From assembly GCA_030693425.1 (NCBI GenBank), contig JAUYAM010000002.1, forward strand, positions 145,151-186,948: a DNA stretch of 41,798 bases, written 5' to 3'. Origin of the DNA: a bacterium (lineage in GTDB: Bacteria; Patescibacteriota; Minisyncoccia; Minisyncoccales; GWA2-46-15). The notes beneath the pieces were generated by a model. That model was given only the letters and a program-made list of their open reading frames with translations. It was not told the origin of the DNA and made no database searches. Within the stretch, counting starts at the first letter, position 1, and each line of letters starts with the position of its first letter. This document shows, piece after piece, positions 1 to 41,798 of the stretch. The position numbers were made by a program, and so were the translations under genes.

Positions 1-537
1 CAGCAAAACCAGGCTGGCTATCAGGAGAAAGACGCTTTTTCCGAAACCCTGTTTTTTTTCTTTGCCTCCATAGACCTTGTGGAATCTGTCCTCGGTGGCA
101 AAAAGCCAGGCGGCGTAAAGGAAAAAAGCCAATATCAAAACCAGGCCGTCAATCCTTCCCAGTTGGCCGTCTAAAGATAAAAGCAGCGGCAAGACGGCGA
201 TCAACAGAGTAAACAAAGAGCTGGTCTGGACCATTCTGCTTTCAGCAATAATGCCGCCAGAGACCAAGACAGCCAGGGAGGTGACCAGGGTAAGGTCAAC
301 AACGTTTCCGCCGACAACGTCTCCAAAAGAAAGCTCGGGAATGCCCCTTAGAGCGGCATTGACGCCGACAAAGAGATTGGGCAAAGAGGTGGCTATGGCC
401 ATGATCAGGAAACCAACGACAAACTCCCGCCATTTCAATCGTTTGGCCAGGCTGATGAGGTTATCGACCACAATGTTTCCGGAAAAAGCCAGCAACAAAG
501 AGGAAGCAACAAAGATTAAAATATGAAAAAATAACAT
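1..537 (-). CDS. Sodium/calcium antiporter (CaCA family), C-terminus cut by window edge
   Basis: Integral membrane cation/Ca2+ exchanger expected to swap Na+ or H+ for Ca2+ across the inner membrane. The 179 visible residues start at an ATG (complement of 535-537) and run off the window. A first hydrophobic helix leads into the CaCA alpha-repeat signature: GFLIMAIATSLPN at about residues 42-54, followed by GDVVGGNVVDL. The family usually has TSLPE, so the last residue being N is a small deviation. Two more hydrophobic helices and a charged cytoplasmic loop (around EDRFHK) follow. Only 9 bp separate it from the stop of the upstream permease, so the two are probably cotranscribed. No SD is visible in that gap. 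The second alpha repeat would lie outside the window. Confidence 0.85.
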   Translation of the reverse strand, partial: MLFFHILIFVASSLLLAFSGNIVVDNLISLAKRLKWREFVVGFLIMAIATSLPNLFVGVNAALRGIPELSFGDVVGGNVVDLTLVTSLAVLVSGGIIAESRMVQTSSLFTLLIAVLPLLLSLDGQLGRIDGLVLILAFFLYAAWLFATEDRFHKVYGGKEKKQGFGKSVFLLIASLVLL

Positions 538-546
538 TGTTTTGAG

Positions 547-1659
547 CTACTTAACAAAATATATTATTTGGTAAATAATGCCGCCGAGAAAAATCAAAAT
601 TAAAGGATAAACCCAGGATCTTTTGGGATGGACTTTTTTGTACATTAAAAGAATCAGGATGCCCTCAATGCCCATCATCACGCCCCCCACCAAACCAATG
701 ATTTCAAGGAAATTCCGCATCCCGAGGGAAAAAAGGACTAAGGGAACGCCGGTTACCAGTAGGAAAGCCAAGTTTTTGGGAATTTTGAAGTCATAGCGAA
801 AGACTTTTTCCAAAGTTATTCCGATAGCGGCAAAAGAAGTAAAAATCGTGATAATTCCCAAAAGAAATCCCAGTCCCGCAATCCCCTGTCCCAGAAACGG
901 TTTTAGCCCAGAAAAAGCGTCTGGGGTGGCGGCCTTGCCGCTAATTCCCAAAATCAGAGCCATAAAAAGGAAATAAAAAATTGCCGAGATTATCATTGAC
1001 GCCCAAACCGCTTTTTTCAGAAGCTTTCCTTTTTTGTCGCCGAGCATCTCTTCTATTTCCGGGATCATAGTCGCGCCCCAGAGAGTAAAAAGCAGGGGTC
1101 CGTAAGGCAGGAAAAATTTGCCAAAACTGGCCGGCGTCAAGAAATTCCCAACGCGCCAAAGCTGGTGTCCGCCGGCCCAAATAATCAAAAGCGCAATGCC
1201 AAAAGCCGCCAAATCCACAAAGTCAATTTTAGCCAAAGGCCTGATGCCAAAATAGATAAAACAAGCGACAAAGGTATAATAGGCCAGGGTGTAAAACAAT
1301 TGGTTTCCTCCGAATACGGGCTGGAGCAGATTGGTTAAAAACTCGCCTCCCATAATCAGGTAAATCAAAAGCGTGCCGAAAGAACCAACAGCCATGGAAG
1401 CCAAAGCCATTTTCTTTCCCCATTTGCCCAAGTGGAATTGGGCAAAACCGGGCAAGCGCATGAAATCAGGCGTCTTTAAAGCCACCTCGGCAAACATTAA
1501 ATGTATCAGCAAAACGAGAGCGCCCAGAATTAAAAAATAACCGGAAGTTATCCAGATTCCGGCTTGGCTGGCGACATAAGGCAGGGTGAAAAACCCGGTG
1601 CCGATAATGACGCTGGTTAGAGTGGCAATCGCCACCAATAATTTTCTGGCGTCAGACAT
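547..1659 (-). CDS. Amino-acid permease (aromatic amino-acid/Aa_trans-like)
   Basis: About eleven hydrophobic helices make this 370-residue protein a secondary transporter. The N-terminal helix has the APC-superfamily unwound-helix motif IIGTGFFTLPY (about residues 18-28), as in the HAAAP/Aa_trans amino-acid permeases. The substrate cannot be read from the sequence. It probably imports an amino acid in an organism with little biosynthesis, which is an inference. The ATG lies one base after a 215 bp palindromic element that occupies the entire 5' flank, and no SD precedes it. A promoter sits on the far side of that element. The gene is followed closely by the CaCA antiporter. Confidence 0.8.
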   Translation of the reverse strand: MSDARKLLVAIATLTSVIIGTGFFTLPYVASQAGIWITSGYFLILGALVLLIHLMFAEVALKTPDFMRLPGFAQFHLGKWGKKMALASMAVGSFGTLLIYLIMGGEFLTNLLQPVFGGNQLFYTLAYYTFVACFIYFGIRPLAKIDFVDLAAFGIALLIIWAGGHQLWRVGNFLTPASFGKFFLPYGPLLFTLWGATMIPEIEEMLGDKKGKLLKKAVWASMIISAIFYFLFMALILGISGKAATPDAFSGLKPFLGQGIAGLGFLLGIITIFTSFAAIGITLEKVFRYDFKIPKNLAFLLVTGVPLVLFSLGMRNFLEIIGLVGGVMMGIEGILILLMYKKVHPKRSWVYPLILIFLGGIIYQIIYFVK

Positions 1660-1660
1660 A

Positions 1661-1875
1661 CCCCGTAGGAAATTAAATATTTTCCGTCATTTTTCTTAAT
1701 CGACTGTTTATATGAAGTAAGGGATGTTTCATTTGATAAGAATTAAATTGAAAAGAAAATATTTGTTAATTATGTTTTTGAATTGATCTTTTAAGGTTTC
1801 TCTGAAAGATTAAAGTCATATGTCTTTAAATCTCTGGCTTGAAAAACAACGAAAACATAATCATTTCCTACGGGG
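1661..1875 (-). mobile_element. MITE-like ~215 bp palindromic element, copy A
   Basis: The ends are perfect 13 bp inverted repeats (CCCCGTAGGAAAT at 1661, its complement ending at 1875). Imperfect pairing continues inward to about 35 bp on each side. The interior is AT-rich and contains no coding frame of note. The element is flanked by ATG on the upstream side and T-ATG on the downstream side, the latter being the permease start codon. A second copy lies at 25073-25286 in front of rplJ in the same orientation, about four fifths identical by eye. An ATG at the upstream junction would open a five-codon frame (MPRRK, then TGA). No transposase is present, so mobility is inferred from the repeat structure. 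Confidence 0.8.
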
Positions 1876-1884
1876 CATATATTT

Positions 1885-1912
1885 ATGATAACAGATTTTA
1901 GAAAGACAGCAA
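1885..1912 (-). promoter_or_regulatory. Probable promoter of the permease
   Basis: On the minus strand a -35 TTGCTG (1907-1912) and a -10 TATCAT (1885-1890) are separated by 16 bp. Transcription would start at about 1878, essentially at the ATG that borders the upstream end of the palindromic element. The transcript would therefore begin with the whole element as leader. Confidence 0.5.
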
Positions 1913-1943
1913 AAATAACGCAGGTTGAGTCTCGCACAATTTT

Positions 1944-2789
1944 TTATACTTGGCACTTTGGACAGAAAAAGGTTCCCCTGCCTCCCAGATTCACTCTTTT
2001 TATAGTTGTGCCGCATTTTGGGCATTTTTGCCCATTTTGGCGATAAACCAGGAAGTGCTCCTGGTATCGTCCCTTGCTGCCGTCGGGTTTGACATTGAAA
2101 ACATCGCTTGCTCCTCCGTATTTAATCCCCTGCTTTAGAACCAGCAGGATTGCTTGCCGCAGTTTTTGAATCTCGTCAACGGTTAGGCCTTTGACCGGCC
2201 TGGCCGGATTAATTTTAGCTTTAAACAAGGCTTCGTTGGCGTAAATGTTGCCAATGCCGGCGATTTTCTCCTGATCCAGCAAAACCGTTTTAATCGGTTT
2301 TGAGCTTTTTTGGAAAATACTTTGGAGATACTCTGTTGAAAAATCTTTGGCAAAAGGCTCTGGGCCGTATCTTTTCAGTTCCGAATTAAGCTGATCCTCA
2401 TTTGAAATCCTAATCCAGCCGAATTTCCTCATTTCATTGAAAAAGAGCTTGCCGCCGCTTAAAGAAATAATGACTCTGGTGGTCTTTGCCGGAAGCTCTT
2501 TTCCGGCAAAAGGGATCTCGTTTCTGAAAACCGCTTTCTCCCCTGCTTTTTTCGCCCAAATTAGCTGTCCGGAGAGTTTCAAATGCACCAGTAAGGATTT
2601 TTTGTTCGACAGCCTTATGATCAAGACTTTAGCTCGCCTGTCAACGGCTAAAATCTTTTGGCCAATGACCTGTTTTGGATTGTCGGGAAACTGTTTTTCT
2701 GACAAAACCTCAACACCGATGATTGTCTTCCCAACAATCGCCTTCTGTAAGTAACGTTTAATTGTCTCAACCTCTGGTAACTCTGGCAT
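1944..2789 (-). CDS. mutM: Formamidopyrimidine-DNA glycosylase (Fpg/MutM)
   Basis: Base-excision repair enzyme that removes oxidised purines such as 8-oxoguanine and nicks the abasic site. The N-terminus is the invariant MPELPEVET, with Pro2 as the Schiff-base nucleophile and Glu3 as the catalytic acid. The C-terminus has the zinc finger CPKCG ... FFCPKCQ (about residues 257-280). The helix-two-turn-helix region around KIAGIGNIYANEALF is present. At 281 residues the length is normal. The start is fixed by the PELPEV motif, although no SD precedes it. Immediately upstream lies a second, diverged copy of the first eight codons in another frame, with a hairpin between the two. Confidence 0.97.
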   Translation of the reverse strand: MPELPEVETIKRYLQKAIVGKTIIGVEVLSEKQFPDNPKQVIGQKILAVDRRAKVLIIRLSNKKSLLVHLKLSGQLIWAKKAGEKAVFRNEIPFAGKELPAKTTRVIISLSGGKLFFNEMRKFGWIRISNEDQLNSELKRYGPEPFAKDFSTEYLQSIFQKSSKPIKTVLLDQEKIAGIGNIYANEALFKAKINPARPVKGLTVDEIQKLRQAILLVLKQGIKYGGASDVFNVKPDGSKGRYQEHFLVYRQNGQKCPKCGTTIKRVNLGGRGTFFCPKCQV

Positions 2790-2871
2790 AAATTTTTCTG
2801 ATTGTTCTTGCCCCGTACCATCCGAGTGAAACGAGGATTGGTTCGGGGTCTACTTCTGGCAGTTCAGGCAT
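2767..2871 (-). other. Short upstream frame starting with a second MPELPEV, overlapping the mutM start
   Basis: Thirty-four codons read MPELPEVDPEPILV... and end at a TGA inside the first codons of mutM, out of frame with it. The first eight codons match the mutM start except D for E at position 8, but the bases differ at most third positions (for example CTG versus TTA for Leu). That points to a relic of a different mutM-type gene start rather than a recent duplication. The rest of the frame is encoded by a hairpin element and carries no recognisable domain. Whether it is translated is unknown. Confidence 0.5.
2811..2848. repeat. 38 bp hairpin with CCCCG/CGGGG ends, between the two mutM-like starts
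   Basis: The arms CCCCGTACCATCC and GGATTGGTTCGGGG pair with one mismatch and one bulge around an 11-nt loop. The outer bases match the termini of the larger palindrome at 10071-10225 (CCCCGTACCA at one end, TTGGTnCGGGG at the other), so both may belong to one repeat family. Confidence 0.65.
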
Positions 2872-2895
2872 AATGATTGACGATATCACGAGTCG

Positions 2896-3552
2896 TTATG
2901 TTTGCGGAGTTTTATTTTCTTGGCGGTAGACAAAATAGGAATAAGCGAAAACGGCAAGCGAGTTTAAAATTACAGGGCCAATCACAAGCCAAAAACCGAT
3001 TGGCGGAGGCAGAAAGATCCCGGCAAGGGCAATTAAGCCGCAGATTTTAAAGAGTTTTCCGCCTAGCTTGTGGGTTTTGTCCCAGACGGAATCCGAGCTC
3101 AATGTCCAGGGTGTTCTGATACCGATAAACCAGTTTCTTTTGGCATTCTCAACCATGATTCCCAGGTAAAAGAAAAATATTCCCATAGCCGCCGTCATAA
3201 GACCGGCCATATTGAACCTGAATCCGATGTTCCAGAGGACTGTCAATAAAAAGAGGGAAAACAGGAAGATGATTAAGAGGACGATGAAGCCGTCGTAGTA
3301 TTTCCGGAAGTGCTGATAGTTTTCTTTTAAGGGGTCGATTTTGGGGAGAAAAACAAAGAGTCCGAAAAGAATCAGGGAAAGAACCGGCATTAAAAAAAGG
3401 CCCCAGAACTTTGGCAGGTAGCCATCAACTTCGCCTTTGATGTTCCAGTGCGAGGCGACTTTTTCGGGATAACATGGGATTTGATAGAGGGAGATAGCGA
3501 TTATGAACGAAAAGCTGATAATTGCCAGAATTATGATATAACTTTTGCGCAT
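2896..3552 (-). CDS. SdpI family membrane protein (DUF1648 + SdpI)
   Basis: A 218-residue membrane protein. The first part is a DUF1648-like domain: an N-terminal helix, then the HWNIKGEVDGY motif (about residues 35-45). The C-terminal part has the SdpI signature NWFIGIRTPWTLSSD ... VWDKTHKLGGKLF, followed by two helices. SdpI protects Bacillus subtilis from its own SdpC toxin; no toxin gene is visible here. Most family members outside Bacillus have no assigned role, so immunity should not be assumed. It sits 10 bp after the MFS-Nudix gene on the same strand and could be cotranscribed with it. Confidence 0.85.
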   Translation of the reverse strand: MRKSYIIILAIISFSFIIAISLYQIPCYPEKVASHWNIKGEVDGYLPKFWGLFLMPVLSLILFGLFVFLPKIDPLKENYQHFRKYYDGFIVLLIIFLFSLFLLTVLWNIGFRFNMAGLMTAAMGIFFFYLGIMVENAKRNWFIGIRTPWTLSSDSVWDKTHKLGGKLFKICGLIALAGIFLPPPIGFWLVIGPVILNSLAVFAYSYFVYRQENKTPQT

Positions 3553-3562
3553 TTTGGTTTAT

Positions 3563-5119
3563 TTATATTTTTAAAAACTTTTCCAGAGCCAGGCGGCAGA
3601 GATTTTCGTGGCCGGGAAAGATTTTCTTTTCGGTAAAGTCTTCCAGCTTTAGGAATTCCATTTTCTCTCCTTCAGAACATTTGATTTTCTGGAAATTATC
3701 GTATTCTGCCCAGAAGATGTGGCGGGTGACCTTGCCTCCGGCTGGCAAAGAGTAACTCTCTTCAGTCAGAAAACTCAGGGATTTGGCTTGGTAGCCCGTT
3801 TCTTGTTTTAGTTCTCTGGAGGCAGCCTCGGGGGCGATCTCTCCAATGCGGATTTTGCCTCCGGGAAGGCACCAGTGATCGGGGAAAACAATATTGCTTT
3901 TATTGTCTCTTTTTTGCATAAGGATAGCGCCGTCTTTCCTGATTAGGACCACTCCGGCCGACCTAATTCCCTCTTCTTTGGCAAAACCGAGCTGGCCGAT
4001 CAGCAAAAGGCTGAAAGCCGCCAGGGCAAAAGCTAACGGCCAATTTAGGCCAAAAAAACTGAGGCTCAAAATCAGTATTAAGGCCGCCAGCAAGGATCCG
4101 GAATGGATTGCCAGTTCCCGGCTGAGAAAGAATTCTAATTTCTTGGTTTGAACAGCGGTCTGATAGCTCAATTGGTCTAAAGGAACCCAGATGAAGATTG
4201 AAACGAGCTGGTAAACAAGGTCTACTAGGAATAAGGAAAGCCGGCCAGTCAGGAAAATTCGGCCAATCAAATTAAAGAAGTTCAGGGGAATGGTTAGGCG
4301 GAGGATTCTACTGCCAAAGCGGTCGGCCAGGCGGCCGACGATAATCAAAAGGATAAAAGAGGCGAAAAGCCCGGCCGAGGTGATTGAGCCCAAGAACTTA
4401 TATGACCCTATCAACAGAAAGACATAAAAAGGCCAAGTAAGGCCGTAGAATCTGTCAATCAGCCCGGTGCCAAAAAACCCCAGGAACAATCTTGGCATTT
4501 GCCTGATCGGCAGATTTTCTTTGAGGGTTTTTAAGGAAATATCCGGAAATTTGAATTCGTATTTGTCAAAAAATAAGGGCAGGCCGGAAGCAATCAAAAA
4601 GACAAAGCCGAACAAATAGAGGCTGGTAAATCCTGAAGTTTGAATAATGACGCCACCAAGGACCGGTCCGGCAATGGTCGCCAGCTTTGAGACAAGATTG
4701 ATTTTTGCCGAGTCTTTCCCAAAGGCAAGAGACTGGTCTGAGCCGACCACGCTCAGGTGGAACGGTAGCCAGTAAAGAGGGATGGCCAGGCCCCAGAGAA
4801 CGGCAGCCGGAACCAAAAACAGAATATTTTTGCCGCTCAAGATCAAAAACAGAAAAAACAATGACCTGGAAATGGTTCCAGTAAAAGAGATTTTGTCTGA
4901 TCCAAAGCGAGCCACTAGCCGGGCGGCCGGCAAAGTGAAAACAATAATCGTCAGGTCAAAAAGCAGGTAAAAGGCAAAGACCCAGACAAAACTGTGAGTT
5001 ATTTTGAAAATATAAAGGGGAATGAAAATCCCGGCCAGAGAAAAACCGAAATCCAACAGGAAAACGCTGGTCAAAAGTCCGTTTATGCCCGAGAAAAGAG
5101 ATTTTCTTTTCATGAACAT
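3563..5119 (-). CDS. MFS transporter fused to a C-terminal Nudix hydrolase
   Basis: Residues 1 to about 375 contain roughly ten to twelve hydrophobic helices with MFS character, including basic loop residues around ARLVARFGSD and GRLADRFGS. The last ~140 residues form a separate soluble domain starting near IRSAGVVLIRKDG. It carries a Nudix box at about residues 418-440: GKIRIGE, then REL, then QETGY. In the consensus REUXEEXGU one Glu is replaced by Gln. Nudix enzymes hydrolyse nucleoside diphosphates linked to another moiety. The reading frame runs through the junction without a stop, so the fusion is real unless the assembly is wrong. Substrates of either half are unknown. The second Met (residue 3) could be the true start. 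Confidence 0.85.
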   Translation of the reverse strand: MFMKRKSLFSGINGLLTSVFLLDFGFSLAGIFIPLYIFKITHSFVWVFAFYLLFDLTIIVFTLPAARLVARFGSDKISFTGTISRSLFFLFLILSGKNILFLVPAAVLWGLAIPLYWLPFHLSVVGSDQSLAFGKDSAKINLVSKLATIAGPVLGGVIIQTSGFTSLYLFGFVFLIASGLPLFFDKYEFKFPDISLKTLKENLPIRQMPRLFLGFFGTGLIDRFYGLTWPFYVFLLIGSYKFLGSITSAGLFASFILLIIVGRLADRFGSRILRLTIPLNFFNLIGRIFLTGRLSLFLVDLVYQLVSIFIWVPLDQLSYQTAVQTKKLEFFLSRELAIHSGSLLAALILILSLSFFGLNWPLAFALAAFSLLLIGQLGFAKEEGIRSAGVVLIRKDGAILMQKRDNKSNIVFPDHWCLPGGKIRIGEIAPEAASRELKQETGYQAKSLSFLTEESYSLPAGGKVTRHIFWAEYDNFQKIKCSEGEKMEFLKLEDFTEKKIFPGHENLCRLALEKFLKI

Positions 5120-5171
5120 ATTTTAACACAAAATCACTTCTGTTCTAAGTTCCGGGTGGGGTTGTGTAACT

Positions 5172-5215
5172 TTGCGAAAGGTGACTGTCACCATTGCGAA
5201 AGGTGACTGTCACCA
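5172..5215. repeat. Tandem 22 bp repeat with palindromic core GGTGACTGTCACC
   Basis: Two exact tandem copies of a 22 bp unit (5172-5193, 5194-5215) lie in the 169 bp gap between the MFS-Nudix gene and the upstream membrane-protein gene. Each contains the perfect palindrome GGTGAC-T-GTCACC. A further 14 bp palindrome, GAACAAATTTGTTC, follows about 10 bp later. No gene or clear terminator is visible in the gap. It is either a REP-like repeat or a paired operator. Confidence 0.75.
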
Positions 5216-5288
5216 TGATCGCTAAGAACAAATTTGTTCGTAAATTTTGAGTTTGGCGTGATTTTGAAAATTTTGATTTCCTGGCAGT

Positions 5289-5807
5289 TTACGTCAGCCA
5301 GAAAACTAGTAAGGCGATAAGAGAAAGAACTATTTCCAAAAAAACATTAGCTTTTGCTTTTCTTATATAGTCGTCAAGCCAGGAAAAATCAAAGGGATGG
5401 TTTTCGTAGACTGTCTTGCCATCAGGAAATTTAGTCAAAGGATAAAGCCAGTTTATCTGCGGTTCTTCGGATATTTCCTGGAGTCTTAGTCTGCAGAGCC
5501 AGAAACCGGTTTCGTCCAAGACCAGATGCAGCAGAAGACAGAGGAGAATCAGGACTTTGGCGGCTGTAGAAAAGTAGCTGCCAAATGGCAGGACAAAGCT
5601 CAGCCAGATGCCAAAAACGCCCAAAGGCGTGTGGGTGGCGAGATCGTGGTGAGATTTCTTGAGAAAAGAAGCAAAGACAATATCAAAGTCTAAAATTATG
5701 CTGCCGGCTAGAATCACCAAAGTTTCCGGGAAAGAAACATTAAAGCCAGCGAGTTCGGCCGACTTTACCAAAATATATGAAACAGCTAGGTGTCCCGGCG
5801 GAAGCAT
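5289..5807 (-). CDS. YdjM/DUF457-like membrane protein (putative metal-dependent hydrolase)
   Basis: A 172-residue membrane protein starting MLPPGHLAVSY. It has the pattern of the YdjM/DUF457 family: an N-terminal His, a buried Asp pair near ILDFDIVFAS, a His-rich segment HHDLATHTPLG (about residues 53-63), and a later HLVLDETGFW. These residues are the presumed metal ligands. Four to five helices are visible. Family members are annotated as membrane-bound metal-dependent hydrolases, but the substrate is unsettled. The start lies one base after the stop of the M20 peptidase, so the two are almost certainly one operon. Confidence 0.7.
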   Translation of the reverse strand: MLPPGHLAVSYILVKSAELAGFNVSFPETLVILAGSIILDFDIVFASFLKKSHHDLATHTPLGVFGIWLSFVLPFGSYFSTAAKVLILLCLLLHLVLDETGFWLCRLRLQEISEEPQINWLYPLTKFPDGKTVYENHPFDFSWLDDYIRKAKANVFLEIVLSLIALLVFWLT

Positions 5808-5808
5808 G

Positions 5809-7026
5809 TTATTTCAAGAAATCAATCGTGGTTAAGGCGTAGATTTTTGTTACTTCAAAAAGACTTTTTATCTCCACATACTCGTTTTTGCCGTGCATGC
5901 CATTTCCTTTGCAGCCGAAGTTGATTGCCGGAATCCCGTTTTTAATAAACATCCAGACGTCGCTCCAGGGTCCGGAACCCTCGGCATAAAGCTTTTTGTT
6001 CAGGACTTTTTCAGCATTCTTTTTTAAGGCTTGGACGATCGGCTCTTTCTCTTTGACAAAGACAGAGGGAACATAGACTATCGGCGTCAGCCTGTATTTG
6101 ATTCCGGTTTTCCCGAGAATTATTTTCATCTTGCTTTCAATGGCTTTTTGGGTTATCCCCGGCAGAGTTCTAACATCTCCCAAGGCAGAGCAGTAATCAG
6201 GAACTATATTTATGGCTTTGCCGCCGCTGATTGTCGTCGGGAAAGTAAAGACGTTTTTTCTGCCCGGGAAAACAGGAAAGTTTTTGTCGGGAAGTTTCAG
6301 ATCTTGCAAAGCGGCAATTGCCTTGGCCATTTCCAGGATCGCGTTTTTTCCTTCTTTTTTCTGTTCCCATTCGCGCGAGCCAGAATGGACAGCTTTGCCA
6401 AAAACCTCGAGTCTGAAACGGTAGCCGCCTCTGTTGCCGATAGTGATTTTATGACTGCCAGGTTCGCCAATAATTGCGGCGTCTCCAAGATAGCCTTTTT
6501 TAAGGAGGTAGCTGGTACCAAAGCCGGAGGCGGCCATCGGCTCTTCATCAACTACGAATTGAAGAAGGATATTTCCCTTAAGCTTATCCGCAAATTTTAA
6601 AATTGCTTTTGCCATGAAGACATAACAAGCAAGAGCAGATTTCATATCCAGAGCGCCTACGCCCCAAAGCTTTCCTTTTCTGATCAGGCCGGCAAAGGGA
6701 TCGAAATCGTAGTTCCGGCTTGGGGAAATGGTATCCATGTGGCCATTAAAGATGATGGTTTTGCTTCCGCTGCCGAGCTGGCAGACAACATTCGGACGCT
6801 TGGGAGAAAGCCCCACCAATTTCGGCTTTAGGCCGACTGACTCGAGCTTTTTAAAGATAAGATCTGCCACTGCCAACTCAACTGGCTCATAAGGACTTGA
6901 TTTGAGAGGGTCTTCGATATATGGATTGACAGAGTTTGTCTGGACCAGCTTCTGAAGAAAAGCAATCTGCTCGCTCTTTGTTCTGTCAATCTCTCTAATG
7001 ATTTTTGACTTGATGTCTTTTGTCAT
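5809..7026 (-). CDS. M20 family metallopeptidase/deacylase (ArgE/DapE/CPG2 type)
   Basis: A cytosolic two-zinc amidohydrolase of 405 residues. Visible ligands are His96 and Asp98 in NGHMDT, the bridging Asp127 in GALDMKS, the catalytic Glu pair at about 161-162 in VVDEEP, GEP near residue 198, and the C-terminal His in GNGMHGKNEY. The dimerisation domain begins around GGYRFRLEVFGKAVHSG. The family covers succinyl-diaminopimelate desuccinylase, acetylornithine deacetylase and carboxypeptidases. With no lysine or arginine pathway genes nearby, a peptide or acyl-amino-acid scavenging role is more likely, which is an inference. Its 5' side faces a folded repeat. Confidence 0.88.
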   Translation of the reverse strand: MTKDIKSKIIREIDRTKSEQIAFLQKLVQTNSVNPYIEDPLKSSPYEPVELAVADLIFKKLESVGLKPKLVGLSPKRPNVVCQLGSGSKTIIFNGHMDTISPSRNYDFDPFAGLIRKGKLWGVGALDMKSALACYVFMAKAILKFADKLKGNILLQFVVDEEPMAASGFGTSYLLKKGYLGDAAIIGEPGSHKITIGNRGGYRFRLEVFGKAVHSGSREWEQKKEGKNAILEMAKAIAALQDLKLPDKNFPVFPGRKNVFTFPTTISGGKAINIVPDYCSALGDVRTLPGITQKAIESKMKIILGKTGIKYRLTPIVYVPSVFVKEKEPIVQALKKNAEKVLNKKLYAEGSGPWSDVWMFIKNGIPAINFGCKGNGMHGKNEYVEIKSLFEVTKIYALTTIDFLK

Positions 7027-7057
7027 CTTTTAAATTAGGATTTGAATTTGGCCGCGT

Positions 7058-7161
7058 GCCAGGGAGTAGAAATTCGACTTAATTTTCTATTCCGTCCCGC
7101 TAGAAACGGGATGGGACGAGCGACGAGAGTCGCTCGTCGTGTCGAATTTTCACTACCTGGC
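7058..7161. repeat. Branched palindromic element at the 3' end of the radical SAM gene
   Basis: Outer arms of 21 bp (7058-7078 and 7141-7161) pair with two mismatches. Inside are a short hairpin (CCCG and CGGG around CTAGAAA) and a perfect 10 bp stem, GACGAGCGAC and GTCGCTCGTC, around GAGA. The right arm contains the stop codon and the last two codons of the SPL radical SAM gene, so the element has become part of the gene. No U-run follows, so it is not a standard terminator. Confidence 0.75.
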
Positions 7162-8010
7162 GTGGCCCCTGCCGAAATGAATAGTGGTCGGAATCAGGTA
7201 TTTTTTAGACAAGAGTTCAATTTGTTGCTTAGCCGTGTCGTAGAACTTATAAAATTCTCCCGGCTGAAAGAAGATCTTTTTGAACTCGGGCAAGAGTTTG
7301 GGATAATTTTGTTTCAGAACCATTTCCACGCCCGTAAAGTTTCCGCCAATGGTGTTTAAGCTTTCGGTATGGACCTTGGCGATGCCCGCTTTCTTAAACT
7401 CCGGCAAGAGTTTTTCTGGATCGGTAAAATAGGGCCAAAAAGGCCCCATCATTGCTTCAACCTTAATGCCGTAGCTTACTAGTTTTTTGGCGGCTCCAAG
7501 CCGCGCCTTAACGCTGACAGAACCTGGTTCGCTCAATTTTCTCCAATTCTCGTCAAGGGTGGCGATGGTGAAACAAACTTCGGGGCTTTTTAGTTTTTTA
7601 AGCAAGTCGAGATCGCGTAGGACCAAGGCGGATTTGGTCATAATGACAACGGGGTTATCGTAGTTAATGAGAACCTCAAGAATTTGCCTCGTTAATTTGT
7701 ATTTGGTTTCCAAAGGCTGGTAAGGGTCGGTGACCGTGCCGATGTAAATCTGCTGGCCGCGGAATTTCGGCGATTTCATTTGTTTTTCCAAAACCTCGGC
7801 AGCGTTCATCCTCACGTCAACAAAGCTTCCCCACGGTTCTTGGTGGCCGGTGAATCTTTTTATAAAACGACCATAGCAATAACGGCAAGCGTGAGCGCAG
7901 CCGACGTAGGGATTGATAGCAAAGCCCCCGCCGGGAAACCCGCATTTGCCAATAGCTGATTTGCATTGAATTTCTTTAATTTTCAGCTTTTGAGTCATAT
8001 TTGCGAACAA
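7153..8010 (-). CDS. SPL-family radical SAM protein (Rv2578c-like)
   Basis: A 285-residue radical SAM enzyme. The cluster motif is C-x3-C-x2-C at residues 38, 42 and 45 (GCAHACRYCYGRF), the form typical of spore-photoproduct-lyase-like proteins. The following strand GTVTDPYQPLE and the HTESLNTIG region are also typical. Non-sporulating bacteria carry this subfamily widely with no known substrate; DNA or nucleotide repair is a guess. Met5 is an alternative start. The last residues (GHAR) and the stop lie inside a palindromic element, so the original C-terminus may have differed. Confidence 0.85.
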   Translation of the reverse strand: MFANMTQKLKIKEIQCKSAIGKCGFPGGGFAINPYVGCAHACRYCYGRFIKRFTGHQEPWGSFVDVRMNAAEVLEKQMKSPKFRGQQIYIGTVTDPYQPLETKYKLTRQILEVLINYDNPVVIMTKSALVLRDLDLLKKLKSPEVCFTIATLDENWRKLSEPGSVSVKARLGAAKKLVSYGIKVEAMMGPFWPYFTDPEKLLPEFKKAGIAKVHTESLNTIGGNFTGVEMVLKQNYPKLLPEFKKIFFQPGEFYKFYDTAKQQIELLSKKYLIPTTIHFGRGHAR

Positions 8011-8017
8011 AATTAAT

Positions 8018-8045
8018 CGATAAACCTACGATCGTGAGTTTATCG
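8018..8045. repeat. 8 bp stem-loop between the ZIP gene and the radical SAM gene
   Basis: CGATAAAC (8018-8025) and GTTTATCG (8038-8045) pair around a 12-nt loop that itself holds CGATCG. It fills the short gap after the ZIP stop. No U-run follows on either strand, so it is a weak or RNA-processing hairpin rather than a clear terminator. Confidence 0.5.
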
Positions 8046-8047
8046 GT

Positions 8048-8791
8048 TTATCCAAGAAAGGCGAGAAGAGCCATGATTCCGACACCGAGAATTATAAAAA
8101 ATAATTGAGCTAAAGAGGATTTAAGTTGGACCTCGCGGTGAAGTTCCGGCAGCAAGTCTGATCCGGCGATGTAGAGGAAACCGCCGGCTGTCACCGGCAA
8201 TAAAAATAAAGAAAAGTTATTGATCCTTGATCCGACAAAAAGAGTGATGACGGCTCCCAGAATAGCCGTCAGAGCGGTCAAGAAATTAAACAGAAGCGCT
8301 TTTCTTGGCGCAAAGCCGCCGTGGATAAGAACGCCGAAGTTGCCGATTTCCTGCGGGATTTCGTGGAAGATTACGGCCAGGCTGGTGGCTAGGCCGAGAG
8401 GCAGGCTGGTCATAAAACTGGCAGAAATAACCATGCCGTCGATCAGGTTATGGACAGCGTCGCCAATAAGAATCATGCCGGCAACAGCTTTTTTATGGTC
8501 AGGGCAGTCAATTTCGTGGCAATGCCGCCATCTTAAAAATCTTTCCAGAATAAAGAATAACAAGATTCCCAAGACAATTAAGAGAGACGGCAGCAGTCCG
8601 AACCCCAGCTCTTTGAAGGTTTCGGGCAAGAGATGGATGAGAGCGTCTCCGAAAAGGCCGCCAACTGCAAAGCTGACCATGAAAAGAGAAATTCTTTTTA
8701 TTCTTTCTATGCCAAAGGAAAGGCTAAAAACCCCGACCAGGGAGATCAGGCTGACAACGGTAACGCTGATCAATGAATAGAGCCAAATCAT
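8048..8791 (-). CDS. ZIP family divalent metal transporter
   Basis: A 247-residue inner-membrane transporter with about eight helices, expected to import Zn2+ or Fe2+. The metal-site helices are visible: HNLIDG at residues 114-119 in TM4 and HEIPQEIG at 143-150 in TM5, the binuclear ZIP signatures. A His/Asp-rich loop (RWRHCHEIDCPDHKK, about 88-101) lies between TM3 and TM4, as in ZupT-like proteins. It starts 7 bp after the stop of the upstream unknown gene, which suggests cotranscription. Confidence 0.92.
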   Translation of the reverse strand: MIWLYSLISVTVVSLISLVGVFSLSFGIERIKRISLFMVSFAVGGLFGDALIHLLPETFKELGFGLLPSLLIVLGILLFFILERFLRWRHCHEIDCPDHKKAVAGMILIGDAVHNLIDGMVISASFMTSLPLGLATSLAVIFHEIPQEIGNFGVLIHGGFAPRKALLFNFLTALTAILGAVITLFVGSRINNFSLFLLPVTAGGFLYIAGSDLLPELHREVQLKSSLAQLFFIILGVGIMALLAFLG

Positions 8792-8798
8792 TTTATAT

Positions 8799-9482
8799 CT
8801 AATTCGTTTGAGAAATGATTCTTTTAATTTCGCTGTAAGGAAAGATTTTTCCCTGCTTCAAATATTCGGCAAAACTTAAGAGCAATTTTCCCATAATTTC
8901 AGTGCCTGCTTCATAATCTCCCGTTCCGGTGACAAGATGGGCTTTAAAAACGCGCGGGAAGTTTAAACTCATCCAATTCCAGTCCGTATGAGCCGTAATC
9001 AACCAACTTCCGTCATTCATTTCAAATATTCTTGCGTGAAGTCGTTTTATTCCGGGAGCAAGTTTGGTGAGAAGGAGCTTTTCGCTAAGCCGGAATATCT
9101 TAGACAGGAACTTGGCAATATAATACCAACCTGGGATAATGAAACCGGAGATGTTCATGACACAATTGAAGTCGGAAAGATGGGTTCCGGACATTATCGT
9201 ATCAACATTAAAACCCATATCGTCAAAGATTTCCTTAAGTTGGCTGGTGGTCAACCGTCCCAGTTCTTTGTTTCTGTTTTTGAGGACGATGACGCGTTTG
9301 ACAGGCTCTTTGCCAGAAAGCTCTTGGGCGACTGTCCTCGCTTCCGAGGGCAAGAGATCGTCTTTTTGAGAAATCTCTTCAGTATTCACGAGGGATATTT
9401 CCAAATCATAACCCCAGTAGCTTTTCTGGCTCGGACCGATAAGGTCGTCCCTTGATCTGATAATTGTATTGATTATTCCCAT
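8799..9482 (-). CDS. Unrecognised soluble protein
   Basis: About 227 residues from the ATG at 9480-9482; an earlier ATG at 9498-9500 would add six residues. I do not recognise the family. The sequence contains a helix around GWYYIAKFLSKIFR and a C-terminal block HARIFEMNDGSWLITAHTDW that reads like an alpha/beta fold. There is no signal peptide and no clear catalytic motif. It is followed 7 bp later by the ZIP transporter. Its start overlaps the start of the divergent membrane gene in a shared CATG, so at least one of the two starts may be wrong. Confidence 0.6.
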   Translation of the reverse strand: MGIINTIIRSRDDLIGPSQKSYWGYDLEISLVNTEEISQKDDLLPSEARTVAQELSGKEPVKRVIVLKNRNKELGRLTTSQLKEIFDDMGFNVDTIMSGTHLSDFNCVMNISGFIIPGWYYIAKFLSKIFRLSEKLLLTKLAPGIKRLHARIFEMNDGSWLITAHTDWNWMSLNFPRVFKAHLVTGTGDYEAGTEIMGKLLLSFAEYLKQGKIFPYSEIKRIISQTN

Positions 9483-9963
9483 GTTGGCGGAGCTATACAC
9501 TAATTATTTTAGCAAAAATAAACCCTTACGGCATTATGCTCAGCATTTTTTAGTGGCGATATTGGGTTTTTCGTTGCTTTGGGTTTTTTCCCGTTTCCAG
9601 GTTACTTTTAAAAACATTGTCATTTTCCTGGTTTTTACCTATCTGATAGATTTAGATAGTATTATTTCAACCGGTATAAATCATATATCGTTTCCTGAAA
9701 CCAGAGAAATCATCATCGCTTTCAAGACGCGGCGTTTTAAAGAAATGGCTACCTTAGCCACGATTCATCATAAAAAGTTTAATCGTTTGCTCCTCCATAA
9801 CTTTTCAGGGTTTTTTGTTTTTCTAGTTTTTTTTGCCGTTTCCATTTGCCGAAAGTATGATGGCGGCATCCTTGCTTTCGGAGCGATTCTTTTTCACTTT
9901 ATTTTTGATATTGTCGACGATCTCTATCAGCTCGGCCACATAAAAAACTGGTTTTGGAGATGA
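9481..9963 (+). CDS. Membrane protein related to the YdjM/DUF457 type
   Basis: About 160 residues from the ATG at 9481; a TTG at 9469 would add four. Helices flank conserved-looking acidic and His motifs: LIDLDSII (about residue 50), TIHHKKFNRLLLHN (about 95-108), and HFIFDIVDDLYQLGHIKNW near the C-terminus. The same spacing of Asp, HH and HxxxD occurs in the gene at 5289-5807, so both probably belong to metal-dependent membrane hydrolases. It is the only plus-strand gene in the first 18 kb. No SD is visible before it. Confidence 0.65.
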   Translation: MLAELYTNYFSKNKPLRHYAQHFLVAILGFSLLWVFSRFQVTFKNIVIFLVFTYLIDLDSIISTGINHISFPETREIIIAFKTRRFKEMATLATIHHKKFNRLLLHNFSGFFVFLVFFAVSICRKYDGGILAFGAILFHFIFDIVDDLYQLGHIKNWFWR

Positions 9964-10070
9964 GTTGGCTTTTGGAATATTTCTTGGTGGCCTTGACGGA
10001 ATTAACCATGTTATATAGATGAAAGCGTCTCCGATCATTCTAGCAGTTTTCTTTAGCTAACGCATCTTTC

Positions 10071-10225
10071 ACCCCGTACCAATTTTACTAGAGAATTATC
10101 CTGCGAAGTGCGCTTGCCGAATAGGCAACCCCCGTAATTGGGCGCAGCGCTTCGCTCCAGTTCGGGGTGCAGCTATTCGCTGCCCGCACTGCGCTAGAAG
10201 CGTATCGGTAAAATTGGTGCGGGGT
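10071..10225. repeat. 155 bp triple-nested palindromic element
   Basis: The outer arms ACCCCGTACCAATTTTAC (10071-10088) and its complement (10208-10225) match at 17 of 18 bases. A second pair of about 22 bp lies inside (from ~10102, ending ~10190), and an innermost pair CCCCGTAATTGG (10130-10141) with CCAGTTCGGGG (10157-10167) encloses a GC-rich stem. It fills most of the gap 9964-10225 and ends directly against the terminator region of the zinc-ribbon gene. No open frame of note. It shares its termini with the 2811-2848 hairpin. Confidence 0.8.
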
Positions 10226-10230
10226 TCACG

Positions 10231-10263
10231 CAAAAAAAGAGGGGCGGATTTGCTTTCCGCCCC
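10231..10263 (-). terminator. Rho-independent terminator of the zinc-ribbon gene
   Basis: On the minus strand GGGGCGGA and TCCGCCCC form a perfect 8 bp stem around a 7-nt loop, followed by TCTTTTTTT. It lies about 20 bp after the stop that the zinc-ribbon gene would use after a one-base frame correction. Confidence 0.85.
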
Positions 10264-10284
10264 ACCCACACACAAAAAAAGTTG

Positions 10285-10516
10285 CTAACTGACGGATCCT
10301 CGCGGGACCTGTCGCCCGCAACTTGGACAGGTAATCACTGCCCCCTTTTGTCTTTTTCCCGCAGGCAGGGCAGACGGTATTAACCCGGTTAACCCGTTGC
10401 CGGCGAGGCTGAATTTTCAAGACAACCTGGATAGGCTCTGGCGGAGCGCTGTCGCATTCCGCACATCCTTTAGGAATGAGGTTGCAATCACTACAGGTAT
10501 TTGTGGTAGCAGACAT
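10285..10516 (-). CDS. Small zinc-ribbon protein, apparently frameshifted at a C5 run
   Basis: The start is supported by GGAGAGGAAAA just before the ATG. The frame gives CSDCN, CAECD and VCPACGKK, then a run of five G (10341-10345 on the plus strand). In the literal frame translation runs on through the terminator to 10226 with no motif (96 aa). If one base of the run is skipped, the continuation is TCPSCGRQVPRGSVS followed by a stop at 10285, which completes a CPxCG...CPxCG zinc ribbon (76 residues) and places the terminator just downstream. The shifted version is clearly the ancestral one. It may be a homopolymer error, a real mutation or programmed slippage. Function unknown. Confidence 0.7.
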
Positions 10517-10607
10517 TTTTCCTCTCCATGATGTGATATATTTTCCCTACTGAAAGCGGGGTTGATAAAAATGTACTAAAAACCCCTTTGCGCCCCTAAC
10601 CGGACTC

Positions 10608-10717
10608 GCCCGATCATCCGATCGGGCGTGGAGTCGAATGACTCCACGAACCTACTATAATGCCCCCACGGGGACTCGCCATATCATTCGATATGGCGCC
10701 CCGTCGAATGACGGGGC
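10608..10717. repeat. Two 40 bp units of back-to-back hairpins with different stems and the same loops
   Basis: Unit 1 (10608-10647) is two adjacent 20-nt hairpins with 8 bp perfect stems: GCCCGATC around ATCC, then GTGGAGTC around GAAT. Unit 2 (10678-10717) has the same layout: GCCATATC around ATTC, then GCCCCGTC around GAAT. Every stem ends TC-loop-GA. Both units sit exactly between GGACTC and GAAC, the decamer found intact in the T-arm of the neighbouring tRNA-Glu gene. The stretch 10517-10758 otherwise holds no gene. Confidence 0.85.
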
Positions 10718-10758
10718 GAACTCGTGTTTCCAACTTGACCTACTCGCCGAAACTTTGC

Positions 10759-10830
10759 GCCGCTACGGGGACTCGAACCCCGGTTACTAGCTTGAGAAGC
10801 TAATGTCCTAAACCACTAGACGATAGCGGC
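10759..10830 (-). tRNA. tRNA-Glu (CTC)
   Basis: Seven-base acceptor stem GCCGCTA with TAGCGGC, a D-arm with AGTGGTTTAGGAC, anticodon loop TTCTCAA on stem TTAGC/GCTAG giving anticodon CTC, and T-arm GGGGTTCGAGTCCCC. CCA is not encoded. Seventy-two bases. Confidence 0.95.
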
Positions 10831-10901
10831 TCTATACAAAGACTTCCAATGAAGTCTTTGTCGAGCTCGACAAGATTCCTGGAAGAAATCTTGTATAGAG
10901 C
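10829..10901. repeat. 73 bp branched palindrome abutting tRNA-Glu
   Basis: The outer arms GCTCTATACAA (10829-10839) and its exact complement (10891-10901) enclose a perfect hairpin (AAAGACTTC, loop CAAT), a GTCGAGCTCGAC palindrome, and a second stem CAAGATT...AATCTTG. The first two bases overlap the 5' end of the tRNA gene. An AT-rich AAATTGAAAATTG run follows at 10917-10941. Confidence 0.75.
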
Positions 10902-10944
10902 GCTACTCAGATTCTAAATTGAAAATTGAAAATTGTAAATTGGT

Positions 10945-12627
10945 TTAGGGCTGGTAATCAGGCGGGATCTGCCAGAGGTCGATAATATATTTGGCTAGGT
11001 TGTGGAACACGGGGATAGCAGAGTATTCGGCTGTTTTAGTTTCGGGATTGTCGAGCTTGACCAGGATCAGGAACTTTGGGCTGAAAGCTGGAGCAAAGCC
11101 GATAAAAGACTGGATGGTTTTGTCAGAGTAGCCTGATTTGTCTATCCCTAGAGAGGCCCAGGGAACCTGGGCGGTTCCGGTCTTGCCGGCGACAAAATAC
11201 CCCGGCACTTTAGCTGCTTTGCCATAGCCGTTTTCGACAACGCTGGCCATCATCGAAACTACCTGGGCGCTGGTTTCTGAAGAAATGATGTTTCGCGAAA
11301 ACTCGGGCAAGATTTCTTTAGCCAGGCCGTCTTTGTCAATAATCTTTTTAACGAGATGGGGTTTTGTTAATTTTCCGCCGTTGGCGATCGCCGAAAAAGC
11401 CCTGACCAGCTGGATCGGGGTCATCTCGATTCCCTGGCCAAAACTGGCGGTGGCAAAATTGATCTCATATCCCTTTTTGAACTCCTTGTTTTGGGAAAAA
11501 ACCTCGCCTTGAACGTCGATGTTGGTCTTTTCAAAGAAGCCAAACTTCTTTAGATATTTTAAAAAAGGGCCTGATCCCAGCTGCTGATAGGCCCAGACCG
11601 CTCCGGTATTGATTGACTTTTCCAACACTTGAGTCATTGTCGTTTCTCCGTGAATGCGGTTGGCGTAATTGAAAATCGGGATTCTGCCGATTTTAACTAC
11701 TCCTTCGTCAATGTAGGTTGTCTGGGGAGTAATTTTCTTTTCTTCAATAGCCGAGGCCATGGTGATGGGTTTGAAGACAGAACCGGGTTCAAAGATCTTC
11801 TGGACGGCGGAGTTTTGGAAAATGCCCCAATCTTTTTCCTGTTCGTAACTGTTCGGGTCAAAATTAGGATAATTTGCCAAGGCGACAATCTCGCCTGAGT
11901 CGGGCCTTAGAACAATGATCGTTCCCGAATCGATCTTCAAATCCTGCTTAGCCTTATTCAAAAGCCTTTCAGCTTCAAACTGGACCTGGTAATCCAGAGT
12001 CAAGACGAGATCGTTCCCTTTTCTGACTTCTTCGGGCAAAGAAAAAGAAAGCAGCAGGCCTTTTGATCCTTTTTCTCCTTCAAGGAGCCCCTGCTTTCCC
12101 TCGAGGGCTTCTTGATAATAGCTTTCCAGGCCGTATTGCCCCTGTTTATCAGAGTCGACAAAGCCGATAGTCTGGGAAGCAAGACTCCCTTGGGGAAAAG
12201 CCCTGACTCTTTCTTCGCCGACATAGACGCCGGCAAGACCCAGCCTCTCGAGCTTTTCTATTTCTGGCCCAGTTGCCTTATTCTTGACCAGCTCATAAAG
12301 GCTGTCATTAGCTAGTTTTTCCCGGACAAAAGATTCTTCCAGGTCGAGTATCCGGCTCAAGGCCGCGGCTGTCTTTTCTGGGTCTTTAATATCTCTCGGC
12401 GAAATATAGATGAAACTTCTGGCCTGGTTGGTAGCCAGTTTCTGGCCGCCGGCAAAAAAGATCTCTCCCCTTTCTCCCAAAACTTGGGAAAAGAACTTCT
12501 GCTGGCCTTGAGCCAAAGCTTGGTAGAATTTGCCTTTGAGAACCTGGATCGAAAACAAGCGACCGATAACGGTCGCTCCTAATAGAACCAGCACAATAAG
12601 AATTAAGTTTAGCCGGCGGTCATTCAT
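10945..12627 (-). CDS. ftsI: Septal peptidoglycan transpeptidase FtsI/PBP3 (class B PBP)
   Basis: A division-specific D,D-transpeptidase with one N-terminal membrane helix (about residues 8-26) and a periplasmic PBP dimerisation domain. The transpeptidase motifs are complete: SVFK with Ser283, SIN (SxN) around residue 348, and KTGTAQ near residue 480. At 560 residues the length is normal. It follows ftsL by 14 bp in the mraZ-rsmH-ftsL-ftsI order of the dcw cluster, which supports FtsI over an elongation PBP2. The start has no SD (poly-A/T before ATG). Confidence 0.93.
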   Translation of the reverse strand: MNDRRLNLILIVLVLLGATVIGRLFSIQVLKGKFYQALAQGQQKFFSQVLGERGEIFFAGGQKLATNQARSFIYISPRDIKDPEKTAAALSRILDLEESFVREKLANDSLYELVKNKATGPEIEKLERLGLAGVYVGEERVRAFPQGSLASQTIGFVDSDKQGQYGLESYYQEALEGKQGLLEGEKGSKGLLLSFSLPEEVRKGNDLVLTLDYQVQFEAERLLNKAKQDLKIDSGTIIVLRPDSGEIVALANYPNFDPNSYEQEKDWGIFQNSAVQKIFEPGSVFKPITMASAIEEKKITPQTTYIDEGVVKIGRIPIFNYANRIHGETTMTQVLEKSINTGAVWAYQQLGSGPFLKYLKKFGFFEKTNIDVQGEVFSQNKEFKKGYEINFATASFGQGIEMTPIQLVRAFSAIANGGKLTKPHLVKKIIDKDGLAKEILPEFSRNIISSETSAQVVSMMASVVENGYGKAAKVPGYFVAGKTGTAQVPWASLGIDKSGYSDKTIQSFIGFAPAFSPKFLILVKLDNPETKTAEYSAIPVFHNLAKYIIDLWQIPPDYQP

Positions 12628-12641
12628 TTTTTATTAAAAAA

Positions 12642-12983
12642 CTATCTGGCAACCATGATTGTTCCCGGAGACCGGATAAAGGTCACTTCCCCCGTTTTCT
12701 CCAGGCCGAGATCCCGGACTAATATTTCGAGATTCGAAAGGGAATTTTCTCTGAGGGAATTCATTTCCAAAGACTCGTTTTCTTTTTTCAGCCCGGCTAC
12801 TTTAAGCTGAAGATTTTGGGACTGGTAGGTTCTGGCGACAAATTGATTGTTTTGCCAGAGGCAGAGCGAAGTTAGGAAAACTATGAAAGCCAATTCCAGG
12901 CCGAGAATTAAATTCTGATTAAGCCTGGGAAAAGCAAACGATGGAAATTTTGTTAATCGGTACGGGAAAGCTAGGCTAGTCAT
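12642..12983 (-). CDS. ftsL: FtsL-like division protein
   Basis: A 113-residue bitopic protein with a short cytoplasmic N-terminus, one membrane helix (about residues 26-43), then a coiled-coil segment (QLKVAGLKKENESLEMNSL). FtsL sequences are poorly conserved; the call rests on topology and on position between rsmH and ftsI. FtsL forms a complex with FtsB and FtsQ and recruits FtsW and FtsI. Its ATG overlaps the rsmH stop by 4 bp (ATGA), so translation is probably coupled. Confidence 0.75.
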   Translation of the reverse strand: MTSLAFPYRLTKFPSFAFPRLNQNLILGLELAFIVFLTSLCLWQNNQFVARTYQSQNLQLKVAGLKKENESLEMNSLRENSLSNLEILVRDLGLEKTGEVTFIRSPGTIMVAR

Positions 12984-13921
12984 AGTTTTTTTGCCGCTCT
13001 GAGGCTGGCTGATCTCGAGCGGGGGTTTTCTTCTAATTCTTTGCCGCCGGCGACCACCGGCTTTTTGGTTAAGATTTTGATTAATCCTTGCTTTTCTTTG
13101 GTTCTGAAAAAGTTTTTGACCAAGCGGTCTTCGAGAGAGTTGAAGGAAATGACCAGAACCTTGCCGTTTTTCTCAAGGACATCCAGGGTCTGCGGCAGAG
13201 TCTCTTCAAGGTTTTCCAGTTCTTGGTTGACAACGATCCTTAGAGCCAGGAAGGTTCTGGTGGCCGGATTTATTCTTCCCTTTTCGTAATTTGGAGGGAC
13301 GGCTTTCTTGACGATCTCGGCCAGCTGTTTGGTGCTCTCGATTGGTTTTGCCTTTCTGGCGAGGCAAATTCTTTCAGCAATTCTTTTTGCAAATTTTTCC
13401 CCGCCGTATTGGCGCAAAGTCCTTTCGATTTCTTCTTCTGACCAGCAATTAACGATTTGGTAAGCCGTTAATTCATTTTTGAATTGCTGACCATCTAATC
13501 TCATATTCAACGGTTCATCTTTGGAGAAGCTGAATCCCCTGCCACACTCTTGTAAGTGCCAGCTGGAAAGCCCTAAGTCGAAAAGGATGCCCGAGACCTC
13601 GTTGAATTTCTGCTCATTAACAATCTTTTTTAAATTGACAAAGTTATCGCAGACGGTGATTAGGCGGTTTTTGTATCTGGTATTTAGTATCTTGTCCCTC
13701 GACTCCGCTCGGGACAACCCTGAGCTTGTCGAAGGGTTGTATTTAGTATTCTTGAAAATTTCCGAGTCGCGTTCTATGCCGAGGACCTTTCCTTTAGGTC
13801 CGTTTTTCTCTAAGATGGCCAGGGCGTGGCCGCCTTCCCCCAGAGTGCAGTCGATAAAGTTTTTGTTCGCTTTAGGGTCAAGATAATCAATAACCTCTTT
13901 TAAAAGGACGGGGATGTGCAT
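12980..13921 (-). CDS. rsmH: 16S rRNA (cytosine1402-N4)-methyltransferase RsmH
   Basis: SAM-dependent methyltransferase acting on C1402 in the ribosomal P site. The start is set at MHIPVLLKEV, the conserved N-terminus; the frame is open 38 codons further but those residues are not family-like. The SAM motif DCTLGEGGHA is at about residues 24-33, and the C-terminal SFNSLEDRLVKNFF and SRSASLRAAKK motifs are intact. Residues about 60-84 are a foreign insertion (KYNPSTSSGLS...KILNTRYK) encoded by a palindromic repeat. It falls in the loop between a helix and the strand beginning RLITV and keeps the frame, so the enzyme is probably functional. Confidence 0.95.
   Translation of the reverse strand: MHIPVLLKEVIDYLDPKANKNFIDCTLGEGGHALAILEKNGPKGKVLGIERDSEIFKNTKYNPSTSSGLSRAESRDKILNTRYKNRLITVCDNFVNLKKIVNEQKFNEVSGILFDLGLSSWHLQECGRGFSFSKDEPLNMRLDGQQFKNELTAYQIVNCWSEEEIERTLRQYGGEKFAKRIAERICLARKAKPIESTKQLAEIVKKAVPPNYEKGRINPATRTFLALRIVVNQELENLEETLPQTLDVLEKNGKVLVISFNSLEDRLVKNFFRTKEKQGLIKILTKKPVVAGGKELEENPRSRSASLRAAKKL
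13677..13754. repeat. In-frame palindromic insertion inside rsmH
   Basis: A ~42 bp imperfect palindrome (13695-13736; on the gene strand CCCTTCGACAAGCTCAGGG, then TTGT, then the complementary arm) is flanked by two copies of GTATTTAGTAT. The insert adds about 20-25 codons without breaking the frame. The core resembles a CTGAGCTTGTCGAAGGG-type repeat known from many bacterial genomes. The flanking GTATTTAGTAT motif recurs inside pcm at 36701-36736. Confidence 0.8.
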
Positions 13922-13950
13922 TCTATTTATTTCGTTAGAAACAAACTTGT

Positions 13951-14397
13951 TTATATTCCCAGTTCTTTGTTTTCGTATAGTCTTTCGGCGATTTCCTCGC
14001 TGGCAACTTCGGTCTTGTCCCGGTATTCCTGCCATTTGATTTCATCCCAGATTTCAATGTGATTATTGACGCCGGCGACGACTACTTTCCGGTTTAGGCC
14101 GGCATATTTTTTGAGAAAGTCTGGAATTAAGATTCTGCCCAGGTTGTCTAAATTAACTTCCATGGCCCCGGTTAAAAAAAATCTGGCAAAGCTTCTTGAA
14201 TCAGAGCCGGCCAGAGGCAGTTTTGAGATTTTTTCCACCATCACTTCCCACTCTTTGGCAGTGAATAGATACAAGCATTTGTCTAGGCCTCGAGTAATTA
14301 CGCCTTTGGCGCCCAAAAATGAACGCATTTTTGCGGGAATAGCCAAACGTTTTTTCTCGTCAATTGAATATGTGTATTCGCCGGTAAATATGGTCAT
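13951..14397 (-). CDS. mraZ: MraZ, transcriptional regulator of the dcw cluster
   Basis: A 148-residue AbrB-like DNA-binding protein with two MraZ repeats: MTIFTGEYTYSIDEKKRLAIPAKMR at the start and EVNLDNLGRILIPDFLKKYAGL near residue 80. The start chosen is the conserved MTIFTGEY; the upstream extension (MWISVGK...) lies in the operator region. MraZ binds repeated TGGGN boxes upstream of its own gene and usually represses the cluster. Such repeats are visible at 14430-14480. It heads the operon with rsmH 29 bp downstream. Confidence 0.95.
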   Translation of the reverse strand: MTIFTGEYTYSIDEKKRLAIPAKMRSFLGAKGVITRGLDKCLYLFTAKEWEVMVEKISKLPLAGSDSRSFARFFLTGAMEVNLDNLGRILIPDFLKKYAGLNRKVVVAGVNNHIEIWDEIKWQEYRDKTEVASEEIAERLYENKELGI

Positions 14398-14429
14398 TGG
14401 GTTTGAGTTATCCCCTATTTTAAGTGGTT

Positions 14430-14480
14430 TTCCCACACTTATCCACAATTGTCCCCACTGAGTCCACTATAGCCCACCCA
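14430..14480 (-). promoter_or_regulatory. Probable MraZ operator: five GTGG-type repeats at ~10 bp spacing
   Basis: Reading the minus strand, GTGGG, GTGGA, GTGGG, GTGGA and GTGGG recur at 10-11 bp intervals, one helical turn, immediately upstream of mraZ. This matches the known MraZ operator design of closely spaced repeats. A perfect DnaA-box consensus, TTATCCACA, overlaps one repeat at 14439-14447. Two more CCACAGG motifs lie at 14516-14534. Confidence 0.65.
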
Positions 14481-14550
14481 GATACCACCGTCAACCAGAG
14501 AAAATAGCGGTCTTCCCCACAGGTTTTCCACAGGGTAGTAGAACGTTAAA

Positions 14551-14575
14551 ACCGCCTTTCGGCGGCTGTTTTCAA
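14551..14575. terminator. Bidirectional terminator between mraZ and the Clp-type gene
   Basis: The stem CCGCC/GGCGG has a TTTC loop. On the minus strand GCCGCCGAAAGGCGGTTTTAA ends in a short U-run, and on the plus strand it is followed by CTGTTTT. In this minus-strand neighbourhood it would end the transcript arriving from the Clp gene side or shield the mraZ operator. Confidence 0.55.
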
Positions 14576-14596
14576 GGATTAAGAAGTAAGGTGTGG

Positions 14597-14618
14597 TTCA
14601 GCTACGATCGTAGCTGAA
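14597..14618. repeat. 22 bp perfect palindrome downstream of the Clp-type gene
   Basis: TTCAGCTACGA followed by its exact complement, located 20 bp beyond the stop of the Clp-type gene. Short arms TAAGAAG/CTTCTTA flank it. It could be a symmetric protein-binding site or a REP-like hairpin; no U-run follows. Confidence 0.6.
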
Positions 14619-14638
14619 AGCGATATTAACGAATCTTC

Positions 14639-17179
14639 TTACAGCAAGTTTAATTTGAAATCCGGCACCGTAATTTCAATCCGGCTGCCTCTTTTTAACT
14701 GGCCCGACAGCAGAGCGGAAGCTAAGATATTCTCGACTTTGTCTTGAATGACTCTCCGCATCTGCCTGGCGCCGAAAACCGGGTCATATCCCAATTCGAC
14801 GATTTTCTCTTTCAGGGCGTCGGTGATTACCAGCTCAATTCCTTTTTCCATCAGGTTTTTCTTCAATTTCTGCATCAGGAGACCGGCGATCGCCAGAAGA
14901 TTTTCTTTGGTCAAAGACTTGAAGACGACGACGGCGTCAAAGCGGTTGATGAATTCCGGCCTGAAAAGCCCTTGTTCGAAAACGTGGCTCAAAAGTTTTT
15001 CTTTGATCTGCGGCATGGCCAAGTCCTTGGCCAAGGCTTCTAAAATCACCTGGTAGCCGGCGTTGGAAGTGGCGATAATGACAGTGTTGAGAAAGCTGAT
15101 CTTCCGCCCCAGGCCATCGGTCATAAAGCCTTCGTCGAGAATTCTCAAAAACAGATTCAGGATATTCGGATGGCCCTTTTCAATTTCATCGAGAAGAATC
15201 AAAGCAAAAGGAGTTTCTCTGACCTGGTTGACGAAAAAGCTCTGCTCTTCGGTGGATCCGATCAGCCTTTTTGAATCCTGGACATTCTGGTATTCGGAGA
15301 GGTCGAGCCTGATTATTCGTTCTTCCGAGCCAAAGTAGATTGCCGCCAAGGCTTTGGCGGTTTCGGTTTTGCCTACGCCCGTGGGCCCCAAGAAAAGAAA
15401 AGTCCCCATTGGCCCTTTTCTGACGGTGATGTCGGATCTCGCTCTTCTCAAGGCCGCCGAAACCTCTTTGACGGCTTCTTCCTGGTTAATGATTCTTTGG
15501 TGGATCAGGCTTTCGAGGTCAAGAAGAACCTGTTTTTCCTTGATTGACAGCTGGCCGACCGGGATGTCGGTTTTTTCGGAGATCAGTTTGGCAACGTGCT
15601 TTGGCAGTAAAATCGGTTCTTTGGTCTGGGCAATGGAAATTATGGTCTCGGCCATCAGGTCGGTCGCTTTTTTCGGGAAAGGCAGAGCCGGCAAATACCT
15701 GTCAGCTTTGGTTACTAGCTCTCTCAAGGCGGGATAGCTGATGAATTTCTTGTACTTTGCTTCCCAGTAAGGAACGAACAGCTCCAAAAGCATAATTGTT
15801 TCTTCCTGGGAAATTTGCGAGATTTCCACTTTTTCAAAGAATTGGCCTACCTGGCTGGTGTCGACGGTTTTATGGAATTCGGGAAAATTAGTGACGGCGA
15901 TGAATTTAAAGCTGGGGATTTGGAGATATCTGGCGATAACTCCGGAGATGTCGATTTTCCCCGGCCCCTGGGTTTTGCCGCCGCCGAGAAAGTTGTGGAA
16001 GTCCTGGATGACCAGAACGATATTTTTCGCCATCAGGATTTCTTGAAAGATTCTCTCTAAAAGCTGGGCCACTCCTTCCTGTCCTTGGCAGCTGCTGATC
16101 AAGGAAGGCAGGTCCAGCTCAACCACTCTTTTGTAATTGAGTTCCGGCAGGCTTTCGCCGAAAAGAAGTTTTTGGGTCAAGGCTTGGATTATCGCTCCCC
16201 GGCCCGATCCCGCCTCTCCGACAAGCAAAACATTGCTGAATTCGCTTCTGGCCAAAGATCTTTCAATCTGCTCGATTTCTTTTTGATGGCCGACGATTTC
16301 CGCAAATCCTTGGTCTTTGACAACCTCGGTCAAGTCGGTGGAGTGGCGGTCGAGGGTGACGGTGTAGCCGGCAGACCACTCTTTGCCGACAGAGCCCATT
16401 TTGATCAGGTTCTTATACTCCCAGAATTTCTTCCTTTCGGCCATCTTCTTTTGGTTAGTCTCCCACCACCAGGTCAGGTTGTCGATGTCCTCTGACCGGA
16501 GATCTGACTCAATGAGCAGCTCCCGGAAATGAGGATCGTATTTTGATAGGGCGGTCAGGACGTTGCCGCAGCTAATGAGCTTGTTGTCTCTTTTGTCGGC
16601 ATTATTTAAGGCTTCAATAAAGAAATCAACTGGATTCTGGTTTTCTCCGGCATGAATTTGCTTGATTTTCTCTTCGAGAGATCTCTGGATTTCTGTCTGG
16701 CTGAGCAGAAGCCTGGAAAAGACAAAAGAAGTTAGGGGCGGGTTTTCGGAAAGCAAGGAATAGAAAAGAACGGTGGTATGAAAAGAGATTTTTTTGATTT
16801 GACAGATATTGTCGGCTCTTTTGAACATCAGGGCGGCTTCAAGCTCTATGAAATCTGCCAGGTTGAAATTCTCAATATCAGAAATAACCTCTTTGAGGCT
16901 GGCTTTTGGTTCAGGCCTCCCAACCTTTAAATTGAAGAAAAGGTCCAGCTGCCAAAAGATAACCGCCAAAGACATCAGTAAAAGAGAGGCTCCCAAGAGA
17001 TGGGCAAGGGCCGTTATCGAGAACTCATTGGTGAAGAAGCCGAAAAGGAAGGCCAAGAAAAGGGGCAGAAAGGCGATAAAGAATATCTTTTTAAAGAATT
17101 TGGCGTATTTAAAGCAGAACCATTTTGATAACTGGGCCGCCTGGAAAACCGGACTTTTTCTTAAGTAGAAGTTAACCAT
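14639..17179 (-). CDS. Membrane-anchored Clp-type AAA+ ATPase (ClpC/ClpB-like) with degenerate first ATPase domain
   Basis: 846 residues. Two N-terminal membrane helices (about 32-50 and 56-80) precede a Clp-N-like helical region and two AAA+ modules. D2 is intact: Walker A GPTGVGKT at 598-605, Walker B ILLDEIE at 661-667, sensor-1 ATSNAG and a Clp C-terminal domain ending VIQDKVENILASALLSG. D1 is not: Walker A reads GEAGSGRG (321-328), with Arg for Lys and Gly for Thr, and the Walker B segment reads VIQDFH, without the catalytic Glu. Only D2 should hydrolyse ATP. The protein probably unfolds substrates at the membrane; a ClpP partner is not in this window. Its start overlaps the upstream small membrane gene by 8 bp. 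Confidence 0.88.
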   Translation of the reverse strand: MVNFYLRKSPVFQAAQLSKWFCFKYAKFFKKIFFIAFLPLFLAFLFGFFTNEFSITALAHLLGASLLLMSLAVIFWQLDLFFNLKVGRPEPKASLKEVISDIENFNLADFIELEAALMFKRADNICQIKKISFHTTVLFYSLLSENPPLTSFVFSRLLLSQTEIQRSLEEKIKQIHAGENQNPVDFFIEALNNADKRDNKLISCGNVLTALSKYDPHFRELLIESDLRSEDIDNLTWWWETNQKKMAERKKFWEYKNLIKMGSVGKEWSAGYTVTLDRHSTDLTEVVKDQGFAEIVGHQKEIEQIERSLARSEFSNVLLVGEAGSGRGAIIQALTQKLLFGESLPELNYKRVVELDLPSLISSCQGQEGVAQLLERIFQEILMAKNIVLVIQDFHNFLGGGKTQGPGKIDISGVIARYLQIPSFKFIAVTNFPEFHKTVDTSQVGQFFEKVEISQISQEETIMLLELFVPYWEAKYKKFISYPALRELVTKADRYLPALPFPKKATDLMAETIISIAQTKEPILLPKHVAKLISEKTDIPVGQLSIKEKQVLLDLESLIHQRIINQEEAVKEVSAALRRARSDITVRKGPMGTFLFLGPTGVGKTETAKALAAIYFGSEERIIRLDLSEYQNVQDSKRLIGSTEEQSFFVNQVRETPFALILLDEIEKGHPNILNLFLRILDEGFMTDGLGRKISFLNTVIIATSNAGYQVILEALAKDLAMPQIKEKLLSHVFEQGLFRPEFINRFDAVVVFKSLTKENLLAIAGLLMQKLKKNLMEKGIELVITDALKEKIVELGYDPVFGARQMRRVIQDKVENILASALLSGQLKRGSRIEITVPDFKLNLL

Positions 17180-17579
17180 TTTTGAGCAAGAGCCTGAGGC
17201 CGTGCCCAGCCGCTAAGAAGACGAGGACCGGCATCAGAAACCAGACTATAATAATGGCGATTCCGGCAAAGAATATCAAAATCTCAATCACAATTCCCAA
17301 GACAATCATTATCAGGCGCACGATCGCTCCCAGGACTCTTGAGATTGTGTTGGAGAAAATGACCTCAAGGTATTTTCCGAGATCAAATCCTCTCGGATAG
17401 TACCACTGATATTGATGCCAGTGGGAGAACAGGGTTTTCAGGAGCAGGGGCACCGAAAAGTAGTTCAGGTTAAAAACGAGGATATTTTTCCAGCCCCTCA
17501 AGATTCCCTTGGGGGCTTCGAGGAAATACCAGACGAACCATTGAATAAACAGATTTTTTTGAAGTAAGATGTTAAGCAT
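17172..17579 (-). CDS. Small membrane protein coupled to the Clp-type ATPase
   Basis: 135 residues with a hydrophobic N-terminus, a central aromatic stretch (SHWHQYQWYYPRGFDLGKYLEV) and two strong C-terminal helices (about 85-105 and 107-125). I recognise no family. The stop overlaps the start of the Clp-type gene by 8 bp, so they are translationally coupled and likely work together, perhaps as a membrane adaptor; that is inference. Confidence 0.7.
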   Translation of the reverse strand: MLNILLQKNLFIQWFVWYFLEAPKGILRGWKNILVFNLNYFSVPLLLKTLFSHWHQYQWYYPRGFDLGKYLEVIFSNTISRVLGAIVRLIMIVLGIVIEILIFFAGIAIIIVWFLMPVLVFLAAGHGLRLLLKNG

Positions 17580-17626
17580 TGTTTGATTATAGCAAATTGG
17601 AGCAGAAAGAGAAATATTTTTTCCTC

Positions 17627-17655
17627 TTGACAGAACCCCACCTTTGTGTTAATTA
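17627..17655 (+). promoter_or_regulatory. Promoter for the UPF0182 gene
   Basis: A consensus -35 TTGACA (17627-17632), a 17 bp spacer and a TAATTA -10 (17650-17655). It leaves a leader of about 340 nt before the UPF0182 start. Two AAGGAGG motifs at about 17670 and 17711 are not followed by credible frames. Confidence 0.65.
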
Positions 17656-17820
17656 TTTCTATCGAGCAAAAGGAGGATTCTCAGCTCTTCTTTAACCCCG
17701 TCAACGTTTTAAGGAGGTTGATTTTTACTTGTTCCAAGCAAGAGGTAGAGTTTTTGTTTAGAAGAACTGATTAAAAATTAAGGAAAGATCTTTGACAAGT
17801 AGCAATAAAGATACAAGAAG

Positions 17821-17881
17821 CGAGCGTAGCCGGAATACGGGCTTTTAAAGATGACAAGAGCTCATATCCCGGCCACGCTCG
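17821..17881 (+). promoter_or_regulatory. Structured 5' leader hairpin upstream of UPF0182
   Basis: CGAGCGTAGCCGG (17821-17833) pairs with CCGGCCACGCTCG (17869-17881) with one mismatch. The loop contains a second stem, GGGCTTTT with AAGAGCTC. It lies in the long leader of the 17580-18001 gap, which holds no gene. I do not recognise it as a known riboswitch. Confidence 0.55.
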
Positions 17882-18001
17882 AATAAGAGCAGCCGAGAAA
17901 AATTCAACGTTCACAATAGGAGAGAAAAATAAACAAAATACACACACTGTTTTTCTATTCTCATATCAATCTTGTTCACCCTATTCGAAAAGGAGCTCAA
18001 A

Positions 18002-20767
18002 ATGACTGGCATTCTGACCATCATCGGCTTGATCATCGGCATAATCGCCGCTGTGATCAAGTACAACCGGCAAGACGAAGATAAGGCCTGGCCTCCTATC
18101 AAGCTGGGCCTGACTGTTTTCTTCATCTTCCTGGGCATCGGGGCGGTGATCGATATCGCCGCCAACGTCTACACAGATTTTCTCTGGTTTGAGGAGCTTG
18201 GCTACACTTCGGTGTGGCTGAAGCGTCTTGAACTCAGGGTCGCGCTGTACCTCGGCGGGACGATCATCGCATGGGTTTTCTTCTACCTTAACGCGATGCC
18301 TGCCTGGAAAGCGACTCTGCGCAGAATCGGAGACTGCCGCGGCTATAACATCCCAGACGAAGAAGATTGGGTAAAAGGAACGCCGTGGGTCAAGTGGGCC
18401 TGCCTTGCTGTGGCCGCGCTTTTCGGCCTCTATGCCTTGTCTGGCTGGGACGAGATCTTGAAGTTTTTCAACGCCACGCCTTTCGGCATGACCGATCCAG
18501 TCCACGGCCTGGACCTATCGTTCTATATCTTCGGCCTGCCGTTCTGGAATTGGGCAAAGGGTTTTTTGCTCATTCTGGTCTTAGGAGCCGCCGTAGTAGC
18601 TGGAGTAGTCTATGCAATCTACGGTCTCATGACAAAGGACGACTCTATAGGCCGGCCGATCTTCGCCCATACCTCAGTCCTGGGCGCATTTCTGGTTTGG
18701 ATTATAGCCTGGCAGTATAATCTGCAGCGCTTCAACCTGCTCATTGACGGCAATAGCAACCGTCTCGTCGGCGCTGGCTACACAGATGTCCATGTCTTGA
18801 TGGGAAACCTGAATGTCATGGCCTGGGTAGCGATTCTCGTCGGCGCGGTCCTGCTCGTCAATGTGTTCATCCGCAACTGGAAGGTTTTGGCCACAGCCGG
18901 AGGAATCTGGCTGCTCATGGCCACTATCCTTCTTGCCATTGCGCCAGGAATAACCCAGTGGCTCAAGGTCAACCCGTCCGAGATGATCCAAGAAGCGCCC
19001 TACATCACGAATTACATCAATATGACAAGAGCGGCCTATGGCCTGGACGCGGTTGAGTCTCATGAAGTTGCATACCAGCCAGGCCTCGATCCGGAAGAGT
19101 ATGAGGCCAACGACGCAACCTTGTCTCGGGCGCGCGTCATGGACTGGCGGCCTCTCTTAGATGCCAATGATACGCTCCAGGAAATCCGTGTCTATTACGA
19201 TTTCAATGACACGGATATAGATCGGTACGTCGGTACGGAGTACATGGTCGGGGTGCGCGAACTAAGCATCGATCAGCTACCCACGCAGGCGCAGACCTGG
19301 AGCAACGAACACTTGCAATACACCCATGGAGAAGGGTTCACCGTGGCTGAGGTGAGTCAGGTTGAGAGTCAGGGCTTGCCCGTTTACACGGTTAAAAACA
19401 TCCCGCCCGAAGGGCCAGAAGAGTTCTCTACGGAATACACCGAGATTTACTTCGGAGAACTTACCTCGGACTGGATCGCCGTGAACACCACCTTGGATGA
19501 ATTTGGCCAGCCTTCAGGCGCCGGCGCCGAGTATGAGCGCTACCAAGGAACATCAGGGATCCGATTAACATCGTTGAACCGGTGGGCATTTGCCATTCAC
19601 CTCGGCGACCTGAAAATTCTGATTTCCAAGTTCATCACCCCCGACAGCAGGATCATTTTCGATCGTGCCATCGGCGATCGTGTCGAGAAGATCGCGCCCA
19701 TGCTCACCTATGATGGCGACCCCTACGCCGTTGTCGGCTCAGATCAGGTCTACTGGATCTGGGATGCTTGCACTACGGCAAAGACATTCCCATATTCAGA
19801 TCCAACGGACGATGACATCAATTACATCCGCAACTCGGTGAAAATCGTCATCGGCGCCTATGATGGGAACGTCAGGTTCTACGTTGCCGATCCGGAAGAT
19901 CCTGTTCTGCGCGTTTGGATGAATGTATTCCCCGGTTTATTCCGCTCCATGGACGAAATGCCGGAATTCATCAAATTGCATCTGCGTTATCCGGCCGATA
20001 TCTTTACTATCCAGGCCGAGAAACTGGCTCTGTTTCACATGACCGATACAACCAGTTTTTACAACCGCGAGGATCTGTGGATGATTCCTCAAGAGGCTTA
20101 CCTGGATGCGGCCGTGACCATGGACCCACGCTTCATCTCTATGCGTCTGCCGGGCGAGGACGAGAACGAATTCGTCCTGGTCGTGCCGTTCACGCCGGCC
20201 AACAAGCAGAATCTCGTCGGATGGCTGTGCGTCCGCATGGACGCTCCTCATTACGGCGAGATGGAACTCTGGCTTTTCCCGAGGGATCAGACGGTGATCG
20301 GGCCCATGCAAGTCGAGGGCCTGATCAACCAGGATCCGGTCATGTCCGGCAACATCACACTCTGGAGCCAACGCGGATCAACGCTTCTCTGGGGCAACCT
20401 GCTCGCCCTACCCGTTTTCAACGACGGCAATGGATCAGTGGTATACGTCAAGCCACTGTTTATTCTTGCTGAGCAAGGAAAGATTCCGGCCCTAACTAGA
20501 GTAATCCTCTGGGCCGGCGATCGTCTTATCGTTGAGGCCACCCTACAGGATGCGTTGGCTGTCCTTTACGGCGGCCAGACTACGGAAACTGTCGTTTCAC
20601 CGCCTACGACAACGGGCGTAGTGGCGACATGCTCCGAGTTGGCCAACGCCGCCTACACATATTTTCAGCAGGCTCAGTCGTGCTATGCGAATAGCGACTG
20701 GGCGTGCTATGGCACTGCAATGCAGAAATTGGAGGAAACTCTCCTCCAAGCATCCCAGTGCCGCTAA
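18002..20767 (+). CDS. UPF0182 family membrane protein
   Basis: 921 residues. The start is the ATG after AAGGAGCTCAAA; an earlier TTG frame start at 17972 has no support. Seven or so N-terminal helices (to about residue 320) include the family motif TDFLWFEELGYTSVWLKRL. A large extracytoplasmic domain and a helical C-terminus (FQQAQSCYANSDWACYGTAMQ) follow, as in COG1615 proteins. No biochemical function is established for the family. The gene is GC-richer with different codon choice than its neighbours (many GGC, CTC, ATC), and has its own promoter, SD and terminator, so recent transfer or a distinct expression class is possible. Confidence 0.9.
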   Translation: MTGILTIIGLIIGIIAAVIKYNRQDEDKAWPPIKLGLTVFFIFLGIGAVIDIAANVYTDFLWFEELGYTSVWLKRLELRVALYLGGTIIAWVFFYLNAMPAWKATLRRIGDCRGYNIPDEEDWVKGTPWVKWACLAVAALFGLYALSGWDEILKFFNATPFGMTDPVHGLDLSFYIFGLPFWNWAKGFLLILVLGAAVVAGVVYAIYGLMTKDDSIGRPIFAHTSVLGAFLVWIIAWQYNLQRFNLLIDGNSNRLVGAGYTDVHVLMGNLNVMAWVAILVGAVLLVNVFIRNWKVLATAGGIWLLMATILLAIAPGITQWLKVNPSEMIQEAPYITNYINMTRAAYGLDAVESHEVAYQPGLDPEEYEANDATLSRARVMDWRPLLDANDTLQEIRVYYDFNDTDIDRYVGTEYMVGVRELSIDQLPTQAQTWSNEHLQYTHGEGFTVAEVSQVESQGLPVYTVKNIPPEGPEEFSTEYTEIYFGELTSDWIAVNTTLDEFGQPSGAGAEYERYQGTSGIRLTSLNRWAFAIHLGDLKILISKFITPDSRIIFDRAIGDRVEKIAPMLTYDGDPYAVVGSDQVYWIWDACTTAKTFPYSDPTDDDINYIRNSVKIVIGAYDGNVRFYVADPEDPVLRVWMNVFPGLFRSMDEMPEFIKLHLRYPADIFTIQAEKLALFHMTDTTSFYNREDLWMIPQEAYLDAAVTMDPRFISMRLPGEDENEFVLVVPFTPANKQNLVGWLCVRMDAPHYGEMELWLFPRDQTVIGPMQVEGLINQDPVMSGNITLWSQRGSTLLWGNLLALPVFNDGNGSVVYVKPLFILAEQGKIPALTRVILWAGDRLIVEATLQDALAVLYGGQTTETVVSPPTTTGVVATCSELANAAYTYFQQAQSCYANSDWACYGTAMQKLEETLLQASQCR

Positions 20768-20790
20768 GTAAGGAGGTTTGCACACACATC

Positions 20791-20828
20791 AACAAGGGGA
20801 TCAGCAATGATCCCCTTGTTTTGTTTTT
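20791..20828 (+). terminator. Strong rho-independent terminator after UPF0182
   Basis: AACAAGGGGATCA and TGATCCCCTTGTT form a perfect 13 bp stem with loop GCAA, followed by TTGTTTTT, 23 bp after the stop codon. Confidence 0.92.
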
Positions 20829-20842
20829 AAGAAATAATTGGC

Positions 20843-20867
20843 AGTTGCTTAACCGGGTTAAGCAACT
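20843..20867. repeat. Perfect 11 bp stem with CGG loop
   Basis: AGTTGCTTAAC and GTTAAGCAACT around CGG, without a U-run. The central ACCGGGT is shared with palindromes inside rplJ and the PBP1C gene. Confidence 0.65.
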
Positions 20868-20872
20868 ATGTT

Positions 20873-20907
20873 AAAAAACGGCAGAGGCGGCTGTTTAAGT
20901 CGCCTCT
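20873..20907 (-). terminator. Terminator of the small basic-protein gene
   Basis: On the minus strand AGAGGCG pairs with CGCCTCT across an 11-nt loop, followed by GCCG and six T. The 5' arm is within the last codons of the gene at 20895-21089 and its stop lies in the loop. Confidence 0.75.
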
Positions 20908-21089
20908 TTTCCGCTTATGGCCTTTGGCTGTTTCGGCTGTCGCAGCTTTTGTCTTTTTCTGAAAATTGCCGGCCAGCCGATTTCCAGAAAACTGATCGGC
21001 AATCTTTGTCCGTTTTCGTCCAAGGGCGTTATGACAGCGAGGACCTTAGGTTTCTTTCTGGACCGATTTACTTTCTTTGTTTGGGCCAT
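20895..21089 (-). CDS. Small basic protein, 64 aa, unknown
   Basis: A strong SD (AGGAGGAAAAT directly before ATG) supports the start. The protein is Lys/Arg-rich (MAQTKKVNRSRKKPKV...) with a middle segment LAVITPLDENGQRLPISFLE. It has no Cys pair and no membrane segment. The family is not recognised; RNA or DNA binding is possible from charge alone. It ends in its own terminator and lies between UPF0182 and tRNA-Val. Confidence 0.7.
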   Translation of the reverse strand: MAQTKKVNRSRKKPKVLAVITPLDENGQRLPISFLEIGWPAIFRKRQKLRQPKQPKAISGKEAT

Positions 21090-21153
21090 ATTTTCCTCCT
21101 AAAAAAGAACTTTTTGGACGCAGTCTACTATATATTGATTGACTGCGCATCAG

Positions 21154-21225
21154 TGCGCGTGCTTGGATTTGGACCAAGGACCTTCCCGATGTGAACGGGA
21201 CGCTCTACCCCTGAGCTACACGCGC
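21154..21225 (-). tRNA. tRNA-Val (CAC)
   Basis: Acceptor GCGCGTG with CACGCGC and discriminator A, D-arm AGCTCAGGGGTAGAGC, anticodon loop TTCACAT on stem TCCCG/CGGGA (anticodon CAC), and T-stem CTTGG/CCAAG with loop TCCAAAT. CCA is not encoded. The T-loop begins TCC rather than TTC. Confidence 0.93.
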
Positions 21226-21278
21226 TCATTTATTATTTCTATATTTTTAAGGGCTTATTGTCCAGCCTGGAAACAAAT

Positions 21279-21303
21279 GGCGTTCCGCTTTTAGCGGAAC
21301 GCC
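21279..21303. terminator. Hairpin after the zinc-ribbon gene 21329-21526
   Basis: GGCGTTCCGC and GCGGAACGCC form a perfect 10 bp stem with a 5-nt loop, 25 bp downstream of the stop. The following minus-strand bases (ATTTGTTT) are a weak U-run, so termination is likely but not certain. Confidence 0.6.
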
Positions 21304-21328
21304 TCTGGTTCAGAAATCTTAAGTTGAG

Positions 21329-21526
21329 TCATCCTTCTGTTTTCAATTCCACACCGCAATGCGGACAGTTTGTCGGAAACCCATATTCATTCCCGACTTT
21401 GACTGTTTTAATTACCCCCCTACAGTTTCCACATTTGCAATCGTGGTCGGCCGGGCGCCGATTTTTTACGTGCAGCTTTTCAACCGGAACCGGTCGTCGA
21501 ACTTGATCATTCCTTTTCTTTGTCAT
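21329..21526 (-). CDS. Small zinc-ribbon protein, 65 aa
   Basis: The start is MTKKRNDQ, preceded by GAGGAGAGAAGTA; an ATG five codons upstream is less favoured. The basic N-terminus is followed by CKCGNCRG (about residues 30-37) and CPHCGVEL near the C-terminus, giving four to five Cys for one zinc. Such ribbons bind nucleic acid or proteins; nothing more specific can be said. It is divergent from the gene at 21612 with its promoter in the 85 bp gap. Confidence 0.75.
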   Translation of the reverse strand: MTKKRNDQVRRPVPVEKLHVKNRRPADHDCKCGNCRGVIKTVKVGNEYGFPTNCPHCGVELKTEG

Positions 21527-21557
21527 TACTTCTCTCCTCAAGATAAGATTTTCTAAT

Positions 21558-21605
21558 ATTCTAACCTTTTCTCATCTTTTGTAAAGGCCGCAAATTAGTT
21601 ATAAT
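21558..21605. promoter_or_regulatory. Divergent promoters between the zinc-ribbon gene and the 673-aa gene
   Basis: Minus strand: -35 TTTACA (complement of 21580-21585), 16 bp, -10 TAGAAT (complement of 21558-21563). Plus strand: -10 TATAAT at 21600-21605, only 6 bp before the ATG at 21612, so the plus transcript should be leaderless or nearly so. Confidence 0.55.
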
Positions 21606-21611
21606 TAAACA

Positions 21612-23633
21612 ATGAAAATCTTTGAATTTCATTTTAATCCCGGATCAAAGCCAGATTTCATTTTTGACAGCTTTTGCTATGAGCCGAGCAATAGCCAAGA
21701 AAGGAAACTCGGCAGCCTTTACGTTATTGCCGAGCTCAAAAACGCCATTCCCCAAAACTCTAGATTAATTCAGAATCTGGCCCTTCTCTTGAAAAGAGAG
21801 TACTATTTCGGGAACTCTCCTGAACAGGCTCTAAAAAAGGCTCTTAAAAAGGCCAACGAGTTCCTTTCCGAGAGGACGAAAACCGGCAACGTCAGCTGGC
21901 TGGGGAATTTGTCTTTGGCAGCCATCAGCCTTAACGATTATGAGGTTGCTTTCAGCAAAGACGGCAAATTAAAGACCATTTTACTGAGGCCGAGCCAGAT
22001 CACCGACATCGGCAAGACCCTTGAGATCGAGGAGTTTGAACCCTACCCCTTAAAGATTTTCACCAACATTATCAGCGGTAAATTCCTGGAGAACGACAAA
22101 ATTATGGTTCTGACTGACGAGATCTTCGACCTGTTCTTGAAGGCTGGCTTTCTAGACAAAATTGCCAATGCCCATGACCAGAAAGAGTTAAAAGATTTAT
22201 TTCAGGACAAGGAAAAAGAATTTTCCGACATCTGCGGCATCTGCTTTCTGATCTTCATGTCCAAAGAATCTTCTCCAAAGAGCGCCCTGACTTTTAAAAA
22301 AGCAATCACTCCCCTATCTTTAAAAGAGGTTTTCGCTCCGGTTCGGCGGATTCTTTCAAAACTGTCTTTGAGAAAAGCCATGGTAAAGCTTTTGAAAGCC
22401 CTACCCAAAATTTCTTTGCCAAAACTAAAGTTAAGGCTGGGAAAACCTGCGGTAAATCTTAAAAAACTCAAACTTTTTGACGTCAAAAAGATAAGGTTGC
22501 CGAAGTTTTCTCTGCCGAGGCTGTCGCTGAAGTTTTCAATTGATTTAAAAGACGAGAGAGCGAGGAAAAACCTTTTCCTGATTTCTCTATTTGCCGCTCT
22601 TTTGATTCTCGGTTTTCTCTTTTCGAAAAGGGAGGCAGAGATAAAAATGATAGATTTCCGGAACCGGCTGATCGATGTTCAGGAAAAAACGGTCAAAGCC
22701 CAGGGCTACCTGATCCTCAATCAGGAGGAAAAAGCGAACAATCTTTTAAAAGAGGCTTTCAAGGACGTTTTGGTCCTGGCCAAAAGCAGCAGCCCGATCA
22801 GGAAAGAAGCTTTAGCCGTTCAGGCGTTGATCGAGGATAACCTGACGGCTTTAAATAAAATTGAAGACGTCAAGGATCCCAAGCTGGTTTTTGATTTTGC
22901 CAACAGCGATTTTGTTCCCCAGCACCTGATTGCCTTTGAAAACAGCCTTTACTATTTCAGCCCCTACTACAAAGGCATTATCAGGACGTCCGGAGACACT
23001 TTAGAGAGAATTAACGCAGATTATGGATTCAATTTGGCGGCTGCCACCAGCTTCGGCCTGGCCCTTTTCAGCAAGCCGGACAAGATCTCATTCCTCAAAG
23101 ACGGCCGCCTCGAGCCAGCTTTTGCTCTGGAACTGCCCAAGCCCGATACGGTTTTTGTAGCCATGACCTCGTTTAAGGATAGCCTTTATTTCTTGGAAAA
23201 AGGCACCGGCAAGATTATTAAATACCGGGAGCCGTTTTTCGAAAACGCAGATCAGCCAAGATATTGGATTCAGGCCCAGGAGAAGAAGGCTCTGGGGGCA
23301 AAATCTCTTGAAGTGACAGGATCGGTCTATGTTCTGGCCGACGACAACGCTGTCTGGGAGTACCGCGGCGGCCTGCTGCTGAATAAAACCTATTTGTCCG
23401 TCTTTCCCTTTCCCCAGAAATTGGCAAAGATAACGGCTTTGCCTTCCCTTTCCGGTCTGGCCGTCTTGGAGCCGTCGCAAGGCAGGATCATTTTAATCGA
23501 CAGGCAGGGCTCTTTGATCAGGCAGTTCCGGAGCGAAGAATTCCTCAACCTTAAAGCGGCGGCTTTTTCCAAAGACGGCAGATTCCTCTATGTTCTCAGC
23601 GGCTTAAGAGCTTACCAATTAGATTTGCGCTAA
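21612..23633 (+). CDS. Membrane protein with PP2C-like N-terminus and beta-propeller-like C-terminus
   Basis: 673 residues. The first ~220 look like a divergent PP2C/PPM phosphatase fold (strands around LGSLYVIAEL, WLGNLSLAAISL, KIMVLTDEIFDLF), but I cannot see a full set of metal-binding Asp. A basic, Leu/Lys-rich linker leads to one membrane helix (about 318-336: FLISLFAALLILGFLFS). The outer part (about 400-673) has repeated strand motifs such as SLYYFSPYYKGII, SLYFLEKGTGKII and RFLYVLSGLRAY that suggest a propeller. A signalling or envelope-sensing role is inferred. The ATG has no SD and lies just after a TATAAT. Confidence 0.65.
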   Translation: MKIFEFHFNPGSKPDFIFDSFCYEPSNSQERKLGSLYVIAELKNAIPQNSRLIQNLALLLKREYYFGNSPEQALKKALKKANEFLSERTKTGNVSWLGNLSLAAISLNDYEVAFSKDGKLKTILLRPSQITDIGKTLEIEEFEPYPLKIFTNIISGKFLENDKIMVLTDEIFDLFLKAGFLDKIANAHDQKELKDLFQDKEKEFSDICGICFLIFMSKESSPKSALTFKKAITPLSLKEVFAPVRRILSKLSLRKAMVKLLKALPKISLPKLKLRLGKPAVNLKKLKLFDVKKIRLPKFSLPRLSLKFSIDLKDERARKNLFLISLFAALLILGFLFSKREAEIKMIDFRNRLIDVQEKTVKAQGYLILNQEEKANNLLKEAFKDVLVLAKSSSPIRKEALAVQALIEDNLTALNKIEDVKDPKLVFDFANSDFVPQHLIAFENSLYYFSPYYKGIIRTSGDTLERINADYGFNLAAATSFGLALFSKPDKISFLKDGRLEPAFALELPKPDTVFVAMTSFKDSLYFLEKGTGKIIKYREPFFENADQPRYWIQAQEKKALGAKSLEVTGSVYVLADDNAVWEYRGGLLLNKTYLSVFPFPQKLAKITALPSLSGLAVLEPSQGRIILIDRQGSLIRQFRSEEFLNLKAAAFSKDGRFLYVLSGLRAYQLDLR

Positions 23634-23765
23634 TCAAATCTCCTTGGCTGAGCCAAGCCGAAATGAATAGTTAAACTGATAGATGTTCTGCTGCTGAGTT
23701 TAAAATAATTCCCCTTCTTGTTTTTATTCTGACATTGTGCTTATATTTATTCTGAAGGAGGAAGA

Positions 23766-24029
23766 ATGGACAAAAAACTGTGTTCCTGTATGCGGAAGAG
23801 CGGCAAGCCGGGCCTTCATCATCGTCGGACTTGTCCGCTGTTCATGAACGCCTGGGTGCAGAAGATTGAACTGAAATGGGCGTTTGCGCCTAAAAGAAAG
23901 CGCGGTCAGCCGGGTCGCATAAAGCAGCGTGACATCTACGGCTCCTGCGACTGGGATACAGGTCAGGGCGCGTACGTTCGTCCTTACCTGAAAATCACAA
24001 TTGTTCCAATTAGAAAACGCCGTCGCTAA
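23766..24029 (+). CDS. Small basic Cys/His protein, 87 aa, unknown
   Basis: GAAGGAGGAAGA precedes the ATG. The N-terminus has CSCMRKSG and HHRRTCP (residues about 6-23), a possible zinc site, and the C-terminus is strongly basic (PIRKRRR). The family is not recognised. The stop codon lies within the loop side of a terminator stem shared with the convergent rplL. Confidence 0.65.
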   Translation: MDKKLCSCMRKSGKPGLHHRRTCPLFMNAWVQKIELKWAFAPKRKRGQPGRIKQRDIYGSCDWDTGQGAYVRPYLKITIVPIRKRRR

Positions 24030-24047
24030 AATCAAAGCGATGGCGTT
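24016..24047. terminator. Bidirectional terminator between the 87-aa gene and rplL
   Basis: AACGCCGTCGCT and AGCGATGGCGTT pair over 12 bp with one wobble. The minus strand continues TTCTAATT. It serves two convergent genes; the stop of the 87-aa gene is inside it. Confidence 0.65.
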
Positions 24048-24067
24048 TCCGTTTATAGAAAGTTTTT

Positions 24068-24481
24068 CTATTTCAGCTCGACGGTGGCGCCGGCGGCCTC
24101 AAGCTTTTTCTTCAGGTCTTCGGCTTCTTCCTTCTTGACGTTTTCCTTTACCATCTGGGGGGCGGCAACCGCAGCGTCAACCAGGTCTTTGGCCTCTTTC
24201 AGGCCCTTGCCGGTAATATCCCTGACTACCTTGATCACTTCGATCTTTTTCCCGCCAACTGATTTCAGCTCGATGTTAAAGACGCTCTTTTCTTCCGCAG
24301 CCGCGTTTGACGCGGCAAAGGCGGGGGCAGCGGCAGCCATCATCGGGGCTTGAGCCGAAACTCCGAATTTCTTTTCAAGGATTTTTACCAGTTCGGCCAA
24401 GTCTAAGACCGAAAGGTTTTCGATTTTCTCGACGAGATCCTTGAATTTCGCCGGTACCACAACTTTTTCTAATTCTGCCAT
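24068..24481 (-). CDS. rplL: 50S ribosomal protein L7/L12
   Basis: Stalk protein that recruits elongation factors; dimers bind the L10 tail. The N-terminal dimerisation helix pair ([26 protein letters not shown]), Ala-rich hinge and C-terminal domain ([22 protein letters not shown]) are all present. 137 residues, slightly longer than E. coli L7/L12. It lies 68 bp after rplJ with an intervening hairpin. No SD. Confidence 0.97.
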
Positions 24482-24520
24482 GGGACTTTGAGTTATTTGT
24501 TAATTTTTAAATCGACGATA

Positions 24521-24545
24521 CTCTGGGTCGTTTTACGACCTAGAG
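24521..24545 (-). promoter_or_regulatory. Intercistronic hairpin between rplJ and rplL
   Basis: CTCTAGGTCGT pairs with ACGACCCAGAG around AAA (one mismatch), with weaker pairing further out. No U-run follows directly. It may set the L12 to L10 ratio by processing or partial termination; this is inference. Confidence 0.5.
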
Positions 24546-24549
24546 GATG

Positions 24550-25071
24550 TCATTTTTTAATTGAACTTAGAACATAAACTAGACCTTTGACGTTTCCTTG
24601 AAGGACGTTAATAAGGCCGGAGATGGGGCCGGCAATGGCGCCGACCAGCTTTGCCAAAAGTTCTTCTTTCGAAGGCAATTGGGCGATCGCCAAAACTTCA
24701 TCTTTTCCGAGCAGAAAGTTGTCAAGAATCCCGCTGATGAATTTCAGGTTCTGGTTTCCTTTGGAGAAATCGTAGAGTGCTTTTAAAGGCTGGATCGGGT
24801 CTTCTAAGCTGAAAAGGACGGCCACTTCCCCCTTCATCTTCCTGGCAGAAACGGCGGAGACCCGGTCTCCTCCGTTTTTCAGAACTAGATTGATCAGAGT
24901 TTTCTTGGCCACTTTGAGAAGTCCTTTGGTTTCCTTCAGTTTCCTGCGCAGAATGACCAAATCGTTCGCTTTCAATCCCTGAATGTCAACAAAAACGATT
25001 GATTTCGCCTTTTTAAAATTGTCATTCAGATCCTCTATGGTTTTTTGCTTTTGGGCTTTTGTTTTTGGCAT
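24550..25071 (-). CDS. rplJ: 50S ribosomal protein L10
   Basis: 173 residues. The N-terminal MPKTKAQKQKTIEDLNDNFKKAKSIVF is a typical L10 start, so the ATG one base after the palindromic element is the true first codon. The 23S-binding domain and the C-terminal L12-binding helix (VGAIAGPISGLINVLQGNVKGLVYVLSSI) are present. Residues about 71-80 (NGGDRVSAVS) are encoded by a palindrome also found in the PBP1C gene. L10 with L12 normally binds its own leader to repress the operon, and an L10-type leader is present upstream. The ancestral SD-ATG now lies 215 bp away beyond the element. Confidence 0.96.
   Translation of the reverse strand: MPKTKAQKQKTIEDLNDNFKKAKSIVFVDIQGLKANDLVILRRKLKETKGLLKVAKKTLINLVLKNGGDRVSAVSARKMKGEVAVLFSLEDPIQPLKALYDFSKGNQNLKFISGILDNFLLGKDEVLAIAQLPSKEELLAKLVGAIAGPISGLINVLQGNVKGLVYVLSSIKK
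24851..24875. repeat. Palindrome ACGGAGGAGAC/CGG/GTCTCC type inside rplJ
   Basis: On the gene strand, 11 bp arms (one mismatch) enclose a CGG loop and encode NGGDRVSAV. The same palindrome with the same frame and orientation encodes NGGDRVSSV near the end of the PBP1C gene (28081-28105). Confidence 0.75.
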
Positions 25072-25072
25072 A

Positions 25073-25286
25073 CCCCGTAGGAAATTAAATATTTTCCGTT
25101 GGTTTTCTTAATCTACTGTTTGTATAAAATAATAGATATTTCATTCGATAAGATTTAAGTTGAAGAGAAAATATTTGTTAATTATGTTTTTAGAATGATT
25201 TTTTACGGTTTTCCTGAAAGATTAAAGTCAAATATCTCTAAATCTCTGGTCCGAAAACAACGAAAACATAATCATTTCCTACGGGG
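25073..25286 (-). mobile_element. MITE-like ~214 bp palindromic element, copy B, splitting the rplJ start region
   Basis: Perfect 13 bp terminal inverted repeats (CCCCGTAGGAAAT and complement), imperfect pairing to about 35 bp, and an AT-rich interior. On the gene strand the upstream flank is TTGGAGACCATG and the downstream flank is T followed by ATG of rplJ, so ATG brackets the element on both sides. Same orientation and junctions as copy A at 1661-1875. In the inner stem the run lengths differ together: five T with five A in copy A, four T with four A in copy B, which keeps the pairing. The upstream ATG opens MPRRK then TGA. Confidence 0.85.
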
Positions 25287-25322
25287 CATGGTCTCCAATA
25301 AAAATCTGCGTTTTGGCGCAGA
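25287..25322 (-). terminator. rplJ attenuator terminator followed by the displaced SD and ATG
   Basis: TCTGCG and CGCAGA form a stem with a 6-nt loop, followed by TTTTTATT (complement of 25297-25304). Then comes TTGGAG (SD GGAG at 25293-25296), ACC and ATG (25287-25289). This is the expected end of an L10 leader: terminator, SD, start. The coding sequence itself begins only after the 214 bp element. Confidence 0.75.
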
Positions 25323-25360
25323 CAAACAATTATCAGTTTATTCTAAAAAACTATAAACCG

Positions 25361-25441
25361 ATTCATGCCTGGGCGGGCTGATTAAACCCTGTAACCTCGC
25401 CTTACGGCTCGATTCGGGTCCCCGCTGTCTGCGGCAATTCT
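25361..25441 (-). ncRNA. Ribosomal protein L10 leader (rplJ leader)
   Basis: On the minus strand GCCGCAGACAGCGGG ... GTTTAATC ... GCCCGCCCAGGC reproduces the L10-leader core known from Firmicutes and others: CCGnAGACAGC near the 5' side, TTAAT, then the pairing CCnGCCnAGG. A helix GAGCC/GGC(GAG) lies between. It starts right at the predicted transcription start. L10(L12)4 would bind this kink-turn region and favour the attenuator downstream. Confidence 0.85.
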
Positions 25442-25447
25442 GGATTT

Positions 25448-25476
25448 ATAGTAGCAAAGTCATTTCAGCTTGTCAA
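25448..25476 (-). promoter_or_regulatory. Promoter of the rplJ-rplL operon
   Basis: -35 TTGACA (complement of 25471-25476), 17 bp spacer, -10 TACTAT (complement of 25448-25453). The start site near 25441 coincides with the beginning of the L10 leader. The -35 lies in the last codons of the DJ-1/PfpI gene. Confidence 0.8.
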
Positions 25477-25999
25477 TGATTGTCATGGCAAAGTCTTGGG
25501 CAGCTGAAGGCCCTGAAGCGGTAACTATTTTCCCGTCGGCAACTACTGGTTTATTTTCATAATTAACTCCTTCTTTTTTCAGGATTTGGACAAAGCTTTT
25601 GTCCATATTTGAAGACCAGACAGTCGCTTTTTTGCTTTTGAGAACGCCGGCCTTGGCGAGAATAGCCGGGGCGATGCAGATTGCCCCTAAAACCCTATCC
25701 TCTAGAACAGTTTCCAAAGCGATGCGGTGGGCGTTGGGATCGTCAAGATACCTTGAAGCTCCAGACCCCCCGATAAAAATGACAGCTTCAAAGTCTTTAA
25801 CCTTGAGATCCTCGATCAGGAGATTTACGTCTGTTTCTTGGCCGTAGGCGCCGATCGCCTGGCCGAGCTTGTTGCTGGCGGTGATAATTTTAAAACCCGC
25901 CGATTCCAGGATTCCTCTAGGAACCAAATACTCTTCGTCGTTGAAGTCTCGAAAGGCAATGATTAAAGCTATTTTTTTTTCTTCTAAAGCCTTGGACAT
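25460..25999 (-). CDS. DJ-1/PfpI family protein
   Basis: 179 residues with a flavodoxin-like fold. The nucleophile-elbow Cys108 (GAICIAPAILA) and the conserved acidic residue in FNDEEY (about 21-24) are present, and the C-terminal SGPSAAQDFA matches the family. Members include protein deglycases, glyoxalases and Pfp-type proteases; the exact activity cannot be assigned. It is divergent from the PBP1C gene (40 bp between starts) and its end carries the rplJ promoter. Confidence 0.9.
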   Translation of the reverse strand: MSKALEEKKIALIIAFRDFNDEEYLVPRGILESAGFKIITASNKLGQAIGAYGQETDVNLLIEDLKVKDFEAVIFIGGSGASRYLDDPNAHRIALETVLEDRVLGAICIAPAILAKAGVLKSKKATVWSSNMDKSFVQILKKEGVNYENKPVVADGKIVTASGPSAAQDFAMTIIDKLK

Positions 26000-26009
26000 T
26001 TCTATATAG

Positions 26010-26015
26010 TATAAT
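26010..26015 (+). promoter_or_regulatory. -10 box TATAAT for the PBP1C gene
   Basis: A consensus TATAAT lies 25 bp before the ATG at 26040. No convincing -35 is seen at the proper distance (TTGGAC is 12 bp away). TTAGAGG lies just before the start as a weak SD. Confidence 0.4.
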
Positions 26016-26039
26016 AGGACGATAAGAGCTTAGAGGCAA

Positions 26040-28175
26040 ATGAACCTTAATCTTAAAAAAAGAAAACTGGCGACAATCATTCTTGCCCTAATTATCCTGG
26101 GTTTTATCACCGGTTTTTATCAACAGGGGCAGCTGGTAAATCTTTATAATCTTCAGGCTTCGCCGGCAATAAATGACAGAAACGGAGAAATGATCGCCTT
26201 GGAGCCGAACTCTAAAGGTTATTTTAACCGTCCTCTCGAGAACGTCCCCGGGAAAATCGCCGCTCTCTTGGTTAAAAAAGAGGACAGATTTTTCTATTAC
26301 CATTTCGGGATAAATCCCTTGAGCATTATCCAGTCGGCGAGTGGATATTTTGGCATCGGCAAGAGAAAAGCTTCGAGCACCATTTCCCAGCAGCTGGTAA
26401 AAGTTCTTTTAGGGAATGAACTCAAAAGGGATTTGGGAAACAAGATTAAAGAAACTTTTTATACTTTGAGCCTAGAAGTCTTTCACGCGAAAAAGGAAAT
26501 CTTAAAAATGTACGCTAATTCGATTTATTTCGGAAACCTGGCCCAGGGAATTCTCGAGGCGAGCCGGTTTTATTTTGGAGTCGATCCGGAAATGCTGACC
26601 GATGCCCAGATTTTCCAGCTTCTGGCAACGATCTCGAGCCCGACGGAAAACAACCCGGCCGGCAAGAAGAACCAGGAGCTGACTCTGGCTGTTTCAGAAA
26701 GAATGGGATTTCCTGCGCAAGAGTCCGATATAACCAAAGTTTCAGAGGTTCTAGGAAACATAAAAAAACACGACCGCGTTGGCGACTCTTACTTTGAATT
26801 GAAACCGTTTTTAGCCAAAGGAATTGATTCCTGCCGGGTCAGCCTGGACCAAAACCTAAACTCGAAAATCAGGGAAACCGTCAGGCGAAACTTGGGGAAT
26901 CTGGCTGACAAAGAAGTTAAGAACGCCGCCGTCGTTGTGATTGGCTTGCCAGAGAACGAAATCTTGGCCTTGATCGGCTCGCCGGACGCAGGTTCCTTAG
27001 ATTCTGGCTATCAAATTAATATGCTTTTTGAGCCCAGACCCATCGGCTCGACAATCAAACCCTTTATTTATCTCAAGGCTTTTGAAAAGGGTTTAAGGCC
27101 TTACTCTTTAGTTGAAGACAGGGAGTACAAGTACATTACCGCCTTGGGCTTTCCTCTTTACCCGAAAAACTTTGACTATCGGTACCGCGGTCAGGTCAAT
27201 CTCCATTACGCCTTGAGCAACAGTTTAAATGTGCCGGCAGTAAAGGTTTTAGAGTACGTCGGCTTAAATGACTTTTACTATTTCTTGGAGAACGATTTGG
27301 GCATAAAGCCCTTGCAGCCCTGGGAAAACTATCAATTGGGAATCGCCCTCGGCAGTTTAGATTTGAGCCTTTTTGATCTGGCAAGGTATTTTACGATCTT
27401 TCCCCAACAGGGCATTTTGAAAGACCTTTCAATACTCAAATGCCAAAACGTGGGAGGTCGGACCTCCCACAAAACTATCGGAGACCCGGTCTCCGTAATT
27501 CTACAGCCTGTAGTTAAACCGGGCTATATCCAGCTGGTCAATAAGATATTGAGCGATCGGAAAACCTCGATTGATCAGTTCGGAATGAAAAGCGAACTCA
27601 ATCTTTTCCAGGAAAACTACGCTTTAAAAACCGGCACCTCCAGGGACTTTAAAGACAGCTGGGTTGTCGGCTACACCCCTGATTTTCTGGTTGGAGTTTG
27701 GGTCGGCAATGCCGACGCCTCTCCGACCAAAGGTGTTTCCGGTCAGCAAGGAGCCGGCCTGATCTTTTCTGAAGTCATGGAGCTGCTTTTAAATTCTAGC
27801 TACAACAAAAAAACCGCTTTTGAGTTTGACCTCGTCAAAGAGTTCAGGAACGACGGGGATTTTAACTACGGCCTTGAGGGCGACGATTATCAGAAGGCCT
27901 TAAATCTTCTGACCGAAAAAGACGAATCCCTGATTCTCCTTCCGCACGACAACGATTCTTTTCTGCTCGAACTCAATACTAGAATCATTCTGCGCGCCAG
28001 CCAGGAAGTTGACTGGTTTGCTAATAATCAATTTTTAGGCTGCGGCAAAACCTGGATTTTTTCGCCGCAGGCTTTTGGAAACGGAGGAGACCGGGTCTCC
28101 TCCGTCTATCAAATCAAAGCCGTCTCTGAATCTGGCCTGACTCAGGAGCTGACGATTTTCGTCGAAAGTAACTAG
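26040..28175 (+). CDS. pbpC: Bifunctional penicillin-binding protein 1C-type
   Basis: 711 residues: an N-terminal membrane helix, a GT51 glycosyltransferase domain (KKEDRFFYYHFGI, STISQQLVK) and a transpeptidase with Ser337 in STIK, SLN near residue 397 and KTGTS with Lys530. It ends in a small beta domain (LNTRIILRASQEVDWFANNQF) like the C-terminal BiPBP_C domain of PBP1C. It polymerises and cross-links peptidoglycan on the outer face of the membrane. The adjacent convergent alpha-2-macroglobulin gene supports the 1C assignment, since the two co-occur in many bacteria. Residues about 468-492 and 681-690 are encoded by palindromic insertions. Confidence 0.85.
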   Translation: MNLNLKKRKLATIILALIILGFITGFYQQGQLVNLYNLQASPAINDRNGEMIALEPNSKGYFNRPLENVPGKIAALLVKKEDRFFYYHFGINPLSIIQSASGYFGIGKRKASSTISQQLVKVLLGNELKRDLGNKIKETFYTLSLEVFHAKKEILKMYANSIYFGNLAQGILEASRFYFGVDPEMLTDAQIFQLLATISSPTENNPAGKKNQELTLAVSERMGFPAQESDITKVSEVLGNIKKHDRVGDSYFELKPFLAKGIDSCRVSLDQNLNSKIRETVRRNLGNLADKEVKNAAVVVIGLPENEILALIGSPDAGSLDSGYQINMLFEPRPIGSTIKPFIYLKAFEKGLRPYSLVEDREYKYITALGFPLYPKNFDYRYRGQVNLHYALSNSLNVPAVKVLEYVGLNDFYYFLENDLGIKPLQPWENYQLGIALGSLDLSLFDLARYFTIFPQQGILKDLSILKCQNVGGRTSHKTIGDPVSVILQPVVKPGYIQLVNKILSDRKTSIDQFGMKSELNLFQENYALKTGTSRDFKDSWVVGYTPDFLVGVWVGNADASPTKGVSGQQGAGLIFSEVMELLLNSSYNKKTAFEFDLVKEFRNDGDFNYGLEGDDYQKALNLLTEKDESLILLPHDNDSFLLELNTRIILRASQEVDWFANNQFLGCGKTWIFSPQAFGNGGDRVSSVYQIKAVSESGLTQELTIFVESN
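27450..27513. repeat. Three consecutive palindromes inside the PBP1C gene
   Basis: GTGGGAGGT and ACCTCCCAC around CGG (27450-27470); GGAGAC and GTCTCC around CCG (27480-27494); CTACAG and CTGTAG around C (27501-27513). Together they encode about 22 residues (VGGRTSHKTIGDPVSVILQPV) minus a few, between family-like segments, and keep the frame. Confidence 0.75.
28081..28105. repeat. Perfect 11 bp palindrome near the end of the PBP1C gene
   Basis: ACGGAGGAGAC and GTCTCCTCCGT around CGG, encoding NGGDRVSSV in a surface-loop position of the C-terminal domain. Near-identical to the rplJ palindrome at 24851-24875. Confidence 0.8.
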
Positions 28176-28177
28176 TC

Positions 28178-31100
28178 TTACTCAACTAGGAAGCGGCCGC
28201 CGGCGGTGCGGCCGAAGTTCTCCGGAAAATACATTTCAAAAGCCAAGGCGGGCAGATGGAGGAAGTCTCCTTTGGCAATGGCTCTAACATAGTAGTTGAA
28301 TTCGTAGATTCCCGGGCTCAGGTTTTCCGTAAACAGGAAGACCCGGTCGTCTCTCAGTTCTTTGAAAGTCGGCCTGAACTCAAAGTTGTTCAGCTCTTTT
28401 TCCTGGAGCCTTAAAGATTTTTGTTCGGTAGCCAAGTCAAGATTAACGATTTCCAGGCCGGCCGGAATGTAGTCTTCAACAGTGGCAAAGTGCCTGGACT
28501 TGGGAACCATTATTTGGAGGCGGACTCTCAAAACGTCTCCGGTTTTAGCCTCGCTGACCGGGTTTTTATTTTCCAGATCGTCTAGGCGGAAAAATTCCCT
28601 GACAATGGAGAAGCCTTCATCTCGCGGGGCAATTTGGTCTGCCGGAAGATAATACTTCAGAGCCATGTCGTAATAGAAATTGTTAGCAGATAGGTTGACA
28701 TTTTCCTTGTTGAAAACGACAGTATTGGTTTCGCCGAACTTCAGGTCTTTTAGGGGAATGATTTTTCTGAATTGGTTAAGAATAGTTGAAGGTTCGAAGT
28801 GGAAGCTATCTTTAAGGTTGTCATTGATCTGGAGGCCGAGGACAAAATTTGATTCGGTTTCCCTTTTCCACTTGAGAAAATCGGTGAAAGCCTCAATCGC
28901 CGCCAGAGTGTTGTTGGTTGATCCCCAGGCGCCGTCCTTTTCTCTGGAATTAAGAATCCATCTGACTATTTTGTCCAAGATCGGGCTTTTGCTTTTGTCT
29001 TTGGCCAGGGCTTTTAAGTAAAGAGCCGTGTCCTTGACCGGAGTTTCGTAATAGTACCAGAGCAGATTCTGGTTCGGCTCCAAGAAAGCGCCCCGGGAAT
29101 CGATGTCGACGCGGTTTTCCAAAGTCTCAAAGATTTTTCGCTTGAGAATCAAGGGGAAATCGTTCTTTTTGTCTGTTGTTAGAATTGCGAGATACGCCAG
29201 CGAGGCGTTGCTGATATTTTCCTTGATAAAGAGATCGTCGTTGGCAATTTCAATAACTTTTTTCCTCAAGTTTTCTCTTTTGTCCCAATCGGGCAGCTGC
29301 GACAGAGTGTAAGCGGCCAGGATAATGTTATCTCTTTGGTTGTAAAGACGCTCTTTGGCGGTGATTTGCTGGTAGAGGTAGTCGGCCACTCTTTTCAAGC
29401 TGTTTTGGTTTATATTGTATCCGGCCAGAGAAAGGTTGTTTAAGGTTTCGGCAGCCTGGAGGCTGGCGTGGTAGTTGGAATCCCCCCCTCTCCAAAGGCT
29501 AAAGCCGCCGTCGTATCTCTGGTTGTCGTAGAGCTGGGCCAGCCCGATCTCGACGATTTCATCAATCGAATATTCCTTGTCATTGTATTTAACTTTTTCT
29601 AGTTTGAACTTGTCGGCGAGGTTGGGAAGATTGAGCCCGGTTTTGACGATGGCAATGGCGTTGAGCTTGGATCCGATCTGCTCGGTGCAGCCGTAGGGGT
29701 ATTGGATGAGGTAATTCAGGGCGTCGGAAAGGAAGACGGCCAAAGTGGCCGAGCTATTTATTGTCAGAGATCCTTTTTCCCTGACCACTTCCTCGGGCAG
29801 GAATACGTACTCTTTGGCGGTTTTGTCTGCGGTATAGTTTGCGGTCGAAGTGGTTTCGTAGGTGTTGTTGGGCGTGATTTTTATAGATTGAATGACCGTG
29901 TCTTCCAGGCTCTGGCTCTTGGCAGAAATCTTAAAAACGTGCTCTCCGCTTTCCATCTGTTCTGGAGACTGGACCTGAAAGTAGACGGTCTGCGTCTGCC
30001 CCTTGTCAACTCTCACTTGTTTTTGAGCGGCATCGTCTTTCAACAAAAGAGTCTGGCTTTCAAAAACAAGGTCGAGTTTCTGGTTTTCTTGGCTTTGGTT
30101 GAAGATTTTGGCGCCGATGAAGAACTTGTCGCCGGGAACGGTGAACCTCGGCTTTATGGGAACAATCATCAATTCTTTCCTGACCATGAATTCTTGGTAG
30201 TTGACGCCGAGTTTGGTATCTTTTGTCAGGCCGATGGTTTCCGTTTGCCAGGTGGTCAGGTTGTCAGGGAGAGTAAATCGGACATTGGCTTTTCCTAAAA
30301 CATCCGTTCTGACAACCGCCTGCCAAAAAGCGGTTTCCCTAAAAACTCCCCTAGCCTTTTTTCCCGGGGCTTCTGAAGCCAAGCCGCTGCCGCCTTTGCT
30401 TTTTACAATTTCCGTTTCAACAAGAATATTTTTCAGGTTTGAAGAGGCGGAAACCGTCAAGGGAAAGCCGTCATAGAAAAAGACCAAAGGATCTTTCTTG
30501 GGGTTTCCCTTGAGAGCCAAGACGCTCAAATCGACCACGGCTATCGACAGCTCGCTTTCAGCCGGAGATCCGGCGGCGTCTTTTGTTTCAATGTCCAGCG
30601 AAACTTCTTCTCCGGGCAGGTAATTGGTCTTGTTGGCTTTGACCGAGATCTCCAGCTCTTTGGTTTCGGTGTCAACTTTAAACTCTGCTTTTCCGAACTT
30701 GACTTCAGGCGTTGAAGACTGGAGCAGGACCGAAACAAAAACGTTGGGAACGTATTCTTTTTCGATCTTAAAACTGAACCTGGAAAGGCTGCCTTCGATT
30801 TCCTTTATTTGGTAGTCGAAAATCCTGCCTCTTTCGATGGAAATTAGGGCGGTGGCTTTTACATAGGGCGACTTGATAATAACGGTCGCTTCCTCACCGA
30901 CTTTTAAATTTGTTTTTTCTGCCCTGACTTCAAGATCTGTTCCTTCAGTCGGCCTGACGCTGACCTGGCCTTCTCCCCAGACATAGATGTTATAGCTTGA
31001 AACTATGGAATTCTCTTTAGAGTCTCTGGCAGAAGCCTCAATTTCGTATTCCCCTTCCTTGGAAAGTTTCAAGGGCTGGATATACTCGCCCTGACCATCG

Positions 31101-34100
31101 GTACTGAAGTTGTATTGTTTAACCAATTCTTTTTTCTTCTCCCATTTGTAGCCATATCCTCCGGTCGCTTCCTGCCTTTTCGAGTAAATCCAGTCGATCT
31201 TGTAAACATTGAGATTGATATTGCCAACTCTTTTGGGAGCTCCCTGAACGTCAACGGCTTTGATTTTTATCTTTGCTTCCTCGTTTTTCCCGAGAAAGTA
31301 TTTGTCAGAGCTGATTCCCAGATAGAATTCTCCGGCGTGCAGGATAAAAGATTTCTGAATAGAAACGCTTTGTCCCTGGGGATTGGTCAGGGTGGCGTCG
31401 ACAACAATGATTTTGCTCTGGGGTTTTTCATCTGACCTCAATAGTTTTGCCAGATCCAGCAAACTAGAGATTTTCGCCTTGCCCTGTTCAAGTTCGGTTT
31501 CGCCTCTGAACAAAAACCTGTCGTTGTAGGAATATGGCAGCCAATAGTCTCTTTCCGGACCGACTCTGAAGTATTCTCCGGAAACTGGAAATCTGTCGAA
31601 ATAGTAATCCTGGCTGCTGAAAGTATAATTGATCCTGCTTTTTTCTAAGGGGACCCCGAAGTAATAATTGGCTTGAATTTCCAGACTGGCGATATCCTTG
31701 GAAATATACTCCTCCTTATTAGCGGTCATTTCCACCTGGAAAGCCGAAGCCTGGTATTCCTGGACGTCAACCAGGATGCAGCTGAACTGGTCGGCGCAGA
31801 CCCGGTAGCTTCCCAGGGGAGCGTTATTGTCGAGCAGAATTTTGGCGTCAAAGGTTCCGAAGTCGCTAACTTCCAGATTTTGGCCGAAGATCTCTTCTCC
31901 TCTGGAGTTGTAAGCCTTGAAATCGATTTTTTTGTCGCGCCAGATTTCGTAATTGCCGTCGTATCCCAATCTCATGATTCCCTTGACAAAGACTTCCTGG
32001 CCAGGCCTGTAAATGGGCTTGTCGGTATAGAGGTAGATTCTTTTTGCTACGGAAGCAAGGCTAGCCCAGTTTAATTCGGCGCCCCATTGGGGGATGACGG
32101 TGCTATCTTGGCCGTTGGCAATGATGGCGCCTCTTAAGCCAGCGACAACTTTGGTTTCGGCGACGCCATCGTCATTGGTCAAGAAGCTTCCGGCGGGACT
32201 TAAATCATCGCCTTGGTAAAGGCTCACTTTAACCCCGCTGACAGGAGTCAGATCCGCCAGGTTGGTCACCCAGTAGAGATTGCGGAGAGAGTTTAATTCT
32301 TTTTCGGTCAGAGGCTGGCCCGTGCCGTAAAAAGCAGTTTCCGGCTGGATCCTTTTTTCAGCCACACCCAAGTTAGTCACATTCAAATGAGTCCTTTCGT
32401 AAAGCTGTCCTTTTCTTTCCAGCCATTTGTTATTTTCCATAACCCAGTAGCTCGTCCGGTAGTTGGGATGGGAAAAAGTAACAATGTAGTAGCCGAGCTG
32501 GTCTTCGAAATAATCTTTGATGTCCACCTGGAAATAATTCTTCCACCAGAATTTCTGGGGCAGCTCAATGGTTTTAGCAATTCTTTCCTGGCAGCCGGTC
32601 AGGGTTTCTGGCGAGTCAGAATATTTTGGCCTTTTAACCGTATAGCGTAGAAAATCGTGAGCAGAAAGCTTGCAGATATCGATATTGACATATTCCATAT
32701 TCTCGATGGCATAGGTCAGTTTAGTTTTAGAAGGAGAGGTGACGCTGTAGTCTTTTTGGAAATGGTAGAAATTCAAGTAGGCAGAAGGTATGTCGCCGGT
32801 GGCAAATTCAAGAGAGCGGCTGGCTTTCTGGCCAAAAACGTCTTCCAGGTTGAGCTCGAGCAAATAGCGCGATCTGGGCATTAAGCCGTAGCTAATGCTG
32901 GTATAGAACTGTTTGAGATCGCATTGCTGATTGGAACCGGAATAGATATAATCTATCAGATAGGAGGCCGGCCAATAAGTGACAGTGTAGTCTAAATCTG
33001 CTTTAAGGTATTTTTTAAAATCTTCTTTAGCCGGGACCTTGAGAGGTGAATTGGAGCAGATAATGAAATCCCTGACGCTGGCGTCCTGGCTATTGTCTGA
33101 TGGGAAAGTCTTCAAGATTTTGAACTTGGGATAAGAAACGACGCTGACTTTAACCGGGTCTTTGTTGATAGTCAGACTTTGAGCATTGACGACTCTCTCA
33201 AAATTGATTTCTAAAGTCTCACCAAGCCCAACCTCTTGGCCTTTGAAAGTGATTTCCAAAACTTTTTTATTGTCTGCTTTTTCGCAGGTTTCTGGATTGT
33301 AAAAAGCTTGGTCTTTGTCTTTGCAGTCTTTGGCGTAAGCAATAGTGTTTAGTTTAGGAATTCTTATTTCCGATTTTTCCAGGTCGATTTCTTCGTAAAA
33401 GCTAACCAGGAGCTTTCCCTGGGGATCAAAGAAGTTTTGCCGGGCGTAACCCGTCCTTTCCGATGTGGCAGTAATATTTTCGATGACGCCCGAAACATTA
33501 ACGCTTGTCTGCGAAGTTTGCCCCAAGATAATGTCGCCTTCAAGGGGATAAGCTTTATTTATTTTCAGAGAGTAACTTTCGTTGAAATCCCAGAGTTTTT
33601 CTCTGCCAAACCTGTCTTTTTCTTTATAGATCAGGATGGTTGATAGAGCTTGGTCTTTAGTAGAAGACGATTTTGTTTCAGACAGGGGCCTGGTCAGGAG
33701 ATTTTTCCAGTTTTCAATTGACCAGAAAGGTTTGTCAGCGCCCTTCTCCTCTTCGGCATGCTGGGCGACAAAAGATACATTTTGGCCGCTAACGTTCGTC
33801 AAAGACATCTCCTTTTTAATTTTTTCCAGATCTACCGGCTGGTTGAAATGAATGGCAATCGGCTGGTTGTAGATAATTTGTCCCTGGGACAGGCCAGCAT
33901 ATCTCAATTTTCTGGTATAGAAGTTATTGGTCGTTCCTTTCACCTCCAGACCGTCCATTGAAATAAGCCCAGATTTTATCTTTACCTGGTAGTTTGAAGA
34001 TCTCTGCAGCCTTGTTTCGGGTATGAACTGGAGATTTCTGGTGGTGATCCACTTGAATCTTCCCGGGGTCTTGGGGGTAATTTCCACCGGCACCTCTTTT

Positions 34101-34660
34101 TCTTCTAGATACCCGAGAGTAGTCAAAGGAACCATTGGCCGGTTAAAGATAATAGTGATTTCCGAGAGCTCTGGAGCTTCAGAGTCTTTTGCCGGAAAAA
34201 TGCCGATGATTTCCGGATCTTCGGTCGCCAGGAAGTCGTCGCTCAGAGACACTTCTCCTGCCATTGCCAGCCTGACTGAGTAGTGCCGGTTCAGGTTCAG
34301 CTCCGAGTCCGGTCTAAAGTAGACTGCGTTTTCGGTTTCCGGGAGTGCGTTTGACAAAACCGAGGCGAGGATATTTTTCTTGTTTTCCTGGACGAGCCAT
34401 TTTCCTTCAATTGCCGGTTCAAAGCTGATGTTTTCAATGGCTTTGGCCTTGTCTGTTTTCGGTGGCAGAAAGATCGGGATGGCTGCCGATTTTGAGATCT
34501 TTTCCGGCACCAGGCGATAACTTTCTCGGTATTCCTGCCGAGGCACCCCTCTTTGCTGGAAATAAAAAAAGGCAGCCAGAAGAACTGCCAGGATTACCAG
34601 AATGGCGGGGCCGATAAACTTTTTTTGGCTGTTGAGAAACTCTTTAAATTTATTGAGCAT
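28178..34660 (-). CDS. Bacterial alpha-2-macroglobulin with thioester
   Basis: 2160 residues, the largest gene here. An N-terminal membrane anchor (about 16-34, FIGPAILVILAVLLAAFFYF) places it on the outer face. Several macroglobulin-type beta domains follow, including Ig-like segments around YLYTDKPIYRPGQEVFVKG. The thioester motif YGCTEQ has Cys1658 and Gln1661, and a helical TED domain (to about 1930) and receptor-binding-like C-terminus (PKSRHFATVEDYIPAGLEIVN) are visible. The Cys-Gln bond would trap attacking proteases, with PBP1C repairing the wall; this partnership is proposed for the family. It is tail-to-tail with PBP1C, 2 bp apart. Confidence 0.93.
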   Translation of the reverse strand: MLNKFKEFLNSQKKFIGPAILVILAVLLAAFFYFQQRGVPRQEYRESYRLVPEKISKSAAIPIFLPPKTDKAKAIENISFEPAIEGKWLVQENKKNILASVLSNALPETENAVYFRPDSELNLNRHYSVRLAMAGEVSLSDDFLATEDPEIIGIFPAKDSEAPELSEITIIFNRPMVPLTTLGYLEEKEVPVEITPKTPGRFKWITTRNLQFIPETRLQRSSNYQVKIKSGLISMDGLEVKGTTNNFYTRKLRYAGLSQGQIIYNQPIAIHFNQPVDLEKIKKEMSLTNVSGQNVSFVAQHAEEEKGADKPFWSIENWKNLLTRPLSETKSSSTKDQALSTILIYKEKDRFGREKLWDFNESYSLKINKAYPLEGDIILGQTSQTSVNVSGVIENITATSERTGYARQNFFDPQGKLLVSFYEEIDLEKSEIRIPKLNTIAYAKDCKDKDQAFYNPETCEKADNKKVLEITFKGQEVGLGETLEINFERVVNAQSLTINKDPVKVSVVSYPKFKILKTFPSDNSQDASVRDFIICSNSPLKVPAKEDFKKYLKADLDYTVTYWPASYLIDYIYSGSNQQCDLKQFYTSISYGLMPRSRYLLELNLEDVFGQKASRSLEFATGDIPSAYLNFYHFQKDYSVTSPSKTKLTYAIENMEYVNIDICKLSAHDFLRYTVKRPKYSDSPETLTGCQERIAKTIELPQKFWWKNYFQVDIKDYFEDQLGYYIVTFSHPNYRTSYWVMENNKWLERKGQLYERTHLNVTNLGVAEKRIQPETAFYGTGQPLTEKELNSLRNLYWVTNLADLTPVSGVKVSLYQGDDLSPAGSFLTNDDGVAETKVVAGLRGAIIANGQDSTVIPQWGAELNWASLASVAKRIYLYTDKPIYRPGQEVFVKGIMRLGYDGNYEIWRDKKIDFKAYNSRGEEIFGQNLEVSDFGTFDAKILLDNNAPLGSYRVCADQFSCILVDVQEYQASAFQVEMTANKEEYISKDIASLEIQANYYFGVPLEKSRINYTFSSQDYYFDRFPVSGEYFRVGPERDYWLPYSYNDRFLFRGETELEQGKAKISSLLDLAKLLRSDEKPQSKIIVVDATLTNPQGQSVSIQKSFILHAGEFYLGISSDKYFLGKNEEAKIKIKAVDVQGAPKRVGNINLNVYKIDWIYSKRQEATGGYGYKWEKKKELVKQYNFSTDGQGEYIQPLKLSKEGEYEIEASARDSKENSIVSSYNIYVWGEGQVSVRPTEGTDLEVRAEKTNLKVGEEATVIIKSPYVKATALISIERGRIFDYQIKEIEGSLSRFSFKIEKEYVPNVFVSVLLQSSTPEVKFGKAEFKVDTETKELEISVKANKTNYLPGEEVSLDIETKDAAGSPAESELSIAVVDLSVLALKGNPKKDPLVFFYDGFPLTVSASSNLKNILVETEIVKSKGGSGLASEAPGKKARGVFRETAFWQAVVRTDVLGKANVRFTLPDNLTTWQTETIGLTKDTKLGVNYQEFMVRKELMIVPIKPRFTVPGDKFFIGAKIFNQSQENQKLDLVFESQTLLLKDDAAQKQVRVDKGQTQTVYFQVQSPEQMESGEHVFKISAKSQSLEDTVIQSIKITPNNTYETTSTANYTADKTAKEYVFLPEEVVREKGSLTINSSATLAVFLSDALNYLIQYPYGCTEQIGSKLNAIAIVKTGLNLPNLADKFKLEKVKYNDKEYSIDEIVEIGLAQLYDNQRYDGGFSLWRGGDSNYHASLQAAETLNNLSLAGYNINQNSLKRVADYLYQQITAKERLYNQRDNIILAAYTLSQLPDWDKRENLRKKVIEIANDDLFIKENISNASLAYLAILTTDKKNDFPLILKRKIFETLENRVDIDSRGAFLEPNQNLLWYYYETPVKDTALYLKALAKDKSKSPILDKIVRWILNSREKDGAWGSTNNTLAAIEAFTDFLKWKRETESNFVLGLQINDNLKDSFHFEPSTILNQFRKIIPLKDLKFGETNTVVFNKENVNLSANNFYYDMALKYYLPADQIAPRDEGFSIVREFFRLDDLENKNPVSEAKTGDVLRVRLQIMVPKSRHFATVEDYIPAGLEIVNLDLATEQKSLRLQEKELNNFEFRPTFKELRDDRVFLFTENLSPGIYEFNYYVRAIAKGDFLHLPALAFEMYFPENFGRTAGGRFLVE

Positions 34661-34678
34661 CTTATTTGTTTTAGGGTG

Positions 34679-34696
34679 TTATTTAAGGTATTTTAC
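34679..34696. repeat. 18 bp direct repeat, copy 1 (duplicate of the mltG 3' end)
   Basis: Identical to 35250-35267, which encodes the last codons and stop of mltG. The two copies bracket the peptidoglycan-binding gene. Confidence 0.85.
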
Positions 34697-34698
34697 TT

Positions 34699-35226
34699 TT
34701 ACCAACAAAACGGTTCAGGTTTGTTATCAAGTAAAAAAGCGTTTGCCAGAACCCTTGTTTTTGGACCAAAGTAGCCCGAGGCTGGCATAATATTCCTGTC
34801 TTTTTGATACTTTACCAGGGCCTGTTTAGTTTTCGTGCCGAAAAAACCAGTGTCTAAACCGTAATCTAAATCCCCCGCGCCTATTAAAAAAAGCTGCAGC
34901 TGTTTCACTTTCTCGCTTCGCATTCCAAAAGAAAGGTTGCTCTCGAAAGATTTCACTTGCGATTTTACTGATTCGCGGATAAGCCTTTGAAACTCGCATT
35001 TTTTAAGAAGGATCGTTTCTTTTAATTCCCATTCGTTCATCTCCGAAATCGGTTTCCCCCAGTATGAAGGCGGCGTAGGTAAAGGAATGGGGTAAGTCGA
35101 AATAGGTTCGGTGGACATAACGCCGAGCGCGAAAAACAGTCCGATAGCCGTCAATAAGAACAAATACGATCGCCTCGTCACAAAAATTATTGACCGGCAT
35201 GTTTTAATTAATACCTCCTTGTTCAT
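34699..35226 (-). CDS. Exported peptidoglycan-binding domain protein
   Basis: 175 residues. An N-terminal hydrophobic helix (about 21-37, LFLLTAIGLFFALGV) serves as signal or anchor, followed by a Pro-rich linker. The C-terminal PG_binding_1 domain reads KVKQLQLFLIGAGDLDYG...GFFGTKTKQALVKYQKDR...SGYFGPKTR. It probably attaches to the cell wall. The start is uncertain: an AAGGAGG lies inside the first codons (35207-35216 region), so initiation may be a few codons later. The gene is enclosed by 18 bp direct repeats copied from the mltG end, which suggests it was inserted there. Confidence 0.82.
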   Translation of the reverse strand: MNKEVLIKTCRSIIFVTRRSYLFLLTAIGLFFALGVMSTEPISTYPIPLPTPPSYWGKPISEMNEWELKETILLKKCEFQRLIRESVKSQVKSFESNLSFGMRSEKVKQLQLFLIGAGDLDYGLDTGFFGTKTKQALVKYQKDRNIMPASGYFGPKTRVLANAFLLDNKPEPFCW

Positions 35227-35249
35227 ATTTCTAAGCCCGAGATTATTAC

Positions 35250-35267
35250 TTATTTAAGGTATTTTAC
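35250..35267. repeat. 18 bp direct repeat, copy 2 (native mltG 3' end)
   Basis: TTATTTAAGGTATTTTAC, complement of the mltG codons for VKYLK and stop. Repeated exactly at 34679-34696. Confidence 0.85.
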
Positions 35268-36296
35268 CTTATTTAGGTTGTGCTCTTCAAGGGTCTGGCT
35301 GAAATAAGTGGTTCCGTCAGGCGCAGACAGATAATACCAATAACTGCTTTGTTTTGGGTAAATGGCGGCCTTGATGCTTTCCAGGCCCGGATTGGCAATG
35401 GGGCCCGGCGGCAGGCCCGCGTACCTATAAGTGTTGTAAAAAGAATCGGTTTTCAGGTCGTCATAAGTGAGCTTTCCCGGACTTTTGCCTAGAGCCCTTA
35501 TACCCGACCGGGTCGGGCCCGGCGCCAGAGCGCCTAGGGCATAAACAATAGTGGCGTCAACCTGAAGCCGCATGCCGGTTTTCAACCTTTTCCAGAGGAT
35601 GCCGGAGACAATCTTTTTGTCTTCAAGAGTCTTTACCTCTTCTTCGAGTAAAGAAGCTATGGTGACTATGTCAAAAATAGTTTTCCCTTGGCTTTTAATC
35701 TTTGACCTGATCTCCGGAGTCAGTTTTTCATCAAAATTAACCAGCATTTTTCTGACTAAAATATTCGTCTCCTCCCCTATTTTCAATTCATAGGTGTCGG
35801 GGAAAAGATAGCCTTCCAGAGAAGCGGTTTTCGGCTTGTCTGCCAGGAATAAAAACTCTTTGGAAAAGTCCTCGTCAGCAGCTCTAATAAAATCTGCAGC
35901 AGGCATGAGGCCGGTTAGTTCCAGGTATTGGCCGATTTCACGCATATTCCAGCCCTCGGGTATGGTTATGGTTTGCCTGGCAATGTCCCCAGAAATGATT
36001 TTTTTTGCCATTTCCCGAGGCGTCATAGCTTGAGAGAATCGGTAATCCCCTGCCTGGAGTTTTCTTGCCCCGCCCTCCAAGAAAACAACGATGTCAAAAA
36101 ACCATTCCTGTCTGACTAAATTTTCTTTTTTGAGATTCTTGGCTATTGCAAAAAGGCCTTGCCCTTCTTCAACAGAAAAGAGTTTTTCTTCGGTTGAGGC
36201 GTTATCATAAGCAAGGTTCATTTCTAGCCAAGTTCCAATAAGGATTGCCAAAACGAGAAGGGATAATAGAATCAAGGTCTTTTTCATGAGATTCAT
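35250..36296 (-). CDS. mltG: Endolytic murein transglycosylase MltG
   Basis: 348 residues with an N-terminal membrane helix (about 7-23). The YceG domain is recognisable: FSVEEGQGLFAIAKNL, IPEGWNMREIGQYLE, LEGYLFPDTYEL, ASLLEEEVKT (catalytic Glu), RLQVDATIVYALG and YNTYRYAGLPPGPIANPGLESIKAAI. It cleaves nascent glycan strands and ends their elongation. Residues 256-270 (ALAPGPTRSGIRALG) are an extra 15-residue insertion encoded by a palindromic element. They repeat the ALG just before them and sit between conserved blocks. Its ATG overlaps the pcm stop (TAATG). Confidence 0.95.
   Translation of the reverse strand: MNLMKKTLILLSLLVLAILIGTWLEMNLAYDNASTEEKLFSVEEGQGLFAIAKNLKKENLVRQEWFFDIVVFLEGGARKLQAGDYRFSQAMTPREMAKKIISGDIARQTITIPEGWNMREIGQYLELTGLMPAADFIRAADEDFSKEFLFLADKPKTASLEGYLFPDTYELKIGEETNILVRKMLVNFDEKLTPEIRSKIKSQGKTIFDIVTIASLLEEEVKTLEDKKIVSGILWKRLKTGMRLQVDATIVYALGALAPGPTRSGIRALGKSPGKLTYDDLKTDSFYNTYRYAGLPPGPIANPGLESIKAAIYPKQSSYWYYLSAPDGTTYFSQTLEEHNLNKVKYLK
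35487..35540. repeat. 45 bp in-frame palindromic insertion in mltG, with flanking 9 bp duplication
   Basis: GCCTAGAGC (35487-35495) and GCCTAGGGC (35532-35540) flank the element. Inside are two hairpins: CCCGAC/GTCGGG around CGG (35503-35517), and GGCGC/GCGCC around CAGA (35521-35534). The same element occurs in inverted orientation in pcm (36438-36485). Confidence 0.85.
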
Positions 36297-37021
36297 TATT
36301 TTGACACTAAGGGAACAAAAACAAAGCCAGGGTATTCAATCTCTTCGAATTCATCTTTACCCTTTTTTATAAAAAGCCAGATGGAATTCCCTATGGGCGT
36401 GACAATCCTGCCGCCTATTTTCAACTGTTCTTTCCAGGCCCTAGGCGCTCTGGCGCCGGGCCCGACCCAGCCGGGTATAAGGGCTTCTGGCAATTCGTTC
36501 CTTCGACTCGGCTCAGGACTTTCAGCCTGGAGGCTGGCAGAAACCAGAATTTTATCGTAAGGAGATTCCTCGGCATACCCTTTTGAGCCGTCGGCACAGA
36601 TAATCTCAGCTATCCCATTTTCAACGAAGTTATACTTGGCGACATTGTCTCTTGCAAACTTCGCTAGCTCTGGAATTATCTCAACGCCAACTACTTTACT
36701 TTTGTATTTAGTATCTAGTATTTTGTATCTGGTATCATTTCCTCCGACGATGCGAGCCAAAAGGGCGGTTGTATAGCCGGAACCGCAGCCAATATCCAAT
36801 ATCTTTTGTCCCGGCTCTGGCTGTAATAATTCCAGCATAAAGGCAACCACTAAGGGTTGGGAAATGGTCTGGTTGTTGCCGATCGGCAAAGCTTCATTGA
36901 TTTCGGCCAGGTCCTTGAGGTCGTCTGGCAAGAAATCAACCCTTTTTATCGCCTTAAAAGCCCTGATGATCTCGGGCGTTTTCAGCCAACCCTTGGCAAT
37001 TAAATAATCAATAAGTCCCAT
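36296..37021 (-). CDS. pcm: Protein-L-isoaspartate O-methyltransferase
   Basis: 241 residues from the ATG at 37019-37021 (MGLIDYLIAKGW); an ATG ten codons upstream would overlap def. It repairs isoaspartyl damage using SAM. Motifs: NNQTISQPLVVAFMLELL (49-66), the SAM loop ILDIGCGSGYTTALLAR (74-90), VGVEI (111-115) and GGRIVTPIG (203-211). Three non-family segments are present: NDTRYKILDTKYKSK (95-109), LQAESPEPSRRN (164-175) and WVGPGARAPRA (185-195). All are encoded by palindromic or simple repeats, all keep the frame, and all fall in loops. The product is about 25-35 residues longer than usual but should fold. Confidence 0.93.
   Translation of the reverse strand: MGLIDYLIAKGWLKTPEIIRAFKAIKRVDFLPDDLKDLAEINEALPIGNNQTISQPLVVAFMLELLQPEPGQKILDIGCGSGYTTALLARIVGGNDTRYKILDTKYKSKVVGVEIIPELAKFARDNVAKYNFVENGIAEIICADGSKGYAEESPYDKILVSASLQAESPEPSRRNELPEALIPGWVGPGARAPRAWKEQLKIGGRIVTPIGNSIWLFIKKGKDEFEEIEYPGFVFVPLVSK
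36438..36538. repeat. Two palindromic insertions in pcm
   Basis: 36438-36485 is the mltG element in opposite orientation relative to the gene (hairpins GGCGC/GCGCC around TCTG, and CCCGAC/GCCGGG with a wobble). 36497-36538 contains TTCGACTCGGCTCAGGA, a relative of the rsmH repeat, and a CAGCC/GGCTG hairpin. They encode residues 164-175 and 185-195. Confidence 0.75.
36701..36736. repeat. GTATTTAGTATCTAGTAT-type simple repeat inside pcm
   Basis: A degenerate run of GTATnTAGTAT/GTATCTGGTAT units encodes DTRYKILDTKYK. The same unit flanks the palindrome in rsmH, where it encodes KILNTRYK. Confidence 0.75.
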
Positions 37022-37037
37022 CTTTTTCACTCTACTG

Positions 37038-37541
37038 CTACGTAGCAGCATACTGAGAATTTAATTTTCTTTTTATCTTTAATTTCTGCCACAGTGGTAG
37101 TCTTTCAAAAAACAAGACACCGTTTAAATGATCTATTTCGTGCCGGAAAACCCCAGCTGGAAAACCCTCGGCCTTAAACGCAATTTCCCGCCCTTCCTCA
37201 TCAATCGCTTTTATTTCTACCCACTTTGGCCTCTTGATTTCCAACCAGAGGCCGGGAAAGCTTAGGCAACCTTCTACTTTTTTGACTTTCTCTCGACTCT
37301 CCCTGGTAATCGTCGGGTTGATAAAACCCCTCAATCGTTTATTAATTAAAACCACAATCGCTCTTTGGGATATTCCGACCTGGGGGGCGGCTAAGCCTAC
37401 TCCCCTGATTTCGTTGCCTTCAGGAGTAAGAGTTTCTTTCATCTGGCGGATCAATTCGAAAATCGCTGGCCCGACTTGCTTTATCAGCTCGGCTTTTTTC
37501 CTTAAAACCGGATCCGGATATTTTTTAATCTCAAGACTCAT
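37038..37541 (-). CDS. def: Peptide deformylase
   Basis: Removes the N-formyl group from new proteins. All three motifs are present: GVGLAAPQ (47-54), EGCLSFP with metal ligand Cys92, and HEIDH with His134, Glu135 and His138. The start used is MSLEIKKYPDPVLR (37539-37541); an upstream ATG at 37559 adds six unfamiliar residues. 167 residues, normal length. No SD. It is followed by pcm with a 16 bp gap from the chosen pcm start. Confidence 0.96.
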   Translation of the reverse strand: MSLEIKKYPDPVLRKKAELIKQVGPAIFELIRQMKETLTPEGNEIRGVGLAAPQVGISQRAIVVLINKRLRGFINPTITRESREKVKKVEGCLSFPGLWLEIKRPKWVEIKAIDEEGREIAFKAEGFPAGVFRHEIDHLNGVLFFERLPLWQKLKIKRKLNSQYAAT

Positions 37542-37560
37542 ATTAATTAATACTAACATA

Positions 37561-37596
37561 AAAAGAAAAGCCCCCGAAGCGTTTTGCTTCGGGGCA
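37561..37596 (-). terminator. Terminator of the 101-aa gene
   Basis: On the minus strand CCCCGAAGC and GCTTCGGGG pair perfectly around AAAAC, followed by GCTTTTCTTTTT. It separates the accessory gene at 37604 from def. Confidence 0.88.
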
Positions 37597-37603
37597 TTTC
37601 CAT

Positions 37604-37909
37604 TTATTCGGCTCGGAATGGAACTTCTCCTTTAGGCGGAAATCGGCAGCCGTATCTTGGCTCGATAATAATATTTCTTCCTCCTTCGCGCCAACATAGG
37701 TTATCAGGGCTTATCCCCAGAGCCTGTGCTACGAACTCAATCGCTTTCGGCGCGATCTTTCTGCGGGCATCGTATAGAGTGATTCCCCTTTCTCTCGCAA
37801 GGTCATCCAGACGAGGATAGGTGAAAAGAACAATGCGTCTCGGCCGATCGTCTTCAAGCAGGTTGAGTTCTGTTTCAATTTTCCAACACAAACTAACACT
37901 TTTTCCCAT
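37604..37909 (-). CDS. Small soluble protein, 101 aa, unknown
   Basis: AAAAGGAGGCTCAT precedes the ATG, a strong SD. The protein has a strand-like N-terminus, then a helical part (PRLDDLARERGITLYDARRKIAPKAIEFVAQALGI) that could be a DNA-binding helix-turn-helix, and a Gly/Arg-rich end (EPRYGCRFPPKGEVPFRAE). I do not recognise a family. It has its own terminator and lies between tRNA-Trp and def. Confidence 0.7.
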   Translation of the reverse strand: MGKSVSLCWKIETELNLLEDDRPRRIVLFTYPRLDDLARERGITLYDARRKIAPKAIEFVAQALGISPDNLCWREGGRNIIIEPRYGCRFPPKGEVPFRAE

Positions 37910-37974
37910 ATGAGCCTCCTTTTGGGCAAGAGAAACTTAATCGGAACCAAAATTTGAGAGAACTTAACCTCCAG

Positions 37975-38046
37975 CGGGGACGCCTGGATTCGAACCAGGA
38001 ACAAGAATTTTGGAGATTCCCATGATAGCCGTTTCACCACGTCCCC
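37975..38046 (-). tRNA. tRNA-Trp (CCA)
   Basis: Acceptor GGGGACG/CGTCCCC, discriminator G (usual for tRNA-Trp), anticodon stem GGAAT/ATTCT with loop CTCCAAA giving anticodon CCA, and T-arm CCTGG TTCGAAT CCAGG. The 3' CCA is not encoded. Confidence 0.94.
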
Positions 38047-38081
38047 CTTCTGTTAATATTATGTCACAAAAGAACAGTTTT

Positions 38082-39047
38082 TCAATGGTTTTCCTTAATA
38101 AACTGGTTTAGGATTTTCTTTACCGACTCAAGGCTTTTTTCGTCAATAATGGAAACAGTCATTGCTTGTTTGCCTGCTTTTTTCAATTGTTTTAATTTCT
38201 CTTTAAGTTCTTCCGGCTTCAACAGATCGGCTTTGGCGAGAAAGACGTATTCAGGCTTTAACAACAGTTCTGGATTGTAGGCAGCCAGTTCGTTTCTGAT
38301 CACTTGATAATCTTTTATTAAATCAGAGGATTCAACTGAGATCAAATGGAAAAGCGTTTTGGTCCGTTCAATATGGCGCAGAAACTTGATTCCCAATCCC
38401 TTGCCAGCCGAAGCTCCTTCAATCAGCCCGGGGATATCAGCCAAAATCAGTTCATAGTAGGTTCCGAGATTCGGATCAAGGGTGGTAAAAGGATAGTCGG
38501 CCACCTTGCTTTTAGCATTAGTTAATTCATTGAGCAAGCTTGACTTGCCGGCATTGGGCAGACCGATTAAGCCCACGTCAGCGATCAGCTTTAGCTCAAG
38601 CCTTAATTCAAACTCTTGGCCCTTTAGGCCTTCTTGGAACTGTCTCGGGCTGGTGTTAGTCGAAGACCGGAATTTAAAGTTGCCCTTGCCGCCTTGGCCG
38701 CCCTTAGCTATTAATAGGCGCTGGCCAATAGTAATAATTTCTTGGATTTCGTTAGTGGTCAAATTATGGACAACTGTGCCGACAGGCACTCTTAAAACAA
38801 GATCTGGGGCATCCCGGCCGTCGTTAAACTGGCCCTTGCCGTTCATGCCGTCTTCTGCCGCCAAAACCTTTTTGTAGCGGAACTGATTAAGACTGTTTAA
38901 GTTAGAAATACCTTCCAGATAAACGTTGCCGCCTCTTCCGCCGTCAGCTCCGGTCGGACCCAAAGCCATCCGGATTTTGTTAAAAGCCACGGCTCCATTT
39001 CCGCCCTTGCCAGCTTTAACTGTTATTTTAACATCATCAATCAGCAT
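38082..39047 (-). CDS. obg: Obg family GTPase
   Basis: Ribosome-associated GTPase needed for 50S assembly. 321 residues: a Gly-rich Obg fold at the N-terminus (KAGKGGNGAVAFNK, PTGADGGRGGNVYL), then the G domain with G1 GLPNAGKSS (162-170), G2 FTT near 187, and G3 DIPG (204-207). G4, normally NKxD, reads AKAD (271-274), so the Asn that helps guanine binding is missing. The C-terminal OCT domain is absent, so it is a short form. It starts right at the Met of MLIDDVKI without an SD. Confidence 0.95.
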   Translation of the reverse strand: MLIDDVKITVKAGKGGNGAVAFNKIRMALGPTGADGGRGGNVYLEGISNLNSLNQFRYKKVLAAEDGMNGKGQFNDGRDAPDLVLRVPVGTVVHNLTTNEIQEIITIGQRLLIAKGGQGGKGNFKFRSSTNTSPRQFQEGLKGQEFELRLELKLIADVGLIGLPNAGKSSLLNELTNAKSKVADYPFTTLDPNLGTYYELILADIPGLIEGASAGKGLGIKFLRHIERTKTLFHLISVESSDLIKDYQVIRNELAAYNPELLLKPEYVFLAKADLLKPEELKEKLKQLKKAGKQAMTVSIIDEKSLESVKKILNQFIKENH

Positions 39048-39141
39048 ATATTTTACTAACCTTGTTTAACCCCTGAGGTTAAACAGGTGGGCTCTGCACC
39101 ACTTGCCCTTCACCCTTCAATAAATTCAGGGTCGTTGGTGC

Positions 39142-39303
39142 CTATCTCTTTCCCTCTTTATGTAAAGTGTGTTTGCGGCACCAACGACAGTGTTTTTTTA
39201 ATTCTAACTTAGTCTCAGCAATATTCTTAGACTTTTTGGTGAAATAATTTACTCTTTTACAGACTGAACACTGTAATTTTGTGTGCGGTTTTTTTGTTGC
39301 CAT
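39142..39303 (-). CDS. rpmG: 50S ribosomal protein L33
   Basis: 53 residues from [21 protein letters not shown], with the Cys4 zinc-binding form (CSVC ... CRWC). The open frame extends upstream, but that extension reads through the tRNA-Thr gene and is not protein. L33 directly downstream of a tRNA is a common order. No SD precedes the ATG. Confidence 0.95.
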
Positions 39304-39353
39304 ATTTATTTGACGTTGGTTAATACTGATTAAGCTGATTAATGCGGATACGG

Positions 39354-39425
39354 AGCCTGGGGAGAGAATTGAACTCTCGACCTCTTTCTTACCAAGAAAG
39401 CGTTCTGCCACTGAACTACCCAGGC
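39354..39425 (-). tRNA. tRNA-Thr (GGT)
   Basis: Acceptor GCCTGGG/CCCAGGC with discriminator T, D-arm AGTTCAGTGGCAGAAC, anticodon stem CTTTC/GAAAG with loop TTGGTAA (anticodon GGT), and T-arm GAGAG TTCAATT CTCTC. 51 bp upstream of rpmG. Its 5' end is duplicated 117 bp away. Confidence 0.95.
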
Positions 39426-39542
39426 CCAACTACGCTCTGATTTACATCAGAGCTTCGATGGGCGAGCAGAGCAAAGAAATATCTGATGCTCGTCCGTCCG
39501 AAGCCCGAATGTAATGAGGGCGAAGGAGGAAGCTACCCAGGC
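39416..39542. repeat. Palindromic insertion at the tRNA-Thr 5' end with 10 bp target duplication
   Basis: CTACCCAGGC occurs at 39416-39425 (the tRNA 5' end) and again at 39533-39542. The 107 bp between them hold a perfect 8 bp hairpin (GCTCTGAT/ATCAGAGC around TTAC), a longer imperfect stem (GGCGAGCA with TGCTCGtCC) and GCCC/GGGC. No gene is present. Confidence 0.8.
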
Positions 39543-39629
39543 ATAACTTTCTTAATCTTAATTCAAAGAGAGCCTAAAATCAAGGGTATTCATTCAACAG
39601 AGAACTAATCTTTGCCAAATCACTAATAA

Positions 39630-39661
39630 ACAAAAAAGCGGGATCTCCTCGTCCCGCTTTT
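39630..39661. terminator. Bidirectional terminator after the coiled-coil gene
   Basis: AAAAGCGGGA and TCCCGCTTTT form a 10 bp stem with an 8-nt loop; on the minus strand TTTTTTGTTT follows. It closes the gene at 39669-39887. The remaining gap 39543-39633 shows nothing. Confidence 0.85.
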
Positions 39662-39668
39662 CGCTTGG

Positions 39669-39887
39669 TTATTTCTGTTCTTGCTCCGCGATTTCCAGTG
39701 CGGCCTGTGCCGCACTGAGTTCCGCCTTGAGTATACCGAGACGGTGTTCGGTTTTCTCAAATTCCGAGGTAGTTTCCGTAATTTTCTCTTCAAGGCGTCC
39801 GATCATCTTATTGATGAGTATTGGCAGTCGTTTTGTTGCGACCAAAACCTGTCCTACCAACGCGTCGTGCGGACTTGAGCGAACCAT
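39669..39887 (-). CDS. Small coiled-coil protein, 72 aa, unknown
   Basis: AAAGGAGGAAAA precedes the ATG. After a short N-terminal part (ALVGQVLVATKRLP) the protein is one long predicted coiled coil with heptad-like Leu/Ile spacing (IGRLEEKITETTSEFEKTEHRLGILKAELSAAQAALEIA). No known family. It is divergent from the Rrf2 regulator, and their -35 boxes overlap. Confidence 0.72.
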   Translation of the reverse strand: MVRSSPHDALVGQVLVATKRLPILINKMIGRLEEKITETTSEFEKTEHRLGILKAELSAAQAALEIAEQEQK

Positions 39888-39956
39888 TTTTTCCTCCTTT
39901 CTTTGTAAAATTTACAGCGGATAAAATACGGTATTATAATAACACCTGCGAATGAT

Positions 39957-40011
39957 TTGACAAGGGTTCTGGCTTTGGTTAAGATAGTTAAATCAGACCA
40001 AAATAGTCTGA
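39957..40011 (+). promoter_or_regulatory. Promoter and Rrf2/IscR-type operator of the isc operon
   Basis: -35 TTGACA (39957-39962), 17 bp, -10 TAAGAT (39980-39985). The inverted repeat TCAGAC/GTCTGA (39993-40011) straddles the start site. Its core GACCAAAATAGTC followed by TGAGTAT is close to the E. coli IscR type-1 site (GACTnnnnnAGTC...TAT), so autorepression by the regulator is likely. On the other strand TTGTCA (complement of 39958-39963) could be the -35 of the divergent coiled-coil gene. Confidence 0.65.
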
Positions 40012-40025
40012 GTATCCAAAATACC

Positions 40026-40412
40026 GTGAAATTATCAACAAAAACATATTACGGCTTGAGAGCGATGATACGCCTAGCCAAAGAAAAAAGATCCTGCTCG
40101 GTCAAAGAAATCAGCGCCAAAGAAAAGATCCCGGGAAAATACTTAGAAAAGATTTTCCAGGAGTTGAGAGCTGACGGCTTTTTGATCTCTCATAAGGGCA
40201 GCTGCGGCGGTTACTCTTTGGCCCGGCTCGCAACAGAGATTAAAGCCGGCGATATTGTCATAGCGCTTGAAAAAGAAGCGTTTTTAACCAAATGCCAGGC
40301 AAGTTGTCCAATGGCGCGTCAATGCTCAGCAAAAACCTTTTGGCGGGAAATGGAGCAATCGTTTGAGGCCTCAATGGGCTCCACTACCCTGGCAGATTTA
40401 ATTAAACAATAG
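40026..40412 (+). CDS. Rrf2 family iron-sulfur regulator (IscR-like)
   Basis: 129 residues from GTG at 40026 (VKLSTKTYYGLRAM), the normal Rrf2 N-terminus; a longer frame from 39957 overlaps the promoter. The winged helix (SVKEISAKEKIPGKYLEKIFQELRADGFLISHKGSCGGYSLAR) and three cluster-ligand Cys (90, 94, 100; CQASCPMARQC) are visible. E. coli IscR has C-x5-C-x5-C; here the first gap is x3. It probably senses cluster status and controls iscS-iscU just downstream. Confidence 0.9.
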   Translation: MKLSTKTYYGLRAMIRLAKEKRSCSVKEISAKEKIPGKYLEKIFQELRADGFLISHKGSCGGYSLARLATEIKAGDIVIALEKEAFLTKCQASCPMARQCSAKTFWREMEQSFEASMGSTTLADLIKQ

Positions 40413-40454
40413 CAAACGGCAGAGGAATGTCCTCTGCCAAACTAACCTAAAAAT

Positions 40455-41630
40455 ATGGCTAAAAAACTTGTTTATCTAGACTATGCTGCCACTACCCCGG
40501 TTGATCCCCGGGTTTTGAAGGCTATGCTCCCCTATTTCTCCGAAAGGTTCGGCAATACTATGTCGCTTCACTCTTTGGGGCAAGAAGCAAAACACGCTTT
40601 AGGGCAGAGCAGAAAAACCGTTGCCAGTTTGATCGGCGCAAAGCCACAAGATGTCTTTTTCACCAGTTCTGCTACAGAAAGCAATAACCTTGCTTTAAAA
40701 GGAGTGGCCTTTGCCAATCGCGACAAGGGCAATCACATTATTATTTCTTCCATTGAACACCCTTGTATTATGGAAAGCGCTAAATGGCTGGGAAAACAGG
40801 GTTTTGAAATTACCCGTCTGAAAGTTGACAAGTACGGCCTGGTCAATCCTCAAGACGTCAAAAAAGCGACTAAAAAAGGCACGATTCTCGTTTCCGTGAT
40901 TCACGCCTCAAATGAAATCGGAACAATCCAGCCGATCAGAGAAATTGGCAGAATCTGCCGCGAAAAGGGAATTCTGTTTCATACCGACGCATCCCAATCT
41001 CTGGGGAAAATCCCGGTAAACGTCGGCAAAAGCGGAGTCGATTTGCTCACCGGCTCTTCTCATAAAATGTACGGGCCAAAAGGGGCGGCTCTGCTTTTTG
41101 TCAGGCAAGGAACAAGAATTGAGCCTATTTTGCACGGCGGCGGCCACGAACAAGGCTTGCGGGCTTCAACGGTTAACGTGCCTGCAATTGTCGGCTTTGC
41201 CAAGACTTGCGAATTATGCCAAAAACTGATGAAGAAAGAAAGTTTTTATCTGGCCGGTCTTCGCGATAAAATTATAAAAGATGTTCTTGAAAAAGTTCCT
41301 CATTCTTATCTCAACGGCCACCCCTCAAAGCGGCTGCCCAATAATATCAATTTCAGATTTTCGTTCATTGAAGGCGAGTCTTTGGTTTTGAGCCTTGACT
41401 TTAAGGGGGTTTGCGCCTCAACCGGTTCGGCCTGCTCTTCGGCAAAGCTGCAGGCAAGCCATGTGCTTTTGGGCATTGGCTTGAAACCGCAAGATGCCCA
41501 CGGGTCTCTGAGATTAAGCCTGGGCCGGTGGACAACCACAAAAGAAATCGAATATCTTTTAAAGATTTTACCGGAGGAAATCAAGATTTTAAGAAGGATT
41601 TCTCCTTTTAAAAAAAGTTTTAAATTTTAA
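40455..41630 (+). CDS. iscS: Cysteine desulfurase IscS/NifS
   Basis: PLP enzyme that takes sulfur from cysteine and passes it as persulfide to the scaffold. 391 residues: VYLDYAATTPVDP, SATESNNLALKG, SIEHPCI, HTDASQS, the PLP Lys204 in GSSHKMYGPKG, GGGHEQGLRASTVN, and the catalytic loop Cys327 in STGSACSS. The loop is of the long, IscS-type. 42 bp after the regulator, 1 bp before the next ATG, so part of one operon. SD absent. Confidence 0.97.
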   Translation: MAKKLVYLDYAATTPVDPRVLKAMLPYFSERFGNTMSLHSLGQEAKHALGQSRKTVASLIGAKPQDVFFTSSATESNNLALKGVAFANRDKGNHIIISSIEHPCIMESAKWLGKQGFEITRLKVDKYGLVNPQDVKKATKKGTILVSVIHASNEIGTIQPIREIGRICREKGILFHTDASQSLGKIPVNVGKSGVDLLTGSSHKMYGPKGAALLFVRQGTRIEPILHGGGHEQGLRASTVNVPAIVGFAKTCELCQKLMKKESFYLAGLRDKIIKDVLEKVPHSYLNGHPSKRLPNNINFRFSFIEGESLVLSLDFKGVCASTGSACSSAKLQASHVLLGIGLKPQDAHGSLRLSLGRWTTTKEIEYLLKILPEEIKILRRISPFKKSFKF

Positions 41631-41631
41631 T

Positions 41632-41798
41632 ATGTTGTATTCCAAAGAGATAATAAAATATTTTAAAAATCCCCAAAATGTCGGAAAAATAAAGAATCCA
41701 TCAGGTCTTGGCAAGGCCGGTAATTTGCGTTGCGGTGATATTATGTATCTTTATATAAACGTTGAAAAGAATAAAAGAGGCAAAGAGATAATTAAAGA
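41632..41798 (+). CDS. iscU: Iron-sulfur scaffold IscU/NifU N-terminal type, cut by window edge
   Basis: 55 residues visible from ATG at 41632. MLYSKEIIKYFKNPQNVGKI is the usual IscU N-terminus, followed by GNLRCGDIMYLYINV, where the first of three cluster-ligand Cys sits. It receives sulfur from IscS and assembles [2Fe-2S] clusters. It follows iscS by one base. Confidence 0.92.
   Translation, partial: MLYSKEIIKYFKNPQNVGKIKNPSGLGKAGNLRCGDIMYLYINVEKNKRGKEIIK

Follow-up and report, generated by a model that had tools for sequence, protein, structure and literature searches.

The nearest described ultra-small mobile elements, MPME1 and MPME2 of mycobacteriophages, are about 440 bp long, carry one ORF of 123 aa, possess inverted repeats at both ends and add 6 bp at one (left) end, and in phage Hope the insertion interrupts a gene close to the 5' end of that gene (PMC3029335, PMC4351075; Sampson et al. 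2009). Compared by description, they resemble the elements of this study in very small size, single short ORF and inverted repeats at both ends, while they are phage-borne, were not reported as GIY-YIG and show a 6-bp addition in place of the 4-bp duplication detected here. The rRNA genes of CPR bacteria contain insertions that encode a GIY-YIG protein, belong to neither group I nor group II introns and were placed outside homing by the authors; short ORF-less insertions occur there too (PMC11270868). These share with our elements the GIY-YIG gene, the CPR hosts and the ORF-less short forms, but were described from rRNA genes only, and the description covers neither ends nor target duplications nor start codons.

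GIY-YIG homing endonucleases of the I-TevI class, whether free-standing or intronic, recognise a long specific site, rely on host repair and leave neither a target duplication nor terminal repeats. The PF01541 catalytic domain and selfish spread are common to both systems, whereas the present elements occupy dozens of unrelated sites rather than a single conserved site without duplication, have terminal repeats and a 4-bp duplication, and are not associated with an intron. REP/REPIN sequences are mobilised by a Y1 (RAYT) transposase, again without target duplication. Though GTAG/CTAC at the palindrome ends and the presence of Y1 genes are reminiscent of them, our elements are 105-360 bp long, encode a GIY-YIG protein, show no detected link to Y1 and are flanked by 4-bp target duplications, which argue against REPIN/RAYT membership. 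We know of no prokaryotic terminal-repeat element whose only enzyme is a GIY-YIG nuclease. Literature searches on GIY-YIG elements in connection with CPR, start codons or inverted repeats, with subscription papers and preprints outside their scope, revealed no description of this system and no mobile element aimed at start codons, in agreement with a preliminary description of this DNA whose author knew of no element with such a habit.

The window copies and their family

In the window, i.e., the whole stretch of 41,798 nt that was analysed, two elements adjoin start codons of genes on the minus strand:

25073..25286, minus strand: copy B, 214-bp element at the rplJ start codon, alpha end (25073 side) towards the gene
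25073..25085, plus strand: alpha-end terminal inverted repeat of copy B, CCCCGTAGGAAAT
25274..25286, plus strand: beta-end terminal inverted repeat of copy B, ATTTCCTACGGGG
25069..25072, plus strand: target duplication CATA of copy B (TATG on the gene strand; includes the rplJ start codon)
25287..25290, plus strand: other target copy CATG of copy B (likewise CATG when read on the gene strand, where GGAGAC precedes it; the original start codon)
24550..25071, minus strand: rplJ (ribosomal protein L10), host gene whose start codon adjoins copy B
25160..25268, minus strand: GIY-YIG nuclease gene remnant in copy B, decayed and internally deleted, from alignment with intact 310-bp copies
1661..1875, minus strand: copy A, 215-bp element at an amino-acid permease start codon
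1661..1673, plus strand: alpha-end terminal inverted repeat of copy A
1863..1875, plus strand: beta-end terminal inverted repeat of copy A
1657..1660, plus strand: target duplication CATA of copy A (permease start codon)
1876..1879, plus strand: far-side target duplication CATA of copy A
547..1659, minus strand: amino-acid permease family, host gene whose start codon adjoins copy A

The preliminary description had estimated these two elements to be about four fifths alike; we measured 86% identity over 189 ungapped nt and a fully identical right end of 36 nt. Its perfect 13-bp terminal inverted repeats were confirmed in both copies, and so were its junctions of the type ATG-element-T-ATG, with the second ATG starting the permease or rplJ. 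On the gene strand (minus) they read TATG-element-TATG for copy A, followed by a permease of 370 aa (PF01490/PF03222), and CATG-element-TATG for copy B, followed by rplJ/L10 (PF00466).

The window's own genome (848,783 bp, 5 contigs) revealed four full-length relatives and many further ends. A 13-mer search allowing one mismatch led to 26 sites, compared to 1 for the reversed control, and these were resolved into 13 elements of 148-360 bp. What had been described as a two-copy element is thus a larger family, which numbers 13 or more copies in the own genome and includes copies A and B. The family ends (CCCCGTAGGAAA../..TTTCCTACGGGG) were also identified in a congener (G001, C20_maxbin.116), in genome G026, in Candidatus Nealsonbacteria RBG_13_36_15, in two Candidatus Liptonbacteria, in Patescibacteria Bin_194 and in DAIDAM, and altogether 48 complete elements of 105-360 bp were extracted from eight genomes. 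Among 384 genomes drawn from the class, only two, namely the own genome and G026, contained the alpha-end pattern, so that the occurrence of the family is patchy and a wide distribution of the inverted repeats of the window copies was ruled out. Spread via viruses was likewise discarded, since the end pattern had no match in viral contigs and the nuclease described below showed a single weak match to phage. A candidate autonomous copy with a transposase (G026:C9:185785-187271) turned out to have unrelated palindromes around ordinary genes as its ends.

Exact 4-bp target duplications flank 30 of the 48 elements, and seven more match in three of four positions. Nine of the exact duplications lack ATG (CAGC, CTTG, CAAT, TAAA twice, TAAG, TATA twice, and CTCG), so that the flanking 4 bp represent a real duplication and not fixed outer bases of the element, one of the two options named in the preliminary description. 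Two elements each enclose a nested relative that is flanked by a separate duplication (CAAA in L027, CTCG in L251), tandem copies with one common YATG occur at two loci (L223, L253), and the rplJ site is empty in three congeners whose leader region and start are similar. Together, these duplications, empty sites and nested insertions establish, at the level of DNA sequence, that the elements are mobile, and bear out the earlier comparison with a MITE. The short copies are MITE-like in lacking an intact gene and in their 13-bp terminal inverted repeats, target duplication, high copy number and origin as internally deleted derivatives of a larger element. They differ from MITEs in that the parent gene encodes a nuclease of the GIY-YIG type rather than a DDE transposase, in their placement at start codons in one orientation and in their conserved internal helices.

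Several other repeats were observed. The own genome contains many short REP-like palindromes (L288-L307), which start with CCTG/CTTG plus CCCCGTAG, end with CTACTGGGG or CTACGGGG, have an 8-mer in common with the element ends and in several cases lie near tRNA genes. By eye, tRNA genes were also seen within inverted repeats CCCCGTA..AAA / TTT..TACGGGG (L276:25-138, L259:1356-1470). In the window, a 34-bp palindromic repeat (GGAGACCCGGTCTCC core) is located at 24848-24881, 27472-27505 and 28078-28111, with one copy inside the rplJ coding region and many more in the genus, and a 56-nt inverted repeat (35485-35540 and 36438-36493) is 91% complementary, its arms lying 897 nt apart.

The GIY-YIG gene and the fold

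Elements of the 310-bp class (L220, L223, L235, L253) harbor an intact ORF of 87 aa (MFYVYVLQSLKDDKLYTGFTNNLQKRILKHNLGKVFSTKSRRPLKLIYIEICLNQKDAKQREKYLKTGTGKTLIKQRLKYYFK..) with a GIY-YIG domain (PF01541, E=1.5e-17), the nearest solved chains being 1zg2 and 1ywl (UPF0213). It is the only intact ORF within the family ends, inside which no transposase was found, and is a candidate mobility enzyme. Aligned with this class, the 214/215-bp copies, including A and B, correspond to the 310-bp element after disruption of the frame in its 5' part and loss of its middle, and intermediate states of decay were identified in L218, L225 and L245. As judged from this alignment, copies A and B arose from a nuclease-bearing parent by decay and internal deletion; an intact nuclease of their inverted-repeat family was not seen in the window's own genome, which weighs against this enzyme as the mover of the two copies. 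The 87-aa protein may itself catalyse the movement.

Besides the terminal stem P1, formed by the ends, two inner helices were predicted:

25087..25096, plus strand: helix P3 alpha arm of copy B, pairs with 25167-25176
25167..25176, plus strand: helix P3 inner partner of copy B (nuclease codons KVFS in intact copies)
25181..25190, plus strand: helix P2 inner partner of copy B, pairs with 25263-25272 (nuclease codons KHN in intact copies)
25263..25272, plus strand: helix P2 beta arm of copy B (nuclease start codon region in intact copies)
1675..1684, plus strand: helix P3 alpha arm of copy A, pairs with 1755-1764
1769..1778, plus strand: helix P2 inner partner of copy A, pairs with 1852-1861

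In 13 beta-class elements, P1, P2 and P3 were paired in 95.8% of cells, dropping to 42-57% on sliding by 1-3 columns, and six pairs had changed on both sides (0 of 500 shuffles as high). Across 44 elements, the arms matched their own interior better than the interiors of others (0 of 5000 permutations). As the copies are related and the shuffle controls leave this relatedness in, both statistics overstate independence. For the delta class, whose arm order would form a pseudoknot, matched changes were detected by eye in L020 (GGGATATTTTC/GAAAATATCCC), L015 (AAATATCTTC/GAAGATATTT), L222 and L244, without a pair count, the MAFFT register being off by one in one arm. The helix originally pointed out, with five T against five A in one copy and four T against four A in the other, is not kept in other 214-bp copies. 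Two neighbouring helices, P2 and P3, are kept, and their paired positions covary across the family, in keeping with the early suggestion that the fold matters. Since P2 and P3 persist where nuclease coding is lost, they argue for a role of the folded strand, be it RNA or DNA, which may serve as a recognised structure.

Placement at start codons

In 34 of the 48 elements the alpha end (..GGAAAATATTTAATTTCCTACGGGG) lies at offset 0-2 from the start codon (ATG or GTG) of an ORF no shorter than 60 aa. As background, oriented YATR sites outside coding regions were collected from the same loci plus the window with crude ORF calls, and 54 of 818 (6.6%) were start codons in that sense (p = 1.4e-29); no plausible correction of the ORF calls alters the conclusion. 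The start-codon placement of the copies is not due to chance. The beta end was found on a start codon once (L250), where the ORF is apparently antisense to the upstream gene, several further elements precede an ORF start by 3-22 nt, and no insertion into a coding region was found among the 48. The start codons were judged real based on the canonical N-termini of genes that we take, from their sequences, to be rpmF (MAVPKQRHTKSRRNKRR), rplO, gltX, uvrA and ychF. Shine-Dalgarno sequences were not enriched at the targets (5 of 34 vs. 19 of 116 background starts), so that targeting dependent on them was discarded. Thus, the preference for start codons first noticed at two sites extends to the family, with one fixed end facing the gene, and the further copies are mostly at starts, most exceptions lying 3-22 nt upstream, rather than scattered over non-start positions. 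Elements near the start of uvrA were observed at different positions in two congeners, G000 and G001, and uvrB of the own genome carries an element at its GTG start (L020, L231 and L022 for these uvrA and uvrB loci).

GIY-YIG genes of these and related genomes are often enclosed by inverted repeats of other sequence, at least five of which were found at starts, and many of these elements lie on start codons and are co-directional with the host gene (host names in the following list are presumed from recognised N-termini):

L324: CCCCGTTAGAAG at rpsP
L323 and L326: ATCCCGTTAGAG at fmt and at another ORF, respectively
L339 and L340: CCCCGTAGTAG/CCCAGTAGTAG at start codons
L345: CCCAGTAATAC at a start codon
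L341: CCCCGTAGAGG at a start codon
L362: CCCGGTAACTC at gmd
L363: CAGGTAGTG at a start codon
L351 and L320: ACCCCCACACCA at rplX and at a speB-like ORF, respectively

On a tree of 53 nucleases, with labels set before L320 and L345 were recognised as start cases, the start-codon label required 5 changes compared to 8.5 after shuffling, with 1 of 500 shuffles reaching so low a count, and the family of the window copies formed one supported clade (99/95). Thus, the start-codon habit follows the lineages of the nuclease rather than any single repeat sequence. Of 16 such elements, six have a nuclease frame opened by the host start codon, in five that codon overlaps the nuclease start, and in five it opens a short frame ending 2-13 nt before the nuclease. 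This count, statistically not decisive, suggests that the nuclease borrows host translation; as six fusions in 16 are, by a rough estimate, not clearly above chance, capture of the host frame is proposed conditionally.

Other GIY-YIG elements were located at tRNA ends, within an apparent rnpB or in frame within msrB. At tRNA 3' ends, inverted-repeat GIY-YIG genes were seen in L315, L328 and L359, with about 14-16 bp of the tRNA end duplicated in the first two. L349 (G036:C59) has 26-bp inverted repeats inside an apparent RNase P RNA and is followed by AGGAAAGTCCGAACACC, and L335 (G430:C20) is a 284-bp element with a TTCA duplication in msrB, the reading frame being open throughout. The N-terminal peptide MNPVRD recurs in annotations of CPR genomes; an inverted repeat of L323 and L326 (ATGAATCCCGTTAGAGAT) encodes it, and elements of this type could be the source of such N-termini.

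Proposed mode of insertion

Copies A and B are probably non-autonomous, decayed derivatives of a transposon-like element of about 310 bp that inserts at YATG starts. The complete element would comprise the 13-bp terminal inverted repeats, the 87-aa GIY-YIG gene and the fold of three helices (P1, P2, P3). Its movement, 4-bp duplication (mostly YATG) and placement on or just upstream of starts with the alpha end to the gene are established as far as sequence comparison reaches. The nuclease would make the staggered 4-nt cut in the target. Landing on a start codon would duplicate it, so that the host gene keeps an intact ATG beside the alpha end, while the original start signal would open a frame running into, or ending beside, the nuclease gene; the element would thereby borrow host translation, and the host ORF would restart at the second ATG. 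For deletion derivatives mobilised in trans, the fold may be what is recognised as the substrate.

The inverted repeats and 4-bp duplications are, and this counts against our reading, also the footprint of DDE chemistry, and it is conceivable, albeit rather unlikely, that ordinary MITEs were inserted into YATR anywhere by a DDE or Y1 transposase, with purifying selection keeping only insertions that duplicate a start and the GIY-YIG gene being a passenger or parasite of the ends. The genomes are compact, so that most other insertions would be harmful, and the own genome possesses four Y1_Tnp genes and scattered palindromes beginning with CCCCGTAG. However, Y1 genes were detected in five of the eight element-bearing genomes and, by the same search, in none of the remaining three, and with no link to the elements found, Y1/RAYT is a less likely mobiliser. 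What was found between the ends is the nuclease and no transposase, and GIY-YIG genes framed by several other inverted repeats are likewise placed at starts. The census data do not separate targeting from selection as the presumed cause of the start-codon bias, but selection alone struggles with an orientation of one end to the gene in essentially all start cases and with the scarcity of copies in tolerant intergenic sites.

The same fixed orientation, the retention of the fold where coding is lost and the uvrA elements near the start in both G000 and G001 would also fit a domesticated mobile 5' leader, whose fold and alpha end would provide the downstream gene with useful or regulated translation and whose copies would be kept for that. 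We regard this as improbable, because the hosts (ribosomal proteins, pilin, permease, glycosyltransferase, tRNA synthetase) form no obvious regulon, rplJ of three congeners does without the element, and complete nuclease copies show the same insertion pattern. Moreover, promoter prediction and a search for a ribosome-binding (SD-like) sequence revealed neither in the alpha end, the predicted rplJ promoter being located upstream of copy B; this result also counts against the proposed restart of rplJ at the second ATG. Highly improbable is an element acting at the RNA level, either taken out of the mRNA like an intron or skipped by ribosome bypass, a reading that follows from the original message being restored by deletion of the element plus one YATG, and that is consistent with a P1 stem bringing both ATGs together and with the two kinds of non-group I/II insertions in CPR rRNA genes (PMC11270868), but splicing rescue predicts common insertions inside coding regions, of which 0 of 48 were found, and an Rfam search of the window for a group I/II intron core gave no family but tRNA.

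Going beyond the proposed origin of the window copies from a nuclease-bearing element, the family may quite possibly represent a new class of transposable elements, in which about 310 bp with an 87-aa GIY-YIG nuclease insert at start codons, are expressed from the host signal, leave the host a duplicated start codon and use the fold as a substrate that also serves deletion derivatives. If this holds, DNA transposition would gain a new chemistry, and the element would rank among the smallest autonomous ones known. The elements show how an insertion can precede essential genes (rplJ, rplX, rpsP, gltX) without breaking them, and they could account for some of the numerous small GIY-YIG genes in Patescibacteria as well as for the so far unexplained insertions with GIY-YIG genes in the rRNA genes of these bacteria.
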